Source: Branchiostoma floridae
Lineage: Eukaryota; Chordata; Leptocardii; Amphioxiformes; Branchiostomatidae
Direction: 5' to 3'
Length of the DNA: 64,000 nt
Assembly (NCBI RefSeq): GCF_000003815.2
Contig: NC_049995.1
Span: 11,858,957-11,922,956, forward strand
Positions within the stretch are counted from its first letter, which is position 1. Each line of letters starts with the position of its first letter. The notes below the pieces were generated by a model. The model saw only the letters and a program-made list of their open reading frames with translations, was not told the DNA's origin and made no database searches. The translations under genes were made by a program, and so were the position numbers. Below, in pieces: positions 1 through 64,000 of this stretch.

Positions 1-78
1 CGTCAGATGATCATACTTAGTTTAGGTATGTATTACTCATAACGATAACGACCTTGCACATTTTAATTCTGTTTCCAG

Positions 79-1759
79 ACAGGTTATTGGCTCCTCCGCA
101 AACTGAATGAGCGGCTCCACCAGGGGACAGACCGCACCTGTCTGCAGCTGCTGCTGGAGGATGAGCTGCAGAGGATCGGCTGGACCGGACCGATCCAAGT
201 CGGGCTGGAGGGGTGGTGGTTTGAGGATGAGGAGGGACGGGACAAGGGGCAGGAGGCAACTGGGACAGAGCAGGAAGAGGAGAGGTGGGAGTGGACTGGG
301 ATGATGGAGAAACAGGTATGTAAATGATATCAATCTAGGGAGAGAATTTACCTCAGAGGGAGAGAATTCATATATTTGCCTGGAAGGGGAGGGATAATTG
401 GGAAAATCCATCATTGGAAACTGTATGATTTTGAAATGGTATTTTTTTCGGTGGAGGAAAGGGTTTTCTTGGTTTTTTAAGGTTCACTTTTGTACAGATT
501 TATTTTTGGAGAGCATACATTTCAAGTACTGGCAGTCTTTGATTAAAATTATGTACCTTAAAGCTTTTTCCAGCAAATTATTGATATGAATCGTGGATAC
601 TAATAGTGATTACATACTGGGTATCAAATCAATAAACCCGGTACATAAGTCATGCAATGCATAAACCAACACTTTATCCTTAATGTAAAGAATGGTAATT
701 AATCCCCCAATTAAGGTTGTCTGAAACTTGACCTTTAGTGTAATTAATGGTATTATATATAATAATTCGCCCTCCTCTTAATTACAGCCGGTACCACCCA
801 GTGTGACAACAGAAGGAGACTCAGGCCTGTCTGAAGACGCGTCATCTGTGTCCATCTCTTCAGCTGGAGAGGTGGAGGAGGGACCACTCAAGTGGCAGAG
901 AGTCAGGCTACAGGAGTACAAGGACTCACCAACAGCAGAACGTTTCATCAAGTCCTTTAGGTCCTGGGAGAAAGGAGCAAAAATCCTGACCAGCAGTGGG
1001 TATACAGGCCTGGAGGGAGTGAAGGCCTTGGTACAGGGATTCATGCAGTATGGCATATCATCACCAGATAACACAAGTAATGTACTGTATGATCAGTCAT
1101 TGTTGAACCTGAATAAAGATCAACTGAAACAGCTAACAGCCTCCCAGCAACAAGCTGACCCCACGGACAGCACCTGTCTGCTGCTGACAGCCCTACAGCT
1201 GCCACATGGAGACAGCCGGGTGCAGACCCTGCAGCAGGTGGTTGATGCCGTCGTACAGCACGGACCTGGAGACTGGCTGTACCAACACCTGCACAACATC
1301 TACTGCTACCTGGGGTGGGCCATATGGAAGGCAATCCCTCAGCCAAAGCCAACAATGTTGTCAAAACTTTTCAAGATGAGTGACCTACAAACAACAAATA
1401 TGCCAGCTCTAGCCAAAGCCCTGTCTGCCATGGCTAGTTCCCTCATGTACAAGCAGGACAATTTAGAGACTGTGTACTACACAGCCGTTCTGTCTAAGGA
1501 AGTGTCTGAGACAGAAGCAATCAGACAGTTTGAGCACTACCTCAGGCTGGCACCAGAGTGTGATTTGTATGTGCCTGATGCTCACTACCAACTGGCCACC
1601 TTGGACGGACATCAGCAGGGCAGGCAGAAAGTGATTCACCACTTCACCAGGGGGCAGCAGACGGAGGCCAACAGGCTACCCGTGTTTGGTGAGGTCGCCA
1701 GATTCATCAAAGACCCAGCCAGAAAGGCATACGAAGAAGCTATGGCACAGAAAACCTAG
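79..1759 (+). CDS. 3' part of an unrecognised helical (TPR-like) protein gene, last two exons
   Basis: Two exons are visible: 79-315 (after a TTTCCAG acceptor, donor CAG|GTATGT) and 788-1759 (acceptor TTACAG, stop TAG at 1757-1759). Both are in phase 0 and give about 402 residues of the C-terminal part; the 5' part lies outside the window. The first exon is acidic and Trp-rich near its end (GWWFEDEEG, RWEWTGMMEKQ). The second begins with a Ser-rich linker and continues as an all-helical segment whose last 100 residues have TPR/HAT-like spacing (AIRQFEHYLRLAP, DAHYQLATL). I do not recognise the family. The GTG at 803 is not a start: the frame runs back without a stop to the acceptor at 787. 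The gene is convergent with the V-ATPase gene. The exon structure is well supported; the function is unknown. Confidence 0.75.
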
Positions 1760-3299
1760 GAACAACAAACCAAACAGAACAATATCTTTAAGTTGGTTGC
1801 TAAGTCACAGTGTCTTTAGGTTAGTAAACCATCAAGAGATTGCCTCTACAAGCATTATCCATTCTATATATCTGTAAACAAAAGCTCATAATTAGATACC
1901 ATACTCATGATTTAAGCAAAAGTGGCAGATCATCAAACATGTAACGTTAATATGACACATAGTAGCACAGTATCTATCCATGCCATGTTAGGACATTTAC
2001 GTAAATATTGGAGACGATGCCTTTGAGATGATTGTGTTAGCATTACCTATCTTGTCTTAATTCTGTGCTAGTGTAAAAGTACAACACATTCATTTTATCT
2101 GTATGGAGAATGTATACGAGTGTTTATTGTTACGTATTACATGTAAATATCTGTACACCAGTTTATTCTTTGCTACAATGGAATAAGACAGTATGTGTCA
2201 GTATCTGATCACTGACAACAAAAGAGGACATTTTATAACAGACACTGTGAATAGTAATTTTAGTATGACCACATAATTGAGGATGAAAATTTCCTATGGA
2301 AAGCAACAATTGTATAGTGTATCTGGAATTAAGTCTAACTAGCATGAGCATTAGTAAGAATTGTATGTAAACAGAGAATGAATGATATTTTGGTGAATTC
2401 TGTATTATATTGCAAGATTGGTTAGCTTCTTAGTGTTAAACTTAAAAATGAAAGGCGATGTAGCTTACAACATGACAATCAATGATGATCCTTTTTAGGA
2501 ACGTGTAAAACTGAATCATTTTCACAACAGTAGAGGTGAAACCTGTACCCCAGTAACATCACTTACAAGTATTGACAATCAACAAGACAATCACAGACAT
2601 TATCTTACAACATCCCGGTCTTCACACAAGGGTTTCTGGTCTATTCAGACATATATTGCACAGGCAGTACACAGTAAAATACAGTCCCCATCAATTATTG
2701 TCACTTTATAGATCAAGTCACTTCAATAATGCACTACATTTGCCCTATGTACCATGATTTACACAAGACTACTAGTAAGTTTAGAAATTTTGAGTGAGGG
2801 TCTAACTATGAAGACACTACAGGAAAGTTGAGTGATACAATTATCTATGCGAGCCTCCAGCCATCAAAGTTACTATTATATATCATAATGATATCAACAC
2901 TGTATCTGTACATTTTGTACGCTGAACTACTATTAAATACATTCGCATTAAGTCTTATTTTGCCTGCTGTCTTCTTTAAATGTTTTCTTAAGTCTTGACG
3001 GTCTAACTTCAGGGGAAATCTTTATCATTGACAGAAGTCTGGTAAACTCAGTGATTTTTGCATGTCTTAATTTTGCGCAAGAATCTGTCATCAATTTGGT
3101 CTTCAACATTGAGTTGACTCCAACATAAGGACTATTTACAAATTATGCCTGATTAAAAATAGACAAACATAAAAACAAAAATTACTTATGACAGAACTAA
3201 TACAGGCTTACCAAATTTACAAAGCAGCAGATACTCATGATTTTGCAGCTTTCTGACATCCCACTGTTAAAACAAACCCACATAAGTTTGTGACAAATA
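1760..3299. other. 3' UTR / convergent intergenic stretch
   Basis: AT-rich non-coding sequence between the stop of the first gene and the tandem repeats at the 3' end of the V-ATPase gene. An ATTAAA at 2932-2937 could serve as a plus-strand poly(A) signal. On the minus strand an AATAAA lies at 2163-2168. No exon-like open frame with splice sites was found; the short frames here look random. Confidence 0.4.
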
Positions 3300-3308
3300 A
3301 AATTCAGT

Positions 3309-3838
3309 AAAAGTTGTCGAATTCCCCATTCCTTGTTGCTCCCTCTGATGACTTAACACTTATACGTGGGCTCTTTAATTCATGTAGTAACCGTTACTCT
3401 ATCAGAATGTACCAGCGTCTGTTGGACTACCGTTTGACAACATCAGATAGCATGTCTGATGTTAAGTTTGTGCAAAATAAAATTCAGCAAAAGTCGTCAA
3501 ATTCCCCATTCCTTGTTGCTCCCTCTGATGATTATACATTTATATGTGGGCTCTTTAATTCATGTAGTAACCGTTACTCTACCAGAATGTACCAGCGTCT
3601 GTTGGACTACCGTTTGACAACATCAGATAGCATGTCTGGTGTTAAGTTTGTGTAAAATAAAATTCAGCAAAAGTCGGCGAATTCCCCCATTCCTTGTTGC
3701 TCCCTCTGATGATTATACACTTATATGTGGGCCCTTTCATTGACGTAGTTAACCATTTCTCTACCAGAATGTACCAGCGTCTGTTGGACTACCGTTTGAC
3801 CACGTCAGATAGCATGTCTGTGTTGATGCTGTAGTACA
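3309..3838. repeat. Three tandem ~180-bp units carrying the V-ATPase C stop codon
   Basis: Three head-to-tail copies with a period of about 180 bp; the GAATTCCCC-type landmark sits near 3319, 3499 and 3680. Read on the minus strand, each copy contains the last codons of the V-ATPase C gene (…DMLSDVVKR-stop) followed by the same 3' UTR. Only the copy nearest 3838 joins a complete terminal exon. The other two lie downstream of the used stop, in the 3' UTR, and differ by scattered substitutions. Confidence 0.85.
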
Positions 3839-6800
3839 CGTATGGGTAGTACTCGCCCTGTCCGATGTTCATTCCACTCAGACCCGGAATGTCCATTGGA
3901 AGCTGAGAGGAAGGGAAAGAAAAAAATCAGATTGGGTCTCTTTTTTTTAACATGTTCTATGTTTTATACTGTACTGGGATGTAAGAGTATGATTGAAATT
4001 ACTTTAAGGTTCATTAAAATGTTCAGGTATGCCTTTTCTCAAACATGAGATTAGCAATAGTGGCAGTACTTAGTGGACAGCAACTTCTGCATATCTGGGT
4101 CGAAATCAAGCACATGAACTTCTCAACCTGTTAGAGACATCCTCCTACGTAGGGACATCCAACAGCCAAACAGCCTGTCTGGATGTGCCCTGCTTTCTCA
4201 ACCGTCACCATTAGTTCCTGACCGCCCTGCTTATGAATATTAATGTGCTTACCCATAGGAAAGCCTATTCTCTGATTGGCTGACAGCTGGTTTGGGGGGG
4301 ACGTCCACAGGAACTAAGACAAGAGTGATGGTTAAAAGAGCAGGGTACATCTAGACAGGCAGTTTGGCTGTTGGATGTCCCTGCGTAGGTGGATGGTTAG
4401 AGACTGCCAGTCACTACAGCAAATCATGCTTTTAAAAGAAGTAAAAAATCTCACATCATCAACAGCAAAGGAGCTGCTGTCCAGATGACCGTAGAGCTGC
4501 TGCAGAGAGTCTCTCAGCTTACGGTGAACCTTCTTATTCAGGGGCTGCAACAGCATGGCCTGGAAGTTCACTGGCAAACCATATCTGTAGCAATAGGAAA
4601 AAAAATGGTACATTATAGAACACAACATTGGATATTCTGTATTGCCCAGTGCCAAGCTTACGGTGAACCTTCTTGTTCAGGGGCCTGGAAGTTTACTGGT
4701 AAACCGTATCTGTAGGAATGGGAAAGAATTGCACATTATAGAACACAACATGGGAAATTCTGTATTGCCCAATGCCAAGCTTACGGTGAACCTTCTTGTT
4801 CATGGGTTGCAACAGCATGGCCTGGAAGTTTACTGGTAAACCATATCTCTAGAAATAGGAAAGAATTGCACATTATAGAACACAACACGGGATATTCTGT
4901 ATCACCCAATGCCAAGCTGTTGGTGAACCTTCTTGTTCAGGAGCTGCAGCAACATGGCCTGGAAGTTCACTAACTTGAGTAGAGGCTATAAAATTTTACA
5001 TGCCTATAGTATGTCTCTGTCTTAGTGAATATGGCTTAGAAGAATATATTCATATGCATGCAAAAGTGGGGTGTTACTGATTTAATTGCAAACCAACCTG
5101 AGCACAGACTCCACAAACACACGTAGAGCCTTAACGTGGATCCAAGCTGTGAAAGCCTCGCTGAAGTTCACCTTCAGCCATCTGACCAGGGGACCCTGGA
5201 AACACAAAGAAACAATTTTTATAATAGTCAAGAGCATTCTTTTCAGCAGAAACCAGGGTTGGACAAGTTTTCTGAAATTCAATTGTCCTAAAGACTCCTA
5301 TCGGGCGAGCACATAAAAGATTTACTTGCCCAAACCAATTTTTCACTTGCCCCAAATTCAAATGTCACTGTTACAACTAATACTAGTATATGCATTTTCA
5401 CTTCCAGCAATGGAATTCTCTGTTGACCATTGCTTGAAGTCATGACAGTAAAATGAAACAAGTTATTATCAAAATTGCACTCAATCAATGGAAAAATCTA
5501 ACTTGCCCGATCGGGCAAGTAGTGTAGGTCCTGCACTTGCCCGAACAGCACTTTCATTTGCCCTGGACAATAGGGCTAGTGGACTTGTCCAACCCTGAGA
5601 AACTGCTCTGATATGGAGTAAAATTCAACACATGTGTAACAGCTTCTATAATTGTTTCGTTTTTGAAAAAAATAGTACCTATTTTCGTCTAGGGCTGTCC
5701 CTCGGATAGGATGTTAAATGGAGGTCTGTGTTTGGGGACAGCCATAAGCCAAGCACGTAAAAGAACCCACCACTAATCGAAAAGAGTAGGGGTGCTTCCC
5801 GGTGTGAGTGGATCAAACCTTACAGTCTGGTCTCCGGGTTGACATCTTGCAAAGGTGATACACTACCAAAAATGATTTTTGCTTGTTTTGCTTACCCCAT
5901 GGACAATTCTTATATGAAGAAAAAATATTCTTGCAGGAAGAAAATGTAGAATAAAATTCTAAGCAAAACAAGCAAAACAAGAATCTACCAAAAAATCTTA
6001 ATTCTCATGCAAAGAACAATTTTCTTATTCTTCTTTGGTGAAGAAAATTTTTTCTCACACCTAAGAACTTTAAGCAAAATCTTCTTGTTTTTTCTTATGG
6101 TGCAAGAAAAAAAATCTAGAAATGCTTATTTTTTTAAAACTCTTAAGAAATACAAGAATTTTTGCTCTTGATGTAAGAAAAGTATTCTTGGTGTAAGAAT
6201 ATTAATCTCAAAAATGTCTAAAAAAATTCAAGCAAAAATTTGCTTGCCCCATGGACAAGCACGTTTTTCTTAGATTTCTTGGGGACAGAATAATTTTCTT
6301 CCTGGAAGATAAATTTTCTGTGAGGAAGAAAAACAAGATACACATTTTTGGTAGTGTAGTCTCCTGTTATTTTAATGATTATCCTTCCACAAATATGGTA
6401 AAACTGAACAATAAAAAAACACCAAAAAAAGATTTTATAATACGCTGCAATTTTGGAGTAAGACTTACGAATTGTTTCTTCTTGTCAGAGGCGAGCTTGG
6501 ACAGCTCATTTTTCCCAGCAGTCATCTCTTCCTCATTGTACTGGAATTCTCTCACCACAAATCTGAGAAAAAAACACAGAACACAAATTCCTTTACACAG
6601 TAGTTTTTTACGAATGGTATCTGTTACACTCTTACCACCGTATAGTGTACACACATTACAAGGTCAGGGGGGGAAAATTAAACAAATGGTGACGTGTACC
6701 TGTTTTCGCGAGCATGGTGCTTGTACTCGTCGACCACCCGTGTGAACATGGTAACTGTGAACAGTCCGTGGTCGTTGTCTTCATATATCTTTCTGCAAGA

Positions 6801-9800
6801 AAACATGAAATAAAGGCATTGCTCAATAAAAGAAATGTTCAAGGCAATCATGGTTTCTTGTCTCTCAAAATCTTATGATTAGTTTCAATATGTGTTCTTA
6901 ACTAATAATTGATTTCAGGTTCCCCATTGAAAGTTTTATCTTGACTTACATGTAAATTATCAATGCTGAAGAAACAATTCAATTGCTGATGAATTGTTTG
7001 AAAAACAAAACATCAAAATTTACCATTTGAAATATCTAGAGTTAAATAAAACCATGCATGGTAGACTGAGGTGAAAATGGATATCAATGTACAAAAATGT
7101 ATCTGTATGTAAATACATGTAGAAATACTCAGAAAGTACACTGTGCTGTTTCAGTAACATGAATTTACAAGAAATAAAAGTAGGTTCAACTGCATAAGTG
7201 CATCTCACTAAATTCAAGCTTTTCTTTAATGCGGCAGCTTTCAAATACCTGGCAGAATTAAGAGTTTTGATGTCAACTATGATGTGACTTACTTGGAAGA
7301 TCTGGGCACCACCATGTCTGTTAGTGTCTCATACTTCTCCTTCCAGTCATCATAGCATTGGCTGGGGACAAAGGAAAATATGCCATTATTGGTTAAAATC
7401 TACAGTTAAATTCAAATCAATCATCAAGAATATCTAACTAAAAAAAATCAGTATTATACATGATATCTGAATGACATAAGATCTTTTGTGTAAAGGAAAA
7501 CAAGTTACTGTTTCAGATGGCAAGGTTTCTGAATGTCTCAAGATATAGAAGTCTAAGGTGGTTTAAGAATGTAATAAGGACTAAGTTTTGAACCACCCAT
7601 ACTGGAAATTAAGGCCCCTTCTCTTAATAATAAGTGCGGTGGGTTCTTTAACGTGTTTTCCTCAAGCACAGGAGCAATGGGCCAATCCCTTGCCTAGGCT
7701 CTTAGGTACATGTAGATAGGCATTTAGCAAGATATATCTGCAATTGAAGGTTGACTTACTTGGGAACCACCACTAGTAATGTCTGCAGGTACTCAGAGTC
7801 CATCACAAAGTCTTCCTTCTTCACCAGGTCTCCCAGACTTCTGGTTAAAAGGCTGCCACTGGGGAATAAAGATTAAGCTACTCATCAATATCCTCCTGTG
7901 TATATATAACCATATCAGTATCTTTTTGTGCATTACTTTATTCGGACACCATGAAAGATACTCTTATGCTGTATTGAAAATAAGCGTAATGGTCCAAAAT
8001 AAGCACAACGTTAAGAACTTAATAGCGCAATGTAAATTAAGTGGCTCTAATCTTGTCCAAAGACCATGTAACCAGCTAGTCAACAGACACAAAAAGTCAT
8101 CTGTTGGCCCTAGAATGCCAAGATTCTGTTGTAAAAGTTGCTATGAATAGAAAGTTTTCAAACTTCCTTACGTTGCCTTTCTCGCCATGGCCTGCAGGTT
8201 TCCCTTCAGGTTGTTGTAGGCCTGAGACTTGCTCTTCAGATCAGCGTCTATCTGGCTCACTTGCTGCAAAGGGAAAACACACAAACACAACATGTCATGA
8301 TTCAATGGAACAACCGCTAGTCATGCAAATTTTCAATTATTATTGTCTCCCCATCTAGTATTTGTAAACTACTACAGTAACTGCTACTAAATACCCTCTA
8401 CCAAGACATTGCAAGCCAATGGATGAAACCTTAAGATATGTCATATGTCTTATTGCAGACTTGATATACATTATACATCACTTGTTCAAAGATGTTGTGT
8501 CAAGACTAGTGATGTTTCAATGTATTTATGATTCTTTACATTTTATATCCAGTGGGAAGTTGAAAGAAGCCTGTGCATTATTGAAGTTACTGTCTACGTT
8601 GACTGTGTCAACTACATGTCAATAGCATAAACAAGTGCAGCATAAAGTGTAAGCTGTATGGAATCTTGTGTTGATGATGATTTATTCCGCAACAATTGCA
8701 TCAGTGACAATGTATGGCAATGTATAAATAACATAAACTACAGTCTAATACTACACATAAATTTTATATGTTATAACATTACAACAGTTTCAGTTACTAG
8801 TAGTACAATACTAGTGGGCTTTATCGAGTAGAATCTGCGGTAGGCACTAGTAATAAAGAGAACTGATTACATACATAAGATTGGGTATTTCTGTGCTACT
8901 TTGCGACAATACATTTGTCAAAACTCATTTTGGAATAGTACAGTCTCTTTTTTGCATGGCGTTCTTGTGTCGTACCTTGCCGATGATCTCAGAGATGTTC
9001 TTGAGGGACTGCTTGATGGGGTACTTGGCCATGTCCCACTGGAATCTCTTGATGTAGGTGGCCAAATCAACTGTGGTGACAAACAAACAAAAACATGACC
9101 ACAACATTTCATGTACAATGTACATACAAATTTGTCCAATATATCAAGTCATAACTCGCATAGTAAAAATGTGATGATATGGTTATGCTCAAGCTATAAA
9201 CACAACTACTGTAAATGCATTTAAGTTCGCGGGGATTTAATTTCGCGGTTGCGGGAAAAATGACATTTCGCGGTGGATTTAATTTCACGGTTACACCATA
9301 GATTGCAATCTAATACCATAATAGAAAAATGTTCGCTGTGGTTTTATGTTCGCGGTTAAGTGGTCACCGCGAAAAGCGCGAATATTAATCCACCGCGAAC
9401 ATTTCTGCATTTACAGTATTCAAACAATACGGAAACGAAGCGCAAAAAGACACTTCTCACTTCACTTCAGGCTACTAGAATGAGCCAACCTAGCTGGAAG
9501 GGAGGGTGACCTATGTATGAAGGTCTTTTGTGTACATGTAAAACACAAAGTTTCCTCACCTCCATTGGCCAGCAGATTTTCCTGCAGCTTGTCTTTCTGG
9601 TCCTCTAGCACATCACCCAGGTACTGCGCCACTTTTCTGGCAACACTGTACAAAAAAAAGTAACATTAGATAAGCCCAGTGACAGTAATTACAAGTAATA
9701 CTAATAGCCTTGGAAGTGGTGACTTTAAGTTTAGGGTCACTCTTGTTGAGCAATAGCACCCAGGGTAGATCTGTGACATAATGAAGACACAGACTACCTA

Positions 9801-11096
9801 GAGAGGGTAACAACGAAAGTCAGACAAACTTCATCCACATCTTCAACTTAGAAAACAAGCTTTCCCTTACACTGGTCCTATGTGGTTCCAGTTTGTACAC
9901 AGGCCCAATGTTTTTACCTTTTACTTTGATTTGTATTCCTTTTCTGTTGAGTACTTGTCCAATGATCAAGAGCACATGATGTTTGTTGTACAATATATTT
10001 TGAATTAAGTACCAAACACTAGATGAATATAACAAAACCATTATCTTTTATTCAATCAATCAATCAATTAATCGTTTGCTTGCATCATAAGTTGCTGCGT
10101 GCAGCTACATCTACAGTTCAGACAGTTCTCGCCATGTTGTTTTGCACTGGGACAGTCCAGTCGGAGCTGGAGACCCCCAGCCCCTGGAGCATATGATGAA
10201 TACAGTGGAAGCCGCTTAATTGCACACCCAATTTGCCAGCAAATCCCGTGCAATTATCCGGCGTGTGCGATAATGCGAAGTTACCCAGTTGGACCGCACC
10301 GCCACGGGATTTGGGGATTCCGTGCAATTGACCGAAGTGTGCGTTTATCCGACGTGCAATTACTTGGCTTCCACTGTATCTGTATGTATCTGCATGTCAG
10401 AGAAATGTGTATGTCAGTGTGTGTGTGTTTGTCATACACAGTGTACATAAGTCATATAAAATTTCATCTCACCTTTCCACATAGCTGTCCAGCTTGCCCA
10501 GCTCATCTGACAGGCCAACTAGGATGTCCAGAGTACCAACCTGGAGGAGGGAACAGTTTTGTTGTAACTTATACATGAAATAACAATATATCTTCCCTGT
10601 GGTGGGCCTGTAGTGAGATTTTTTACTGCTGCCTCCCTTAAGGCTTTGGTTGGTGACAAAATCCTGGTGAGAACCCTGCCTACACATGTATACGTCATGT
10701 TTAGGACAGATACTTGTATGATGTACTGACCTTTAAGTCTGGTATGTGGAACTTGGTGTTGGAGGACAAAGTCTGAGTCTTGGCTGTGCAGTTGTTCAAG
10801 AAGAGGTTTCAATCAAAGGATACAGATTGACAGATTCATGGAAAATGTACGTACCTTTAAGTCTGGTATGTGGAACTTGGAGTTGGAGAACAGAGTCTGA
10901 GTCTTGGCTGTGCAGTTGTTCAAGAAGAAGTAAAGATTGACAGATACATGGAAGCTGTACATACCTTTAAGTCTGGTATGTGGAACTTGGTATTAGAAGA
11001 CAGGGTCTGAGTCTTGGCTGTGCAGTTGTTCATCTTCTCCCACGTCTGCTGGCAAGTCTTCTCCCCCGGGGCAGAGATCAGCCAGAACTCCGACAT
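3789..11096 (-). CDS. ATP6V1C: V-type H+-ATPase subunit C (V1 sector), complete
   Basis: Peripheral-stator subunit C links V1 to Vo and controls reversible assembly of the proton pump on endomembranes. Twelve coding exons on the minus strand: 11096-10965, 10540-10473, 9645-9560, 9070-8976, 8263-8172, 7858-7760, 7361-7293, 6792-6700, 6562-6469, 5195-5098, 4584-4455, 3902-3789. Phases agree at every junction, giving 389 aa (animal orthologues are about 380-390). Family blocks are clear: the start [20 protein letters not shown], then [65 protein letters not shown] and the C-terminal [10 protein letters not shown]. The ATG at 11096 lies 6 nt inside an exon with acceptor TGTCCCAG, so at least one 5' UTR exon is expected upstream. 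Parts of the first, eleventh and twelfth coding exons are tandemly duplicated nearby. Confidence 0.96.
4512..4975. repeat. ATP6V1C: Tandem partial copies of V-ATPase C coding exon 11
   Basis: Beside the functional exon 11 (4584-4455, minus) there are three further copies of its 5' part at about 4655-4716, 4785-4854 and 4912-4972, spacing about 128-145 bp. Minus-strand reading gives the [10 protein letters not shown]…NKKVHRK block again. The copy at 4655 lacks the AMLLQ-coding bases, and the outermost copy has lost its acceptor. Two copies keep a TAG/CAG before ATA(T/C)GG, and all are bounded by a GTAAGC that in the real exon is coding. Likely pseudo-exons, though cassette use cannot be excluded. 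Confidence 0.85.
5254..5597. mobile_element. hAT-like non-autonomous element (MITE)
   Basis: Terminal inverted repeats CAGGGTTGGACAAGT … ACTTGTCCAACCCTG. The 6-bp direct repeat AGAAAC sits directly outside both ends (5248-5253 and 5598-5603). CAGGG termini fit the hAT superfamily, although hAT elements normally make 8-bp duplications. The interior repeats the motif CTTGCCC(GA) in both orientations and encodes nothing. It lies in the intron between V-ATPase coding exons 9 and 10. Confidence 0.75.
5690..5835. repeat. Dispersed repeat with AAAGAACCCACCAC core
   Basis: Contains GGGGACAGCCATAAGCC, then AAAGAACCCACCAC, then a GGTGTGAGTGGATCAAACC tail. Related copies with the same order of blocks occur at about 41095-41160 and 46226-46370, and a reverse-orientation fragment at about 7608-7690. 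This is a dispersed family, possibly SINE-like. No promoter boxes or poly(A) tail were identified. Confidence 0.6.
5859..6358. mobile_element. 500-bp AT-rich element with TACACTACCAAAAATG inverted termini
   Basis: Begins TACACTACCAAAAATG and ends CATTTTTGGTAGTGTA, a 16-bp perfect inverted repeat. The interior is a long run of related AAGAAAA / TTTTCTT words, including the same CCCCATGGACAA block near both ends, so much of it is self-complementary. The outer TA could be the target duplication of a Tc1/mariner-type MITE. It lies in the same V-ATPase intron as the hAT-like element; no coding capacity. Confidence 0.75.
9207..9418. mobile_element. 212-bp MITE with TACTGTAAATGCA inverted termini
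   Basis: Terminal 13-bp inverted repeats TACTGTAAATGCA / TGCATTTACAGTA bracket repeated TTCGCGGT / ACCGCGAA words, giving a foldback structure unusually rich in CpG for its surroundings. Non-coding. It lies in the intron between V-ATPase coding exons 3 and 4. Confidence 0.8.
10201..10378. mobile_element. 178-bp foldback MITE
   Basis: Starts TACAGTGGAAGCCGCTTAA and ends in the inverse TTGGCTTCCACTGTA. The interior carries GTGCAATT words in both orientations, so it would fold back over most of its length. It lies in the intron between V-ATPase coding exons 2 and 3. Confidence 0.75.
10733..11031. repeat. ATP6V1C: Three tandem copies of the 3' half of V-ATPase C first coding exon
   Basis: The block coding [10 protein letters not shown]…KFHIPDLK on the minus strand occurs at about 10966-11031 (the functional exon), 10857-10923 and 10733-10799. 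All three copies keep a GT donor directly after the DLK codons (GTATGT, GTACGT, GTCAGT). The two extra copies lack a convincing acceptor at their other edge (they begin …TTCTTGAACAAC), so they look like pseudo-exons competing for the donor. Confidence 0.85.
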
Positions 11097-11447
11097 AGTG
11101 CTCTGGGACAGAGAATACAATTATAGCTACAGTATACTATAGCTAGTACCTTCATCATGGTAGCTATAGTTTAAGGGGCACTTTTTAGACAGACAACAGT
11201 AATAAAGCTGTTCGACTGTTGTTGTCTATGACGTCTCGGTCGACACTATTTTTAGGCTGTCTAAAGAGGATCAACATAGTCAGACCAACCTCCTTGGTCA
11301 CACAATGTTTTTTCTAGACAATAAACGGTAGACAATAAACAGTTGCATGACTATATAACTGTTGTAGGTCTAAAGCAGGCCTAAATTCCTCTTGGTGTAT
11401 CATTGCAGTCAGTAATGATTTGTGTTTCATCTAACTCTAAGGCAAGT

Positions 11448-12370
11448 CTACAAAAACCTCGCCTTCCGCACTGGTGTTCCAGTGCTGATTCAATGGACCG
11501 ATCCCGTAGCCCCGCCCCCTGTTCGATCATGTTCTATTTCGAACACCTCCGTCAAAAACACCGCTTGTCGGACAGAACTGGCCGCTGCCGCTGTTTAGCT
11601 GATAATGACGACTGACTTCGGTTTAGCTTTTTTGAGCCATGAAATCCTCTCAGACCTGGCCGAAAAAAATTGCGCTGCCTTTTTGTTATGGGGTACATCC
11701 ACTGCGTACTGTCGTTTGAGAATTGGGTTGATACAGATGCGGTAAGGGCGTTATAATTTCAGACAAAGCGGAAGCGATAGGCGCTCCATAGCATTACCTT
11801 GTTGGTGGGCCGAAGTGCCCGGTTTCTGACATGCGATCCATGCATGTGGAGACCAGGGTACATAAATCTGTAACAGGGTTTCTGCTGCATTTGTTGCATG
11901 CATAAGAGCTGCATGCATGCTCATGATAAAAACAAATTTGAGAAGACAGAAGCTCTGGCACTCGTGGAGAGGGAGCTTGTACTACACGCCAGCTAATAGG
12001 ACCCTTCTACAAAGACTGCTAGTGCAGAGTCCCGTGTCTTATACATACCCTGCTTTACACGTGCATTCAGCCAATCAACAATGTAATGCTATGCAGTGGC
12101 TCTGCCTCCCAAAACAACAATACTCGGTGGGTGTAACCTTCAATAAAGAATAGTATAGCATTTTTCTTTGGCCATTTCTGTCCCACTGGGGCTGTTTTTG
12201 ACGGAGGTGTTCGAAATAGAACAAGGGGTTCTACCTGGTTCTATTTGTTCGATATGCGTTCGATCGGGATCGGTCCATTGTCTAAACGGTCTCAGCACTG
12301 GTTTTCCAGTGCTGAAGCCATAATCAGCACTGGATTCCAGTGCTGAAAAAGGAGGGTGAGGTTTTCGTAG
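11448..12370. mobile_element. ~920-bp element with long inverted terminal repeats
   Basis: The left end (CTACAAAAACCTCGCC…CCAGTGCTGATT…CAATGGACCGATCCCG…TTCGAACACCTCCGTCAAAAAC) is repeated inverted at the right (GTTTTTGACGGAGGTGTTCGAA…CGGGATCGGTCCATTG…CAGTGCTGAAAAAGG…GAGGTTTTCGTAG). The arms are roughly 130-180 bp. The core between them shows no clear coding region. It sits in the likely 5' intron or promoter region of the V-ATPase gene. Confidence 0.65.
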
Positions 12371-12699
12371 TTTTGCTCATCTAAGCCTACAGCCATTGTA
12401 AAACATGTCTTTATTCAAATTTATTATCAACAATCTTTGCCCGGAAAACAACAGGAGACCGTCATTTCACAGTTGTATGGTCAGAAGAAATTTCAGTGCA
12501 AAATATATTTTTACTAAACACAAAATATTGCGAGCAAAAATCCCGCTAATAGAATTTATACAGTGTGACATTTGCTGCGTATAATGGACTAGTTCACCAG
12601 CATTTAAACGCGTGTCTAAATCTCGCCTATTGCTTGAATTTCACGTGTACCTTTCTCACATACATGTAATTTTACGAAGTCGATGGAGCTTCTAGACAG

Positions 12700-12870
12700 A
12701 ACCCCCCTCCCCCTTCTGACCGGGCGAGGTCGCAAGACACATCTACCATTTTCCCGATATTTGTGCAATATAAGACTCCTACCTGTAGGGTTTCTGCACT
12801 GAGATGAGCTCAAAAGTGTTCGTATGTCGTCCGAGGAAGCCGACTGGTTTGGTATCACGCATAAATTGCT
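12700..12870 (-). promoter_or_regulatory. ATP6V1C: Candidate 5' UTR exon / promoter side of V-ATPase C
   Basis: The first coding exon needs an upstream exon. On the minus strand a CTACAG|GTAGGA donor occurs at 12783/12782, preceded by non-coding sequence. This is only a candidate; no TATA box or other promoter element is evident. Confidence 0.25.
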
Positions 12871-13857
12871 ATATTTTCACAAGGATTTAAAAATCACGAC
12901 CTTCTTCCAAGGGACACAAATTATCATGTGATGCGACGAGGAGCATAGCGTCAGGTATGCGTACGCAGATTCGCGTCATGGTTTCTGCAGTTCTTGATAT
13001 TATCGCAAGGAAGCAGGTGTAACTGGTCGATATAGCATCTAAAATTGGAGCAGGTGTAAAATCATTATAAAAGCACGCCAATGATTCCATACACGTAGGA
13101 CATTTAAAGTAAGCTTTGATTTAATAAAAAGGGCAATAAAACTATCTTATACTGAGTATAAACATTATCAAAACTAGGTATAACTAACTTAGGTTTTGGC
13201 TTATACTATAAAAAAAAAAGGACTTTCTCCTTGCTCATACCAATCCAAACTTTGTAGTCACGGTTGCCAACAGGCTTCGGGTGTTCACCAACATCCAGTA
13301 TTTCCTAGTCGAATTTCCTGTTCCCATAATTAACGTTATACAAACAAGACCGTCCTATATGTCAAATTTGGAAGTGGGAATTTTTGGGGCGGCTAAACCC
13401 ATAACAAGGCCGGACTGCAGGCTAAATTTATCAAATTAACTTAAATAACGTTATATGAATTAAAGAGAACAAATGAAATTGTAGGATAAAATCTAAGGTC
13501 CATATCTAAATCACGTCTGGAATTTTCATCTTCTTCTGTCTCCATATAATATGTTAGTTATCTTTTATCCTAGGTGTGGCCGCATGATTCAAACCTGGGG
13601 TGGATTTTATTATGTTAATGAAGTAGCCAATAAAATTGCCCCAGGAACCCACATTCAAACCTTAATTCTACTGGCAAAAGAGAGACATTGATAATAACAG
13701 GAGCACTAGACAACCAATTTACATGCCTTTCTCTCTGACGAAACAAGCAATAATCGTCAGACGTCGGCTGGTGGTTTGACCTACACTAAAGTGTAAGCGG
13801 TAAAGTGTAGTACCAGGTTATCGAACTTTAACCTTTACCCTCGATTGTCCCGTTTGG
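12871..13857. other. Intergenic stretch between V-ATPase C and zinc-finger cluster
   Basis: Divergent intergenic DNA. It holds a short poly(A) run at 13211-13220 and a few CpG-containing words. No supported exon, RNA gene or complete repeat was seen. Confidence 0.35.
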
Positions 13858-13958
13858 CATTTTTGTGAGCGTCCTTTTGGTTTTGGGATCCTTTTAAACC
13901 GAATTGGCGTGATCAAAACGTTGTTTTAGAAGCAGAGCTGACCATCATAAACCCATAG
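13858..13958 (+). promoter_or_regulatory. Candidate 5' non-coding exon of zinc-finger gene 1
   Basis: ZNF1 starts 2 nt after an acceptor, so a 5' exon must exist. A segment ending ATAAACCCATAG with donor GTGAGACC at 13959 matches a segment upstream of ZNF3 (ATAAACCTACGA|GTGAGACC at 21244/21245). Similarity continues into the intron (CTTGG…TAACGCT, then ATGGGGAGGGGGG). The match across the splice junction suggests a shared duplicated first exon; the 5' limit is arbitrary. Confidence 0.4.
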
Positions 13959-14468
13959 GTGAGACCTTGGACTGTGGGTAACGCTTCAAGGTTGGAACTT
14001 CTTTGGCGGTAATAAGTACTAGAGTGTTTGTGATCAGTATATGGGGAGGGGGGCAGTGTATGCGAGAGACCTGTACACGCGTACACGAAATTCGTTAAAC
14101 GCATTACCAGGTTAAACATCACATAAGTCATATGTTTGGTGGGTAGATGTTTACACTACATATTCAAACAAAATATTTTGTAGTTTATGGGCCTAAAATT
14201 TACACTTAAGTCTTAGAATTATCGAGAATAATATAAACATGCATGGTAAGAATTAGAGACCCACCTCCTCCCACCCAGGAGGTTTCCCCAGCAGATAAGG
14301 TGCTTTAGTTTAGAACATTAGCTCATTTTTTTACACAATGTTTGAATATGGATTCTAGTTTGACCTTTTTTTTCATTTCTCACTTGACCGTTTCATCATA
14401 GGAGACACAAGTTTGCATGTCCTAATTGATCTTTCCATTTCTTATCTAATCTTTCCTCCATTCCAGAG

Positions 14469-16844
14469 ATGGAAGAATTATTTGGTGAGCCTCCCATTAA
14501 AAAGCTTTGTATGGAACAAACAGGGAAACAAAAAGACATCCAAGAAGAGGAGACAGAACACACAGGATGGCAACAAGATGGACAAGAAGACGTTCAAGAA
14601 ACATACAGTGAGGACCAGGAAACATCTTATCCTAAGAAGGAGACTTACAACAGTGGGAAACAGACAACAACAGGTGTAGAGAGACAGCAGGAAATGCTCA
14701 GTGTAAACTGTACCCAGCCTGAGGAGGGAGTCTCGTCACATCTACATATACAGGCTAGTGCAGGACAGGTGGGGATGGACAATGTGAAGGAGCAGACGAC
14801 AGACTCGGCATGGCAGCAGGACAAAAAGAAGGATGTCCAAAATGACAAAACATGCGATTTAAACAGTACTGGAAATGAGCAAGAATTCTTGCCAGAGAGT
14901 AAAACAACTTTTAACAGAGAGAAGGGGCCTTACAAATGTGACTGGTGTGATTACTCTTCACCAAGAAAAAGTTATCTAGACTTACACGTGATGAGAAAGC
15001 ACACTGGTGAGAAACCCTACATGTGTGGGGAGTGTGGATACAGAACAGTTGCTAAATCACACCTAACCCGGCACATGAAAAGACACACACGTGACATTCC
15101 TGAGAAACCATACAAATGTGACAAGTGTCACTTTTCTGCTGCGCAGAAACGACTATTGCGCAGACACGTTTTGAGAAAACATAGGGGGGAGCAGGCTGCA
15201 GACACGGCACTGCAAGGGGAACAGGCAAAAGAAACTGCACAACAGCAGGACAAAAAGGAGGTCGTTCAAAATGACAAAACAGGCAGTGTAAACAGCCCTG
15301 TAAATGAGCAAGAATTCTTGCCAGAGAGTAAAACAAATTTTAAAAGGGAGAAGGGGCCATACAAATGTGAGTGGTGTGATTACTCTTCACCAAGGCAAAG
15401 TTATGTAGACTTACACGTGATGAGAAAGCACACCGGTGAGAAACCCTACATGTGTGGGGAGTGTGGATACAGAACAGTTGCTAAATCACACCTAACGCGG
15501 CACATGAAAAGACACACACGTGAGATTCCCGAGAAAGCGCACAAATGCGACCAGTGTAGCTTTTCTGCAGCGCAGAAACGACTATTGCGCAGACACGTCT
15601 TGAGGAAACACAAAGATGTGAAGCCCTACGCGTGTAAGTTGTGTGAATTCAAGACAGCTGACAAGGAAACCTTATCCGAACATAAGAGAACACACACAGA
15701 AGAGAAGGCGTACTTGTGTGGCGAGTGTGGGTACAGGACAGCTCACAGCTCTTCCTTCACCCGTCATAAGAGAAAACACACCGGTGAGAAACCCTTCTTG
15801 TGTGACGAATGCGGGTACAGGACCAGAGAAAGTTCAGCCCTGTCTATACACAAGAGAACTCATACTGGAGAGAAACCCTACAAATGTGACCAGTGTGATT
15901 TTGCTGCTACACAGGCATCACATCTGATAAAACATGTCAGAGTAAAACACAATGGTGAGAAGCCCTTTGTCTGCAACGAATGCGACTACTGGACTGCTGA
16001 TAAGGCAACGCTGACAAATCATATGAGAACACATACCGGTGAGAGACCATACAAATGCGACCAGTGTGACTATTCTGCTTCAGGGAAGGGTCAGTTCAAC
16101 AAGCATATGACCAAACACACTGGTGTGATGCCTTTCGTTTGTGACGAGTGTGGATACAGGACAGCCTATAGTGGTTCTTTTACTGAACATAAGAGAATGC
16201 ACACTGGTGAGAAACCCTACTTGTGTGAGGAATGTGGCTACAGGACAGCTCATAAGTCTACCTTAACCCGGCATAAGAGAAAACACACCGGTGAGAAACC
16301 CTTCTTGTGCAGCGAGTGCGGATATAGGGCCAGAGAAAGTTCGAGCCTATCCTCACACATGAGAACACACACCGGTGAGAAACCCTACAAATGTGACCAG
16401 TGCGACTTTTCTGCAGCACAATCTTCGCTCCTAAAAAAACATGTCAGAGTTAAACACAACGGGGAAAAACCCTTCATGTGCAACGAATGTGAATACTGGA
16501 CAGATAACCGGACAAACTTTTTGACTCATCTGAGAAAGCACACTGGCGAGAGGCCGTACAAATGTGACCAGTGTGACTATGCCGCTTCAGAAAAAGGTCA
16601 ATTCAACCGGCATATGACGAAACATACTGGTAAGATGCCTTTCGTTTGTGAGGAGTGCGGGTACAAGACAGCCGCTAGTACTTCCCTAACCCGACACAAG
16701 ATGACACACACTGGCGAGAAACCCTACATGTGTGGAGAGTGTGGATTCAGGACAGCTCATAAGTGTGCCTTAACCCGACATAAAAGAAAACACACCGGTG
16801 AGAAACCTCTCAAATGTTTTTGTTTTGACTATTCTGTTGTGTAA
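14469..16844 (+). CDS. C2H2 zinc-finger protein 1 of cluster (20 fingers)
   Basis: A single coding exon begins after acceptor ATTCCAG (14466); ATG at 14469, stop at 16842-16844, 791 aa. A nuclear DNA-binding regulator is the expected role of such proteins; targets are unknown. Residues about 1-150 are acidic and Gln-rich with the cluster-specific module (EEETEHTGWQQDGQED, GEQTTDS…QQDKK, NCTQPEEGVSSHLH). Twenty C2H2 fingers follow, mostly with TGEKP linkers. Fingers 1-3 with their spacer are duplicated as fingers 4-6 (period about 430 bp), and fingers 8-13 repeat as 14-19. A 21st finger is cut by a nonsense codon after KCFCFDYSVV; the missing half is still readable downstream. No KRAB, BTB or SCAN domain is visible. 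Confidence 0.93.
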   Translation: MEELFGEPPIKKLCMEQTGKQKDIQEEETEHTGWQQDGQEDVQETYSEDQETSYPKKETYNSGKQTTTGVERQQEMLSVNCTQPEEGVSSHLHIQASAGQVGMDNVKEQTTDSAWQQDKKKDVQNDKTCDLNSTGNEQEFLPESKTTFNREKGPYKCDWCDYSSPRKSYLDLHVMRKHTGEKPYMCGECGYRTVAKSHLTRHMKRHTRDIPEKPYKCDKCHFSAAQKRLLRRHVLRKHRGEQAADTALQGEQAKETAQQQDKKEVVQNDKTGSVNSPVNEQEFLPESKTNFKREKGPYKCEWCDYSSPRQSYVDLHVMRKHTGEKPYMCGECGYRTVAKSHLTRHMKRHTREIPEKAHKCDQCSFSAAQKRLLRRHVLRKHKDVKPYACKLCEFKTADKETLSEHKRTHTEEKAYLCGECGYRTAHSSSFTRHKRKHTGEKPFLCDECGYRTRESSALSIHKRTHTGEKPYKCDQCDFAATQASHLIKHVRVKHNGEKPFVCNECDYWTADKATLTNHMRTHTGERPYKCDQCDYSASGKGQFNKHMTKHTGVMPFVCDECGYRTAYSGSFTEHKRMHTGEKPYLCEECGYRTAHKSTLTRHKRKHTGEKPFLCSECGYRARESSSLSSHMRTHTGEKPYKCDQCDFSAAQSSLLKKHVRVKHNGEKPFMCNECEYWTDNRTNFLTHLRKHTGERPYKCDQCDYAASEKGQFNRHMTKHTGKMPFVCEECGYKTAASTSLTRHKMTHTGEKPYMCGECGFRTAHKCALTRHKRKHTGEKPLKCFCFDYSVV

Positions 16845-17172
16845 AAACATGATCTACACCAACATATAGTTAGACATAATTATCAAAATATGTGTAAGGA
16901 AGTAGATTGATGAAATGGTTTGAGCAACAGGATGTATAAATTTTAAAAAATTAAAGGCCTATAAGTATGTATAAGAAAAAAGCTTTAGGAAAAATTATGT
17001 TTTACAAACAAACATAACTACATATGACATTTGATAAATAGAAAATTTTTATGCAATTTAATTGTGATCCAATGTGTGACACTTTAAACCAGTGCAACAA
17101 TTTACACAGAAGAATATGTTCATGGTGAAACTATAAATCTTATTTGCAATTATTTTTTTCACTCTTTTTTAG
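16845..17172 (+). pseudogene. Eroded last finger of ZNF1 and intervening non-coding DNA
   Basis: Directly after the ZNF1 stop, the same frame still reads KHDLHQHIVRH, the second half of a C2H2 finger, to about 16880. The rest, to the acceptor TTTTTTTAG at 17172, is AT-rich with no other feature. The spacing is so short that ZNF2 has no room for its own ordinary promoter and intron. Confidence 0.6.
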
Positions 17173-19805
17173 GGATTGACAAGTCATCCAGTGGGCCTAC
17201 TGTTAAATGGCCTTGTACTGAACAATCTGCAAACAAGGCAGACAACCAAGAAGAGGAGACAGAAGACACAGGATGGCAACAAGTTGGACAAGAGGACGAA
17301 CTACATGTATTTCAGGAAATGTACAGTGAGGACCATGAAACGTATGATATGAACCTACCAGCTTACTACAGTTGGAAGGAGACCAACAACAGTGGGGAAC
17401 AGACAGCTGACACAGAACTGCAGCAGGAGATGTGTGGGAGAAACTGTACCCAGCCTGAGGAGGGAGTCTTATCACTGACTGAAATGGACGACATGGGGGA
17501 GCAGACAACAAACACAGGACGGCAGCAGGACATTCTAAGTGAGGCAACGAGCGGCATAAACTGTACCCAGCCTGAGGAGGGAGTCTCTTCACATCTTCAT
17601 GTACAGGTCCGTACTGAAATGGAAGACATGGGGGAGCAGACAACAAACACGGGACGGCAGCAGGACAATCTAAGTGAGGCAACGTGCGGGGTAAACTGTA
17701 CCCAGCCTGAGGAGGCAGTCTCGCCACATCTACATGTACAGGTCTGTACAGGACAGGTGGGGCTGGATAACATAGGGGAGCAGACAACAGACTTGGTGCA
17801 GCAACAGGAGGAAGAAAAGGATGATCCAAATGACCAAACATTTGGTGTAAACTGTACCATATTTAATGACAAAGAAGTCTTACCTCCCAATAAACAGCTT
17901 CTTCTGGAACATACTGCAATCAAGGCAGACATCAACGAAGAGGAGACAGAAGACACAGGATGGCAACAACATGGACAAGAGGACGGTCTTTTCCAGGAAC
18001 CATACAGCGAAGACCAGGAAATGCATGATGTAAACCTACCATCTTGCTATCCTACAAATGACACTAACAACAGTGGGGAGCAGACAACAGATACAGGACG
18101 GCAGCAGGATGTTTTAGTCGAGGAAACGGGCGGGGTAAACTGTACCCAGCCTGAGGAGGGCGTCTCATCACATCTACATGTTAAGGCCAGTATAGGACAG
18201 GTGGGGATTGACAACATGGCAGAGCAGACAACAGACATGGCGCAGCAACAGGAGGACAAGAAGGACTCTCTAAATGACAAAACGTGTGGTGTAAAGAGTA
18301 CCGTAAATGACGAAGATGATGTGCCAACATGTAAAAGTGAAAAGGGGCCTTTCAAATGTGACCAGTGTGAGTACTCTACACCATGGAGACATAATCGAGA
18401 TCGGCATGTCAGGAGAAATCACACCAATGAGAAACCCTACACGTGTGGGGAATGCGGATATAGTACAGCTTTTAGGTTCGACCTATCTCGGCACATGAAA
18501 ACACATACAGGTCTAAAACCATACAAATGCGACCAGTGTGACTATTCTGCTGCACATAAAAGACAATTGCACAGACACGTCTTGAGAAAACACAAAGCTG
18601 TGAAGCCCTTCGTGTGTGAGGTGTGTGGATATGGGACAGATTTTAGCTATGAGCTAACCCAACATAAGAGAACACACACTGGAGAGAAACCCTACTTGTG
18701 TGGGGATTGCGGATACAGGACAGCTCACAGGTCTTCCTTCACCCGTCATCAGAGAAAACACACCGGTGAGAAACCCTATTTGTGCGATGAATGTGGATAC
18801 AGGGCCAGAGAAAGTTCATACTTGTCAATACACAAGAGAACTCATACTGGAGAGAAACCCTACAAATGTGACCAGTGCGACTATTCTGCTGCGCAGCTAC
18901 CATGCCTTAAAAATCATGTCAGGGTAAAACACTACGGTGAGAAACCATTTGTCTGCAACGAATGCGGATACGGGACAACTAATAAGACCACGCTATCCAA
19001 TCATATGAGAAAGCACACCGGTGAGAGACCCTACAAATGTGACCAGTGTGACTATACCGCTATTGAGAAAGGCCAATTAGTGAAACACGTCATGGTAAAA
19101 CACACCGGTGAGAGACCCTACATGTGTGACGAGTGCCCATACAAAACAGTTTTTAGCGCTGCCTTAACCCAACATAAGAGAACACACACTGGTGAGAAAC
19201 CCTACTTGTGCGAGGAATGTGGATTCAGGACAGCTAGCCAGGCATCTTTAACCAAACATAAGAGAAAACACACCGGTGAGAAACCCTACTTGTGCAACGA
19301 GTGCGGATACAGGGCCAGAGAAAGTTCAAGCCTATCCTCACACATGAGAACACACACCGGTGAGAAACCCTACAAATGTGACCAGTGTGACTTTTCTGCT
19401 GCACAATCAACAAGTCTGAAAACACATGTCAGAGTAAAACACAAGGGTGAGAAACCCTTTGAGTGCAATGAATGTGGATACTGGACGGATAACAGAACAA
19501 CCTTTTTGAATCATATGAGAAAACACACCGGCGAGAGACCCTATAAATGCAACCAGTGCGACTATTCCGCTTCAGAGAAAGGTCAACTTAAAAGACATGT
19601 CATGACCAAACACAGGGGTGAGATGCCTTTTGTTTGTGATGAGTGTGGGTACAGGACAGCCGTAAGCGCTGCCTTGACCCGACATAAGCTAAAGCACACC
19701 GGTGAGAAACCCTACATGTGTGGAGAGTGTGGATACAGAACAGCCTATCGCCACGCCTTAATACGACATGGGAAAAAGCATGCCAGCAAAAACCTTGAAA
19801 TGTGA
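17173..19805 (+). CDS. C2H2 zinc-finger protein 2 of cluster (17 fingers)
   Basis: The exon opens after acceptor TTTTTTTAG (17172) and is in frame from GG-ATT-GAC to the stop at 19803-19805. The first in-frame ATG is at 17319 (828 aa); the frame upstream is coding-like and homologous to the N-termini of ZNF1 and ZNF3. Where those have GG-ATG-GA this gene has ATT, so the start comes either from an upstream exon or from 17319. The N-terminal ~340 residues contain the acidic Gln-rich module many times (repeated GEQTT(D/N)TGRQQ, NCTQPEEGVSSHLHVQ, EEETEDTGWQQ). Then come 17 C2H2 fingers alternating ECGYRT and QCDYSA types with TGEKP linkers. After finger 17 the frame breaks to …KNLEM-stop, while an 18th, frameshifted finger continues in another frame. 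No known effector domain was seen. Confidence 0.88.
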
Positions 19806-19882
19806 TTGGTGGGACTATTCTGCAGTGCAAAAACATGACTTACAACAACATATGGTCAGACACACTGATTATGCTTCTCTCT
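19790..19882 (+). pseudogene. Frameshifted 18th finger of ZNF2
   Basis: In the +1 frame relative to ZNF2 the sequence reads KCDWWDYSAVQKHDLQQHMVRH, a C2H2 finger with its second Cys changed to Trp. It is cut off from the ZNF2 frame by a frameshift near 19790. It corresponds to the finger truncated by nonsense in ZNF1. Confidence 0.7.
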
Positions 19883-20935
19883 GATGACTAACTCCATAGC
19901 CAATACAGATTACGTAGCAAAATGGCTACTTCAGTGTGACAAAGGCTAAAATGTTTGTTAGGAAATGCAGTGATGGAATAGTTTTAGCAACAAGGTGTTT
20001 AAAGTCCTGTAAGAAAATAGCAGTAAGCAATAATGTTTTACAAGTAACTGCAATGATCACTATACATGTAAGATTCATACCCAATTTAGTTGCTCGAAAA
20101 TGTATGTGATATGATGTGTGACATCTTAGACTAGTACACTGATTTCTACAAAAGAACATGTTCATGATGAAACTACATGTATATACTAATGCAGTATTTT
20201 GTCTTTTTAATGTCATCCTACATAATATTTCATGGACAATGTACTGAGCAGAAATAGTTTTTGATGATGATGACGATGATAGGAAAGTTTCAGAAAGCAT
20301 TTACTGTTTTTCTTCAGCTCTGAACGATAGTCACGTTACTTAAGAGTCAAATGTCACATAACTGCCCTTATATCCATGGTGTAATTAGCATGTGAGGAGG
20401 TTGACTGGTGATTATAAGATTGCCTTGTATTTTTTCTCCATGTTTATACTATTGGTTGTAAATAAACTATACAAAGTGTTACATGCAAGGCCACACGTGT
20501 TTTTTTCTTTGGCGATTCTCGTCCGTAACTTGATCATTCGGGTCAGAAGACGATGTGATATCCATTCTATATTTGTAAATTGAATTTCAGAAGCACAACC
20601 GATACAGTTACAGAAAACGTTTTGCATATATTGCAGTCTAATGTTACCTCCATGAAAGGTAGTTTCATAGGAGTTATTTCTATTCGTACTAGGTAGCTAG
20701 TGGGTTGAATAAAGCTTCCAAATTCCGTATTTGCTCCCACTCTTCTGTCTTCAGTACTTTAGTCCACTCTCTAATAGTATGCTAATTAATTTTTGACGAC
20801 ATCTCCTGTTGGAAAAGGGAGACCTTTCAACAATTCAGTTACACTACTTGTCCAGAATGAAGTCCTGATCCGCAGCAAATCATCATGGATAGGTAGCCCG
20901 GTGTACTGGTGTACTAATATCTAATCTCTGTTGTT
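19883..20935. other. Non-coding stretch after ZNF2
   Basis: Probable 3' UTR followed by intergenic sequence. A short GATGATGATGACGATGAT run lies near 20260-20282. No supported gene or repeat boundary. Confidence 0.35.
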
Positions 20936-21122
20936 GTATGTGATAAAAGGGGTTGGAGAAGTGACTACAAAGTCTATCATTCACTGGGGCCAAGTACGCC
21001 TTTGGGTCATTGAGCTCAAGCCCTCGAGAATAAAGGCTATTAAAGCGCTATGCGGTAATCTAAGGTTTGACACATACTCACACGACGGGTATCAGGTTTG
21101 TGACCTCTCACCTATGACCCGC
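20936..21122. repeat. Dispersed/duplicated segment, copy 1 (cf. 25118-25325)
   Basis: From TGTGATAAAAGGG through TTTGACACATACTCACA to GTATCAGGTTTGTGACCTCT. It matches 25118-25325 with substitutions and small indels. The two copies flank ZNF3, consistent with a segmental duplication or a repeat inserted twice. Non-coding. Confidence 0.75.
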
Positions 21123-21179
21123 TGGTGAGCTGACCTATCTGCCATTTAGGTGACGCTGCAATTCGTCTCCATTCTTCTC

Positions 21180-21244
21180 TGATCTGACAGGAATTTTACA
21201 GAACTACGAAGTCGTTGGGATCGCTAGCTGCCATAAACCTACGA
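21180..21244 (+). promoter_or_regulatory. Candidate 5' non-coding exon of zinc-finger gene 3
   Basis: Ends ATAAACCTACGA with donor GTGAGACC, matching the candidate exon upstream of ZNF1 on both sides of the junction. If used, the intron to the ZNF3 coding exon (acceptor at 23546) would contain the minus-strand LINE. The 5' limit is unknown. Confidence 0.4.
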
Positions 21245-21849
21245 GTGAGACCCTTGGTTGTCTTTAACGCTAGCTGGTTTGAGCTTGTTCATCAGTGAAC
21301 TAGAATTAGAAGTCTTCGAACTTTGTTATGGGTCGCCTGATATTTCGATGGGGAGGGGGGTGCCGTTTACTTTGCACGGAAATTATTAAACAAATGCTAT
21401 TTTGTTGTTGTTGTTAATTGATTTGTAGTTCATAATTGGCGGGAGCTCTGACAAAATACAAATGTATAAGCAAACCTGTTTATAGTGGTCGCTTGGGAAA
21501 GCGTGGCCATTTGTAAAGTACAAAAGGCTGATAAATTTACCGTTAGCAAATGACAAGTGTTGAAAATAGTAACAGTACCGGTACGAAAATAGTACAATGC
21601 TTTCAGTACCGGAGATACAGAACCACAAATTGTAGAAAAAAGTGGGGCTTTTCGTCTCCCTCTGCTTCCAAAAATAAAGAAGTCAAAACAACCTGTTAAG
21701 AAATAGACAACACAAGTTGAGTAGTCTCTTCTTAGTCTTACACTTACAGATGTTAATCACTATCCATTGTCACATCTGTCCCCTCTTTCCAGTAAAGGTG
21801 TGTGTGTGTCTGCATCTGCATAAGTTACCCCCAAATGACCCCGCGAGGG

Positions 21850-23385
21850 GCAAAAGTAGGGGGGGAGCTGAGGCTCCCGGGTTAGGGCGGGCAGGCCGCC
21901 TGCCTGGCACGGAAGTGCTCAACGTTGGGAGCGCTTACAACCGTGCCAGGCAGGGCATTCCACTCGGGAATTGTGCGTGGGAAAAAAGAATGTTTGTAGA
22001 TATCGGTGCGTGCAAATATGTGTTGATATTTGAAGTCGTGACTACCCCGGGTGCGCCCTTGGGCAGGCTTCAGAATATTGCTGGCGTCTATGTTAATATT
22101 ATTGTTGACTACTTTATAGAAAAAGGTGAGGCGGGCGTTCCTCCTCCTTTCGGAGAGAGGGCGCCACTGCAGGTCTGAAAGCATTTGTGTCATGCTGCTA
22201 GTCTGCCGGTAGTCATTTAGGGTCACTCGGGCTGCCCTGCGCTGGACGGCCTCCACCGCCTGTATCCCTTTGTTGGTGTACGGGTCCCAGACGATGGCAC
22301 TATATTCCAAGTGAGGCCGTACCAGCGCTTTGTAACAAGTGGCCTTGACCCTAGATGGACAATGGGTCAAGTTGCGCCGAATGACTCCTAGGACCTTACC
22401 AGCTTTGCTAGTGGCGTGGTTGATATGGGTGTCCCACCGCAAATCGTCGGACAGTTGTACTCCAAGATAGGGGTGGGACTTAACACCGGTAAGGGCTTCT
22501 CCACAGAGGGAGTACTGAGTTATGATGGGGTGCTTTTTACGGGTGATATGGAGGATGTGACATTTAGAGGGGTTGAACGACATGAGCCAACGATTTTGCC
22601 ATTCTGTTAGCGCATCGAGGTCAGACTGCAGCCCTTGTGCGTCAGAAGGCTTGCTGATAGTTCGATACATCAAGCAATCGTCAGCAAACAGTCGAACATG
22701 TGAGTCTACGGAATCGGGTAGGTCATTAATGTAGAGCAGGAATAGCAGAGGGCCTAACACAGTACCCTGCGGAACTCCAGAGGTGACCTTGACAGCTTTA
22801 GATGTTCCACCGTCAAAGACAACCCTCTGGGTTCTCTCCGTAAGGAAGGCCCTAAGCCAAGACTGAAGGAGGCCAGAAATACCATAGTGCTCGAGCTTGC
22901 TCAGCAGACGTTCGTGTGGCACAGTATCAAATGCTTTGCTAAAGTCAAGCACCGCGGCATCGACCTGTTTGTTCTGGTCCATGTTCTTGGCCAGGTCTTG
23001 GAGGGTAAGCACCAGCTGGCTCTCGCAGGACAGACCCTTCCTGAAGCCGTGTTGCGCAGGGGACAGAATGCCATGAGCGTCTAGATGTTTCATCATGTGG
23101 CTGTGCACGATGTGTTCGAGCACTTTACCACAGACCGATGTCAGAGACACCGGCCTATAGTTTGATGGCAAGGTTCTGTCCCCCTTTTTGAAGATTGGAG
23201 CGATGTTAGCTGTTCTCCAATCTTCAGGAACATCTCCCGTGGATATTGACTGGGAGAATATGACCTGTAATATTGGCGCAATTTGTTCGGCTATGGTCTT
23301 CAGGAGGCGAGGTGGTAATCCGTCTGGTCCTGTGGCCTTGCTGGGGTTAAGACAGGAGAGCTGTTTGGCTACCCCCCACTGTTAT
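21850..23385 (-). mobile_element. Non-LTR retrotransposon (CR1/jockey-like LINE), 5'-truncated, reverse transcriptase ORF
   Basis: An open minus-strand frame from about 23380 to the stop at 21882 encodes the C-terminal part of a LINE ORF2. The reverse transcriptase blocks are in order: KATGPDGLPPRLLK, YRPVSLTSVCGKVLE, HGFRKGLSCESQL, VLDFSKAFDTVPH, SGVPQGTVLGPLLFLLYIND, the catalytic FADD box and a KCHILHIT region, then a ~200-residue C-terminal domain. No stop or frameshift interrupts the RT, so insertion is recent or the copy was constrained. A stop near 23385 and the lack of an endonuclease domain show 5' truncation. The 3' side ends in a short repeat-like tail (ATGCAGATGCAGACACACAC). It is antisense to ZNF3, probably in its intron. 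Confidence 0.92.
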
Positions 23386-23548
23386 GTTAAGGGAGGGGAC
23401 AGTTGGAGCTTTGGGTTCGCCAAGGGTAGGAACGGTATGTGTGTGTGTAAGTGTAAAATTTGACCACTTTTCTGCTTTGAAAGGGGGTGAACTACTCTCC
23501 ACCTGCATATAGATCAATTTTTAATATTTTCTTTCCTCAATTCTAGGG

Positions 23549-25027
23549 ATGGATGACTTAACATGTGGGCATCTCGTTAAAGAGCACTGCACAGAACAAA
23601 CTGGAAACCAAATACACATGAAAGAGGAGGAGACAGAAGACACGGGGTTGCAACAAGACAGACAACAGGACAAGCTATTCCAGGAAACATACAGTGAGGA
23701 CCAAGAAATGTATGGCGAAACCTGCTACCTACCAACCTATTATCCTGAAAAAGTGACCTACAACAAAGGAGAGCAGACAGCGGACATGAGACGGCAGCAG
23801 GACGTTCTAAGCAAGGAAACGTGCAGGGTAAACTGTACCCAGCCTGAGGAGGGAGTCTCATCACATCTACATTTGCAGGTCCATACTGAACAGGTGGAAA
23901 TGAACATGGGGGAGCAGACAACAGACACGGGACGGCAGCAGGGTGTACCAAACTACAAAGTTTGCGGTGAGAACTGTACCTGTTCAGATGAACAAGTCAT
24001 GCCACAGGCAACTGTGCAGAGTCATACATGTACAGAGCAGGATGGCAGCCATGTGGCAAGAAAAACTTTTATTTGCTGGAAATGTGGTTACCGGTCGGCT
24101 ATAAGGAGTCACATGTCTAGGCACATGAGAACACACACAGGCAAGAAACCCTACATGTGCGGGGAGTGCGGATTCAGAACTGCTCATAGCGCAACATTAT
24201 CTCGACACCAGAGAACGCACACCGGAGACAGACCCTACGTGTGTGGTGAGTGCGGATACAGGGCGGCGGAGAAGTACCACCTATCCCGACACCAGAGAAC
24301 GCACACTGATAATAAAACCTACATGTATGGGGAATGTGAATATGGAATGACTGGCCATTCCCAATATACGACAATGCAGACAAAGGAGAAACCCTACAAG
24401 TGTGACCAGAGCGACAATTTTGCTGCGCAGAACTTTCACGTAGACCACCACATCATGGAAAAGCACACTGATGTGAAACCCTACATATGTGGGGAGTGTG
24501 ACTATAGTACAGCTGTTAAGTCCCACCTATCTCGGCACATCAAAATACATTTAGGTGAGAAACCCTACAAATGTGACCAGTGTGACTATTCTGCTGCACA
24601 GAAGGGCCAACTAGACAAACATGTGATGACAAAACACACCGGTGAGAAGCCCTACATGTGTGGAGAGTGTGGGTATAGGACAGCTGCTAGGTATGCCTTA
24701 TCCCGACATATGAGAACACATACCGGTGAGAAACCTTACAAATGTGACCTGTGTGACTACTCTGCTGCACAGAAAGGCAACTTAGATGAACACATTATGA
24801 TAAAACACACGGGAGAGAAACCCTACATTTGCGAGGAATGTGGATACAGGACTGCAAAAAGTTCAAACTTATCCCTACATAAGAGAAAACATACAGGTGA
24901 GAAACCCTTCAAATGCGATCAGTGCGACTATTCCGCTGCACGGAAGGTTCAAGTTGACAGACACATGATGGTGAAACACACAGTTGAGAAACCCTATGTG
25001 TGGAGAGTGCTTGTACAGGAGCACTAA
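23549..25027 (+). CDS. C2H2 zinc-finger protein 3 of cluster, partly degenerate
   Basis: Coding exon after acceptor TTCTAG (23546), ATG 23549, stop at 25025-25027, 492 aa. The N-terminal ~170 residues carry the same acidic Gln-rich module as its neighbours. About eleven finger units follow: nine look intact, number 4 has lost its first Cys (YMYGECEYG) and its His pair, and number 5 has Cys to Ser (CDQSDNF). The C-terminus is frameshifted in what should be the next finger (EKPYVWRVLVQEH instead of a KPYVCGECGY-type start). It is therefore a shorter, partly eroded paralogue. Probable nuclear DNA-binding protein; targets unknown. Confidence 0.9.
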   Translation: MDDLTCGHLVKEHCTEQTGNQIHMKEEETEDTGLQQDRQQDKLFQETYSEDQEMYGETCYLPTYYPEKVTYNKGEQTADMRRQQDVLSKETCRVNCTQPEEGVSSHLHLQVHTEQVEMNMGEQTTDTGRQQGVPNYKVCGENCTCSDEQVMPQATVQSHTCTEQDGSHVARKTFICWKCGYRSAIRSHMSRHMRTHTGKKPYMCGECGFRTAHSATLSRHQRTHTGDRPYVCGECGYRAAEKYHLSRHQRTHTDNKTYMYGECEYGMTGHSQYTTMQTKEKPYKCDQSDNFAAQNFHVDHHIMEKHTDVKPYICGECDYSTAVKSHLSRHIKIHLGEKPYKCDQCDYSAAQKGQLDKHVMTKHTGEKPYMCGECGYRTAARYALSRHMRTHTGEKPYKCDLCDYSAAQKGNLDEHIMIKHTGEKPYICEECGYRTAKSSNLSLHKRKHTGEKPFKCDQCDYSAARKVQVDRHMMVKHTVEKPYVWRVLVQEH

Positions 25028-25117
25028 AGCCTTAGTAAATCATTGACAGCCATCTATCCGGTGTAGTGTGTGGACTTAAGTGGAGTCTCTCTAACACCTG
25101 GGTCTGATTGACTACTA

Positions 25118-25325
25118 CTATGTGATAAAAGGGCTTAGAGAAGTTTTTACATAGTGGTTGCTCGTCTATCGTTCACTAGACCCATGTATGCTGTTGTTTG
25201 GGTCAAGTTCAAACCCACGAGAGTACTAGTAAAGGCTACTGAAGCGTTAGGCAGTAGTCTACTAGTATGGTTTGACACATACTCACAGTCTCACACACGT
25301 GTATCAGGTTTGTGACCTCTAATCT
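25118..25325. repeat. Dispersed/duplicated segment, copy 2 (cf. 20936-21122)
   Basis: Second copy of the TGTGATAAAAGGG … GTATCAGGTTTGTGACCTCT segment, about 20 bp longer than the first. It lies between the ZNF3 stop and a duplicated piece of the ZNF3 3' end. Confidence 0.75.
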
Positions 25326-25332
25326 TTCAAGT

Positions 25333-25960
25333 TCAAGTGGACCGACACATGATGGTGAAACATGCAGTAGAGAAACCCTATGTGTGGAGAGTGCTAGTAC
25401 AGGAGCGCTGAAAGTGTGGCCGAGTTAGAACAGAGGGTGAAGTCCAAGAAGAGAACAGGCAGAAGAGAAGCTTTAAGAAGATGGGGCCAGGTAGTTCTGA
25501 CCTATCCAGACATGTGAGAAAATATGTCAGGAAGAATACCGTACAGCCCAGCAGTGTTCTAGCCAGCCTGAAATTTTTGCCCGTCCCCTGGATTTTATTT
25601 TGAAATCCTGTTGAAGGTGCAACGATCCTAGGTGTTTCTGGAACATGCTCTCCCAGAAACATTTTGAAATCTAGACCCTCTGAAATGCAATTTCTTCTAT
25701 TTTGAGGGGCAAATTTTGCTGGTAGACCCAGCTTGTTTCAATTAATATTTTTACATACTGATTTTGTCCGTCACAGACGACAGGATGGGCAACATTTTTG
25801 TCAGTCCTTAGCATCAAAGGATGGAAGGACTGGTGCGGGCTAGAACCCTGCGTTATGGTGGACACAGAAGTGCACAGGAGGTATCATGACATACATGTAT
25901 GATGAAAGATTCACTTGACCAATGTGACTATTCTGCAGCACAGAAATGCTATCTTCTTCT
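25333..25960 (+). pseudogene. Zinc-finger gene debris downstream of ZNF3
   Basis: 25333-25412 repeats the last ~80 nt of ZNF3 (24945-25028), including the same frameshifted end (CCCTATGTGTGGAGAGTGCT). Further on, about 25916-25946 reads DQCDYSAAQ, a fragment of a finger. A hAT-like element is inserted between the two pieces. These are remains of a fourth unit or of a longer ZNF3. Confidence 0.7.
25552..25850. mobile_element. hAT-like MITE related to the copy at 63389-63741
   Basis: The ends CAGTGTTCTAGCCAGC … GGGCTAGAACCCTG form an imperfect inverted repeat, and the first interior block (GAAATTTTTGCCCGTC) resembles the corresponding block of the 63389 copy (GAAATTTTTTTCCGTC). No matching 8-bp target duplication was found, consistent with an older insertion. 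Non-coding. Confidence 0.6.
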
Positions 25961-26591
25961 AAACGTCTTTACATAACAGAAGAATACTTCATTTTGTAGT
26001 TATGGTCCTATATAACATTTATAAATTTTGCTGTTGATTTACTATAGGTTGGAAATAAAGTTGACAAGATATCAAGCTTTTGTGTACTTTTGTTGTCTCT
26101 CATTGATTCGTAAAATTGACAGGGACATCAGCAAATACATTGTATACTCCGTGCAGATGTTGCTACAGCTACTATGGTCCCAAACATTACCATATATCAC
26201 TCTATCTATCCAGCATGCAGCAGAGATATGGGTTAAGTAAAGACTAAAGAGCATATGATATGGATTGGTGTTGTATCTAAGAGAGTCTTCAGAAAGCAGA
26301 AAACTTTCTACCAGTAATGATAATTTACCATAAAGTAACCTAAAAGTAGAGGCGTCTAAAGATTACTTATTGCGTCATAAGAGTTATAGATAGAGAGAGA
26401 GAAGAGGAAGAAGAAGAAACATCCCGAGTCTGCCACATGTTGTGTTTCTTTAGGTTAAAGGGTCATGCCAAATGATTCCATTATGAGATAGGGGTGTTTA
26501 GAAATAAATAAATAAAACGTTAATATCTGGTTGATAAGAAAACTAACGATTAGGAAATATATTCCTACACATTTGAAAGGTAATAATTACT

Positions 26592-26691
26592 NNNNNNNNN
26601 NNNNNNNNNNNNNNNNNNNNNNNNNNNNNNNNNNNNNNNNNNNNNNNNNNNNNNNNNNNNNNNNNNNNNNNNNNNNNNNNNNNNNNNNNNN
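26592..26691. other. Assembly gap (100 N)
   Basis: Exactly 100 N, the usual placeholder for a gap of unknown size. It lies upstream of the oxidase gene, so its promoter or 5' exons could be incomplete here. Confidence 0.99.
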
Positions 26692-26955
26692 TTAGTTTGC
26701 ATTCCTGAGAGTAAGGACAATTGTATAAGACATCCTGGCTTAAGCCGCAGTGCGACTGTTGTTTTTTTTCTCCCGCTTATAGCTCCTGCTATAAGGCTGT
26801 TTTGATTGTGCTCGAGGCACCTCCTCCAACGCCTTTTATTTGAATATTTGACTCATTGTGTACTTTAAACTTAGATACTGCTATTGGTGAAGCAAGCTTA
26901 AGGACAAGAACATTGCAAAGGTCAGAGCAGCACTGAGGCAGACTTTAGTGACATC

Positions 26956-29733
26956 ATGGCTGCTGCTGCATCCATGAACCTGACCTTCTGGGTAAATGGA
27001 ACTCAACACGAAGGTATAGCTTAGTGCTTACTGTAACTTAGTGTAAGCCAGTTCCTAGTGTAAACTACACATGCACAATGTTGGGTGAAGGCCTTTAAGA
27101 ATAATATAACTTTAAAAAAAATGAAAGTCCATAGTTCTTGTCTTGACCATTATTGTTAGAAGTCAAGGTTCCTTTATTGCGATACCCTTTAGCCCTATTT
27201 AGTATTTTGTTATGTCTCAGGCTTTCATAGAGTGCACTGTGCAAGGACGTTATATCTGATATAACGTCCTTGCACTGTGCAAGCATGCAAATGTAGTTCA
27301 AATTGTGAACCAGCCTCATATGAGGATGAACTGAACTGAACTGAACTGTCCATTGAAGGCATCTTCATGACTGTAACAAATCATTAATGTAACGTTACTG
27401 TAGTTCAGCTACTAGTACATTTTAGACATGCTTATACAATTGTAACACTGAGGTTTAAGTGCTGCCAAACTGACCACGCCAAGGGCTCTAGAGCTTTTGG
27501 TGTTGTGGTTTGCACGTCATGATGTGTAATCCACCGCCCCCGGTTCGATCCCGGGTGACGGCGTGTTTGTTTATTTCTGTTCTTACTCGCCCCTCTCAAT
27601 TCTTACACAATGATCAAGAATTTTGCATATAACGCATTTCATAACTAGCCATGGTGTATAAAAATTAACATCTTGAAAGTGCTAACTGATCCTAATCTCA
27701 GAACTGTTTTTCGTTAATCTTGGCAGTTCAAAACCCTGACCCCTCCATGACCTTAAACGAATGGCTGAGGTCACAGCGTGGACTGACGGGGACAAAGGTC
27801 ATGTGTGGGGAAGGAGGGTGCGGCTGCTGTGTTGTCATGGTGACACATCCCGATCCAGCCAATGGTGGAACACTTTCCTACACTGTCAACTCTGTAAGTG
27901 CTAATTTAGTTAAGTTAGATGTATCAAAAGTAATACAGTGCAAGTATCTTTGAGAGAAAAAGAAGATTTAAACCAAATTTAAGTGTCAATAATAATCATT
28001 ATAAAATTTTATCATTAAAAGCGAGGTAAAACACAACAAAGACAATTTTTAAGTTTCCTGATTTAGCAAGAAGTTCAGCCCAACTTTTTAAGCTTTAAGT
28101 TTAAGTTTTAAAAAAGCTAGCAGTATCGAATCTCTGCATATTGTTTTTGTAAACAAACCCAACAAAATGTCATACACTTACAATGTATACTAAGTTATAG
28201 GGAAAGTAGGGTTGACCCAGTGTAAAAATGAGAGTCAAAGTGAGGCCGTATTTTGTTATCATCAGCTTGTGTAACAGCAGTACACTTCGTCATAGGAATT
28301 AAATTTGTAGTTCAACTGAAAAAGCCATTTTCAACAGCCGCATGTAGTTTCTGGTTACATGCTTGACCGGACAGGGACGTACACTTACATTTGAAGCTCC
28401 GTAGTTACTGTAGTGAATTTTTTTGTACTTTTCCCCCCCTCCCAGTGCCTGTGCCCCCTGTGCAGTGTGGAGGGCTGGACCATCACCACAGTGGAGGGGG
28501 GATAAAGTGTTATTTTTGTAGCTCTGAGTAGTATTGAATTGTTTTTACTTCAAATGTAAAGACTCTATATCCCCCCCCTCCCAGTGCCTGTGCCCCCTGT
28601 GCAGTGTGGAGGGCTGGACCATCACCACAGTGGAGGGGGGATAAAGTGTTATTTTTGTAGCTCTGAGTAGTATTGAATTGTTTTTACTTCAAATGTAAAG
28701 ACTCTATATCCCCCCCCTCCCAGTGCCTGTGCCCCCTGTGCAGTGTGGAGGGCTGGACCATCACCACAGTGGAGGGGCTGGGCGGACAGAAGGCCGGCTT
28801 CCACCCCATCCAGCGCCGCCTAGCGGACTTCAACGGAAGTCAGTGTGGCTACTGCAGCCCTGGGATGGTGGTCAACATGTACGGGTGAGTACTAACCATG
28901 TTTTTTCTTCATCACAACAAAATTAGATAGAATGAAAGATAGAATTGTTGCATACTAGTTGTAGTGTACTGTGTAGTTATTTTGAAATGAAAATTTGAAT
29001 TCATTAGTCGCCTGATTTTGCTCACCAGGCATACATTTTTTCTCAGGAGAGGGTTGCCTTCCTTAGATCTGTGTCAGTTTTGGCAAACATAACATGGTAC
29101 AGGTTCTTTTAAATGCTGAAAAGAACAGGAAATATTGAGCCAGCCCAGTACTTGTATATTGACTAACTACTTATTTTATTATATTCTATGACATTTGAAG
29201 GAATTACACTGCATAGAGTTCCCATACATAAGATAACACATTACTATACTTTAATTTTTCACTGTGACCAACCAGTTTGTTGTCTTCCTTCTCCAGCCTG
29301 CTGAGTAAGAAGCCACAGCCCAGCCAACAGGAGGTGGAGAATCACTTTGATGGACACATCTGCAGGTGTACAGGTCTGATGCACTGTGTCATTATCAATT
29401 ATAGTTTTCCTACAATAATTATTCTCCTAAATATTGGCAGAGGCATAGTAGTTACTAGTATCCTGTATTTGATTGTACTGCTGCTGGGATCCATTACACG
29501 TATAGGCAGCATTTGGCTCAGTAGTAAGTCTTGAAGTTCACAACTGTCCAGCAATTTCCATTGAGAGATTGTGATTGTGACTGTTAGTTTACTATTAGCC
29601 AAGTGGTTTTTGCAAATACAAAGTTCTCAAAACACTGTACAAGTTTCCATGGAACTTTTTTTCAGGCTACAGGCCAATCTTGGATGCCATGAAGTCATTT
29701 GCCAGTGACTCTGGGGACTGTATTGACATTGAG
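26956..29733 (+). CDS. Oxidase exons 1-5: two [2Fe-2S] clusters
   Basis: Exons 26956-27013, 27727-27893, 28724-28884, 29297-29373, 29666-29733. The plant-ferredoxin-type cluster is bound by Cys46, Cys51, Cys54 and Cys76 (CGEGGCGCC … NSCLCPLC). The second, helical cluster domain has Cys116, Cys119, Cys151 and Cys153 (SQCGYCSPG … HICRCTGYRPIL). All eight ligands are present with family spacing, and the Gln before Cys116 that contacts the molybdopterin is kept. Exon 3 is preceded by two tandem partial copies of itself. Confidence 0.95.
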
Positions 29734-32700
29734 GTAAGAAAACCATACATTGTATACATTCACATTTAAAGCTGCCAGGCCTAAAGTGATGAACATTGGT
29801 ACTTCTATACTCATCATGATTGAATTACAGTAACCATATGTTTATTGTTTATTTCAGGCACCATTGCCCATACACAGAATACAATATATACATTAAAAAA
29901 ATCATTATGATGGACTTAAAATAAGATAAAAGAAAGCACCCATAGTGATACTGTCTCCATCCTCTTCTTTCTAAGGGTACATCTGTATAATATAATCTGT
30001 TAATAATGTTTTGTGGAAAATTTAACAATGAAAATAATGATTTTCAGTAGACTGATAATTGTTTTTTGTTTTTTTCCTTGACCTATAAGGATCTGAACAA
30101 GCATCTCTGTCCTGTCAATGGACAAGCCTGTAATGGAGCTGCCCCAATGGTGTGAATGGAGTTCACCACACGGATCCACCCCGGAGGTGTGGCCAAAATG
30201 GAGTGAGCTGGTACCGCCCCACCACCCTGGAGCAGCTGTACAGCCTGTTGGAACAGCACGGAACCGGTCAGGACCGGTACAAACTGGTCTGTGGAAACAC
30301 TGCTGCAGGTAAGGAAACTTTTATAAAAAAAATTGTGGCCAAAATGGAGTGAGCTGGTACCGCCCCACCACCCTGGAGCAGCTGTACAGCCTGTTGGAAC
30401 AGCACGGAACCGGTCAGGACCGGTACAAACTGGTCTGTGGAAACACTGCGGCAGGTAAGGAAACTTTTATAAAAAAAATTGTGGCCAAAATGGAGTGAGC
30501 TGGTACCGTCCTACCACCCTGGAGCAGCTGTACAGCCTGTTGGAACAGCACAGAGCTGGTCAGGACCGGTACAAACTGGTCTGTGGAAACACTGCGGCAG
30601 GTAAGGAAACTTTTATAAACTTAAAGAAAGTGTGGCTAAAATGGAGTGGTCTGGTACCGTCCTACCACCCTGGAGCAGCTGTACAGCCTGTTGGAACAGC
30701 ACGGAACTGGTCAGGACCGGTACAAACTGGTCTGTGGGAACACTGCTGCAGGTAAGGAAACTTTTATAAAAGAAAGTGTGGCTAAAAAAAAGTGGTCTGG
30801 TACCGTCCTACCACCCTGGAGCAGCTGTACAGCCTGTTGGAACAGCACGGAACCGGTCAGGACCGGTACAAACTGGTCTGTGGGAACACTGCTGCAGGTG
30901 AGTAAACTCAGTAACAGTTGTAACAACTGAGTGTCCTGCCCCTGAGGTGCAGCCAAAATGTACCAGGCAGGTTAACACTGGACAGTGCAAAAGAAGACTT
31001 CCCTCCTAGTATCTGCTTGGAAACTATTGGTGCAGTAAAGACAGAACTGATAACAGACTGATGAACGTCAATGAAGATAAGACATCCAGGTAATAAATAA
31101 GATACGCCAAATAACAGTCACTCAAGCAACAGGATATGATTTTGGAAACGGTCACTGATAGACGTTTCAGGTAGCATTTACTAGTACACCAAATGGCAAT
31201 TGCTTAGCAATTGGATGTCATTTTGGAAACAGTCAGACAATATCTTTTTTTCAGTGCATGGTGGAGCTGTGTACCTAAACAAATTTCAGGTACAGGTACA
31301 GGTACACGGGTTTAGGTACAGGTCCGGACATTCACCTGTACCTAAAAAAGTTTAACCAAGTATATGTAAGTCAAACATGTAGCTAACTGTCTTTTCTAGT
31401 GATAAATTGTCATCTTTGTATGTGGAATTACATATTTGAATCTCAAAACAATTTGTCATTGTTGATTCGGGTTTCACTTGTCCAGCAGTCTTAAAAAGTA
31501 GTGTTTAATAGTGATTTAGTTTGTTTAGGTACAGGTACAGGTACACAGATGTTTAGGTCCGGACCTGTACCTAAACAATTTTTTAGGTACGGTACAGGTA
31601 CGGGTATTTAGGTACACAGCCCTAGTGCATGGTTATCAGGTTATGATAAGTCTTGACGCTGACGAAATGTAGTGGATGCTACCTGAATGTCTGACCGTTT
31701 TCAAAAATCATATCAAGTTGCTTGTCAATGAGTAACTGCTATTTGCATGGCGTGTGATACCAGTGCATCTTGTCTGAAGAATGCAAACTACAAGGTGTGC
31801 CCCAAAATATTGTATTTTTCCACAGGAGTGTACAAGAATGATGGGCCCTTCACTTCTCTGATTGATGTGAAATCTGTGGCAGACTTGTTCATCACCCAGG
31901 TAAGCGCTAATTCACACTCCTTTTAAATGACATTTTAAATGACATTCACACTGTTTGAAGTTTTGGGTTTTTATACAGGATTGTTGTGCATTAATTTTGA
32001 TATATTCTTAAAGAACAGTGTAGGTGCATGTTGTAGTAGTGCTTATAAGGGAAGATATACAGCCCTATAAACAGATGAAATTTTTGCAAAGGATCCAACA
32101 AATTTCAATCTATCTACACAGTATAATTCTATCCTTTGCTTTATTTCAATTCATTTTACTTTTTTTCCATTCTTAGGGAGATAGTGCATGCCTCTGGAAT
32201 AAGCTTTTCTCATAGATAAGGAGAAAGTAAATCGTCATAACTGAAAATACAAATTTACTACAAATGTAATTGTTTTGTCACATAGGCTGGTCCCCCACTG
32301 GTTGTTGGTTCTGCTGTGAGCCTGTCTGCCCTTGTGGACCTGCTACAAACCGGTTCAGACCAGTCTCCATCCTACGCCGTGCTGGCGGAACATTTGATGA
32401 AGATTGGCAATGTGTCGGTCAGGAATGTAAGTTGTACTACAGATGTCCTTAAAAGTTTCCAAATTGAATACTTTTGAAGTTTCATTGATGTATTAGAATT
32501 CAGACGTACATGCATACAATACGTACATACATACATACATTGTCAGTCATTTTTGTGTAAAACAAAATGGGTTTACACGTTAAAATTCCCAATTTTGCTC
32601 ATCACTTTTTTTATATGACAATACTTTTCTTCCCGAAAAATCACTAAAACTGGAGAGGTTGAAGAAACTGCAACTTGGTTGTTTTTAAAACAGTTGCTAT

Positions 32701-35700
32701 AGACTTGAGGGGGTTACGCCTCAAATAGAGACCGCAAAAAGACGGGTTAGCACCCTAACATTTCTTCTATGTAGACAGGTGGTTCGGGACGAGATAGTTC
32801 TTAATACTGTACTTATTTCAATGGGAAAATTATCTAATGGACCACCAAAAAGTAGTCACATTGACCTGGTGGTCTTTACATGTAAACTTGGTCACTTGTT
32901 TGTTAATCTTTGATGTTCTCACAGGTTGGCAGTTGGGCAGGAAACTTGATGATGAAACACGCTCACCCAGAATTCCCTTCTGATGTCTTCACTATCATGG
33001 AGGCTGCGGGGGCAAAGGTCACAGTCGGTACCCGACATGTCAGGGAGACGGTTGGACTGGTCGACTTCCTGAAGATGGGCATGGCTGGCAAGGTATCAGC
33101 AGCTCTTTCATTATAGTTAGACCACATTGCTTTTTCTGTGTCTAATTCAAAATCATTCCTAAACTGTTCGGTGTATAGGGAGCCCCCATGTCCATACATT
33201 TGCCCTTGGGTGACAAATGTATTTATGCAGACCTACAGTAATTACTGTAGGGGTCCATTCCAAGTGGTATGCATTTATATATAGTCTCTTTCTCTTAAGT
33301 GTTGAGTGCTAAACAGTGTAAGTATGTACCGTTTTTTTAAGTCTAATATAATTATAAAGTCTTTGGTGGATTGTAAGTTTGGTATGACCCAACTAGGGTC
33401 CAAACCCTCAACATGAATGCAAAATTATATCAGTTCAACACTCTACATAACCGCTTAGCTATTGCACAGATAATCTCTTAGAATTGGTCCATCTAGAGCT
33501 TGAAATTGTTAAGTATACCTAAATTATACTTTGTGATGTTTTTATACCATGAAATTCAATGTACATGTAATACTATATAATATTATAAACTCATATATAT
33601 CTCATATATATATCATAAGATCTGCAAAAGAAATGAAACCTTGTATCTCTGACCTACAATATTAATGTTCTCCCTATATTTCTCCCTACCAGCTGATTCT
33701 GAGTGTGGAAATCCCTGCAGCTCTTCCAAATGAAGTCTTCAAAACTTACAAGATCATGCCAAGGGCACAGGTCAGTTGCAATAAGACTCTTTGCATTTTT
33801 ATGCAAATGCCCACAAATAACAATACAGCTGGGCAGTATGTTAGATTTATGAACACAAGCCCAGCCATGTGTTTGTAACAAAAACTTTCCCTGTCCAGGG
33901 CACTGTCCAATAGACACTCAGGATTCCTTGTCATCCAGAAAATCAGTCCAAAAGAAGCTCACAATTCTGTTACCATAAAATCCGGTCAATGGTCCAAACT
34001 ATTTTCCATGATGTGAAAAGTAGAAATCCTTCCTACAAAGTTTCAGTGTTTAGGGTCTGATACATAAATGGATAGTGAATACCCAAGGCATCTACATTTC
34101 TGTAGCCCATGGGCATCACAGTAATTATTTGCAATGATCACTACAGCAGGAAGCCAGAGTCTATTTGGCTTTTATCTACAACACGATCTTTGTTCCTTAC
34201 AGAATGCCCATGCCTATGTGAATGCTGGCTTCAGGTTGCGGTTAGGTGGACAGGACAAAATGTCTGTGATGGAGAAACCTTCCTTGGTGTTTGGGGGTAT
34301 CAGCAAAACTATGGTATGTGAAACATTCTTACTTAGAATTTGGCTTGTTTTTGTGCGTGTTTGCATATGAGTGTGTGTTTGTGTTTGTGTTGTAGGTCAA
34401 CGTTAGCTAAGGCTATTATAAGTTGGCAACAAATCTTAATGATCATTTAACACCCCAACAGGACCATGCTGTGGCAACTGAAGACTTTCTCATTGGCAAA
34501 AATCTCTTGGAGGATGGAACACTTCAAGGTACAGATCTGGATACTAAGCATTATTCCTTTAGCAAGTATATTAAAAAATCTTGTAATTTTTTATAGCCAT
34601 GCAACTACATGTATCACAAAGTGTACAACTAGATCTTTTAATAGATAACAATTACTCCTTTACTTTGTATCTATAGGAACATTGTCAGTCCTATGAATAG
34701 AATAACAGTTAACTGTAAGTCCTTTCTTTTGTACCTACAGGAGCGTTGTCAGTCCTGGAGAGTGAGCTGAAGCCAGACGACTCTTCCCTCTTCTCTCCAG
34801 AGTACAGGAAGAGCCTGGCATCCACACTCTTCTACAAGGTTTGGTTAACTTTATTGGTTTATGAAAAGGACTGTTGATAGAGTTATAGATGGGTTCTTTA
34901 AAATAGTTTATTAATCTCAACAAGTAAAATGATATTTCAGAGAAATTTCCAATTGACTGAGAGATTCTACATCATGTTGTATGTTGATTAATTCTTTTAT
35001 ACCTATATCTGTCTGACAGCTACCATATTTATCAAGAGGTTACTAATGATATGCCAAGAAGAAGTTACTCAAGTCAAACAACTGGATATGATTTGGGATT
35101 TTCCAAAAATCATATCCAGTTGCTTGTCTGAGTAACTGCTTTTTGGTGTATCTTATTACATGGATGCCTAAACTTCATTGGCGCATTACTTTCAATATTA
35201 CTGTTTGATCATTACATTATGATAAAGAAGAACTTTGGAAGACCAATGGCAACAACTTAACACTAAGTACAAAATAGAGTTATAGGATAAAGTGTAACAA
35301 CCTAGTTAACATATCAATATATTTCTTTGATATAGTATTACAATGGAGTAAGCTGACCTTTAGTTTCGGTATCTTTTCTAATAGCAGAGCAGTTCTTGAT
35401 ATGTTTGCCTACTTTTTAAATAATCTATTCTTTGTTTTTCAGTTCTACCTATCAGTTGTTGGGAAGGACCACCTAAGTGAGCCGGTCCGTTCCGCCCCGG
35501 AGCCCCTGGTGCGACCGGTGTCCCGCGGGGAGCAGCACTTCCAGACTAAGGAGTCAGAGTGGCCAGTCAATCAGCCACTGCCTAAACTGGCCTCCAAACT
35601 ACAGGTTTGTTTTGTTTCTTTGAACCTTTGTTTATTTATGAAAGCTCAAATTGGCCTGCAGGCCACTATTCATTGACGTCATGTGGGAAAAGGCAAGGGT

Positions 35701-38700
35701 CAGACTAAGTACATTGTATATAACAGATCTAGAGATACAGTTTACATCTTTTAAAGTCCTAATAGTCTTATAAGTCTATAAGGTAAAAGCATTATGCTCT
35801 TAGCACACAATTGTGTCCAAATTAGACATGATGGTGTATCCAAAATAGGCCGCTGCTCTGCTGTTGGTGGCCAACAATGAAATTTATCATATAGCTAGAT
35901 GGAGTTGGCCAATCAGAGGCCCCCATTTCCCATGGGTTATCAGGCCGTAACCTCAAAAGTGGTCAGTTATTAGAATAACCGACCACTTTTTGGACCGCAC
36001 CATTATACAGGGGACAGTCATGAATTTTTTTGTACTGTTGTTTGTGTGTAAACCATGCATAACTGTCAAAAATATTATGATTGATTGGTTATGTTAATTG
36101 GGGTCCACATGGGGAATATATCGATACTTGAAAAGGAATTATGCTGATTTTACACATTTTCATTATTGCTTTCTAACGTGATGAAGCCGGTACCTTCCTA
36201 AATCACTTTGTATATACGTACTTTGTCGTGCCCAAGTGAAAAGGCTCTGCATGGGGGGTAGCACCTTGACGCCACGACAGTGTGGTAGGATATAGGTGNN
36301 NNNNNNNNNNNNNNNNNNNNNNNNNNNNNNNNNNNNNNNNNNNNNNNNNNNNNNNNNNNNNNNNNNNNNNNNNNNNNNNNNNNNNNNNNNNNNNNNNNNN
36401 NNNNNNNNNNNNNNNNNNNNNNNNNNNNNNNNNNNNNNNNNNNNNNNNNNNNNNNNNNNNNNNNNNNNNNNNNNNNNNNNNNNNNNNNNNNNNNNNNNNN
36501 NNNNNNNNNNNNNNNNNNNNNNNNNNNNNNNNNNNNNNNNNNNNNNNNNNNNNNNNNNNNNNNNNNNNNNNNNNNNNNNNNNNNNNNNNNNNNNNNNNNN
36601 NNNNNNNNNNNNNNNNNNNNNNNNNNNNNNNNNNNNNNNNNNNNNNNNNNNNNNNNNNNNNNNNNNNNNNNNNNNNNNNNNNNNNNNNNNNNNNNNNNNN
36701 NNNNNNNNNNNNNNNNNNNNNNNNNNNNTCTGTGTCGCAGGTCGACCCCTGTGGGCGATGTGCGCATTCCTGACCAGGGATTATCTCACCATATACACCT
36801 TGGGGCGGGGCATTAACCCTTTATTGTCAAATAGGCACTCGGGTGGATATTAAGTTATTTCTAGTGTCACGTTCATTTGATTCCATTATATCAAAATTTT
36901 TTGCCTTGATAAAAGAAATAAATTGAAAGGTTATTAAAGACTTTGAAAAAGCTCACGACAAAATTGTGGTAAGTCTTAAAAGAAATAACTTAAAATAAAG
37001 GTATATCAAAGACTTTGAAAAACTGACAGCAGAATTGTGATACATGTATTTCATGACATGATGTTTGTTGTGTGTATAACAGGCATCAGGAGAGGCTGTT
37101 TACACTAACGACCTCCCCCGTCTCCCTGGGGAAGTCTACGCTGCCTATGTGACGTCCACTGTGGCCAACTGTAAACTGGGCTCCATTGACTCTACTGAAG
37201 CCATGGTAGGTTGAACAGTTTAGCTTGTGCTTTATTTTAATCATTGCGGTCGTATGACAGAACCCAGAGGTCTTGGGTTTGAATGCTGTCAATTGTACCA
37301 ATCATGTTTCTTAGGAAAGGCACTTTGCACAACTTTCCTCACTCCATCCAGGTGTAAAAATGGGTACTTTGCACATAAATAGTGGGAGGAGATGGTTGGG
37401 CTCTGCCTCCCATCCAATACCATGCCCTAGATAGTGTGGACAACAATAATCTGATCCCTGTGTCCTTAAAAAAGGCGATGAGACTGACTTTGGCTTTTTC
37501 TCTGCTATTTCATTCCAAACATTGCACACGCATTTGCAAAATGTACAGCAAATTGCTGTCTCAATTACTGTAGAGCATCGTGATGTTTAATACAGGATAT
37601 TATAAAATTAGAATTCTTGTACACAACCAGGTTATACTTATTGTGCTTACGTTTCAGTGTCTATCAGACATCTTCCTCAGAGCTTCTGACTGAAGTTCTG
37701 CTTCTCGTCGCTACATGTAGCCGATGTAGGTGGCGCTTTTGAGGCGAGAACACAATCCCAAACATGGCGAAGTTTGTATCCCCCCTCGAGGGGTGTCTGA
37801 TAGACACCGAAACATAAGCACAATAAGTATAACCTGATTGTGTACAAGAATTCTCCTATATTCTACCAACCTTATGAAATTATTTTTGGATGTATAATAC
37901 AGTTGTATCTCTTTCTCTTCCTTTTTTTCTGGAGACCATGCCAGGAGCCGTGGCCTGCCTGACAGCCAAAGATGTTCCCGGGATCAACAACTTTGCTAGA
38001 CCTATGAGACAAACAGAAGAGGTGACTAGATTACGCAAAAAATGACCTTTACAATTGAGTTGTCATTTAAAAAAAAAAGTAAGCTTTCCTTTGATATAAT
38101 TCAAGAACAACAGACATAATCATGGAAAGTTTGAGCTCCTTCTTTGTGACCCACTCTATAAGTAACTTTGAAGCCCTGTTCTCATCATTTGATATCATAA
38201 TAATTCTAACAAACAAAATATCATTTTAAAGGGTAATAAATAAGAATAGAGAATAATGCAATGTAATTGGTAAAGTATTCACTGATATATGATTGACTGA
38301 AAACAAGTTTTGTGTTGAGTTTAGATTTTGTGCAGTGGTGAGGTGCTGTATGCTGGGCAGCCTATAGCTCTGGTGGTAGCAGGTACAAAGTTATACATTA
38401 TGTATAATACTAGAATTTTTTTGTATTTTTTTGTATTTCATCGGTGAAGGTTAGACATATACTAATGTCATAGAATGGCAAGGTCAATTCTAAGGTCAAA
38501 GAATTCGAAGAAGGTGCTCAGTAATTTGTTCAACCTTCCTGACTACTTAGATTTCATAATGAACGTACCTCTTTTTACCAAACTTGTTTTATTATATGCA
38601 CGCTTGCACCAGTTTGGGGGTTTCCAGAGGATGTCATCCATGTAATCAAATCAATGTGGCCTAAGCTACACAAATAAACATGTTAAACTTTGTAACCTAT

Positions 38701-41700
38701 TCCAGACACCCAGTCCCACGCTGACGCCATGGCTAAGGCTGTGAAGGTGACCTACACTGACCTGAAACCCCCAATACTCACCATCCAAGACGCCATAGCT
38801 GCCCAGTCCTTTTTCCCTAGTAATGATCAAGAGGTCATCAAGGGAGATGCTGAAGGTCAGATTTAGCCTCGGTTTTCATGTTATCTAAGTATTGTATGTT
38901 GTCCACTGGTGTCTTAACTTTGACTAAATGTAACACATCGTTTGTCTTGTTTACATGTATGGTGGCCCCCTTGGAAATCTTAGCAAGTTGTAGGGACCAT
39001 CCACTCATTTTGAGATCAATAAAAGAATAAATGAATGGAAAGAACACCTGAAAGGCAAGGTAAAGGTCAAGTTCAAGCAGTCGAACCTTAGACCTCTTCT
39101 TCATGAGCTATCAGTGCAGTGTGGCTCCACTGAATTTGAACCAGATGTGGTGATAGGCAGAGTGTGCAATCCACTGCAACACATACACAAGACTACAGTA
39201 CACACAGACAGCTATACGGGATTTGCCCTATTTTTGTCCAAAGGGCAGAGTAACTTGAAACATAGCATTCTTGTTTAAGGTAATAACTATTCAATCTAAC
39301 ACTACAGGTGCCATCGCTGCAGCCCCCCATATAGTGACAGGGGAAGTGTCATGTGACACCCAGTACCACTTCCACATGGAGACGCAGGTGTGCAAGTGCA
39401 CCCCCTTGGAGGATGGGATGGAAGTGCAGGCATCCACCCAAGCCCTTGACAGTGTACAGACAGCAGTGTCACAGGCAACAGGGCTGGCCGCACACAGGTT
39501 TGACTCTCCCTCAAGCTGAATCACTATCTAGTTTCTGGTCTGTTGTTCCCTTTCCTGCAAGAGTTAGACACATGTAGTTCTTGGACTCAGATGTCACAGC
39601 TTCATAGCAGACCACCAATGCTACTAGTATGTGCCTTAGTACTTTGGGTTGATACTATGTAATTGAAGGAGGTGAAAGCCTTTCTGTGTTGTCTATCAAT
39701 CTCTTGACAGGAAAAATATTGTTTGCTTCTTGCAAAGATATTTAGGTCATAGTACAAATAGATCAATGGAAAGGAGAGAGGGCACTGAGATTACTACTAT
39801 TTGAGGAGGTAAAAGTGTTATTCAAAAATAAGATCATAGTACAAATAGATGGATTGAAAGAAAAGGGTTCTTTTGATAATATTATGCAATTTTATAAGCT
39901 GCAACTTAAAATTCTGTATCTTGAATGCATAATTATAGGTATAATCAGTATTGATCAATTGAAGAATTCTTCAAACTGTGTAGCCTTCCATCGGATCCTG
40001 TTTTAAATAATAACTCAGATTTCAGCACCAAGGAGAGGAAAGTACTAATTTTTTTCGAAGCAACTGTTGATTAAGAATTGCAGCTTTTCTTTCATCTGTA
40101 ATGTAATGCTTACATTATAAGTTAGTATATTTTTACTTGAAGAACGTTATGGTAGAATTTGATTTTAGACTCTGAGACCATGACTATCCTTTTTAGGGCT
40201 AGTAGGGTAGCCTTGGTCTCAAATCAAATCAAATGTACAATATTATTTGTAATGTTGAGATACTGTATACAAGTGGTATTTCTGTGCTGAAAATTGCTTC
40301 ACCCTATATATATATATACTATGTGACTGCAGCGTGTATGTATCAGTGAAGCGAGTAGGAGGAGGGTTTGGAGGGAAGCTGAGCCGTTCGTGTGTCGCTG
40401 CCAGCGCATGTGCTGTGGCTGCCCAGGTTCTCAACAGGTAGGTTTTCTTTACATTTTTTTAGATATGATACAACATAAGTCGATGAAGGTAAGACATTCA
40501 GATAATAAGATATGCCAAATAGCTATTACTCATAAGCAACTCAAATGTCTGTCCATTTCTTATCAGGTGCTTGAGTAATTGCTTGATTGGTATATGATAC
40601 AACATACTTTTGAAATGGAATCACTGTAACTTGAATTAACGGTAAATCAAGCAAACTCTATTTTGTGGAAAAATATGAATTTGATTTCATTTTGAATTGT
40701 TCTGAATAATCCTTGGTAAACCTACACTGTATTATCTCTGATTTTGAGCTATTGTCAGCAAATAAGCATTCAGCCACGATGATTGGTTGGCAGGGACAAC
40801 TTTCCACTGTAAGGTTACCAGGGTTCTTGCAGGAACCTAATAGTACACATCTTCAAAAAGATTCTGATAGCTATAAAAGCAATCTCTCACAAGTGCCTGG
40901 CCAGAATTAAATGAAATTAGCATTACATATGCCTCAAATCTTACCAATTACATGTGTTGCATCTAGTAGGAATTTTTTCTGAAGTGCACCCAGTCGGTTG
41001 CTCTAGACCAAATTTGACCTAGCCTAAGCTTAGTATGATGATGAAGCTCGGTATAATTATGTAACATGTATTCTTAAAAATCTAAGCACATTACAGACAG
41101 TAGAAAGAACCCGCCACACGTGCGATGGTGTGGTGTGAGTGGTTAAAAACGTACAGTACCTTGGCCGCACCTGGGGCAATTACTGTCTTATTGAGGTCAC
41201 CTGAGTGGCGCTGAATGGCAGCTTGCTCCAAACACTTGGCACAGTCGTATTGAGGTCACCTGAGTGGCACCGAATGGCAACTCGCTCTAGACCCTCGCGA
41301 TTTAGCCCCGCCTATTGTAAGCTCCTCGCAATTCAGCCCCTGGCTGTAAAAAGTGAGTAGTCGGCCCACCCAATAACAATAACCCAATAACAATAACAAT
41401 TAGTATATGTTGCACTCATCACTCTGTTTTTTTTCGCAGGCCTGTTTGCCTTTCTATGAGTCTGAAGACCAACATGGAGACCATAGGGAAGCGAGCTCCA
41501 TACTTGGGAAAATACAAAGTAAGTTGACTGCATGCTTAATGATGTATAAATCAATGTCTGCAAAAATGTATTGTTGTTTCTTATCATACTATTTAAAATT
41601 TATCTTCATCTCATTTACATAATTTCTTGTTGTCGATTCATAGTTTTTGGTTTGATAACTATTGGAGCTAAGAATGTTGCTCAGCATCACTGATGAATGG

Positions 41701-44700
41701 CTGTGGATAGTACCTGAAATGTCTGACTATTGTATTGCAGATTGTAAAGTATTTTATTGGTTGGTGGCATGTCTATTGTTTCAGGTTGGATGTGATGCTG
41801 ATGGCAGGTTGTTGGGTATAGACTACCAGCTGTATGAGAACCAAGGCTGCTCCTCAACTGACTCCTGTCTTGACTACGCAGTGTTTTTTGCTGACAGTGG
41901 TAATGTTGATTAGCCTTTGTACCATCCGGAAAGTAGTTGGCTCCAGCGTTTATTATACACTAAATACAGTCGCTTCTCGCTCTGACATTCATTATACGCT
42001 ATATAATGTTGCCTCTCTGCTGATCCTCCTGGTATCCTTGACCATCTTTATAACGTATGGAATCGTCCAAATTTTGGACACATGAGCGAATTAAGAAATA
42101 GGTTGAAGCGCTCGTTTGAACAGGTGTTCCAACACGCTAAAAGCCCTTTTGTGGGAAGGCCTGTTGTCATCAAACGAACCCATTCCTTAATTCTCTCATT
42201 AACTGAGTCAGACGTTAGCGACAAACGGTTTGAATGTGCAGGTCTCCAGATGGGTAGCAGAAGCGAATAGGAGTGAACTACTACCCGGCGAGTATTATCC
42301 AGGCTAATCTGTTCCGTGCTTTTATTACGTTCCAAATCCTTATTTTGCCTAGTATCAAGTCGGAATACTAATTGTCCTATTGATGTATGAGAGACTGGCA
42401 TTGTTTTGCAGCATTCAATGTATTCTGTTAATGCTGTATCCATATTAATTTTGTAATACTGTCAGTTAAATTATTTTAGATTAATATACATTTCGTGTGT
42501 TTCAAGGGCTCAGACTCCTACTTGTAGTGTCATTATGGGAATATAATGTTTTGGGAAACATCGCTTTGAAAAGTCTTAGGCCTTGTAGAACACTACTCTC
42601 CAAGAAGAGGTTTGGCTCCAGCTTTTTTTTAGAAATATGTTTAAAGGCGCTTTTTTCGGACTTTCTATTTTGTTCCATTTTCATCCTGTCAAATATAACC
42701 AGAGCCAATCCTCTTTTTGGAGAGTTGCAGAAGAAATGTGGGGTTTTAATTTTTTCTGAATCTTTTATTTGTGTCCTGTTTTCAGCCTATTTCTGCCCTA
42801 ACTGGAGGTATGTCGGGACAGCCTGCCAAACCAACATAGCCAGTACCACAATGACTAGGGCTCCAGGTATGTGTGCTAGCATGTGTTTGTACCTTATTTG
42901 TTTTAGCCATCTTAGGCATTCTCCTTCTTTTTTCATTTAATTTCAGCAATTGAAAACATTTCAAATAACAGAACTGTATAGTGCATTATTATCTTACAAC
43001 CTTTTGCTTATGAAAGAAGCATACATAAATGGAAATGATGACAATTAAAACTGCATGCAGCTGTCTTCATTTTATCCTGAATCAGATGAGGAATTTGGTA
43101 TTTTTCCAAGGACACAACATTGGACCCTGCTAGGGACTCAAACCCAAAACCTTTACATTCTAAGTTAACAACCTTATCCACAAGATCTGAAACCACCTTG
43201 CACTGTTTTCAGGTTGTATCTCAGCCCATTTCTTCATGGAGCACATCATGGACCACGTGGCTGCAACTCTGGGTAAGGATCCGGGGGAGCTACGCAGACT
43301 CAACATGTTCCAGGCAGGTCAGAGGTCACTGACGGATAACCCGATAACCGACGACACGATGAGCCAGCTGTGGGATGGTACAGATCTTCCTTTATCTTCT
43401 CTTTCTAGGCCATGCTACTTATAGGCCCCATATTAGGCCATATTAACTTGATTATATGGAAGACATATAATTTTAGACCTTTGTTTCCAAAGGTTTTTAA
43501 CCATACTGTAAATCATACAAAGCAACTTTAAAGCACCTTCAAAATAAGACGGTCACAAAAATGTTGGTTGCATACAAAGAGCTTTGTTAACTAATGCTGT
43601 TATTGACAAGGAGGATGATATGAGCTTAAATGCTTTTTCCAGATCTTTTTAAGTCAGCTGAGGTGAAGAGACGCAAAGAGGAAATAGAAGATTTCAACAA
43701 GGTAGGATTTTTAATGTTATTAAGATTTTTAGGCATGAATGTACAGGTTTGCCTTTCCTGTATTTTTACCATTCTGATTAGGTTTCCCTCTATTGTCCTT
43801 TGATGGTATACTGTGACTGGTTGTAGATCATAAACCACATGTACATCATATATTGCACTGTCCCAAAAAGTTTTTTAATGAATGCCTAACAATTAAAAAA
43901 TGCTTACTAATAGGCATATATTATATATGTCGTTTTTACCTGTCAAAATGATTGCATAAATGGGAATTTTGATAAGATTGAAAAGATGGTAATGTATAAT
44001 GTATATTGACAGTTACACTGTCTTACAGTGTTAGAATGTAACCCTTAACCTTGGAGTGGCCTTCAGGTCACACCTTGAAATGACCATAAAGAAAAAAAAA
44101 AAAGTAAAAAACTCTTACAATAAATGACTGACATGAATGTGTCTTTCAGACCAACCGTTGGAAGAAGAGAGGGCTTTCCATGGTGCCTATCCGGTACCCT
44201 ATCCACTGGGCGGGTATCCGTTTCACGGTGTTTGTAGCGATCTACCACACTGATGGCTCCGTGGTCATCACTCATGGCGGTATTGAGATGGGACAGGGAA
44301 TCAACACAAAGGTAACTAACAAGAGTCGTCGTCTTTGTCGTATCCATTTTTTATTATACTGCTGCTGGGATACCCTGTCACAGGGGTAGGCAGCAGTCGG
44401 ATAGTCGTCACACTGTGCTTCCATGCGGCTGGTCTGTCCAGTAAGTCCAGCTCTGGGCTTCAACAAGAGGCTCACACAAAATAGAACATACTATTAGCAA
44501 ATATTAGTTGCTAACAAAAATGCCCCTGCAGCTCCAAAACAAGCTGCTAGGGAGTCCTTCTTGACATAAAGTATGATAAATTTCAGAGCAAGAAGCAACT
44601 GTATAGTGTATGATAAATGCCGGAGCAACCTACTTTCCAGATGGTACCCAGGCTGGTGATTGACCAATCTGATGAATGTTTTATGGATGTCACTCCAGGT

Positions 44701-47700
44701 GATGCAAGTAGCAGCTGCCAAACTTGGTGTTCCCATGGAAATCGTCCACGTCATGGCAACCAACTCCCTGAGCGGTGTCAACAGCTCGGCGAGTGGGGGC
44801 AGTGTCAGCAGCGAACTCAACTGTAAGGTACGTCATCCATAGCTATTGAATCAAAGAAACATACTATTAGGGGCCCTTACCCTTCTGCACCATATGTACA
44901 CATGTATGACACACCAGCATGAGTCAGCGTCATACATTCAAACCTGTATTAAAGCAGCCACCATTGCATAGCAGCCAGCGGGCCATTACAACCACTTCTT
45001 GTCGGTCCCTTGGATTTTTCCCATTGACCTAAGCATGTAGAAATAGTCTGTAATGAGCCCAGCGCAGCCACGGCCACATGATTTCTGGTCCCATAGATAC
45101 AGAAGAAACACACAATGTCAATAACCTGAACCAGACGGCTGTGGCCACGGTTACTGGTAGAGTAGCAGACACACTGTGAGTTCGATTACATAATGTAGCG
45201 AGTGGCAGGATAGGAGCTGGTCACCATATATACGTGAATACATAGAAGGGGTTTCTTATACCATGTGAAGGTAAACATTATGCAGTTGCTTGCAACTGTT
45301 GCCTTTCTAGATAGCTCATTTTTTAGATTATTGTTGTTGTCATCAGGGAGTGCTTGAATGCTGCCGGAGGCTGAATGAACGGATGGACCCCATCAGACAG
45401 GAGATGGGCGGGGCTCCAAAATGGGCAGAACTCATCAACATGTGTCACAAGAAGGGGCTGGACCTGTCTGAGAAATACATGTGGGTGCTACCCTCTTTTG
45501 TTTTATATCTTAAAGTAAATGATACATGCAAATACAACAGATGGGCTCAATAGATGTGAGATTCAACCGTTTTCGATTCATTTTAAGTCGTCTTTTATAA
45601 GCAGCGCAAAAATTATAACAGTAACATTGCTTTGTTCTTTCAATACTATTGAATTTGATATTCTGTTGTACCAACTGTTGGGGATATATCTCCTTTAACC
45701 AAGTTATCTAACTTCTTTCTTTCATCTGAATATTTTCCTCGGGAATTTAGTACAAGTCATATTGTTATTTAGTACAAGGTGGCTTTAGACGTTTTAGAGG
45801 CTTTTTCTACGCTAAAGACGACTCAAACTAATACAGCCTGATTTCTGTCATGGGTTGTTTGGCAAAGTTATTCATATCAGTCCCCTGGTGAAGACTCGGC
45901 TGACCAATTTTCTAGATGAACACAAGATTATCTCTCCAACCCAAGCAGGATTCTGGAAAAACTTACATTCGTTACATCAAATTTACATCTATTTTTCAGG
46001 GAGTACCCCCCTCCCACAGCCGAAGGGACCCAGTACACCACCTGGGGCGCCACCTGCACGGAGGTGGAGCTGGACGTGCTGACGGGGGAGCGACAGATCA
46101 CACGGACGGACATTGTGCACGACTCAGGAGAAAGGTGGGTGTGATGTGCGTCCTAGGGAGACAAGTCTTAAGGCACTTTACACGACTTTCCTCACTTCAC
46201 TCAAGTGCAAATAAGTTATAGCATGGATAATTAGGGACGTCCCTCAGACAGAACATTGAATGGGTGGTGGTCCTGTATTTGAGAAGAGCCACACCTTGCG
46301 CATGTTAAAGAACCCACCACACTTATCTAAATGAATGGGAGTCCTTTCCAGTGTGGGTGGATTAAAAGCAATTTCCAGCCTAGACGTAGTAGGGAGCAGC
46401 CTTTAAAGTCCCTACTTAATGTACATGTCCTCATTGTTAGCAAACTGCTAGCTGGTCTCAATCATGATGTTTCTGAGATTCCCAGATTATTTTATATTGT
46501 TTTCTCTTAGGGTGGCTTCTAACCCATGCATGTATGCAAGAATGTACCTACATGTATGACAGCATACAGTAATATGCTTAAATGTCATTGATGCATAATT
46601 GTTGCAAAGAAATATCAACCAATGGATATTCCTGTTTTCCATATTTCAGCCTGAACCCAGATGTAAACAGTCCCTGGCTGAGAGTAGTCAGCAAACCCAC
46701 TAACCTAATAATTCTTAAACCTCTATTTGTTTTCAGCCTGAACCCAGATGTGGATGTAGGACAGGTAGAGGGCGGGTTTGTGTTTGGGCTGGGGTACTGG
46801 CTCACAGAGCAGTGCAGATACGACACGAAGACTGGACAGCTCCTCACCAATGGAACATGGGTACCTTTTTAATGGAATAATGCTAGCTCACCTTTATCTG
46901 TGGGGTAACCTATATCTGTTGTTTTAAAAACAGGATATCAAGGGATATTCACGTGAGATGGTTTAAAATTGCCATAGTTTGAAAATGCTGCAATTTCAAA
47001 CTATCCTCTGTCAACTTGATATGCCTAAATATCCTGGTTTAGAAATGACGAATAAAGGTTACCCTGCAGATTAAGGTCAACTAGCGTTACATACAAATAC
47101 ATGTTGTATTATGTCAATTTTTTTCTCAATATGTGATTAATAGTTCTGAGCTCGTATTTGTTTTGGCTTGCAATATTGCATTTTTTCTCTAATTTCAAAG
47201 TTGTCTGCAAGTAGCAGGTTGTTCGTTTTGCTTAGTAATCTCTAATATATTTGTTGAAATTTTGCACATCCTGGATTAATTATGCTGTCTATATGTATTA
47301 TTTTACTGAATTTGTTTTGAACTTTTTTACCCTCAAGAGAAGGCTTGCCTGTTACTGTTTTCTATGTTATTAAATTATGTCTTTTTCATCAGGTTTTATC
47401 TTCCAAACATGTTCTCCCCCCATACAGGAATACAAGCCTCCTACTACCAAGGACATTCCAATTGACCTTCGTGTGACCTTGCTGCCCAACGCCCCCAACC
47501 CACATGGAGTGCTGAGGTCCAAAGGTATGGAATTACCTTCAAGTATTTCCCGGACAATGTACCAGAATATACTAATTAGTATTGACTAAGTTATCTTTGT
47601 CAAGAAAGGTAAACTTTTGTGTAGAAAGAGAGACTAAGTATTGCACAAGTCATTAACACTTCATTGAGTTGACTGATTGATCTAACAATGGATGGATTAA

Positions 47701-48445
47701 ATGATTAATTAAATGATTATTTGGTTGATTGATTGATTGGTTGGTTGGTTGGTTGCTTGATTAATTACATGTTTGGTCGGTTGATTGAATAAAGTAGTGA
47801 CATTGAGTGTGTGAGAGTGAGTTAGTGAGAGTAAGTGAGTGAATGAGTTAATGCTTGTGTGAGTGAGTGAATGAGTGAGTAAGTTGTGGAATCATATTCT
47901 TATGTGAGTAAGAGTTTTAAAGTGTATGGCTACATCTGGAGCAACTCTGTTCTACGCTCCCCTCCAGCTTGTGGAGAGCCTCCGCTGCTGATGTCCTGCT
48001 CCGCCCTCCTGGCGCTACGACAGGCCGTACGAAGTGCACGGGCAGAAGTGGGACATGATGACTTCTTCCCGCTTGGTAATAAAAAAGATTCTGACAGTTT
48101 ATTTTAATCTATTCCTCTTGGCTATTCTAGCTCTGTTCTGTCCTTCGTTTGATCGCTTCTTCACGTCAGAAAAGCACGATAATAGAGAAATGATTCCTAT
48201 TTTAGTATTTCATGTCTGTCACTGATGGATGTCATTCGATACATTTGGAAGTAAATGTCCAATCTTTATCTAGTTGTGGAGATTTAATGGCCTTTAATGT
48301 TTAAGATAATCTTACAAGAAAGTTGGATGTGCAAAACAAACAAACAAACAAACAAATTTTGCAACTTTACATTTCAGATGGCCCTGCTACTGTGGAAGTG
48401 TGCCAGCAGAGGTGCCTGGTGGATGCCACTGACTTTTCACTCTGA
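26956..48445 (+). CDS. Molybdo-flavoenzyme of the xanthine dehydrogenase / aldehyde oxidase family, 33 exons
   Basis: A complete gene of 33 coding exons, about 1272 aa (family 1270-1340), in the order 2x[2Fe-2S] – FAD – molybdopterin. Such enzymes hydroxylate purines or aldehydes/N-heterocycles in the cytosol, passing electrons through the Fe-S centres to FAD. The three modules are listed separately with exon coordinates. All splice phases agree except in exon 6, where a 2-nt surplus breaks the frame. The Mo-site Glu (bovine Glu1261) is kept in CGEPPL, but the xanthine-binding Glu802 and Arg880 positions are Leu and Tyr, favouring an aldehyde-oxidase-like enzyme. The ATG at 26956 precedes [15 protein letters not shown], typical of the family start. 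A possible poly(A) signal AATAAA is at 49290-49295. Confidence 0.93.
27239..27275. repeat. Short near-perfect palindrome in oxidase intron 1
   Basis: 18-bp arms (27239-27256 and 27258-27275) are perfectly complementary around a single T. A stem-loop could form in DNA or RNA. No function is evident. Confidence 0.7.
27476..27566 (+). repeat. tRNA-like / tRNA-derived sequence
   Basis: Contains a consensus pol III B box GGTTCGATCCC at 27542-27552 inside a perfect T-arm (CCCGG … CCGGG), followed by TGACGGCGTG. The last bases can pair with CACGCC near 27476. The D-arm/A-box region is a poor match and the anticodon arm does not fold cleanly. It is more likely a tRNA-derived SINE or pseudo-tRNA than a working tRNA. 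Confidence 0.45.
28443..28786 (+). repeat. Tandem partial copies of oxidase exon 3 with acceptor
   Basis: The unit CCCCTCCCAG (acceptor) + TGCCTGTGCCCC… up to CACAGTGGAGGGG occurs at about 28440-28500, 28579-28639 and 28718-28778, period 139 bp. Only the third copy continues into the full exon 3. The two upstream copies run into GGATAAAGTG and have no GT donor at that point. The copies are nearly identical, so the duplication is recent or homogenised. Confidence 0.9.
30090..35604 (+). CDS. Oxidase exons 6-14: FAD module
   Basis: Exons 30090-30308 (frameshifted, followed by four tandem copies), 31826-31899, 32286-32426, 32925-33092, 33693-33770, 34203-34313, 34462-34528, 34741-34838, 35443-35604. 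Family landmarks: [15 protein letters not shown] and LVCGNTAAG (pyrophosphate-binding region), [10 protein letters not shown] aligned with the XDH SVGGNI loop, and the end of the domain [14 protein letters not shown]. Exon 6 in the frame of exon 5 hits TGA at 30153; removing one GT from GTGTG at about 30150-30154 restores a frame through to WYRP. The donor of the fifth exon-6 copy is GTGAGT, those of the others GTAAGG. Confidence 0.9.
30190..30897 (+). repeat. Five tandem copies of oxidase exon 6 with splice donor
   Basis: Five copies of the [18 protein letters not shown]…GNTAAG-coding block end at 30308, 30454, 30600, 30751 and 30897 (period 146-151 bp), each followed by a GT donor. Internal differences are mostly silent or conservative (for example HGTGQD versus HRAGQD). 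The spacer is TAAGGAAACTTTTATAAA… . Copy 1 carries the exon's unique 5' part and copy 5 the unique downstream intron, as expected from local tandem amplification. Confidence 0.92.
31086..31760. mobile_element. Foldback repeat (ACTCAAGCAAC…family) interrupted by a second element
   Basis: The left arm (AAGATACGCCAAATAACAGT, CAAGCAACAGGATATGA) and right arm (TCATATCAAGTTGCTTG…GAGTAACTGC) are inverted copies of each other. Related copies occur at 35043-35162, 40471-40592 and 57796-57906. Between the arms lies a separate inserted element at 31262-31623. Confidence 0.65.
31262..31623. mobile_element. GTACCTAAA-rich element with target duplication
   Basis: Ends GGAGCTGTGTACCTAAA … TTTAGGTACACAGCCCT are inverted repeats. 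The 9-bp word AGTGCATGG flanks both sides (31253-31261 and 31624-31632), consistent with a target duplication. The interior is full of GGTACAGGTAC words in both orientations. Non-coding, nested in another repeat within oxidase intron 6. Confidence 0.7.
35043..35162. repeat. Dispersed foldback repeat copy (compact)
   Basis: AGTTACTCAAGTCAAACAACTGGATATGAT … AATCATATCCAGTTGCTTG…GAGTAACTGC…GGTGTATCTTATT forms two inverted arms close together, the most compact copy of this family in the window. It lies in the intron between oxidase exons 13 and 14. Confidence 0.7.
36299..36728. other. Assembly gap (430 N)
   Basis: 430 N lie in the intron between oxidase exons 14 and 15. The flanking exons join in phase without missing family residues (…KLASKLQ | [10 protein letters not shown]…), so no exon needs to be hidden here. 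Confidence 0.99.
37083..48445 (+). CDS. Oxidase exons 15-33: molybdopterin (catalytic) module
   Basis: Exons 37083-37205, 37935-38021, 38325-38382, 38706-38855, 39308-39497, 40333-40437, 41440-41518, 41785-41899, 42786-42866, 43213-43377, 43643-43701, 44150-44311, 44699-44827, 45347-45480, 46000-46134, 46737-46860, 47428-47524, 47968-48075, 48378-48445. Landmarks in order: [69 protein letters not shown]. Phases are consistent throughout and the gene ends …[11 protein letters not shown]. The bovine XDH Glu802 position is Leu, Arg880 Tyr and Phe914 Pro, while the catalytic Glu1261 equivalent is present. A partial copy of the exon 30 start lies at about 46650. Confidence 0.94.
37610..37854. mobile_element. 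245-bp MITE with ~60-bp inverted termini
   Basis: AGAATTCTTGTACACAA…GGTTATACTTATTGTGCTTA…GTGTCTATCAGACA is repeated inverted as TGTCTGATAGACAC…TAAGCACAATAAGTATAACC…TTGTGTACAAGAATTCT. Long, well-conserved arms surround a ~115-bp centre. Non-coding, in the intron between oxidase exons 15 and 16. Confidence 0.85.
40471..40592. repeat. Dispersed foldback repeat copy (diverged)
   Basis: GTCGATGAAGGTAAGACATTCAG, AATAAGATATGCCAAATAGC and GCTTGAGTAATTGC match the family at 31086, 35043 and 57796, but the arms are more diverged. It begins about 30 nt after the oxidase exon 20 donor. Confidence 0.55.
41095..41350. repeat. Dispersed repeat with AAAGAACCCGCCAC core and internal direct repeat
   Basis: AAAGAACCCGCCACACGTGCG and GTGTGAGTGG match the repeat at 5690-5835. 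It is followed by two direct copies of TATTGAGGTCACCTGAGTGGC (about 41191 and 41249). Non-coding intronic sequence. Confidence 0.5.
41908..42309. mobile_element. Imperfect inverted-repeat element in oxidase intron 22
   Basis: GATTAGCCTTTGTACCATCCGGAAAGTAGTT… at the left and its imperfect complement …ACTACTACCCGGCG…TATCCAGGCTAATC at the right give arms of about 40 bp. No open frame and no clear target duplication. It begins only 9 bp after the exon 22 donor. Confidence 0.55.
46145..46375. repeat. Dispersed repeat with AAAGAACCCACCAC core, longer copy
   Basis: Starts near GGGAGACAAGTCTTAAGG…CTTTACACGACTTTCCTCAC, runs through GAGAAGAGCCACACCTTGCGCATGTT and AAAGAACCCACCACAC, and ends GTGTGGGTGGATTAAA. 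The same first block is found near 37310-37345 and the second near 5740-5830. It lies just after the oxidase exon 29 donor. Confidence 0.6.
46641..46672 (+). repeat. Partial copy of the oxidase exon 30 start
   Basis: ATATTTCAG followed by CCTGAACCCAGATGT repeats the acceptor and first 15 nt of exon 30 (46737) 88 bp upstream, then diverges (AAACAGTCCC). It could act as a decoy acceptor. Confidence 0.75.
47700..47882. repeat. Simple repeats (GATT/GGTT)n and (GAGT)n
   Basis: A run of TTGATTGATTGGTTGGTTGGTTGG is followed by GAGTGAGTTAGTGAGAG… and GTGAGTGAGTGAATGAGTGAGT. These are two interrupted tetranucleotide tracts directly upstream of oxidase exon 32. Confidence 0.85.
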
Positions 48446-51078
48446 AGGAACTATTATGATATAAAGATTATCACAGACAGAAATATTGGCATAGTTAATC
48501 CCCAATTAGTGTAAGATCAAGTTGAGAAACGACCACAATGAAACAGTAACATCTTACTGTACAATTGGCATGCATAGTTAAGTTACATGTTACATTTGTT
48601 GAACGATGATATGACTATTTTTGTTGAGGATATACCCCTTTACTCAAATGCCCTGGCAAAGATGATGGTGATGTTTGGGCAATGACGGACTTACGATTTA
48701 AGTAAGGATTAGGGTTATGGTTAGGGTTAAGATGATCTTACAACATCTTGGAACAAATGGGTGTGAGGAGACAAAAGGATAGAACTTAACACAGTTTTGA
48801 AAATGTTCTTTGTAGAAATAATGATACATGTACAATGATCTGGAATTTTGGAACACATTTATTCTTCTTAAACATGGATATAGTTGAAAAATAGCCTTGA
48901 ATTCTTCATGAATAGTTTCATCAGGTTGATAACTTGAGCACTGAGTATCAATGTTCTCTGTACATAACCAATAGCAATTAATACTGCGCTGGTTCACCTT
49001 TATCCTCTAGATAACTGCATATGCACCCATTGTTGTTGATAACTGTATATTTGGGGATTTTGGTAGTCCTGCTACCTTAGGGCAGTAATGACTGCAGTGA
49101 TACTTTCCACTGCCAGGTGGCACTGCAGTGGGACAATTACAGTCCCTAACATATTGTTATCACACAGTATCTCATAATACAAAGGTATCGTGGAAAATTT
49201 TCAGTTTGTTTAAAATAATCAAAGGTATTCTGGGTGAAATGGTGTATGTTATATTGATTGCAATAATGTTACCTCTCAACTATATTCACAATAAAAACGG
49301 TTAAAATCAATCCTCATAACTATTCTATTTATTGAGTATCAACAACCAGGGCACAGTGTATAGAATCAAAGTAAAATATATACCACTGAATTGTAAGTAA
49401 AGTGACAGTATTGGGAACTTTGCATAGGTCTGTGAATATTTTCCAAAAGAATGCACAGCGTGCACCTTACATCTGCTTGAAGATTATGTGAATGAGCATG
49501 CCCCGAATGGTCCGCTATGTTCACAGCGGGTTTGACAGATGCCCCATGTGTGTGTGTCTCGTCCGTGCTGACGACACTTTCAGACGATATTTGTGTGTTT
49601 TCCTCGGTCTTCCTCTCAAAAACTGTACCGTTTTACATGGTCTGTGTCGTCAAGGTTCAGAAATAAGCTTGTCATGGGAACGGGGCTTCACTAAGAAGCC
49701 CACAGGTAGCTCCTGACGGCAGTGCTCGGGCTTGGAACGCTTCTCCACCGAAGATAACGGTACACTAGTCCCGGTGGTGGTCCCGACGGAATAGAATTCT
49801 ACAGGTTCGTGTCTGTCTTTACAAATTTTGCCGCAACTTCTTAGATTTAACGATGTACAGATTTAACGATGATAAGAAGTAACTGGTTGTCCCAAAGGTA
49901 GACTTCTTTTTCTGTGCAAGTTCGTAGTTCGCATACCGTTATTTGACCCTGAGATTCAAGGAGGGAGGGGGGCGATTTATTAAAAATAATGTCAAATCTC
50001 TGCTCTCTCTAAATCACGTTTATTCCCGAAAAAAAGACGAAACCAAAACCTCACCACCGTAGCTGACATCAGACATCCATTGTGATAAATGATTTTCACC
50101 GAAGCAAATCTGTAGTACTTACGTTTGCGGTGATCTGTGCGTGTAAGATGAATTATTCAGAACGTCCCTTTGTTTGCTGGCGCCCAGCCGTGAGATGACA
50201 CTGGGAGGGTGTGAGCACGGATTTACACACTTTAAATGGGATCAAACCCTCCTGTAATCCAATTTTCATACGTATGACAATGCAGGCATTGTGTCTGGGT
50301 AGGAAATGGCATACTCAGGATTTTTTGATGGCGAGAATTGATTGAAGGCCTGGTGGTATTTTGATTTACCCCCACTGGTGTCTTTATTTTATTACGAGTA
50401 TTGCGTTAATGGCATACCTCTGGAAGACCACCCAGTCATTCTCTTTTCCTTCTCTCTTTCTTCCTCTCTGTCTGTCTTTCTTTTTTCCTCTATCTATTTC
50501 TCGCTTTCTCATTTCAAGTTCAACTACTATTTTTTTCTCTATCCCTCCCTCTCTCTCTCCACGACAGCTTGCATGTAAAACACTGTAAGCATCCCGTTTC
50601 CCCTTTTCACAGAATTGAAACCCTTTGAAAAATAAATAACTAGTACTAAGCTAGTCACAGTAACATTACATGTGTGAGTACTAAATGTAAGAGTACTAAG
50701 ACATCCAAGAATGAAATTTGTACAAAATATCTATGTGGCCCCACACGATAGATGTTTTTGAGGTCTGGCTGGGGTCTGGTATCCAGGCTGAAGATACCTA
50801 AAATACTGCAAGCCAAAACATACCCCCACTCCATGTTTTTGTTTTGTTTCTCAGCTAAGTTGACATTCAAAACAATGAAAAATCCTCAGCTAATTCCCAT
50901 AACATCAGTTATTTACCCTGGTAAGGTCAGATGTCCAAATGGAAATTCCAACATTCCCAATTCAACAAGCTCGACTTCACAACCACAATCATATGGCTTC
51001 TAGCTGCTTCTTGCAAATTGGAACATTTTGGATCAACCTGCTTCAATCATTATCAAGCAGATGTAGAGGCTCTGGCTT
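48446..51078. other. 3' UTR of the oxidase and intergenic DNA
   Basis: Probable 3' UTR up to the AATAAA at 49290-49295, then intergenic sequence. A long pyrimidine-rich tract (TTCTCTTTTCC, CTTTCTTCC, CTGTCTGTC words) spans about 50435-50575. The stretch 49700-49990 is richer in CpG than its surroundings, but no exon could be supported. Confidence 0.4.
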
Positions 51079-51086
51079 GTTTGGAG

Positions 51087-52268
51087 TAGCCTCCTTCACC
51101 GGCCTCTCTGGGAAGCTTGGCAATTTTTTTTTTTGGGGGGGGGGGGGGGCGGTTAAGTCCATTCCCGATTTTTAACCGGGAAAATGCCGGGAAAGGAATA
51201 TATGCCGGGAAAGGAAAATACACCGGAAAACTTGTACGGGCTAAGCGAAATCGGCTTCCCAGGAGGCCTGCTACTTGTCGCTATCTACAAACGCCATAAT
51301 GATTAAAAATGCCTTTCAAACGGCCAATTAATGTATTCCCCAGAAGTTATTCCCACTGCCGCGAGAAGCAATTCACACTTCAACGTTAATAGTGCACGGC
51401 CACCCCGAAGCGTGCCACAAACCTACGTAACATTACCGGAAACCGTGCACAGACTGCCTGCCTTTGTCACTTCCAGAGTTACAATAATTGATACAACAGT
51501 TTGAATAATTGATACACGTGCAAAACTTACATTTCAGATCAGTGTAAAACATTTTTTCCAGTGGGTTTAAAACATACTTTCATACACCATCGATGATCCG
51601 ACTGGCAATCTGAATGGGGAGGTGGGCGAGAGTTACGTAAAAAGACGGTCGCTCGATCTCGAAAAATACAAAAAACGATTTCCCACACGTAATGCAAACA
51701 AGCCTTGCCTGATCAGCAACAAGGGCATGAAGTGGCGAGATGACGATGACCATGGTGGGTTCTCTGGCAATCGACGGCAAAATCTGATAGCAGAGCGACT
51801 TGCCTTGGCCTGTAGCAAGGCCAAGAAAACAATCATTGCCTTCGCAGACCACAGCAATGGCCAGGGATAGTCCTTCCCTCAACTCGGGGAAGCTCTTTCG
51901 TACATGATGGGAAGTTCCAGCGGAGTTTTTCTACGGTAAATACTCGTTTTCAAATGAGCCGTGTTTTGAAATGCGTGACCCGACGACCGTTACAAAGTTA
52001 TGGGTCATCGCGCAACGGGATGTGTGCCGGGCTGCCAGTGCTGGACGCGTTTATGACGGGAAGTTCGCACATCCATACCAAATGGTGATAAGTGTTTTTT
52101 AATAGGGCTTTGTAGATAGCGACAAGTAGCAGGCCTACTGGGAAGCCGATTTCGCCTAGCCCGTACAAGGTTTCCGGTGTATATTCCTTTCCCGGCATAT
52201 ATTCCTTTCCCGGCATATTCCCGGTTAAAAATTGCCAAGCTTCCCAGAGAGGCCGGTGAAGGAGGCTA
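51087..52268. mobile_element. 1.18-kb DNA transposon with long TIRs, 8-bp target duplication and a helicase fragment
   Basis: GTTTGGAG flanks both ends exactly (51079-51086 and 52269-52276). The termini TAGCCTCCTTCACCGGCC … GGCCGGTGAAGGAGGCTA begin inverted repeats of roughly 185-210 bp that include repeated GCCGGGAAAGGAATATA words. The left arm has gained a T/G homopolymer run (51126-51150). The ~790-bp interior carries a minus-strand RecQ-like helicase fragment. No transposase was seen, so this is a non-autonomous or deleted copy. An 8-bp duplication fits hAT, P or Zisupton-type elements; the superfamily is not settled. Confidence 0.88.
51580..51930 (-). pseudogene. RecQ-like superfamily II helicase fragment inside the transposon
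   Basis: An open frame of about 115 residues carries helicase motif I in RecQ form (CFLGLATGQGKSLCYQILP) and motif Ia (VIVISPLHALVADQ). Motifs II-VI (DExH and beyond) are absent, and the frame has no good ATG (upstream TAG, first candidate TTG). Downstream residues do not match helicases. It cannot be an active helicase. It is either the remnant of an element-encoded helicase or a captured host fragment. Confidence 0.75.
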
Positions 52269-52276
52269 GTTTGGAG

Positions 52277-55200
52277 ATCCTTTTACAGCATTATAACTTA
52301 CTATTACTGTAATCTTGGAATATTTCACAGCAATTCATGACAATGAGACTATATGTATTTTCTACGTATGCAGGACTGTGTAACAGAATTGTCCAATCGT
52401 GAACTTAAATCACAAGCGAAAACGCTTTTTTCTATATAGTTCCCTAAGTTCTACCCGTAAAATTAAATGTAGGTCCCCGGGAAAATACATGAAAATGAAT
52501 TTGCTATACATGTGTTCTAGTAGTAGTGCATTTTTTCTTCTTATTGGGTGAAAGAAGTCAATGCCATATACATGTATTTAGATCTACTTGAGGATAACTT
52601 CATAGTGGGACATTGTTGAAATGTTGTTTATATCTACAGTACTACTACTAGCTATTGTAGTAGGGGTCAACTGTACATTCCAGACTATGATGTCAGTGGC
52701 TGGTTGCCCTTTTGGCTGGACACCATATTTGTGGTGACTTCTATGAAGGTTAGCTCACCACTGAAGTATTCCTGGGCACCCAAACATGGACAGGAGACGT
52801 CCCAAAACTAATCTAATCATGGAGGAAGTGGCATCCAAAACTTATCACTGTAAATCTAGAAATATTAGTATTGGTACAGGGTTTGTTATTATAGGTGACT
52901 ATTCTTCAAGTTCAAGCAGATCCTAAGGTAGCATAAGATACATTTTGTAGTATCAAAAGCTGCCAGAAGAGTGTATCCTCTGGTAGGAAAACGCAAGTTC
53001 CTAGGCCAGCTTCACTCCTCAGGCAGCTTTTGATACTGTCTTAGGCTACCGTAGGATCTTCTTGGAGATTAACAGGTGACCTCTCCGTCATTAATTCATG
53101 ATGATATGAATAAAGTCATTTCCATTTTATTGCTATAGAATTCAAATCTCCACAAAAATACATGTATTTAGCCTGGTTGCCATCCTCCGCAGTGCCTCTA
53201 GCTCAATCCTTTTCAAGTTTTATTGCATGGGCAGTTACTACAGCCAACGAGGTTATCCTTATTGAGTTATGCAGCGTATGTCACCCATATTTTCCCAAAT
53301 AAAGCAATTGGTACTGGTAGTGTTCCATTGACATATGTTGTTACATGTTAGATTTATCTAAGGAGATCAAAAATCAATGATTTACTAGTATCTAATATTT
53401 ATTTTTCTTTATTTGAGAGATAAGGACTTAAAAGAGGTGCAAATGAGTTGACAGATTAGCTAAGCAAACAGACAGATAATCATCAGTAGATTAATATCTA
53501 AATGATAGGATTGGGTCACAGGTTAATGCCCCAGGGTAAATAATCTAATCACCAGAGAGATCAAAGTTACAGATAGCCATATAGGGGGTCTAGATGGAAA
53601 CCTTAGGGGGCCTAGACTAGTAGATGGAAACCTTTCCTTGTTGGCCTATGATAAATATGTGGTGACAAACAATTAGAAACTTAGAAAGGTAGTGTAAATT
53701 TGAATGCCATAGAAGGTGGTATACACGTACAGTTTTGCATGTGAAAAGTGAAATTTGCGGGCAAATTCATATACTTACAAAAAAAATTGGGGTGCTTTTA
53801 CTTATAAAAATGATTCTGCAATGCAAGTTATACATATTTGTGATGTCATGATTTCGATGTCGGTAGAACGCTGTTAAAAGCGCAGAAGTAAAACCATAGC
53901 AAACATCTCAAAATCTATTGGAAACCAGGCCTACTTGTACGACCTCCATGGCCAATATGTTTCTTATTACTAACTGAACTTCTGCTTTCGCCCTGAGATA
54001 CACATGTATCAGCACTGCTGTGAATTAATTCACACTTGGAGTTGGTAACTTACACCCTGACTGTAAATCTAAACCACCTGTTAAAGGAACACACTTGCCA
54101 ACTGAAGCTCTTTAGTAGTAGTCTTACTAATACTAGTCTTGATCTTGAAATGAAACCGTAGATATGCAGAATTGTTTCAACCATGAACTTGAAAAATACT
54201 CTTTTCCCATTCTAGTACCTGTGAATTTGAGTCAGCCCTTCGGAAATAAAATTGCTCTACAGTACATTGTACAGAAGGTTGTTTGCTTGATTGTAGAAAA
54301 AAAACACATGTTTATTTTGATTTTTCAATTCAATGACCCCACCTGGCCTCAAGTATACTTTCTCCAAAGACCCCTGTCACAATCATGATTTGTTAAGATT
54401 GATGATGAAAGGTTTGCACATGTAGGTCAACAGATGTTATGTCTGGACACAGGCTGGCAAGGGTATAACTCCAGAAACTTGAACTGTTGTCTTGAAGTTA
54501 ATTTGATAGAAATGGAGCCAAGGAGGGGAGATGTGTTCTCCAACTTCCAAGCAGATGTTAGAGGGCTACATTGTTACATTTCCTACTCCTACAGTACTAC
54601 TAGCTGCCTGTTTTTGTCACAAAATGGAGCCTCTCAAGCAGAACAAGTAGCTAAGATTAGTAAGAAAATTGTCCCCCCACATCAATCTGAAATGCTTGCC
54701 AATGTATTTGCTTTTAAGTTTGTATGATAACGAATCGATTTTATCATGGGCCTTCATGGCTGTTTTTAATGTATATAAATGTAAATGGTGGCGCAATTCA
54801 GCTACTGCTGCTATGCCGTGCATCTGTAAATAAAACTTGTCAAAACTTGTCGTCCCTTGTCCCTTGACAAAGACTGGATTTTAGCAGTCGAGATTTGGGA
54901 ATGTGAGTGTGAGTCCAATTTCTTTAAAACTTACAGTTCGACAAAAATGATTGTGTTATTGCAATTATAGATTCTATTTAGTTTTACAATGTAGATAAAT
55001 GTATCTTAATATACCCAGGCTTGGTTAGCTTAGGGATTACGGTTTGACAACACGGAAGTGAACTGACTAGGGTTAATCATGTTGACTGAGCAGTGGTGGC
55101 AGTTCTATGTTTAACTGCAATGTTTGCTGAAGGGGTGTTTCTAACCAAAGCTGTACAAACTGGCTGGTGGGACAACATGGGCTAAGTCTATAGACTCCAC

Positions 55201-55791
55201 ACTGTACCAGTCTGTTTGTGACAGCTATGAACAGCACTGTCCAACCTGTACAACCTGTACATGTACAAGTGGCTACTAGAGCCAAGCAGATGTTCAGCTA
55301 TGACTGAATTTTGACATGTTTTTAAGCATTTTTGTCAGGCTTTCTATTTTGTACTGTTTTCCTCATGTGACTGGCTGACAGACATGAAGAAAAAGGTACA
55401 AAGTAGAGAGCCTGAAAACACGTCAAAGAACAGCTGGACCCGAATCTCTGTGTGGAGATTACAAGTGGCCACCTATATGTAATGACCACCATGCCAGTGT
55501 GATTGTGGCACATGCAGCATTATATATTATTAATATTACATGTGATATTCAATTCATATTTTTTATGTGGAAGTCTTACATATGAGTTTTTAAATTATGA
55601 GAAACGTCAGTGCAAAAATAATGAAATCATTTTTTTCCAAAGACCTACATTTTGTCACTGCACTGCCATATGTTTTCCCTTATCCCCTTGAATCAGTCCT
55701 TACCGTCCAACCCAATTCTTTCCATTTCTAGCAGCGACAAGTACCTAAATAGGTATGCACAAGTGTAACGCTGACTTACCTACGTAGACGT
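52277..55791. other. Intergenic stretch with one foldback repeat
   Basis: AT-rich, no supported gene. A foldback lies at 52913-53063 (CAAGCAGATCCTAAGGTAGC … TCAAAAGCTGCC / GGCAGCTTTTGA … GGCTACCGTAGGATCTTCTTG). A short internal repeat GTCTAGATGGAAACCTTA / CTAGTAGATGGAAACCTTT lies near 53588-53633. Open frames of 60-100 codons here lack splice context and look random. Confidence 0.4.
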
Positions 55792-55805
55792 GTTACCGTG
55801 GCAAC
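55792..55805. promoter_or_regulatory. RFX X-box-like motif upstream of the mucin-like gene
   Basis: GTTACCGTGGCAAC fits the RFX half-site pair GTNRCC-N2-RGYAAC exactly. It is followed at once by a second, one-mismatch copy (ATTACCATGGCAAC, about 55810-55823). It lies about 640 bp before the ATG of the mucin-like gene. Binding is inferred from motif only. Confidence 0.45.
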
Positions 55806-56447
55806 AGGATTACCATGGCAACAGGATTACCTAACACTCAGTCTCACTTTCACTGGTCAGATTAGAACTCCAAATAAGGCAATATCTTGCCTGATAGCAG
55901 GTGAAATTCTCAGGCCAGTGACAGGTCTTATTCTTAAGTCTACACGTATGTTTTTTTCCTGCATGATATTTTTGTACAGTACTACAGTACTAAGTTCCTA
56001 TAATTCTATATTTCCTTCACACTCATATTTTAGGTAAGTATTATTCCAAATGTGGAAGTGTAATTGATATGATTGTGATATTATTTAACACAAACATAGT
56101 CTACAAATTTTACATGGGTGATTTGAACTGACTTACTGCATTTGTATATATTTTGGCTCAGATGCTACATTGGTACATCCTTTATTTGTAATAACAGTAA
56201 CACTGCCTAACATTATCCATTCCTGTACCCTAAACCTTTGTATCAGTACATGTACCTTTTCCTGATGTTATCTTAGGTACAGATCCCTTAGCATCCGTCG
56301 CAGACTTCAAGTGAGCTGCCTTTTATTTTATTTTTTTTGCTTGAAGTCTGAGATGGAGTCTACCATTACAGATCCCTAATGTAGACACATAATGTATATT
56401 CAGGTGATACGTCAGTACATGATATTTGTTATCTCCCCACAGATAAG

Positions 56448-59400
56448 ATGGGCACCAGATGGAGACTTCAGCGGGCGCCTCACCTGGCCGGCCACATGGG
56501 GGTCATGTGTCAATGTCACGTTGCTATGGCAACAGGTCAGTCCAAACTTGTCCTCGCCACACAATGCAAGAACTCTGTGGGTTTTGCACAGTCATGACTT
56601 TTGTTGTTTGATACACACAGACTTGTGTGGTCATGAGTGGCATGCACACTTCCTGATTTTACACTCAGGTGTTGTGCAAACAAGAAGTGATTGAGACCCA
56701 ATTTTCAAGGTCAAAATAAACCAGCAATGTTCCAAATACTCTTCCCCCTAACTTGTTTTGTATCCTCCACCAGCTCCATAGGTCGCTGGAAAAACAGTAG
56801 AAATTGGCCAGGTTAAAGAGGTAACATGCCAAGGAGTCTACAGGCTGAGGAGTATGTTTCGACCTACAGAGTGTTATGAGGTCATGTATGAACCCTACAA
56901 TAGACAGACAGACAGAAACTTCTCACGAACTTTGAACAACTGTTAAAAGAAAGTAAATTATTTCCTCAGTGTAATATGATGAACTGGCCACACACAGAGC
57001 TACAAATTCAGTAGTACAAAGAAAAGTCTCTGCTGCTTATATTTATAAGAAGTTTCGAATTCAGAGGCCCTCAAATTGGGTGTATCCATCCCAAAGCAGG
57101 TGATGAAAGGACTACTTGTTGTGAGGTCATGTGTATGAACCCCCACAGTAGACAGACATACAGATTCCAATTATAACACTTTCCTGTATTCCAATCTTTC
57201 CACGAATTTTGAACAACTGTTTTAAAAGAATGTCAGTCATCTCCTCAGTTTAATGTAATGACAGACCACACAAAGCTACAATTTGCAAAGAAAAATCTCG
57301 GCTTTACATTAGAAGTTCACCACCCTCAAAATTGGGTGTATCCAACTCCTTGGCAGTTGATGAAAGGCCCACTTTTTGTGAGGTCACTTATGAAACCTAC
57401 AGCAGACAGACAGATTTCAATTGCAACACTTTCCTTTATCCAATCTTCCCACACATTTTGAACAACTGTTTTAAAAGAATGTCAGTCATTTCCTCAGTTT
57501 AATGTAATGAACTGACCACACAGAGCTACAAAGAAAAATCTCTGCTGCCTATATCTATAAGCAATGAGCTATAAGAAGGTTCACATGCCCTCAAATTGGG
57601 TGTATAAAACCCCTAGGCGGTTGATAAAAGACCCACTTGTTGTGAGGTCATGTAGACAGACAGACAGACAGTGTGCTTTGTGTGGTGCTCTGGGTCATTG
57701 CCAGCAATTTGTTCCGCCCTATTACACATCACAGGACTGAACCTAGCAGCACATTCACAGCATGTCCAATACGAATCAAAAGCCATAGACTGAGATACAT
57801 GATGAAGATTAGACATTCTGGTAATAAGATACACCAAAAGTTACTCAACGACAAGCAACTAGTTTTTCCATAATCATATCCAGTTGCTTGTCAGTAACTG
57901 CTTTATGGCATAGACTGAGATGCATTGCAATTTGTATGAACTGCATCAATCAATATGGCAGAGCAGAACATTTTAAGGATGTAATGATTATCATGATTGA
58001 TTGATTGATTGATTGATTGCTTTAATGCTGGATTGTATAGTTACCATCCAGCTTTACAATAATTTTTGTGGTAAATGAAAAAGTATAACATTTTGCTTAA
58101 TCTGAACACCAGAACATCCATTTAAATCATGGATTTTGTTGGAACACGTAGTATGTTTTTCTTTCCAAAAGAAGATAGCTGTAGGCTATAAGTAAGTAAC
58201 CGAGCATGTCAGGTATGTTGGGGAATGGTTACAGATAACATTGGAGGAATAACGACAATTTTCTGGGGTCACGGCGCTGAACTCTGCATTCCTGGGTAGC
58301 TGAGTAGGACACTGGGTAACTTGTGGTAGTCTCTACCAGACTGACTACGCTGGCCATTATAGGGAGAATAATTTACCAAGGGAGTTTTGCTATCAGAGAA
58401 TGTCATGATCATGAGTTTAAGTGTGTCTGTGTGAACTGACACCCTGTGCATTATTGTACAGAAGAGAAGAGAGATTTTGCAATATTTCATTCTTGGCAGA
58501 TTTATTCACATTACAGTCATACACTGAATATAGTAAATACACTCTTTACATTCAGGCCAATGTGCATAGTCTTCTGTAAATTAAGTGGACATTATGACAT
58601 TTTAGTAAAAACATGTTATTGCTACATCAAAGATTTAAAGATTCAGCACAGGAAAAAGATGGAAACTCCTTTGATTTAGGGCCTTGGAGATACATATTAT
58701 TGATGTTTCTATAGGACTATATGGTATTTTATAGGATTGTACCAAAGAAACGTTTATCATCATGTCATCAAATCAATAAAATGTACTTGAGCTGAATGCT
58801 GAACCATTCCTATTTATTGACCTTGAAGCACCAGTATTGACATTTAGTGCAGCAGATAATGGATTACCTGAAATGAGTTATGACATACTGAACAGTCTGA
58901 ATATGGTAAAACAAATTGATATAGTAATATTAGTATAATGTACCTGATCATCTTTTGAAAAATTAAAGAAATAAAAATATGATTGAATAGAATCCACCCC
59001 TGCCCAAACCATACAAATGGAACAGTCCGGGATCCTGGTGTTAAAAGCATTAAGTGAGGTTGATGGATAGATGACAGGGATCTCATGTTCTGTGTGCTTC
59101 CATTAAGTCTAAAAGGGTTCTTATGATACGCTTATAGCTTTGCTGCATGTTTTATTAATCATAATCATAACACACTTCAGTTCATGCCTGAAAATTCCAT
59201 GCCAGTTTATTGAGGTATACGTGTATGTCAGTGAAATTTGGTCATCATCCCCATGTCTTATTTGACTTGTAAAATGTATGTCGTGGCCTGTTTTTGGTGA
59301 CGGATTGTGGTTGGAGCAATATTACATGTAAAAATACCATCTACATTAATTTGTACATCATTGCAAGTTACAACAGTCTATTCCCAGAGGACTTAAGATT

Positions 59401-62400
59401 TTAAGCTTTTGTTCTGGGTTTGTTACCAAGGTCTTGATTTTTGGACAGATAGATGTTAGGCTCTCTGACAGCTTTTTCTTTCAACTGTATAGGACAATTT
59501 TATAGTTGTGCATGAAAATTATCATAAGTGTGTTTGAATCCATGCCTACCAATAAAGTAAGTAAGTACTCTCATGTTGGCTCAATAGGCATACCTGCCAC
59601 AGCTAGTCCAGTCCAGTAATTTGTAACTTTCAGTTAATAATGATGTGCATTGTTTTGTCCTGCAGTACTGCTGCTGACCACTAGATGGAGCTGTGCACAG
59701 GTGACTATTTCTCCCTCAGCGGCCCTACCAGAAGCTGCCACCTCATCCCCGCTCCTACAGCCCAGTCCCACCGCTACAGTGCACACATTCAGCACCACAA
59801 CTCCTGAAAGGACTTTGTCTTCAGTTTCCTTAGCATACTCAAGTTCGAGCAATCTACGTCTAGAAACAAGCACAAGTGACTTAAACTTAAAGACAATCTT
59901 GAGCAGCACAGTACAATCTTCAACGATCTCAAGAAACACAGGACAATCTTCAAGTGTACAACAGATGTCTGCATCAATGACTGCATCTGTCTTTCGCAGT
60001 TCAACAATCGTTCCATCCGAACAATCGGTCTCATACCACAGTTCAGTCTCTTACCAGAGTTCAATCAATGACCAAAGTTCAGTCTCTTACCAAAGTTCTG
60101 TCTCTCACCAGAGTTCAGTCTCACCCTACAGTTCTGTCTCTCACCAGAGTTCAGTCTCACCCTACAGTTCTGCCTCTACAGTTTTAAATCAAACTGCTGT
60201 GATGCCCAAAGCAGGGACTTTAGAAACCAGCACCTCTGCGTTCTTTTCAGCAGAGGCTAAGACAGTCTCCTCCATGGAGCAAAGTTCTGCTTTCATACAG
60301 CCAACACCGACTATCAGCTCTACAGAGCAGAGCTCTTTAAGAACTTCTATGTCAGAATCATTTTTATACCCGTCACCATCTCCGAGTGTGGCGTCTACAA
60401 GTGTATACCCACCTCTCAGCACAGAGGTGCTCCCAAGTTCTGTAAGACTTGTGGAAAGTTCAAATTCAAGCCTGTTTCCCACCGCAATGCCCAGTTCCAG
60501 TGCTCTACTTCCGTCCTCAGAGTTCAGACTCGCCAACGAGTCTGTGTCCAGTCAGGAACTGATGTCAAGTTCGAGAGGATACTCTATAGAACCCACCGCA
60601 ACACAGCCATCGACAATCCCACCAAGTTCAACCTCAACAGTCTTGTTTAATGCGTCCGATACGATTTCCTTTTCTACTTCTTTGCCGACGTTCACTCCTA
60701 CCATTGGGTCAACTTCGTCAGTGCTCCTTCTTTCTTCAACTGCAGTACCGATTAGTACTCAAGTAGTGCCAAGTACATTCACAAGTAGATTGTCGTCGTC
60801 CGATGTAACTCTCGTACCAACGCCATCTCCAACCCCACCTGTTGCCATGGTAACATCCATGACATCGTCGACGAGCAGTGCGGTGTTGAGACCGTCCTCT
60901 GTTGCCATGGTTACAAGCAGTGTTGCCATGGCGATGACGAGTAGCGTGAGCCCTAACGGTACGGGAGGAGGTATCCAGGCCCCTGCTGGTTCAGGTGGTC
61001 TGCCCCTAGCAGTGTTGGTGGGGATAGTTATCGCCTGCTGTGTCTTTGTCACTATATGTGGTGAGTTTGGCTTGACAGTTTGTTTGTTTGCCAAGTCCCT
61101 CATACATAAAAGTAAGAGGCGTTGTCAATACTACCTGGATGTCAGATAAATTTATTCGGGGCCCGAGGCAGTCAGCCCGACGATCTCGTATTAGCAATCC
61201 AGGGAGTTTAAGCCTGAAGGAGGTTTTGCTGCAAAATTGCAGTCTGACTGCCCTGGCCCCCGAATAAACTCGCTAGCTGCCTGATCATATCTGGCACCCA
61301 GGGTATGTCAATACAATTATTTCCATCTTTTCACCTCCAAGTCCACTTGACATGAGTCTGAGCTTTGTGAGCTGCATGATGCTTGAATTTATGATAGTTG
61401 TTGTTTGACACGCAATGGCAACTGATGAAGTTTCTACAAGACCAGGATCCTGGTCTTGTAGAAACTTCATCAGTTGCCATATACATGTTGTATTATATAA
61501 TAGTTGTTTTTTAATCAGATAACCATAAAACATGATCTAATATCTGAACCAAATTAGAATACTGCTTACTAATGTTCAACTACAGAATCTGATATGATTA
61601 TGAAAGGTATAAGGCAAAAAAGAACATTCGACATTCATTGGTTTTCCTAATATAAGGAACATGTAAGAAAAAGCAACTGATTTCATCCATTATTCTATGT
61701 GTTGTTTTCCAGTTGTGCTGATGATCCTGCTGTGCTTTAAGAGAGGAGGCGCGTACGGAGCGGGGTCAAAGAAACCCAGCCCTGCTAACGGTGGACTGTG
61801 GGACGATGGGGTCACCCTCAGCTATATCAACAGCCATATAGAACTACCCAAGGTAAGCTGTGTTGTCTTGTAACTTTAATGTGGCCTTCAAAGAGCTAGA
61901 TGGTAATTATAAGAGTCATAGTTCAAGGGAGGGGTTCCTCAGAGAGAGTGACAATGCCCTGCCATGAGACTGAGAGCTTGAGAGAGTGAGAGATGGTATA
62001 TGGTGCATGTAATTGTAAAGTAAAGTTAGTGCAATGTAGCCTTATGCAATACTATAGCTTGCATTAGCATGAAAGTTCATCTGCGTTGGTAGAATGCATT
62101 ATGGAAAAATTTCGACTAGAATTTAGACTGGGGTAAGTCCCCATAGTTTGATTCCAGTTTTGGATATAAAGTGTTAGCAATTTATCCATACCATAGCTTG
62201 CATTTTGTGCCAGGCACACTTGGTAACTCCTGCTCTTCTGGATTAGTGTGTACTTTTGATATGTGGTAGTACCTGGTTAGGGTAATTCTTTAATGAAATG
62301 GAAGAATCTGTAGTATAGAAAAGTTTGAAGATGCTAAAGATTGATGTTAACTTGAAGGTCTAATTTATAACCCTATACTCATATTGTGAAGTAAATGTAT

Positions 62401-62772
62401 GGTGATTTCTTTGACGTGATCAAGAGGTGGATGTTATCGAAGTACTGTTTAACATCTAACAACTGCAGTCCCTTGCAAGTAGCAATTTCCCTAATGATCC
62501 AAGATTAGAAAACTGATGGGTAGACTTCATCAGATTCAAACGCCTGAACTGAGAATATGATCCAAATCCATAGACCTGATTGCTAACTGCTAATCCACTT
62601 AACATGCAACATGTTGTTATTGTTGTTTATATTGTTTTGTTGTTGTTGTTTACACCAGGAGCAGGGAGAGGAGATGAAGTCGTTAGAAGGAGAGACGGAC
62701 GACCCCACCCCTGCAGCCTTCACTAACTACGGCTACACTGACGAGTCAAACACAGTCAGCACCAGACTATAG
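56448..62772 (+). CDS. Mucin-like Ser/Thr-rich single-pass membrane protein with PDZ-ligand-like C-terminus
   Basis: Four coding exons: 56448-56535 (acceptor CCCCACAG at 56442), 59666-61060, 61713-61852, 62659-62772, phases 1, 1, 0; 578 aa. The signal peptide is split by intron 1 (…CHVAMAT | VLLLTTRWSCA); a start at the ATG 16 codons later would give a more usual length. The ectodomain of about 400 residues is dominated by Ser, Thr and Pro, with tandem (Y/H)QSSVS repeats and almost no Cys, so dense O-glycosylation is expected. One membrane helix (LPLAVLVGIVIACCVFVTIC) crosses the exon 2/3 junction, followed by FKRGG. The ~90-residue tail is acidic and ends STRL, a class I PDZ ligand pattern. 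The architecture resembles podocalyxin/CD34-type sialomucins, but homology is not shown. Confidence 0.8.
56878..57652. repeat. Three tandem ~250-bp units in intron 1 of the mucin-like gene
   Basis: The block GAGGTCATG(T)…AGACAGACAGA…TTTGAACAACTGTT…TCCTCAGT…CCACACA(G)AGCTACA…CTCAAATTGGGTGTAT starts near 56878, 57122 and 57379 and begins again at 57641. Spacings are about 244, 257 and 262 bp. The copies are diverged. Non-coding. Confidence 0.8.
57796..57906. repeat. Dispersed foldback repeat copy
   Basis: ATGATGAAGATTAGACATTCTGG, AATAAGATACACCAAAAGTTACTC and CATATCCAGTTGCTTGTCAGTAACTGC match the family seen at 31086, 35043 and 40471 inside the oxidase gene. It lies in intron 1 of the mucin-like gene. 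Confidence 0.65.
57990..58018. repeat. (GATT)n microsatellite
   Basis: Uninterrupted TGATTGATTGATTGATTGATTG tetranucleotide tract in an intron. Confidence 0.9.
60030..60180 (+). repeat. Intragenic tandem repeats in mucin-like ectodomain
   Basis: Codes for repeated SYQSSVS / SHQSSVSPYSSV units. The DNA words TCTCACCAGAGTTCAGTCTC and CACCCTACAGTTCTG recur in register, typical of VNTR-type mucin regions. Length polymorphism between alleles is likely. Confidence 0.85.
61151..61268. mobile_element. 118-bp MITE with TTTATTCGGGG termini
   Basis: TTTATTCGGGGCCCGAGGCAGTCA … TGACTGCCCTGGCCCCCGAATAAA are imperfect inverted repeats of about 24 bp. It lies in intron 2 of the mucin-like gene, 90 bp after the donor. 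Non-coding. Confidence 0.75.
61415..61480. repeat. 66-bp perfect palindrome
   Basis: Positions 61415-61447 are exactly the reverse complement of 61448-61480, with no spacer and a central GGATCC. Complementarity stops sharply outside (A opposite A). It lies in intron 2 of the mucin-like gene. Confidence 0.95.
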
Positions 62773-63388
62773 ACCTATCGTCATTGTTTAGCTGTAAAGT
62801 TTAAACTTTGTTCTAATGCAAATTAAAGAAACTCAAAATAGATTTTCGGTGAGACTCATCGACCGCCATAGGATGTACTATTTGCTTCACTGACATCTGG
62901 AGGTTGGAAGATGATGTCAGCAGCAAATGGCGGGAAGAGGAATCTTTACAGCTATGGATTCTATCAACACAGATGAGCTTTCATTGGAATATTCTGGTCA
63001 TTGTTGTTAGTTCTTAGCCTGTGTGGTTACCGATCACTACTTCGTATCCATACTCTTGCTGTCTTGACATTTTCAAGGTAACAAGTAAAGCGAGCCCTGT
63101 TAGTGATAGAATGGTACAAGCCATGGTGTATTTCATTCTCAAGACGATATATTACACTGATGAACTTAAAAGTTGATTTTAAAAATATATGGAGATAAAA
63201 GAACAGATTGTTAAAGCAAGCAGGAACAACGCTTATTATAAAACTTGTGCTTTTATATGTAAGTAAAATGGCTGGCCCAGAAAGGTAAATACTGTACATG
63301 TACATCTGTCAAGCATTGTAAAGCTTTGTAGTAGGTTATACGAGGATGTTGTCAAAAGACAAACGCACCTCTTTGACACACAACACGC
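62773..63388. other. 3' UTR of the mucin-like gene and downstream DNA
   Basis: An ATTAAA at 62822-62827 may be a poly(A) signal. No further exon, RNA gene or clear repeat was seen before the hAT-like element. Confidence 0.4.
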
Positions 63389-63741
63389 CAGGGCTCTAGC
63401 CAGCTCGAAATTTTTTTCCGTCAGCCAATTCCCAGTGTCGCGAAAATCGCGAAAACACTCTTCCAGGAGTTAGAAAGACTGAACTGAGACCTTGAAAAAC
63501 GGGTTTTTAATGAGATTATCGTATGCTAAAGGTGCCGACATACTTCGTCAACAATAATAACAATACATGTAGCAAAACAAACTGTGTGGCTTTTACGGCC
63601 GTGGACGGCGTCCCCAAGCTGCCTGTAGCTTCCAACAAGGATTTTTGTCCGTCAAGGTTGACGGATTGGTTTAAAAAATTTTCCGTCACACGCAGCAAAT
63701 TTCCGTCAATTGATGGAAAACGGACGCTGGCTAGAGCCCTG
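63389..63741. mobile_element. hAT-like MITE with exact 8-bp target duplication
   Basis: Ends CAGGGCTCTAGCCAGC … GCTGGCTAGAGCCCTG are perfect 16-bp inverted repeats. CAACACGC flanks both sides (63381-63388 and 63742-63749). CAGGG termini plus an 8-bp duplication are diagnostic of hAT. The 353-bp interior has CCGTCA words in both orientations and no transposase. A diverged relative sits at 25552-25850. Confidence 0.92.
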
Positions 63742-64000
63742 CAACACGCACACACACATTGATATACAATGCACACATGCAAGCACAAACACAGATGTAT
63801 GTTGTGTGACCTGGTTTTACAGATTGAAATGTGACTTTTAAAGCTTCATGTACATTTGTATGTAGACAGTCTTAGAGGGTTAGAAAAATATCAATGGGTT
63901 GTCTAGTACATGTACCTTGATTAAACATTTTAAACTTAATTAAATGGAGCTCTAAGGAAGAAGAACACAGCATTTTCATCAACTAAAAACATCATTTTGT
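63742..64000. other. Non-coding window end
   Basis: A CA-rich run (ACACGCACACACACA) follows the hAT-like element, then AT-rich sequence with no supported feature. Confidence 0.35.

Follow-up and report, generated by a model that had tools for sequence, protein, structure and literature searches.

The inverted-repeat element analysed here, located in a 64-kb window (the whole stretch of DNA that was analysed) of a lancelet genome, is very probably a non-autonomous copy, reduced by internal deletion, from a lineage of cut-and-paste transposons that combines a RecQ-type helicase with a DUF6589 protein and generates 9-bp target duplications. An orphan-looking helicase scrap is thereby assigned to a definite transposon lineage of a chordate genome, and the association suggests a transposase role for DUF6589, a Pfam family whose function is unknown. 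The 10-kb copy with identical terminal inverted repeats (TIRs) described below, together with many short TIR derivatives, also provides material for studying the role of RecQ in DNA transposition, including whether it determines the 9-bp stagger.

Exact duplications and long TIRs, by which the sequence-only reading had defined the element, were confirmed, and the element is a real transposon copy (Table 1). Its termini TAGCCTCC...GGAGGCTA fall exactly at 51087 and 52268 with GTTTGGAG on either flank, eight bases being the longest exact suffix/prefix match among the lengths of 1-15 that were tried. The TIRs (160-205 bp) displayed identical tips (36/36 bases) and, past the extra stretch of about 45 nt in the left one, continued over 124 bp at 96% identity. 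No other occurrence of the tip octamer was recorded on either strand of the 64-kb window.

Table 1. Features of the window element and full extent of its relative on contig C9. Positions are those of the window unless a contig is given.
Feature	Position	Strand	Remarks
Whole non-autonomous element	51087..52268	.	1182 bp; delimited by termini and family copies
Target site duplication, left copy GTTTGGAG	51079..51086	.	exact repeat
Target site duplication, right copy GTTTGGAG	52269..52276	.	exact repeat
Left TIR	51087..51291	+	about 205 bp; extra stretch of about 45 nt (T/G tract) at about 51123-51167, absent from right TIR
Right TIR	52109..52268	-	160 bp
Open frame of 116 aa holding the RecQ remnant	51580..51930	-	past residue 74 probably intron read-through
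RecQ helicase exon remnant, motifs I and Ia	51709..51891	-	homologous to helicase exon of C9 relative
Helicase motif I, LATGQGKS	51796..51819	-	ORF translation and PDB matches
Donor-like site CAG|GCAAGG, end of helicase homology	51703..51711	-	CAG|GTAAGA in C9 relative
Mostly non-coding stretch 5' of exon	51892..52143	-	colinear with C9 relative; extends into inner TIR
C9 relative, full element	C9:15256250-15266264		10,015 bp; both ends present

A RecQ-type segment with motifs I and Ia had been described as the sole recognisable coding content of the element, and this held: in the thirteen ORFs examined, only the Pfam family DEAD scored above cut-off (E 1.9e-7), and no transposase was found. 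The same remnant matched TIGR00614 with an E value of 2.1e-12 and 46.6 bits, far under the whole-protein cut-off as expected for a fragment, and its matches in the PDB included bacterial RecQ (4e-9) and human BLM (about 1e-8). The best RecQ protein matches stopped at residues 75-77, i.e. 1-3 residues beyond a site resembling a splice donor in which GC replaces GT. Because these matches end beside the donor-like site, the fragment was read as an exon remnant with a putative donor. The corresponding DNA was CAGCTAAGA in L027, the most diverged copy of the family, and CAGGTAAGA in the C9 relative.

The window element belongs to a non-autonomous family with multiple copies in the genome. Searching the window's own genome (513 Mb, 431 contigs) with the DNA of the element gave at least 179 matches, TIR cross-matches counted, among which at least 16 were other nearly full-length copies with 91-96% identity; both counts are lower bounds, since the best 40 of 448 candidates were scored. 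Target site duplications were compared in 26 copies with both ends (window copy counted), leaving out L014 and L027, in which one terminus was missing, and places with a single tip. The duplication was an exact 9 bp in 21 of them, 8 bp in three (the window copy, L011 and L024), imperfect in L051 and absent in L016, and the 9-bp sequences varied from copy to copy. The usual duplication of the family is 9 bp and the 8 bp of the window copy are an exception, so that the latter length, which the sequence-only reading had used as a class mark, loses this value.

The proposal made there to look for full-length relatives through the TIR was successful for the short form, i.e. the nearly full-length copies mentioned above, and not for an autonomous one: no autonomous copy with the long TIR of the family itself was found in the assembly by TIR DNA searches (best 40 of 448 and best 40 of 396 candidates). 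The two longest near-identical copies, L025 and L026, were rejected as longer autonomous copies; both are the same 1.2-kb element, interrupted by unrelated inserts at two different points. A further thirteen places, in which the TIRs were solitary or rearranged, were also examined, and the listed open frames of seven of them were inspected by eye. A similarity search of the thirteen places with exon 1 detected helicase sequence nowhere outside the family copies, and mutual comparison of ten such places revealed family sequence in common and otherwise short stretches only. Two copies displayed particular ends. In L018 (C4:21546781-21548550), the left TIR end was duplicated within one 9-bp duplication. 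L020 (C2:24113842-24115456) occupied a 9-bp target CAAGGAGGC followed by TAG, which resembles the element's own end GGAGGCTA, and this copy was perhaps inserted at or beside the end of another element.

The helicase exon was present in 20/20 further copies (partial with a stop in L027, with a deletion in L028). Some other copies had lost it partially (L044, L045, L047 and L048) or completely (L043). Among 21 sequences of the helicase part, changes relative to the majority amounted to 45 non-synonymous and 10 synonymous ones, tallied by copy rather than by event; set against the numbers of possible changes, they gave no sign of purifying selection on the exon. In the short copies, the exon seems to be carried along as a passenger.

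A protein search of the genome with the window exon, in which 107/107 candidates were scored, placed the best match outside the family at C9:15265682-15265876, with 71% identity. This match is part of a 10-kb element whose tips display the same TAGCCTCC as the window element. Its TIRs cover 153 bp and are 100% identical to each other, which suggests a recent insertion, and it is flanked by a perfect 9-bp duplication, CAGGTGTGC. The right end was recorded as GGAGGCTA followed by CAGGTGTGC, and CAGGTGTGCTAGCCTCC was therefore predicted as the left end; the next 4 kb, fetched after the prediction, contained it with 17/17 matching bases.

Two multi-exon genes, convergent with respect to each other, were recognised in this C9 element from open exons and domain matches. 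The minus strand encodes the helicase, whose open exons comprise motifs I, Ia, II (DEAHCIPEW), III, IV, V and VI together with a cysteine-rich segment (Helicase_C above the Pfam cut-off, RecQ_Zn_bind under it). The gene on the plus strand matches DUF6589 (PF20231) in three groups of exons, with E values of 1e-16 and 1.9e-13, both above cut-off, and 3e-5, under it. Beyond helicase families and DUF6589, six-frame Pfam scans of the element, performed in chunks, yielded nothing above cut-off, and neither a hAT nor a MULE transposase domain was among the results. The DUF6589 protein, the only candidate seen, is a probable transposase. Comparison of a DUF6589 exon with solved structures gave no match, and viral contigs contained no relative of either the helicase exon or the DUF6589 exon.

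Colinearity between the window element and the right part of the C9 element covers the inner TIR side, the 5' non-coding region, the exon and the donor (alignment score 243). The upstream part of the alignment alone scored 100, and none of 300 shuffles exceeded 49. Similarity was not above chance for the right TIR taken alone beyond the 8-bp tip (score 32, shuffle maximum 43), nor for the left interior (score 58, shuffle maximum 61), and the C9 element is for this reason considered a relative and not the direct parent of the window element. The same lack of recognisable relationship over most of the TIR and the left interior would also be expected if another transposase moved the family and the helicase exon had been captured from a RecQ and DUF6589 transposon nested in an ancestor. 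Such a history is unlikely, considering that the 8-bp tips are identical, that the duplications are of the same 9-bp class and that homology begins right beside the TIR with order and strand maintained. Even less probable is a MuDR/MULE-type element that by chance harbours part of a helicase transposon. MuDR/MULE elements typically combine 9-bp duplications with long TIRs, and on both counts the window family would fit. Yet, the C9 relative is devoid of a MULE transposase domain, it shares the 8-bp tips, and its homology with the window element passes the exon into flanking non-coding DNA.

The sequence-only reading had wavered between a deleted copy of an unusual helicase-encoding family and a host gene fragment captured between TIRs. 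The former is borne out by the 10-kb relative on C9, with its multi-exon RecQ helicase, same tips and colinear homology. For the latter, the recommended comparison with host RECQ was made with a RecQ locus (C7:12556204-12558158) that has no DUF6589 within 8 kb and that we infer to be a host gene; it was 40% identical to the window fragment, versus 71% for the transposon helicase on C9. These values do not support capture from a host RECQ gene, which was rejected, all the more since homology to the transposon runs on outside the exon. The hAT superfamily is characterized by 8-bp target duplications, and a hAT-type element with a RecQ fragment of the host between its TIRs would account for the 8 bp of the window copy and for ORFs without transposase. 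This combination is extremely improbable: besides the closer identity of the fragment to the helicase of a transposon with the same tips, only 3/26 family copies display 8 bp and the 9-bp rule (21/26) removes the argument drawn from this length, while no hAT domain was detected in the six-frame scans, run in chunks, of the C9 relative. A hAT identity was rejected as well.

The preferred reading, an internally deleted member of the RecQ and DUF6589 lineage, implies the following scheme. Complete members would carry two convergent multi-exon genes, coding for the DUF6589 protein as probable transposase and for the RecQ-type helicase. The window copy would have retained the ends and, from the right-hand gene, the 5' region with one helicase exon, the remainder having presumably been deleted. 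Transposase supplied in trans would recognise its TIRs, and insertion would have followed a staggered cut of 8-9 bp. The helicase may play a role in excision or end processing.

Proximity of the two genes was also observed elsewhere in the genome. Sixty RecQ loci were listed from fragment matches (window-family copies left out) and TIGR00614 matches (best 32 of 254 candidates), and 47 DUF6589 loci from a genome search in which 82/82 candidates were scored; DUF6589 matches were found in 0/14 control genomes. DUF6589 occurred within 8 kb of 17/60 listed RecQ loci, with 15 pairs convergent, two on the same strand and none divergent, whereas simple arithmetic for 60 and 47 loci gives a chance expectation of about 0.09 pairs; some of the 17 pairs are copies of one another and not independent. 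The other 43 listed RecQ loci displayed no DUF6589 match within 8 kb, a remainder that may comprise host genes, broken copies and unscored matches. As a caution, a good part of the loci resembling RecQ in such a genome may consist of transposon genes.

Three helicase-bearing copies, located on C2, C17 and C7, define a second lineage with tips TAGTCTCTACC; their flanking sequences diverge abruptly at a single position. DUF6589 was found nearby on C2 and C17, and not on C7. The left ends predicted for the C2 and C17 elements were searched for and not found, and both ends were shown for the C9 element only. The 25-base tip TAGTCTCTACCAGACTCCGGATCGC of this lineage had 507 exact occurrences in the genome versus none for the reversed control, and short copies with this tip displayed an exact 9-bp duplication in 6/10 cases, one of 7 bp in 1/10 and no exact one in 3/10. 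Among the first 100 occurrences listed, many were paired about 160-210 bp apart and a few 1.8-2 kb apart, corresponding to abundant short derivatives. A further set of 15 near-equal RecQ-like matches (C8:23425616, C1:25184201, C17:12411411 and 12 more) displayed 55-56% identity around residues 24-56 and one TAG each, with a 91-aa frame in 10/15; they perhaps form a second non-autonomous family carrying a helicase exon.

With regard to known systems, the closest likeness was to AcademH, a lineage of the Academ superfamily reportedly described by Kojima in 2020. Common traits are 9-bp duplications (in 21/26 window-family copies and in the C9 relative, the window copy itself having 8 bp), a RecQ-type helicase (motifs I-VI in the C9 relative, a single exon remnant in the window copy) and TIRs (160-205 bp in the window element, 153 bp and identical in C9). 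A passage of PMC10045372 presents AcademH as animal and fungal DNA transposons that encode a helicase and generate 9- or 10-bp duplications, and attributes those of 3-4 bp to AcademX; the shorter duplications ascribed to helicase-bearing Academ elements in the sequence-only reading are at variance with this description. The wording 'RecQ Helicase in Academ' occurs in an extract of PMC3627910, and AcademH findings are also cited in an extract of PMC10799480. In the present elements, separate genes, mostly in convergent orientation, encode the helicase and the putative transposase, the latter being recognised only as DUF6589, and the extracts of PMC12210899 and PMC10294476 contain no word on AcademH gene layout. 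The most economical view is that the RecQ and DUF6589 lineage is probably AcademH-like, a filing based on the published description (helicase, 9-10-bp duplications). More speculatively, and with a low probability, these elements could constitute a helicase-encoding lineage of their own outside Academ, its two genes separate and convergent, which would have supplied a large share of the RecQ-type helicase loci of a lancelet genome and would mobilise hundreds of small derivatives. Among the papers searched, none mentioned DUF6589, none joined Academ, amphioxus and transposable element, and none treated target site duplication and helicase together with transposon, amphioxus and Branchiostoma.

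Kolobok elements use TTAA targets, in contrast to the 9-bp duplications of varied sequence in the window family. They have recruited RecQ as well, in KolobokH and Kolobok-1_CCri, where the helicase lies beside a DDD/E transposase and, in Kolobok-1_CCri, on the complementary strand as observed here (passages of PMC9587614). According to the same passages, reports of KolobokH are limited to fungi, and a red alga is the source of Kolobok-1_CCri (PMC9587614).

Elsewhere in the window, a run of N was located at about 36290-36770 (530 N in the whole window). An open frame with reverse transcriptase at 21882-23381 on the minus strand (RVT_1, E 9e-35) probably belongs to a LINE-type element. Long frames with C2H2 zinc-finger arrays, neighbouring paralogues of which only the first was checked with Pfam, occupied positions 14430-16844, 17088-19805 and 23525-25027 on the plus strand.
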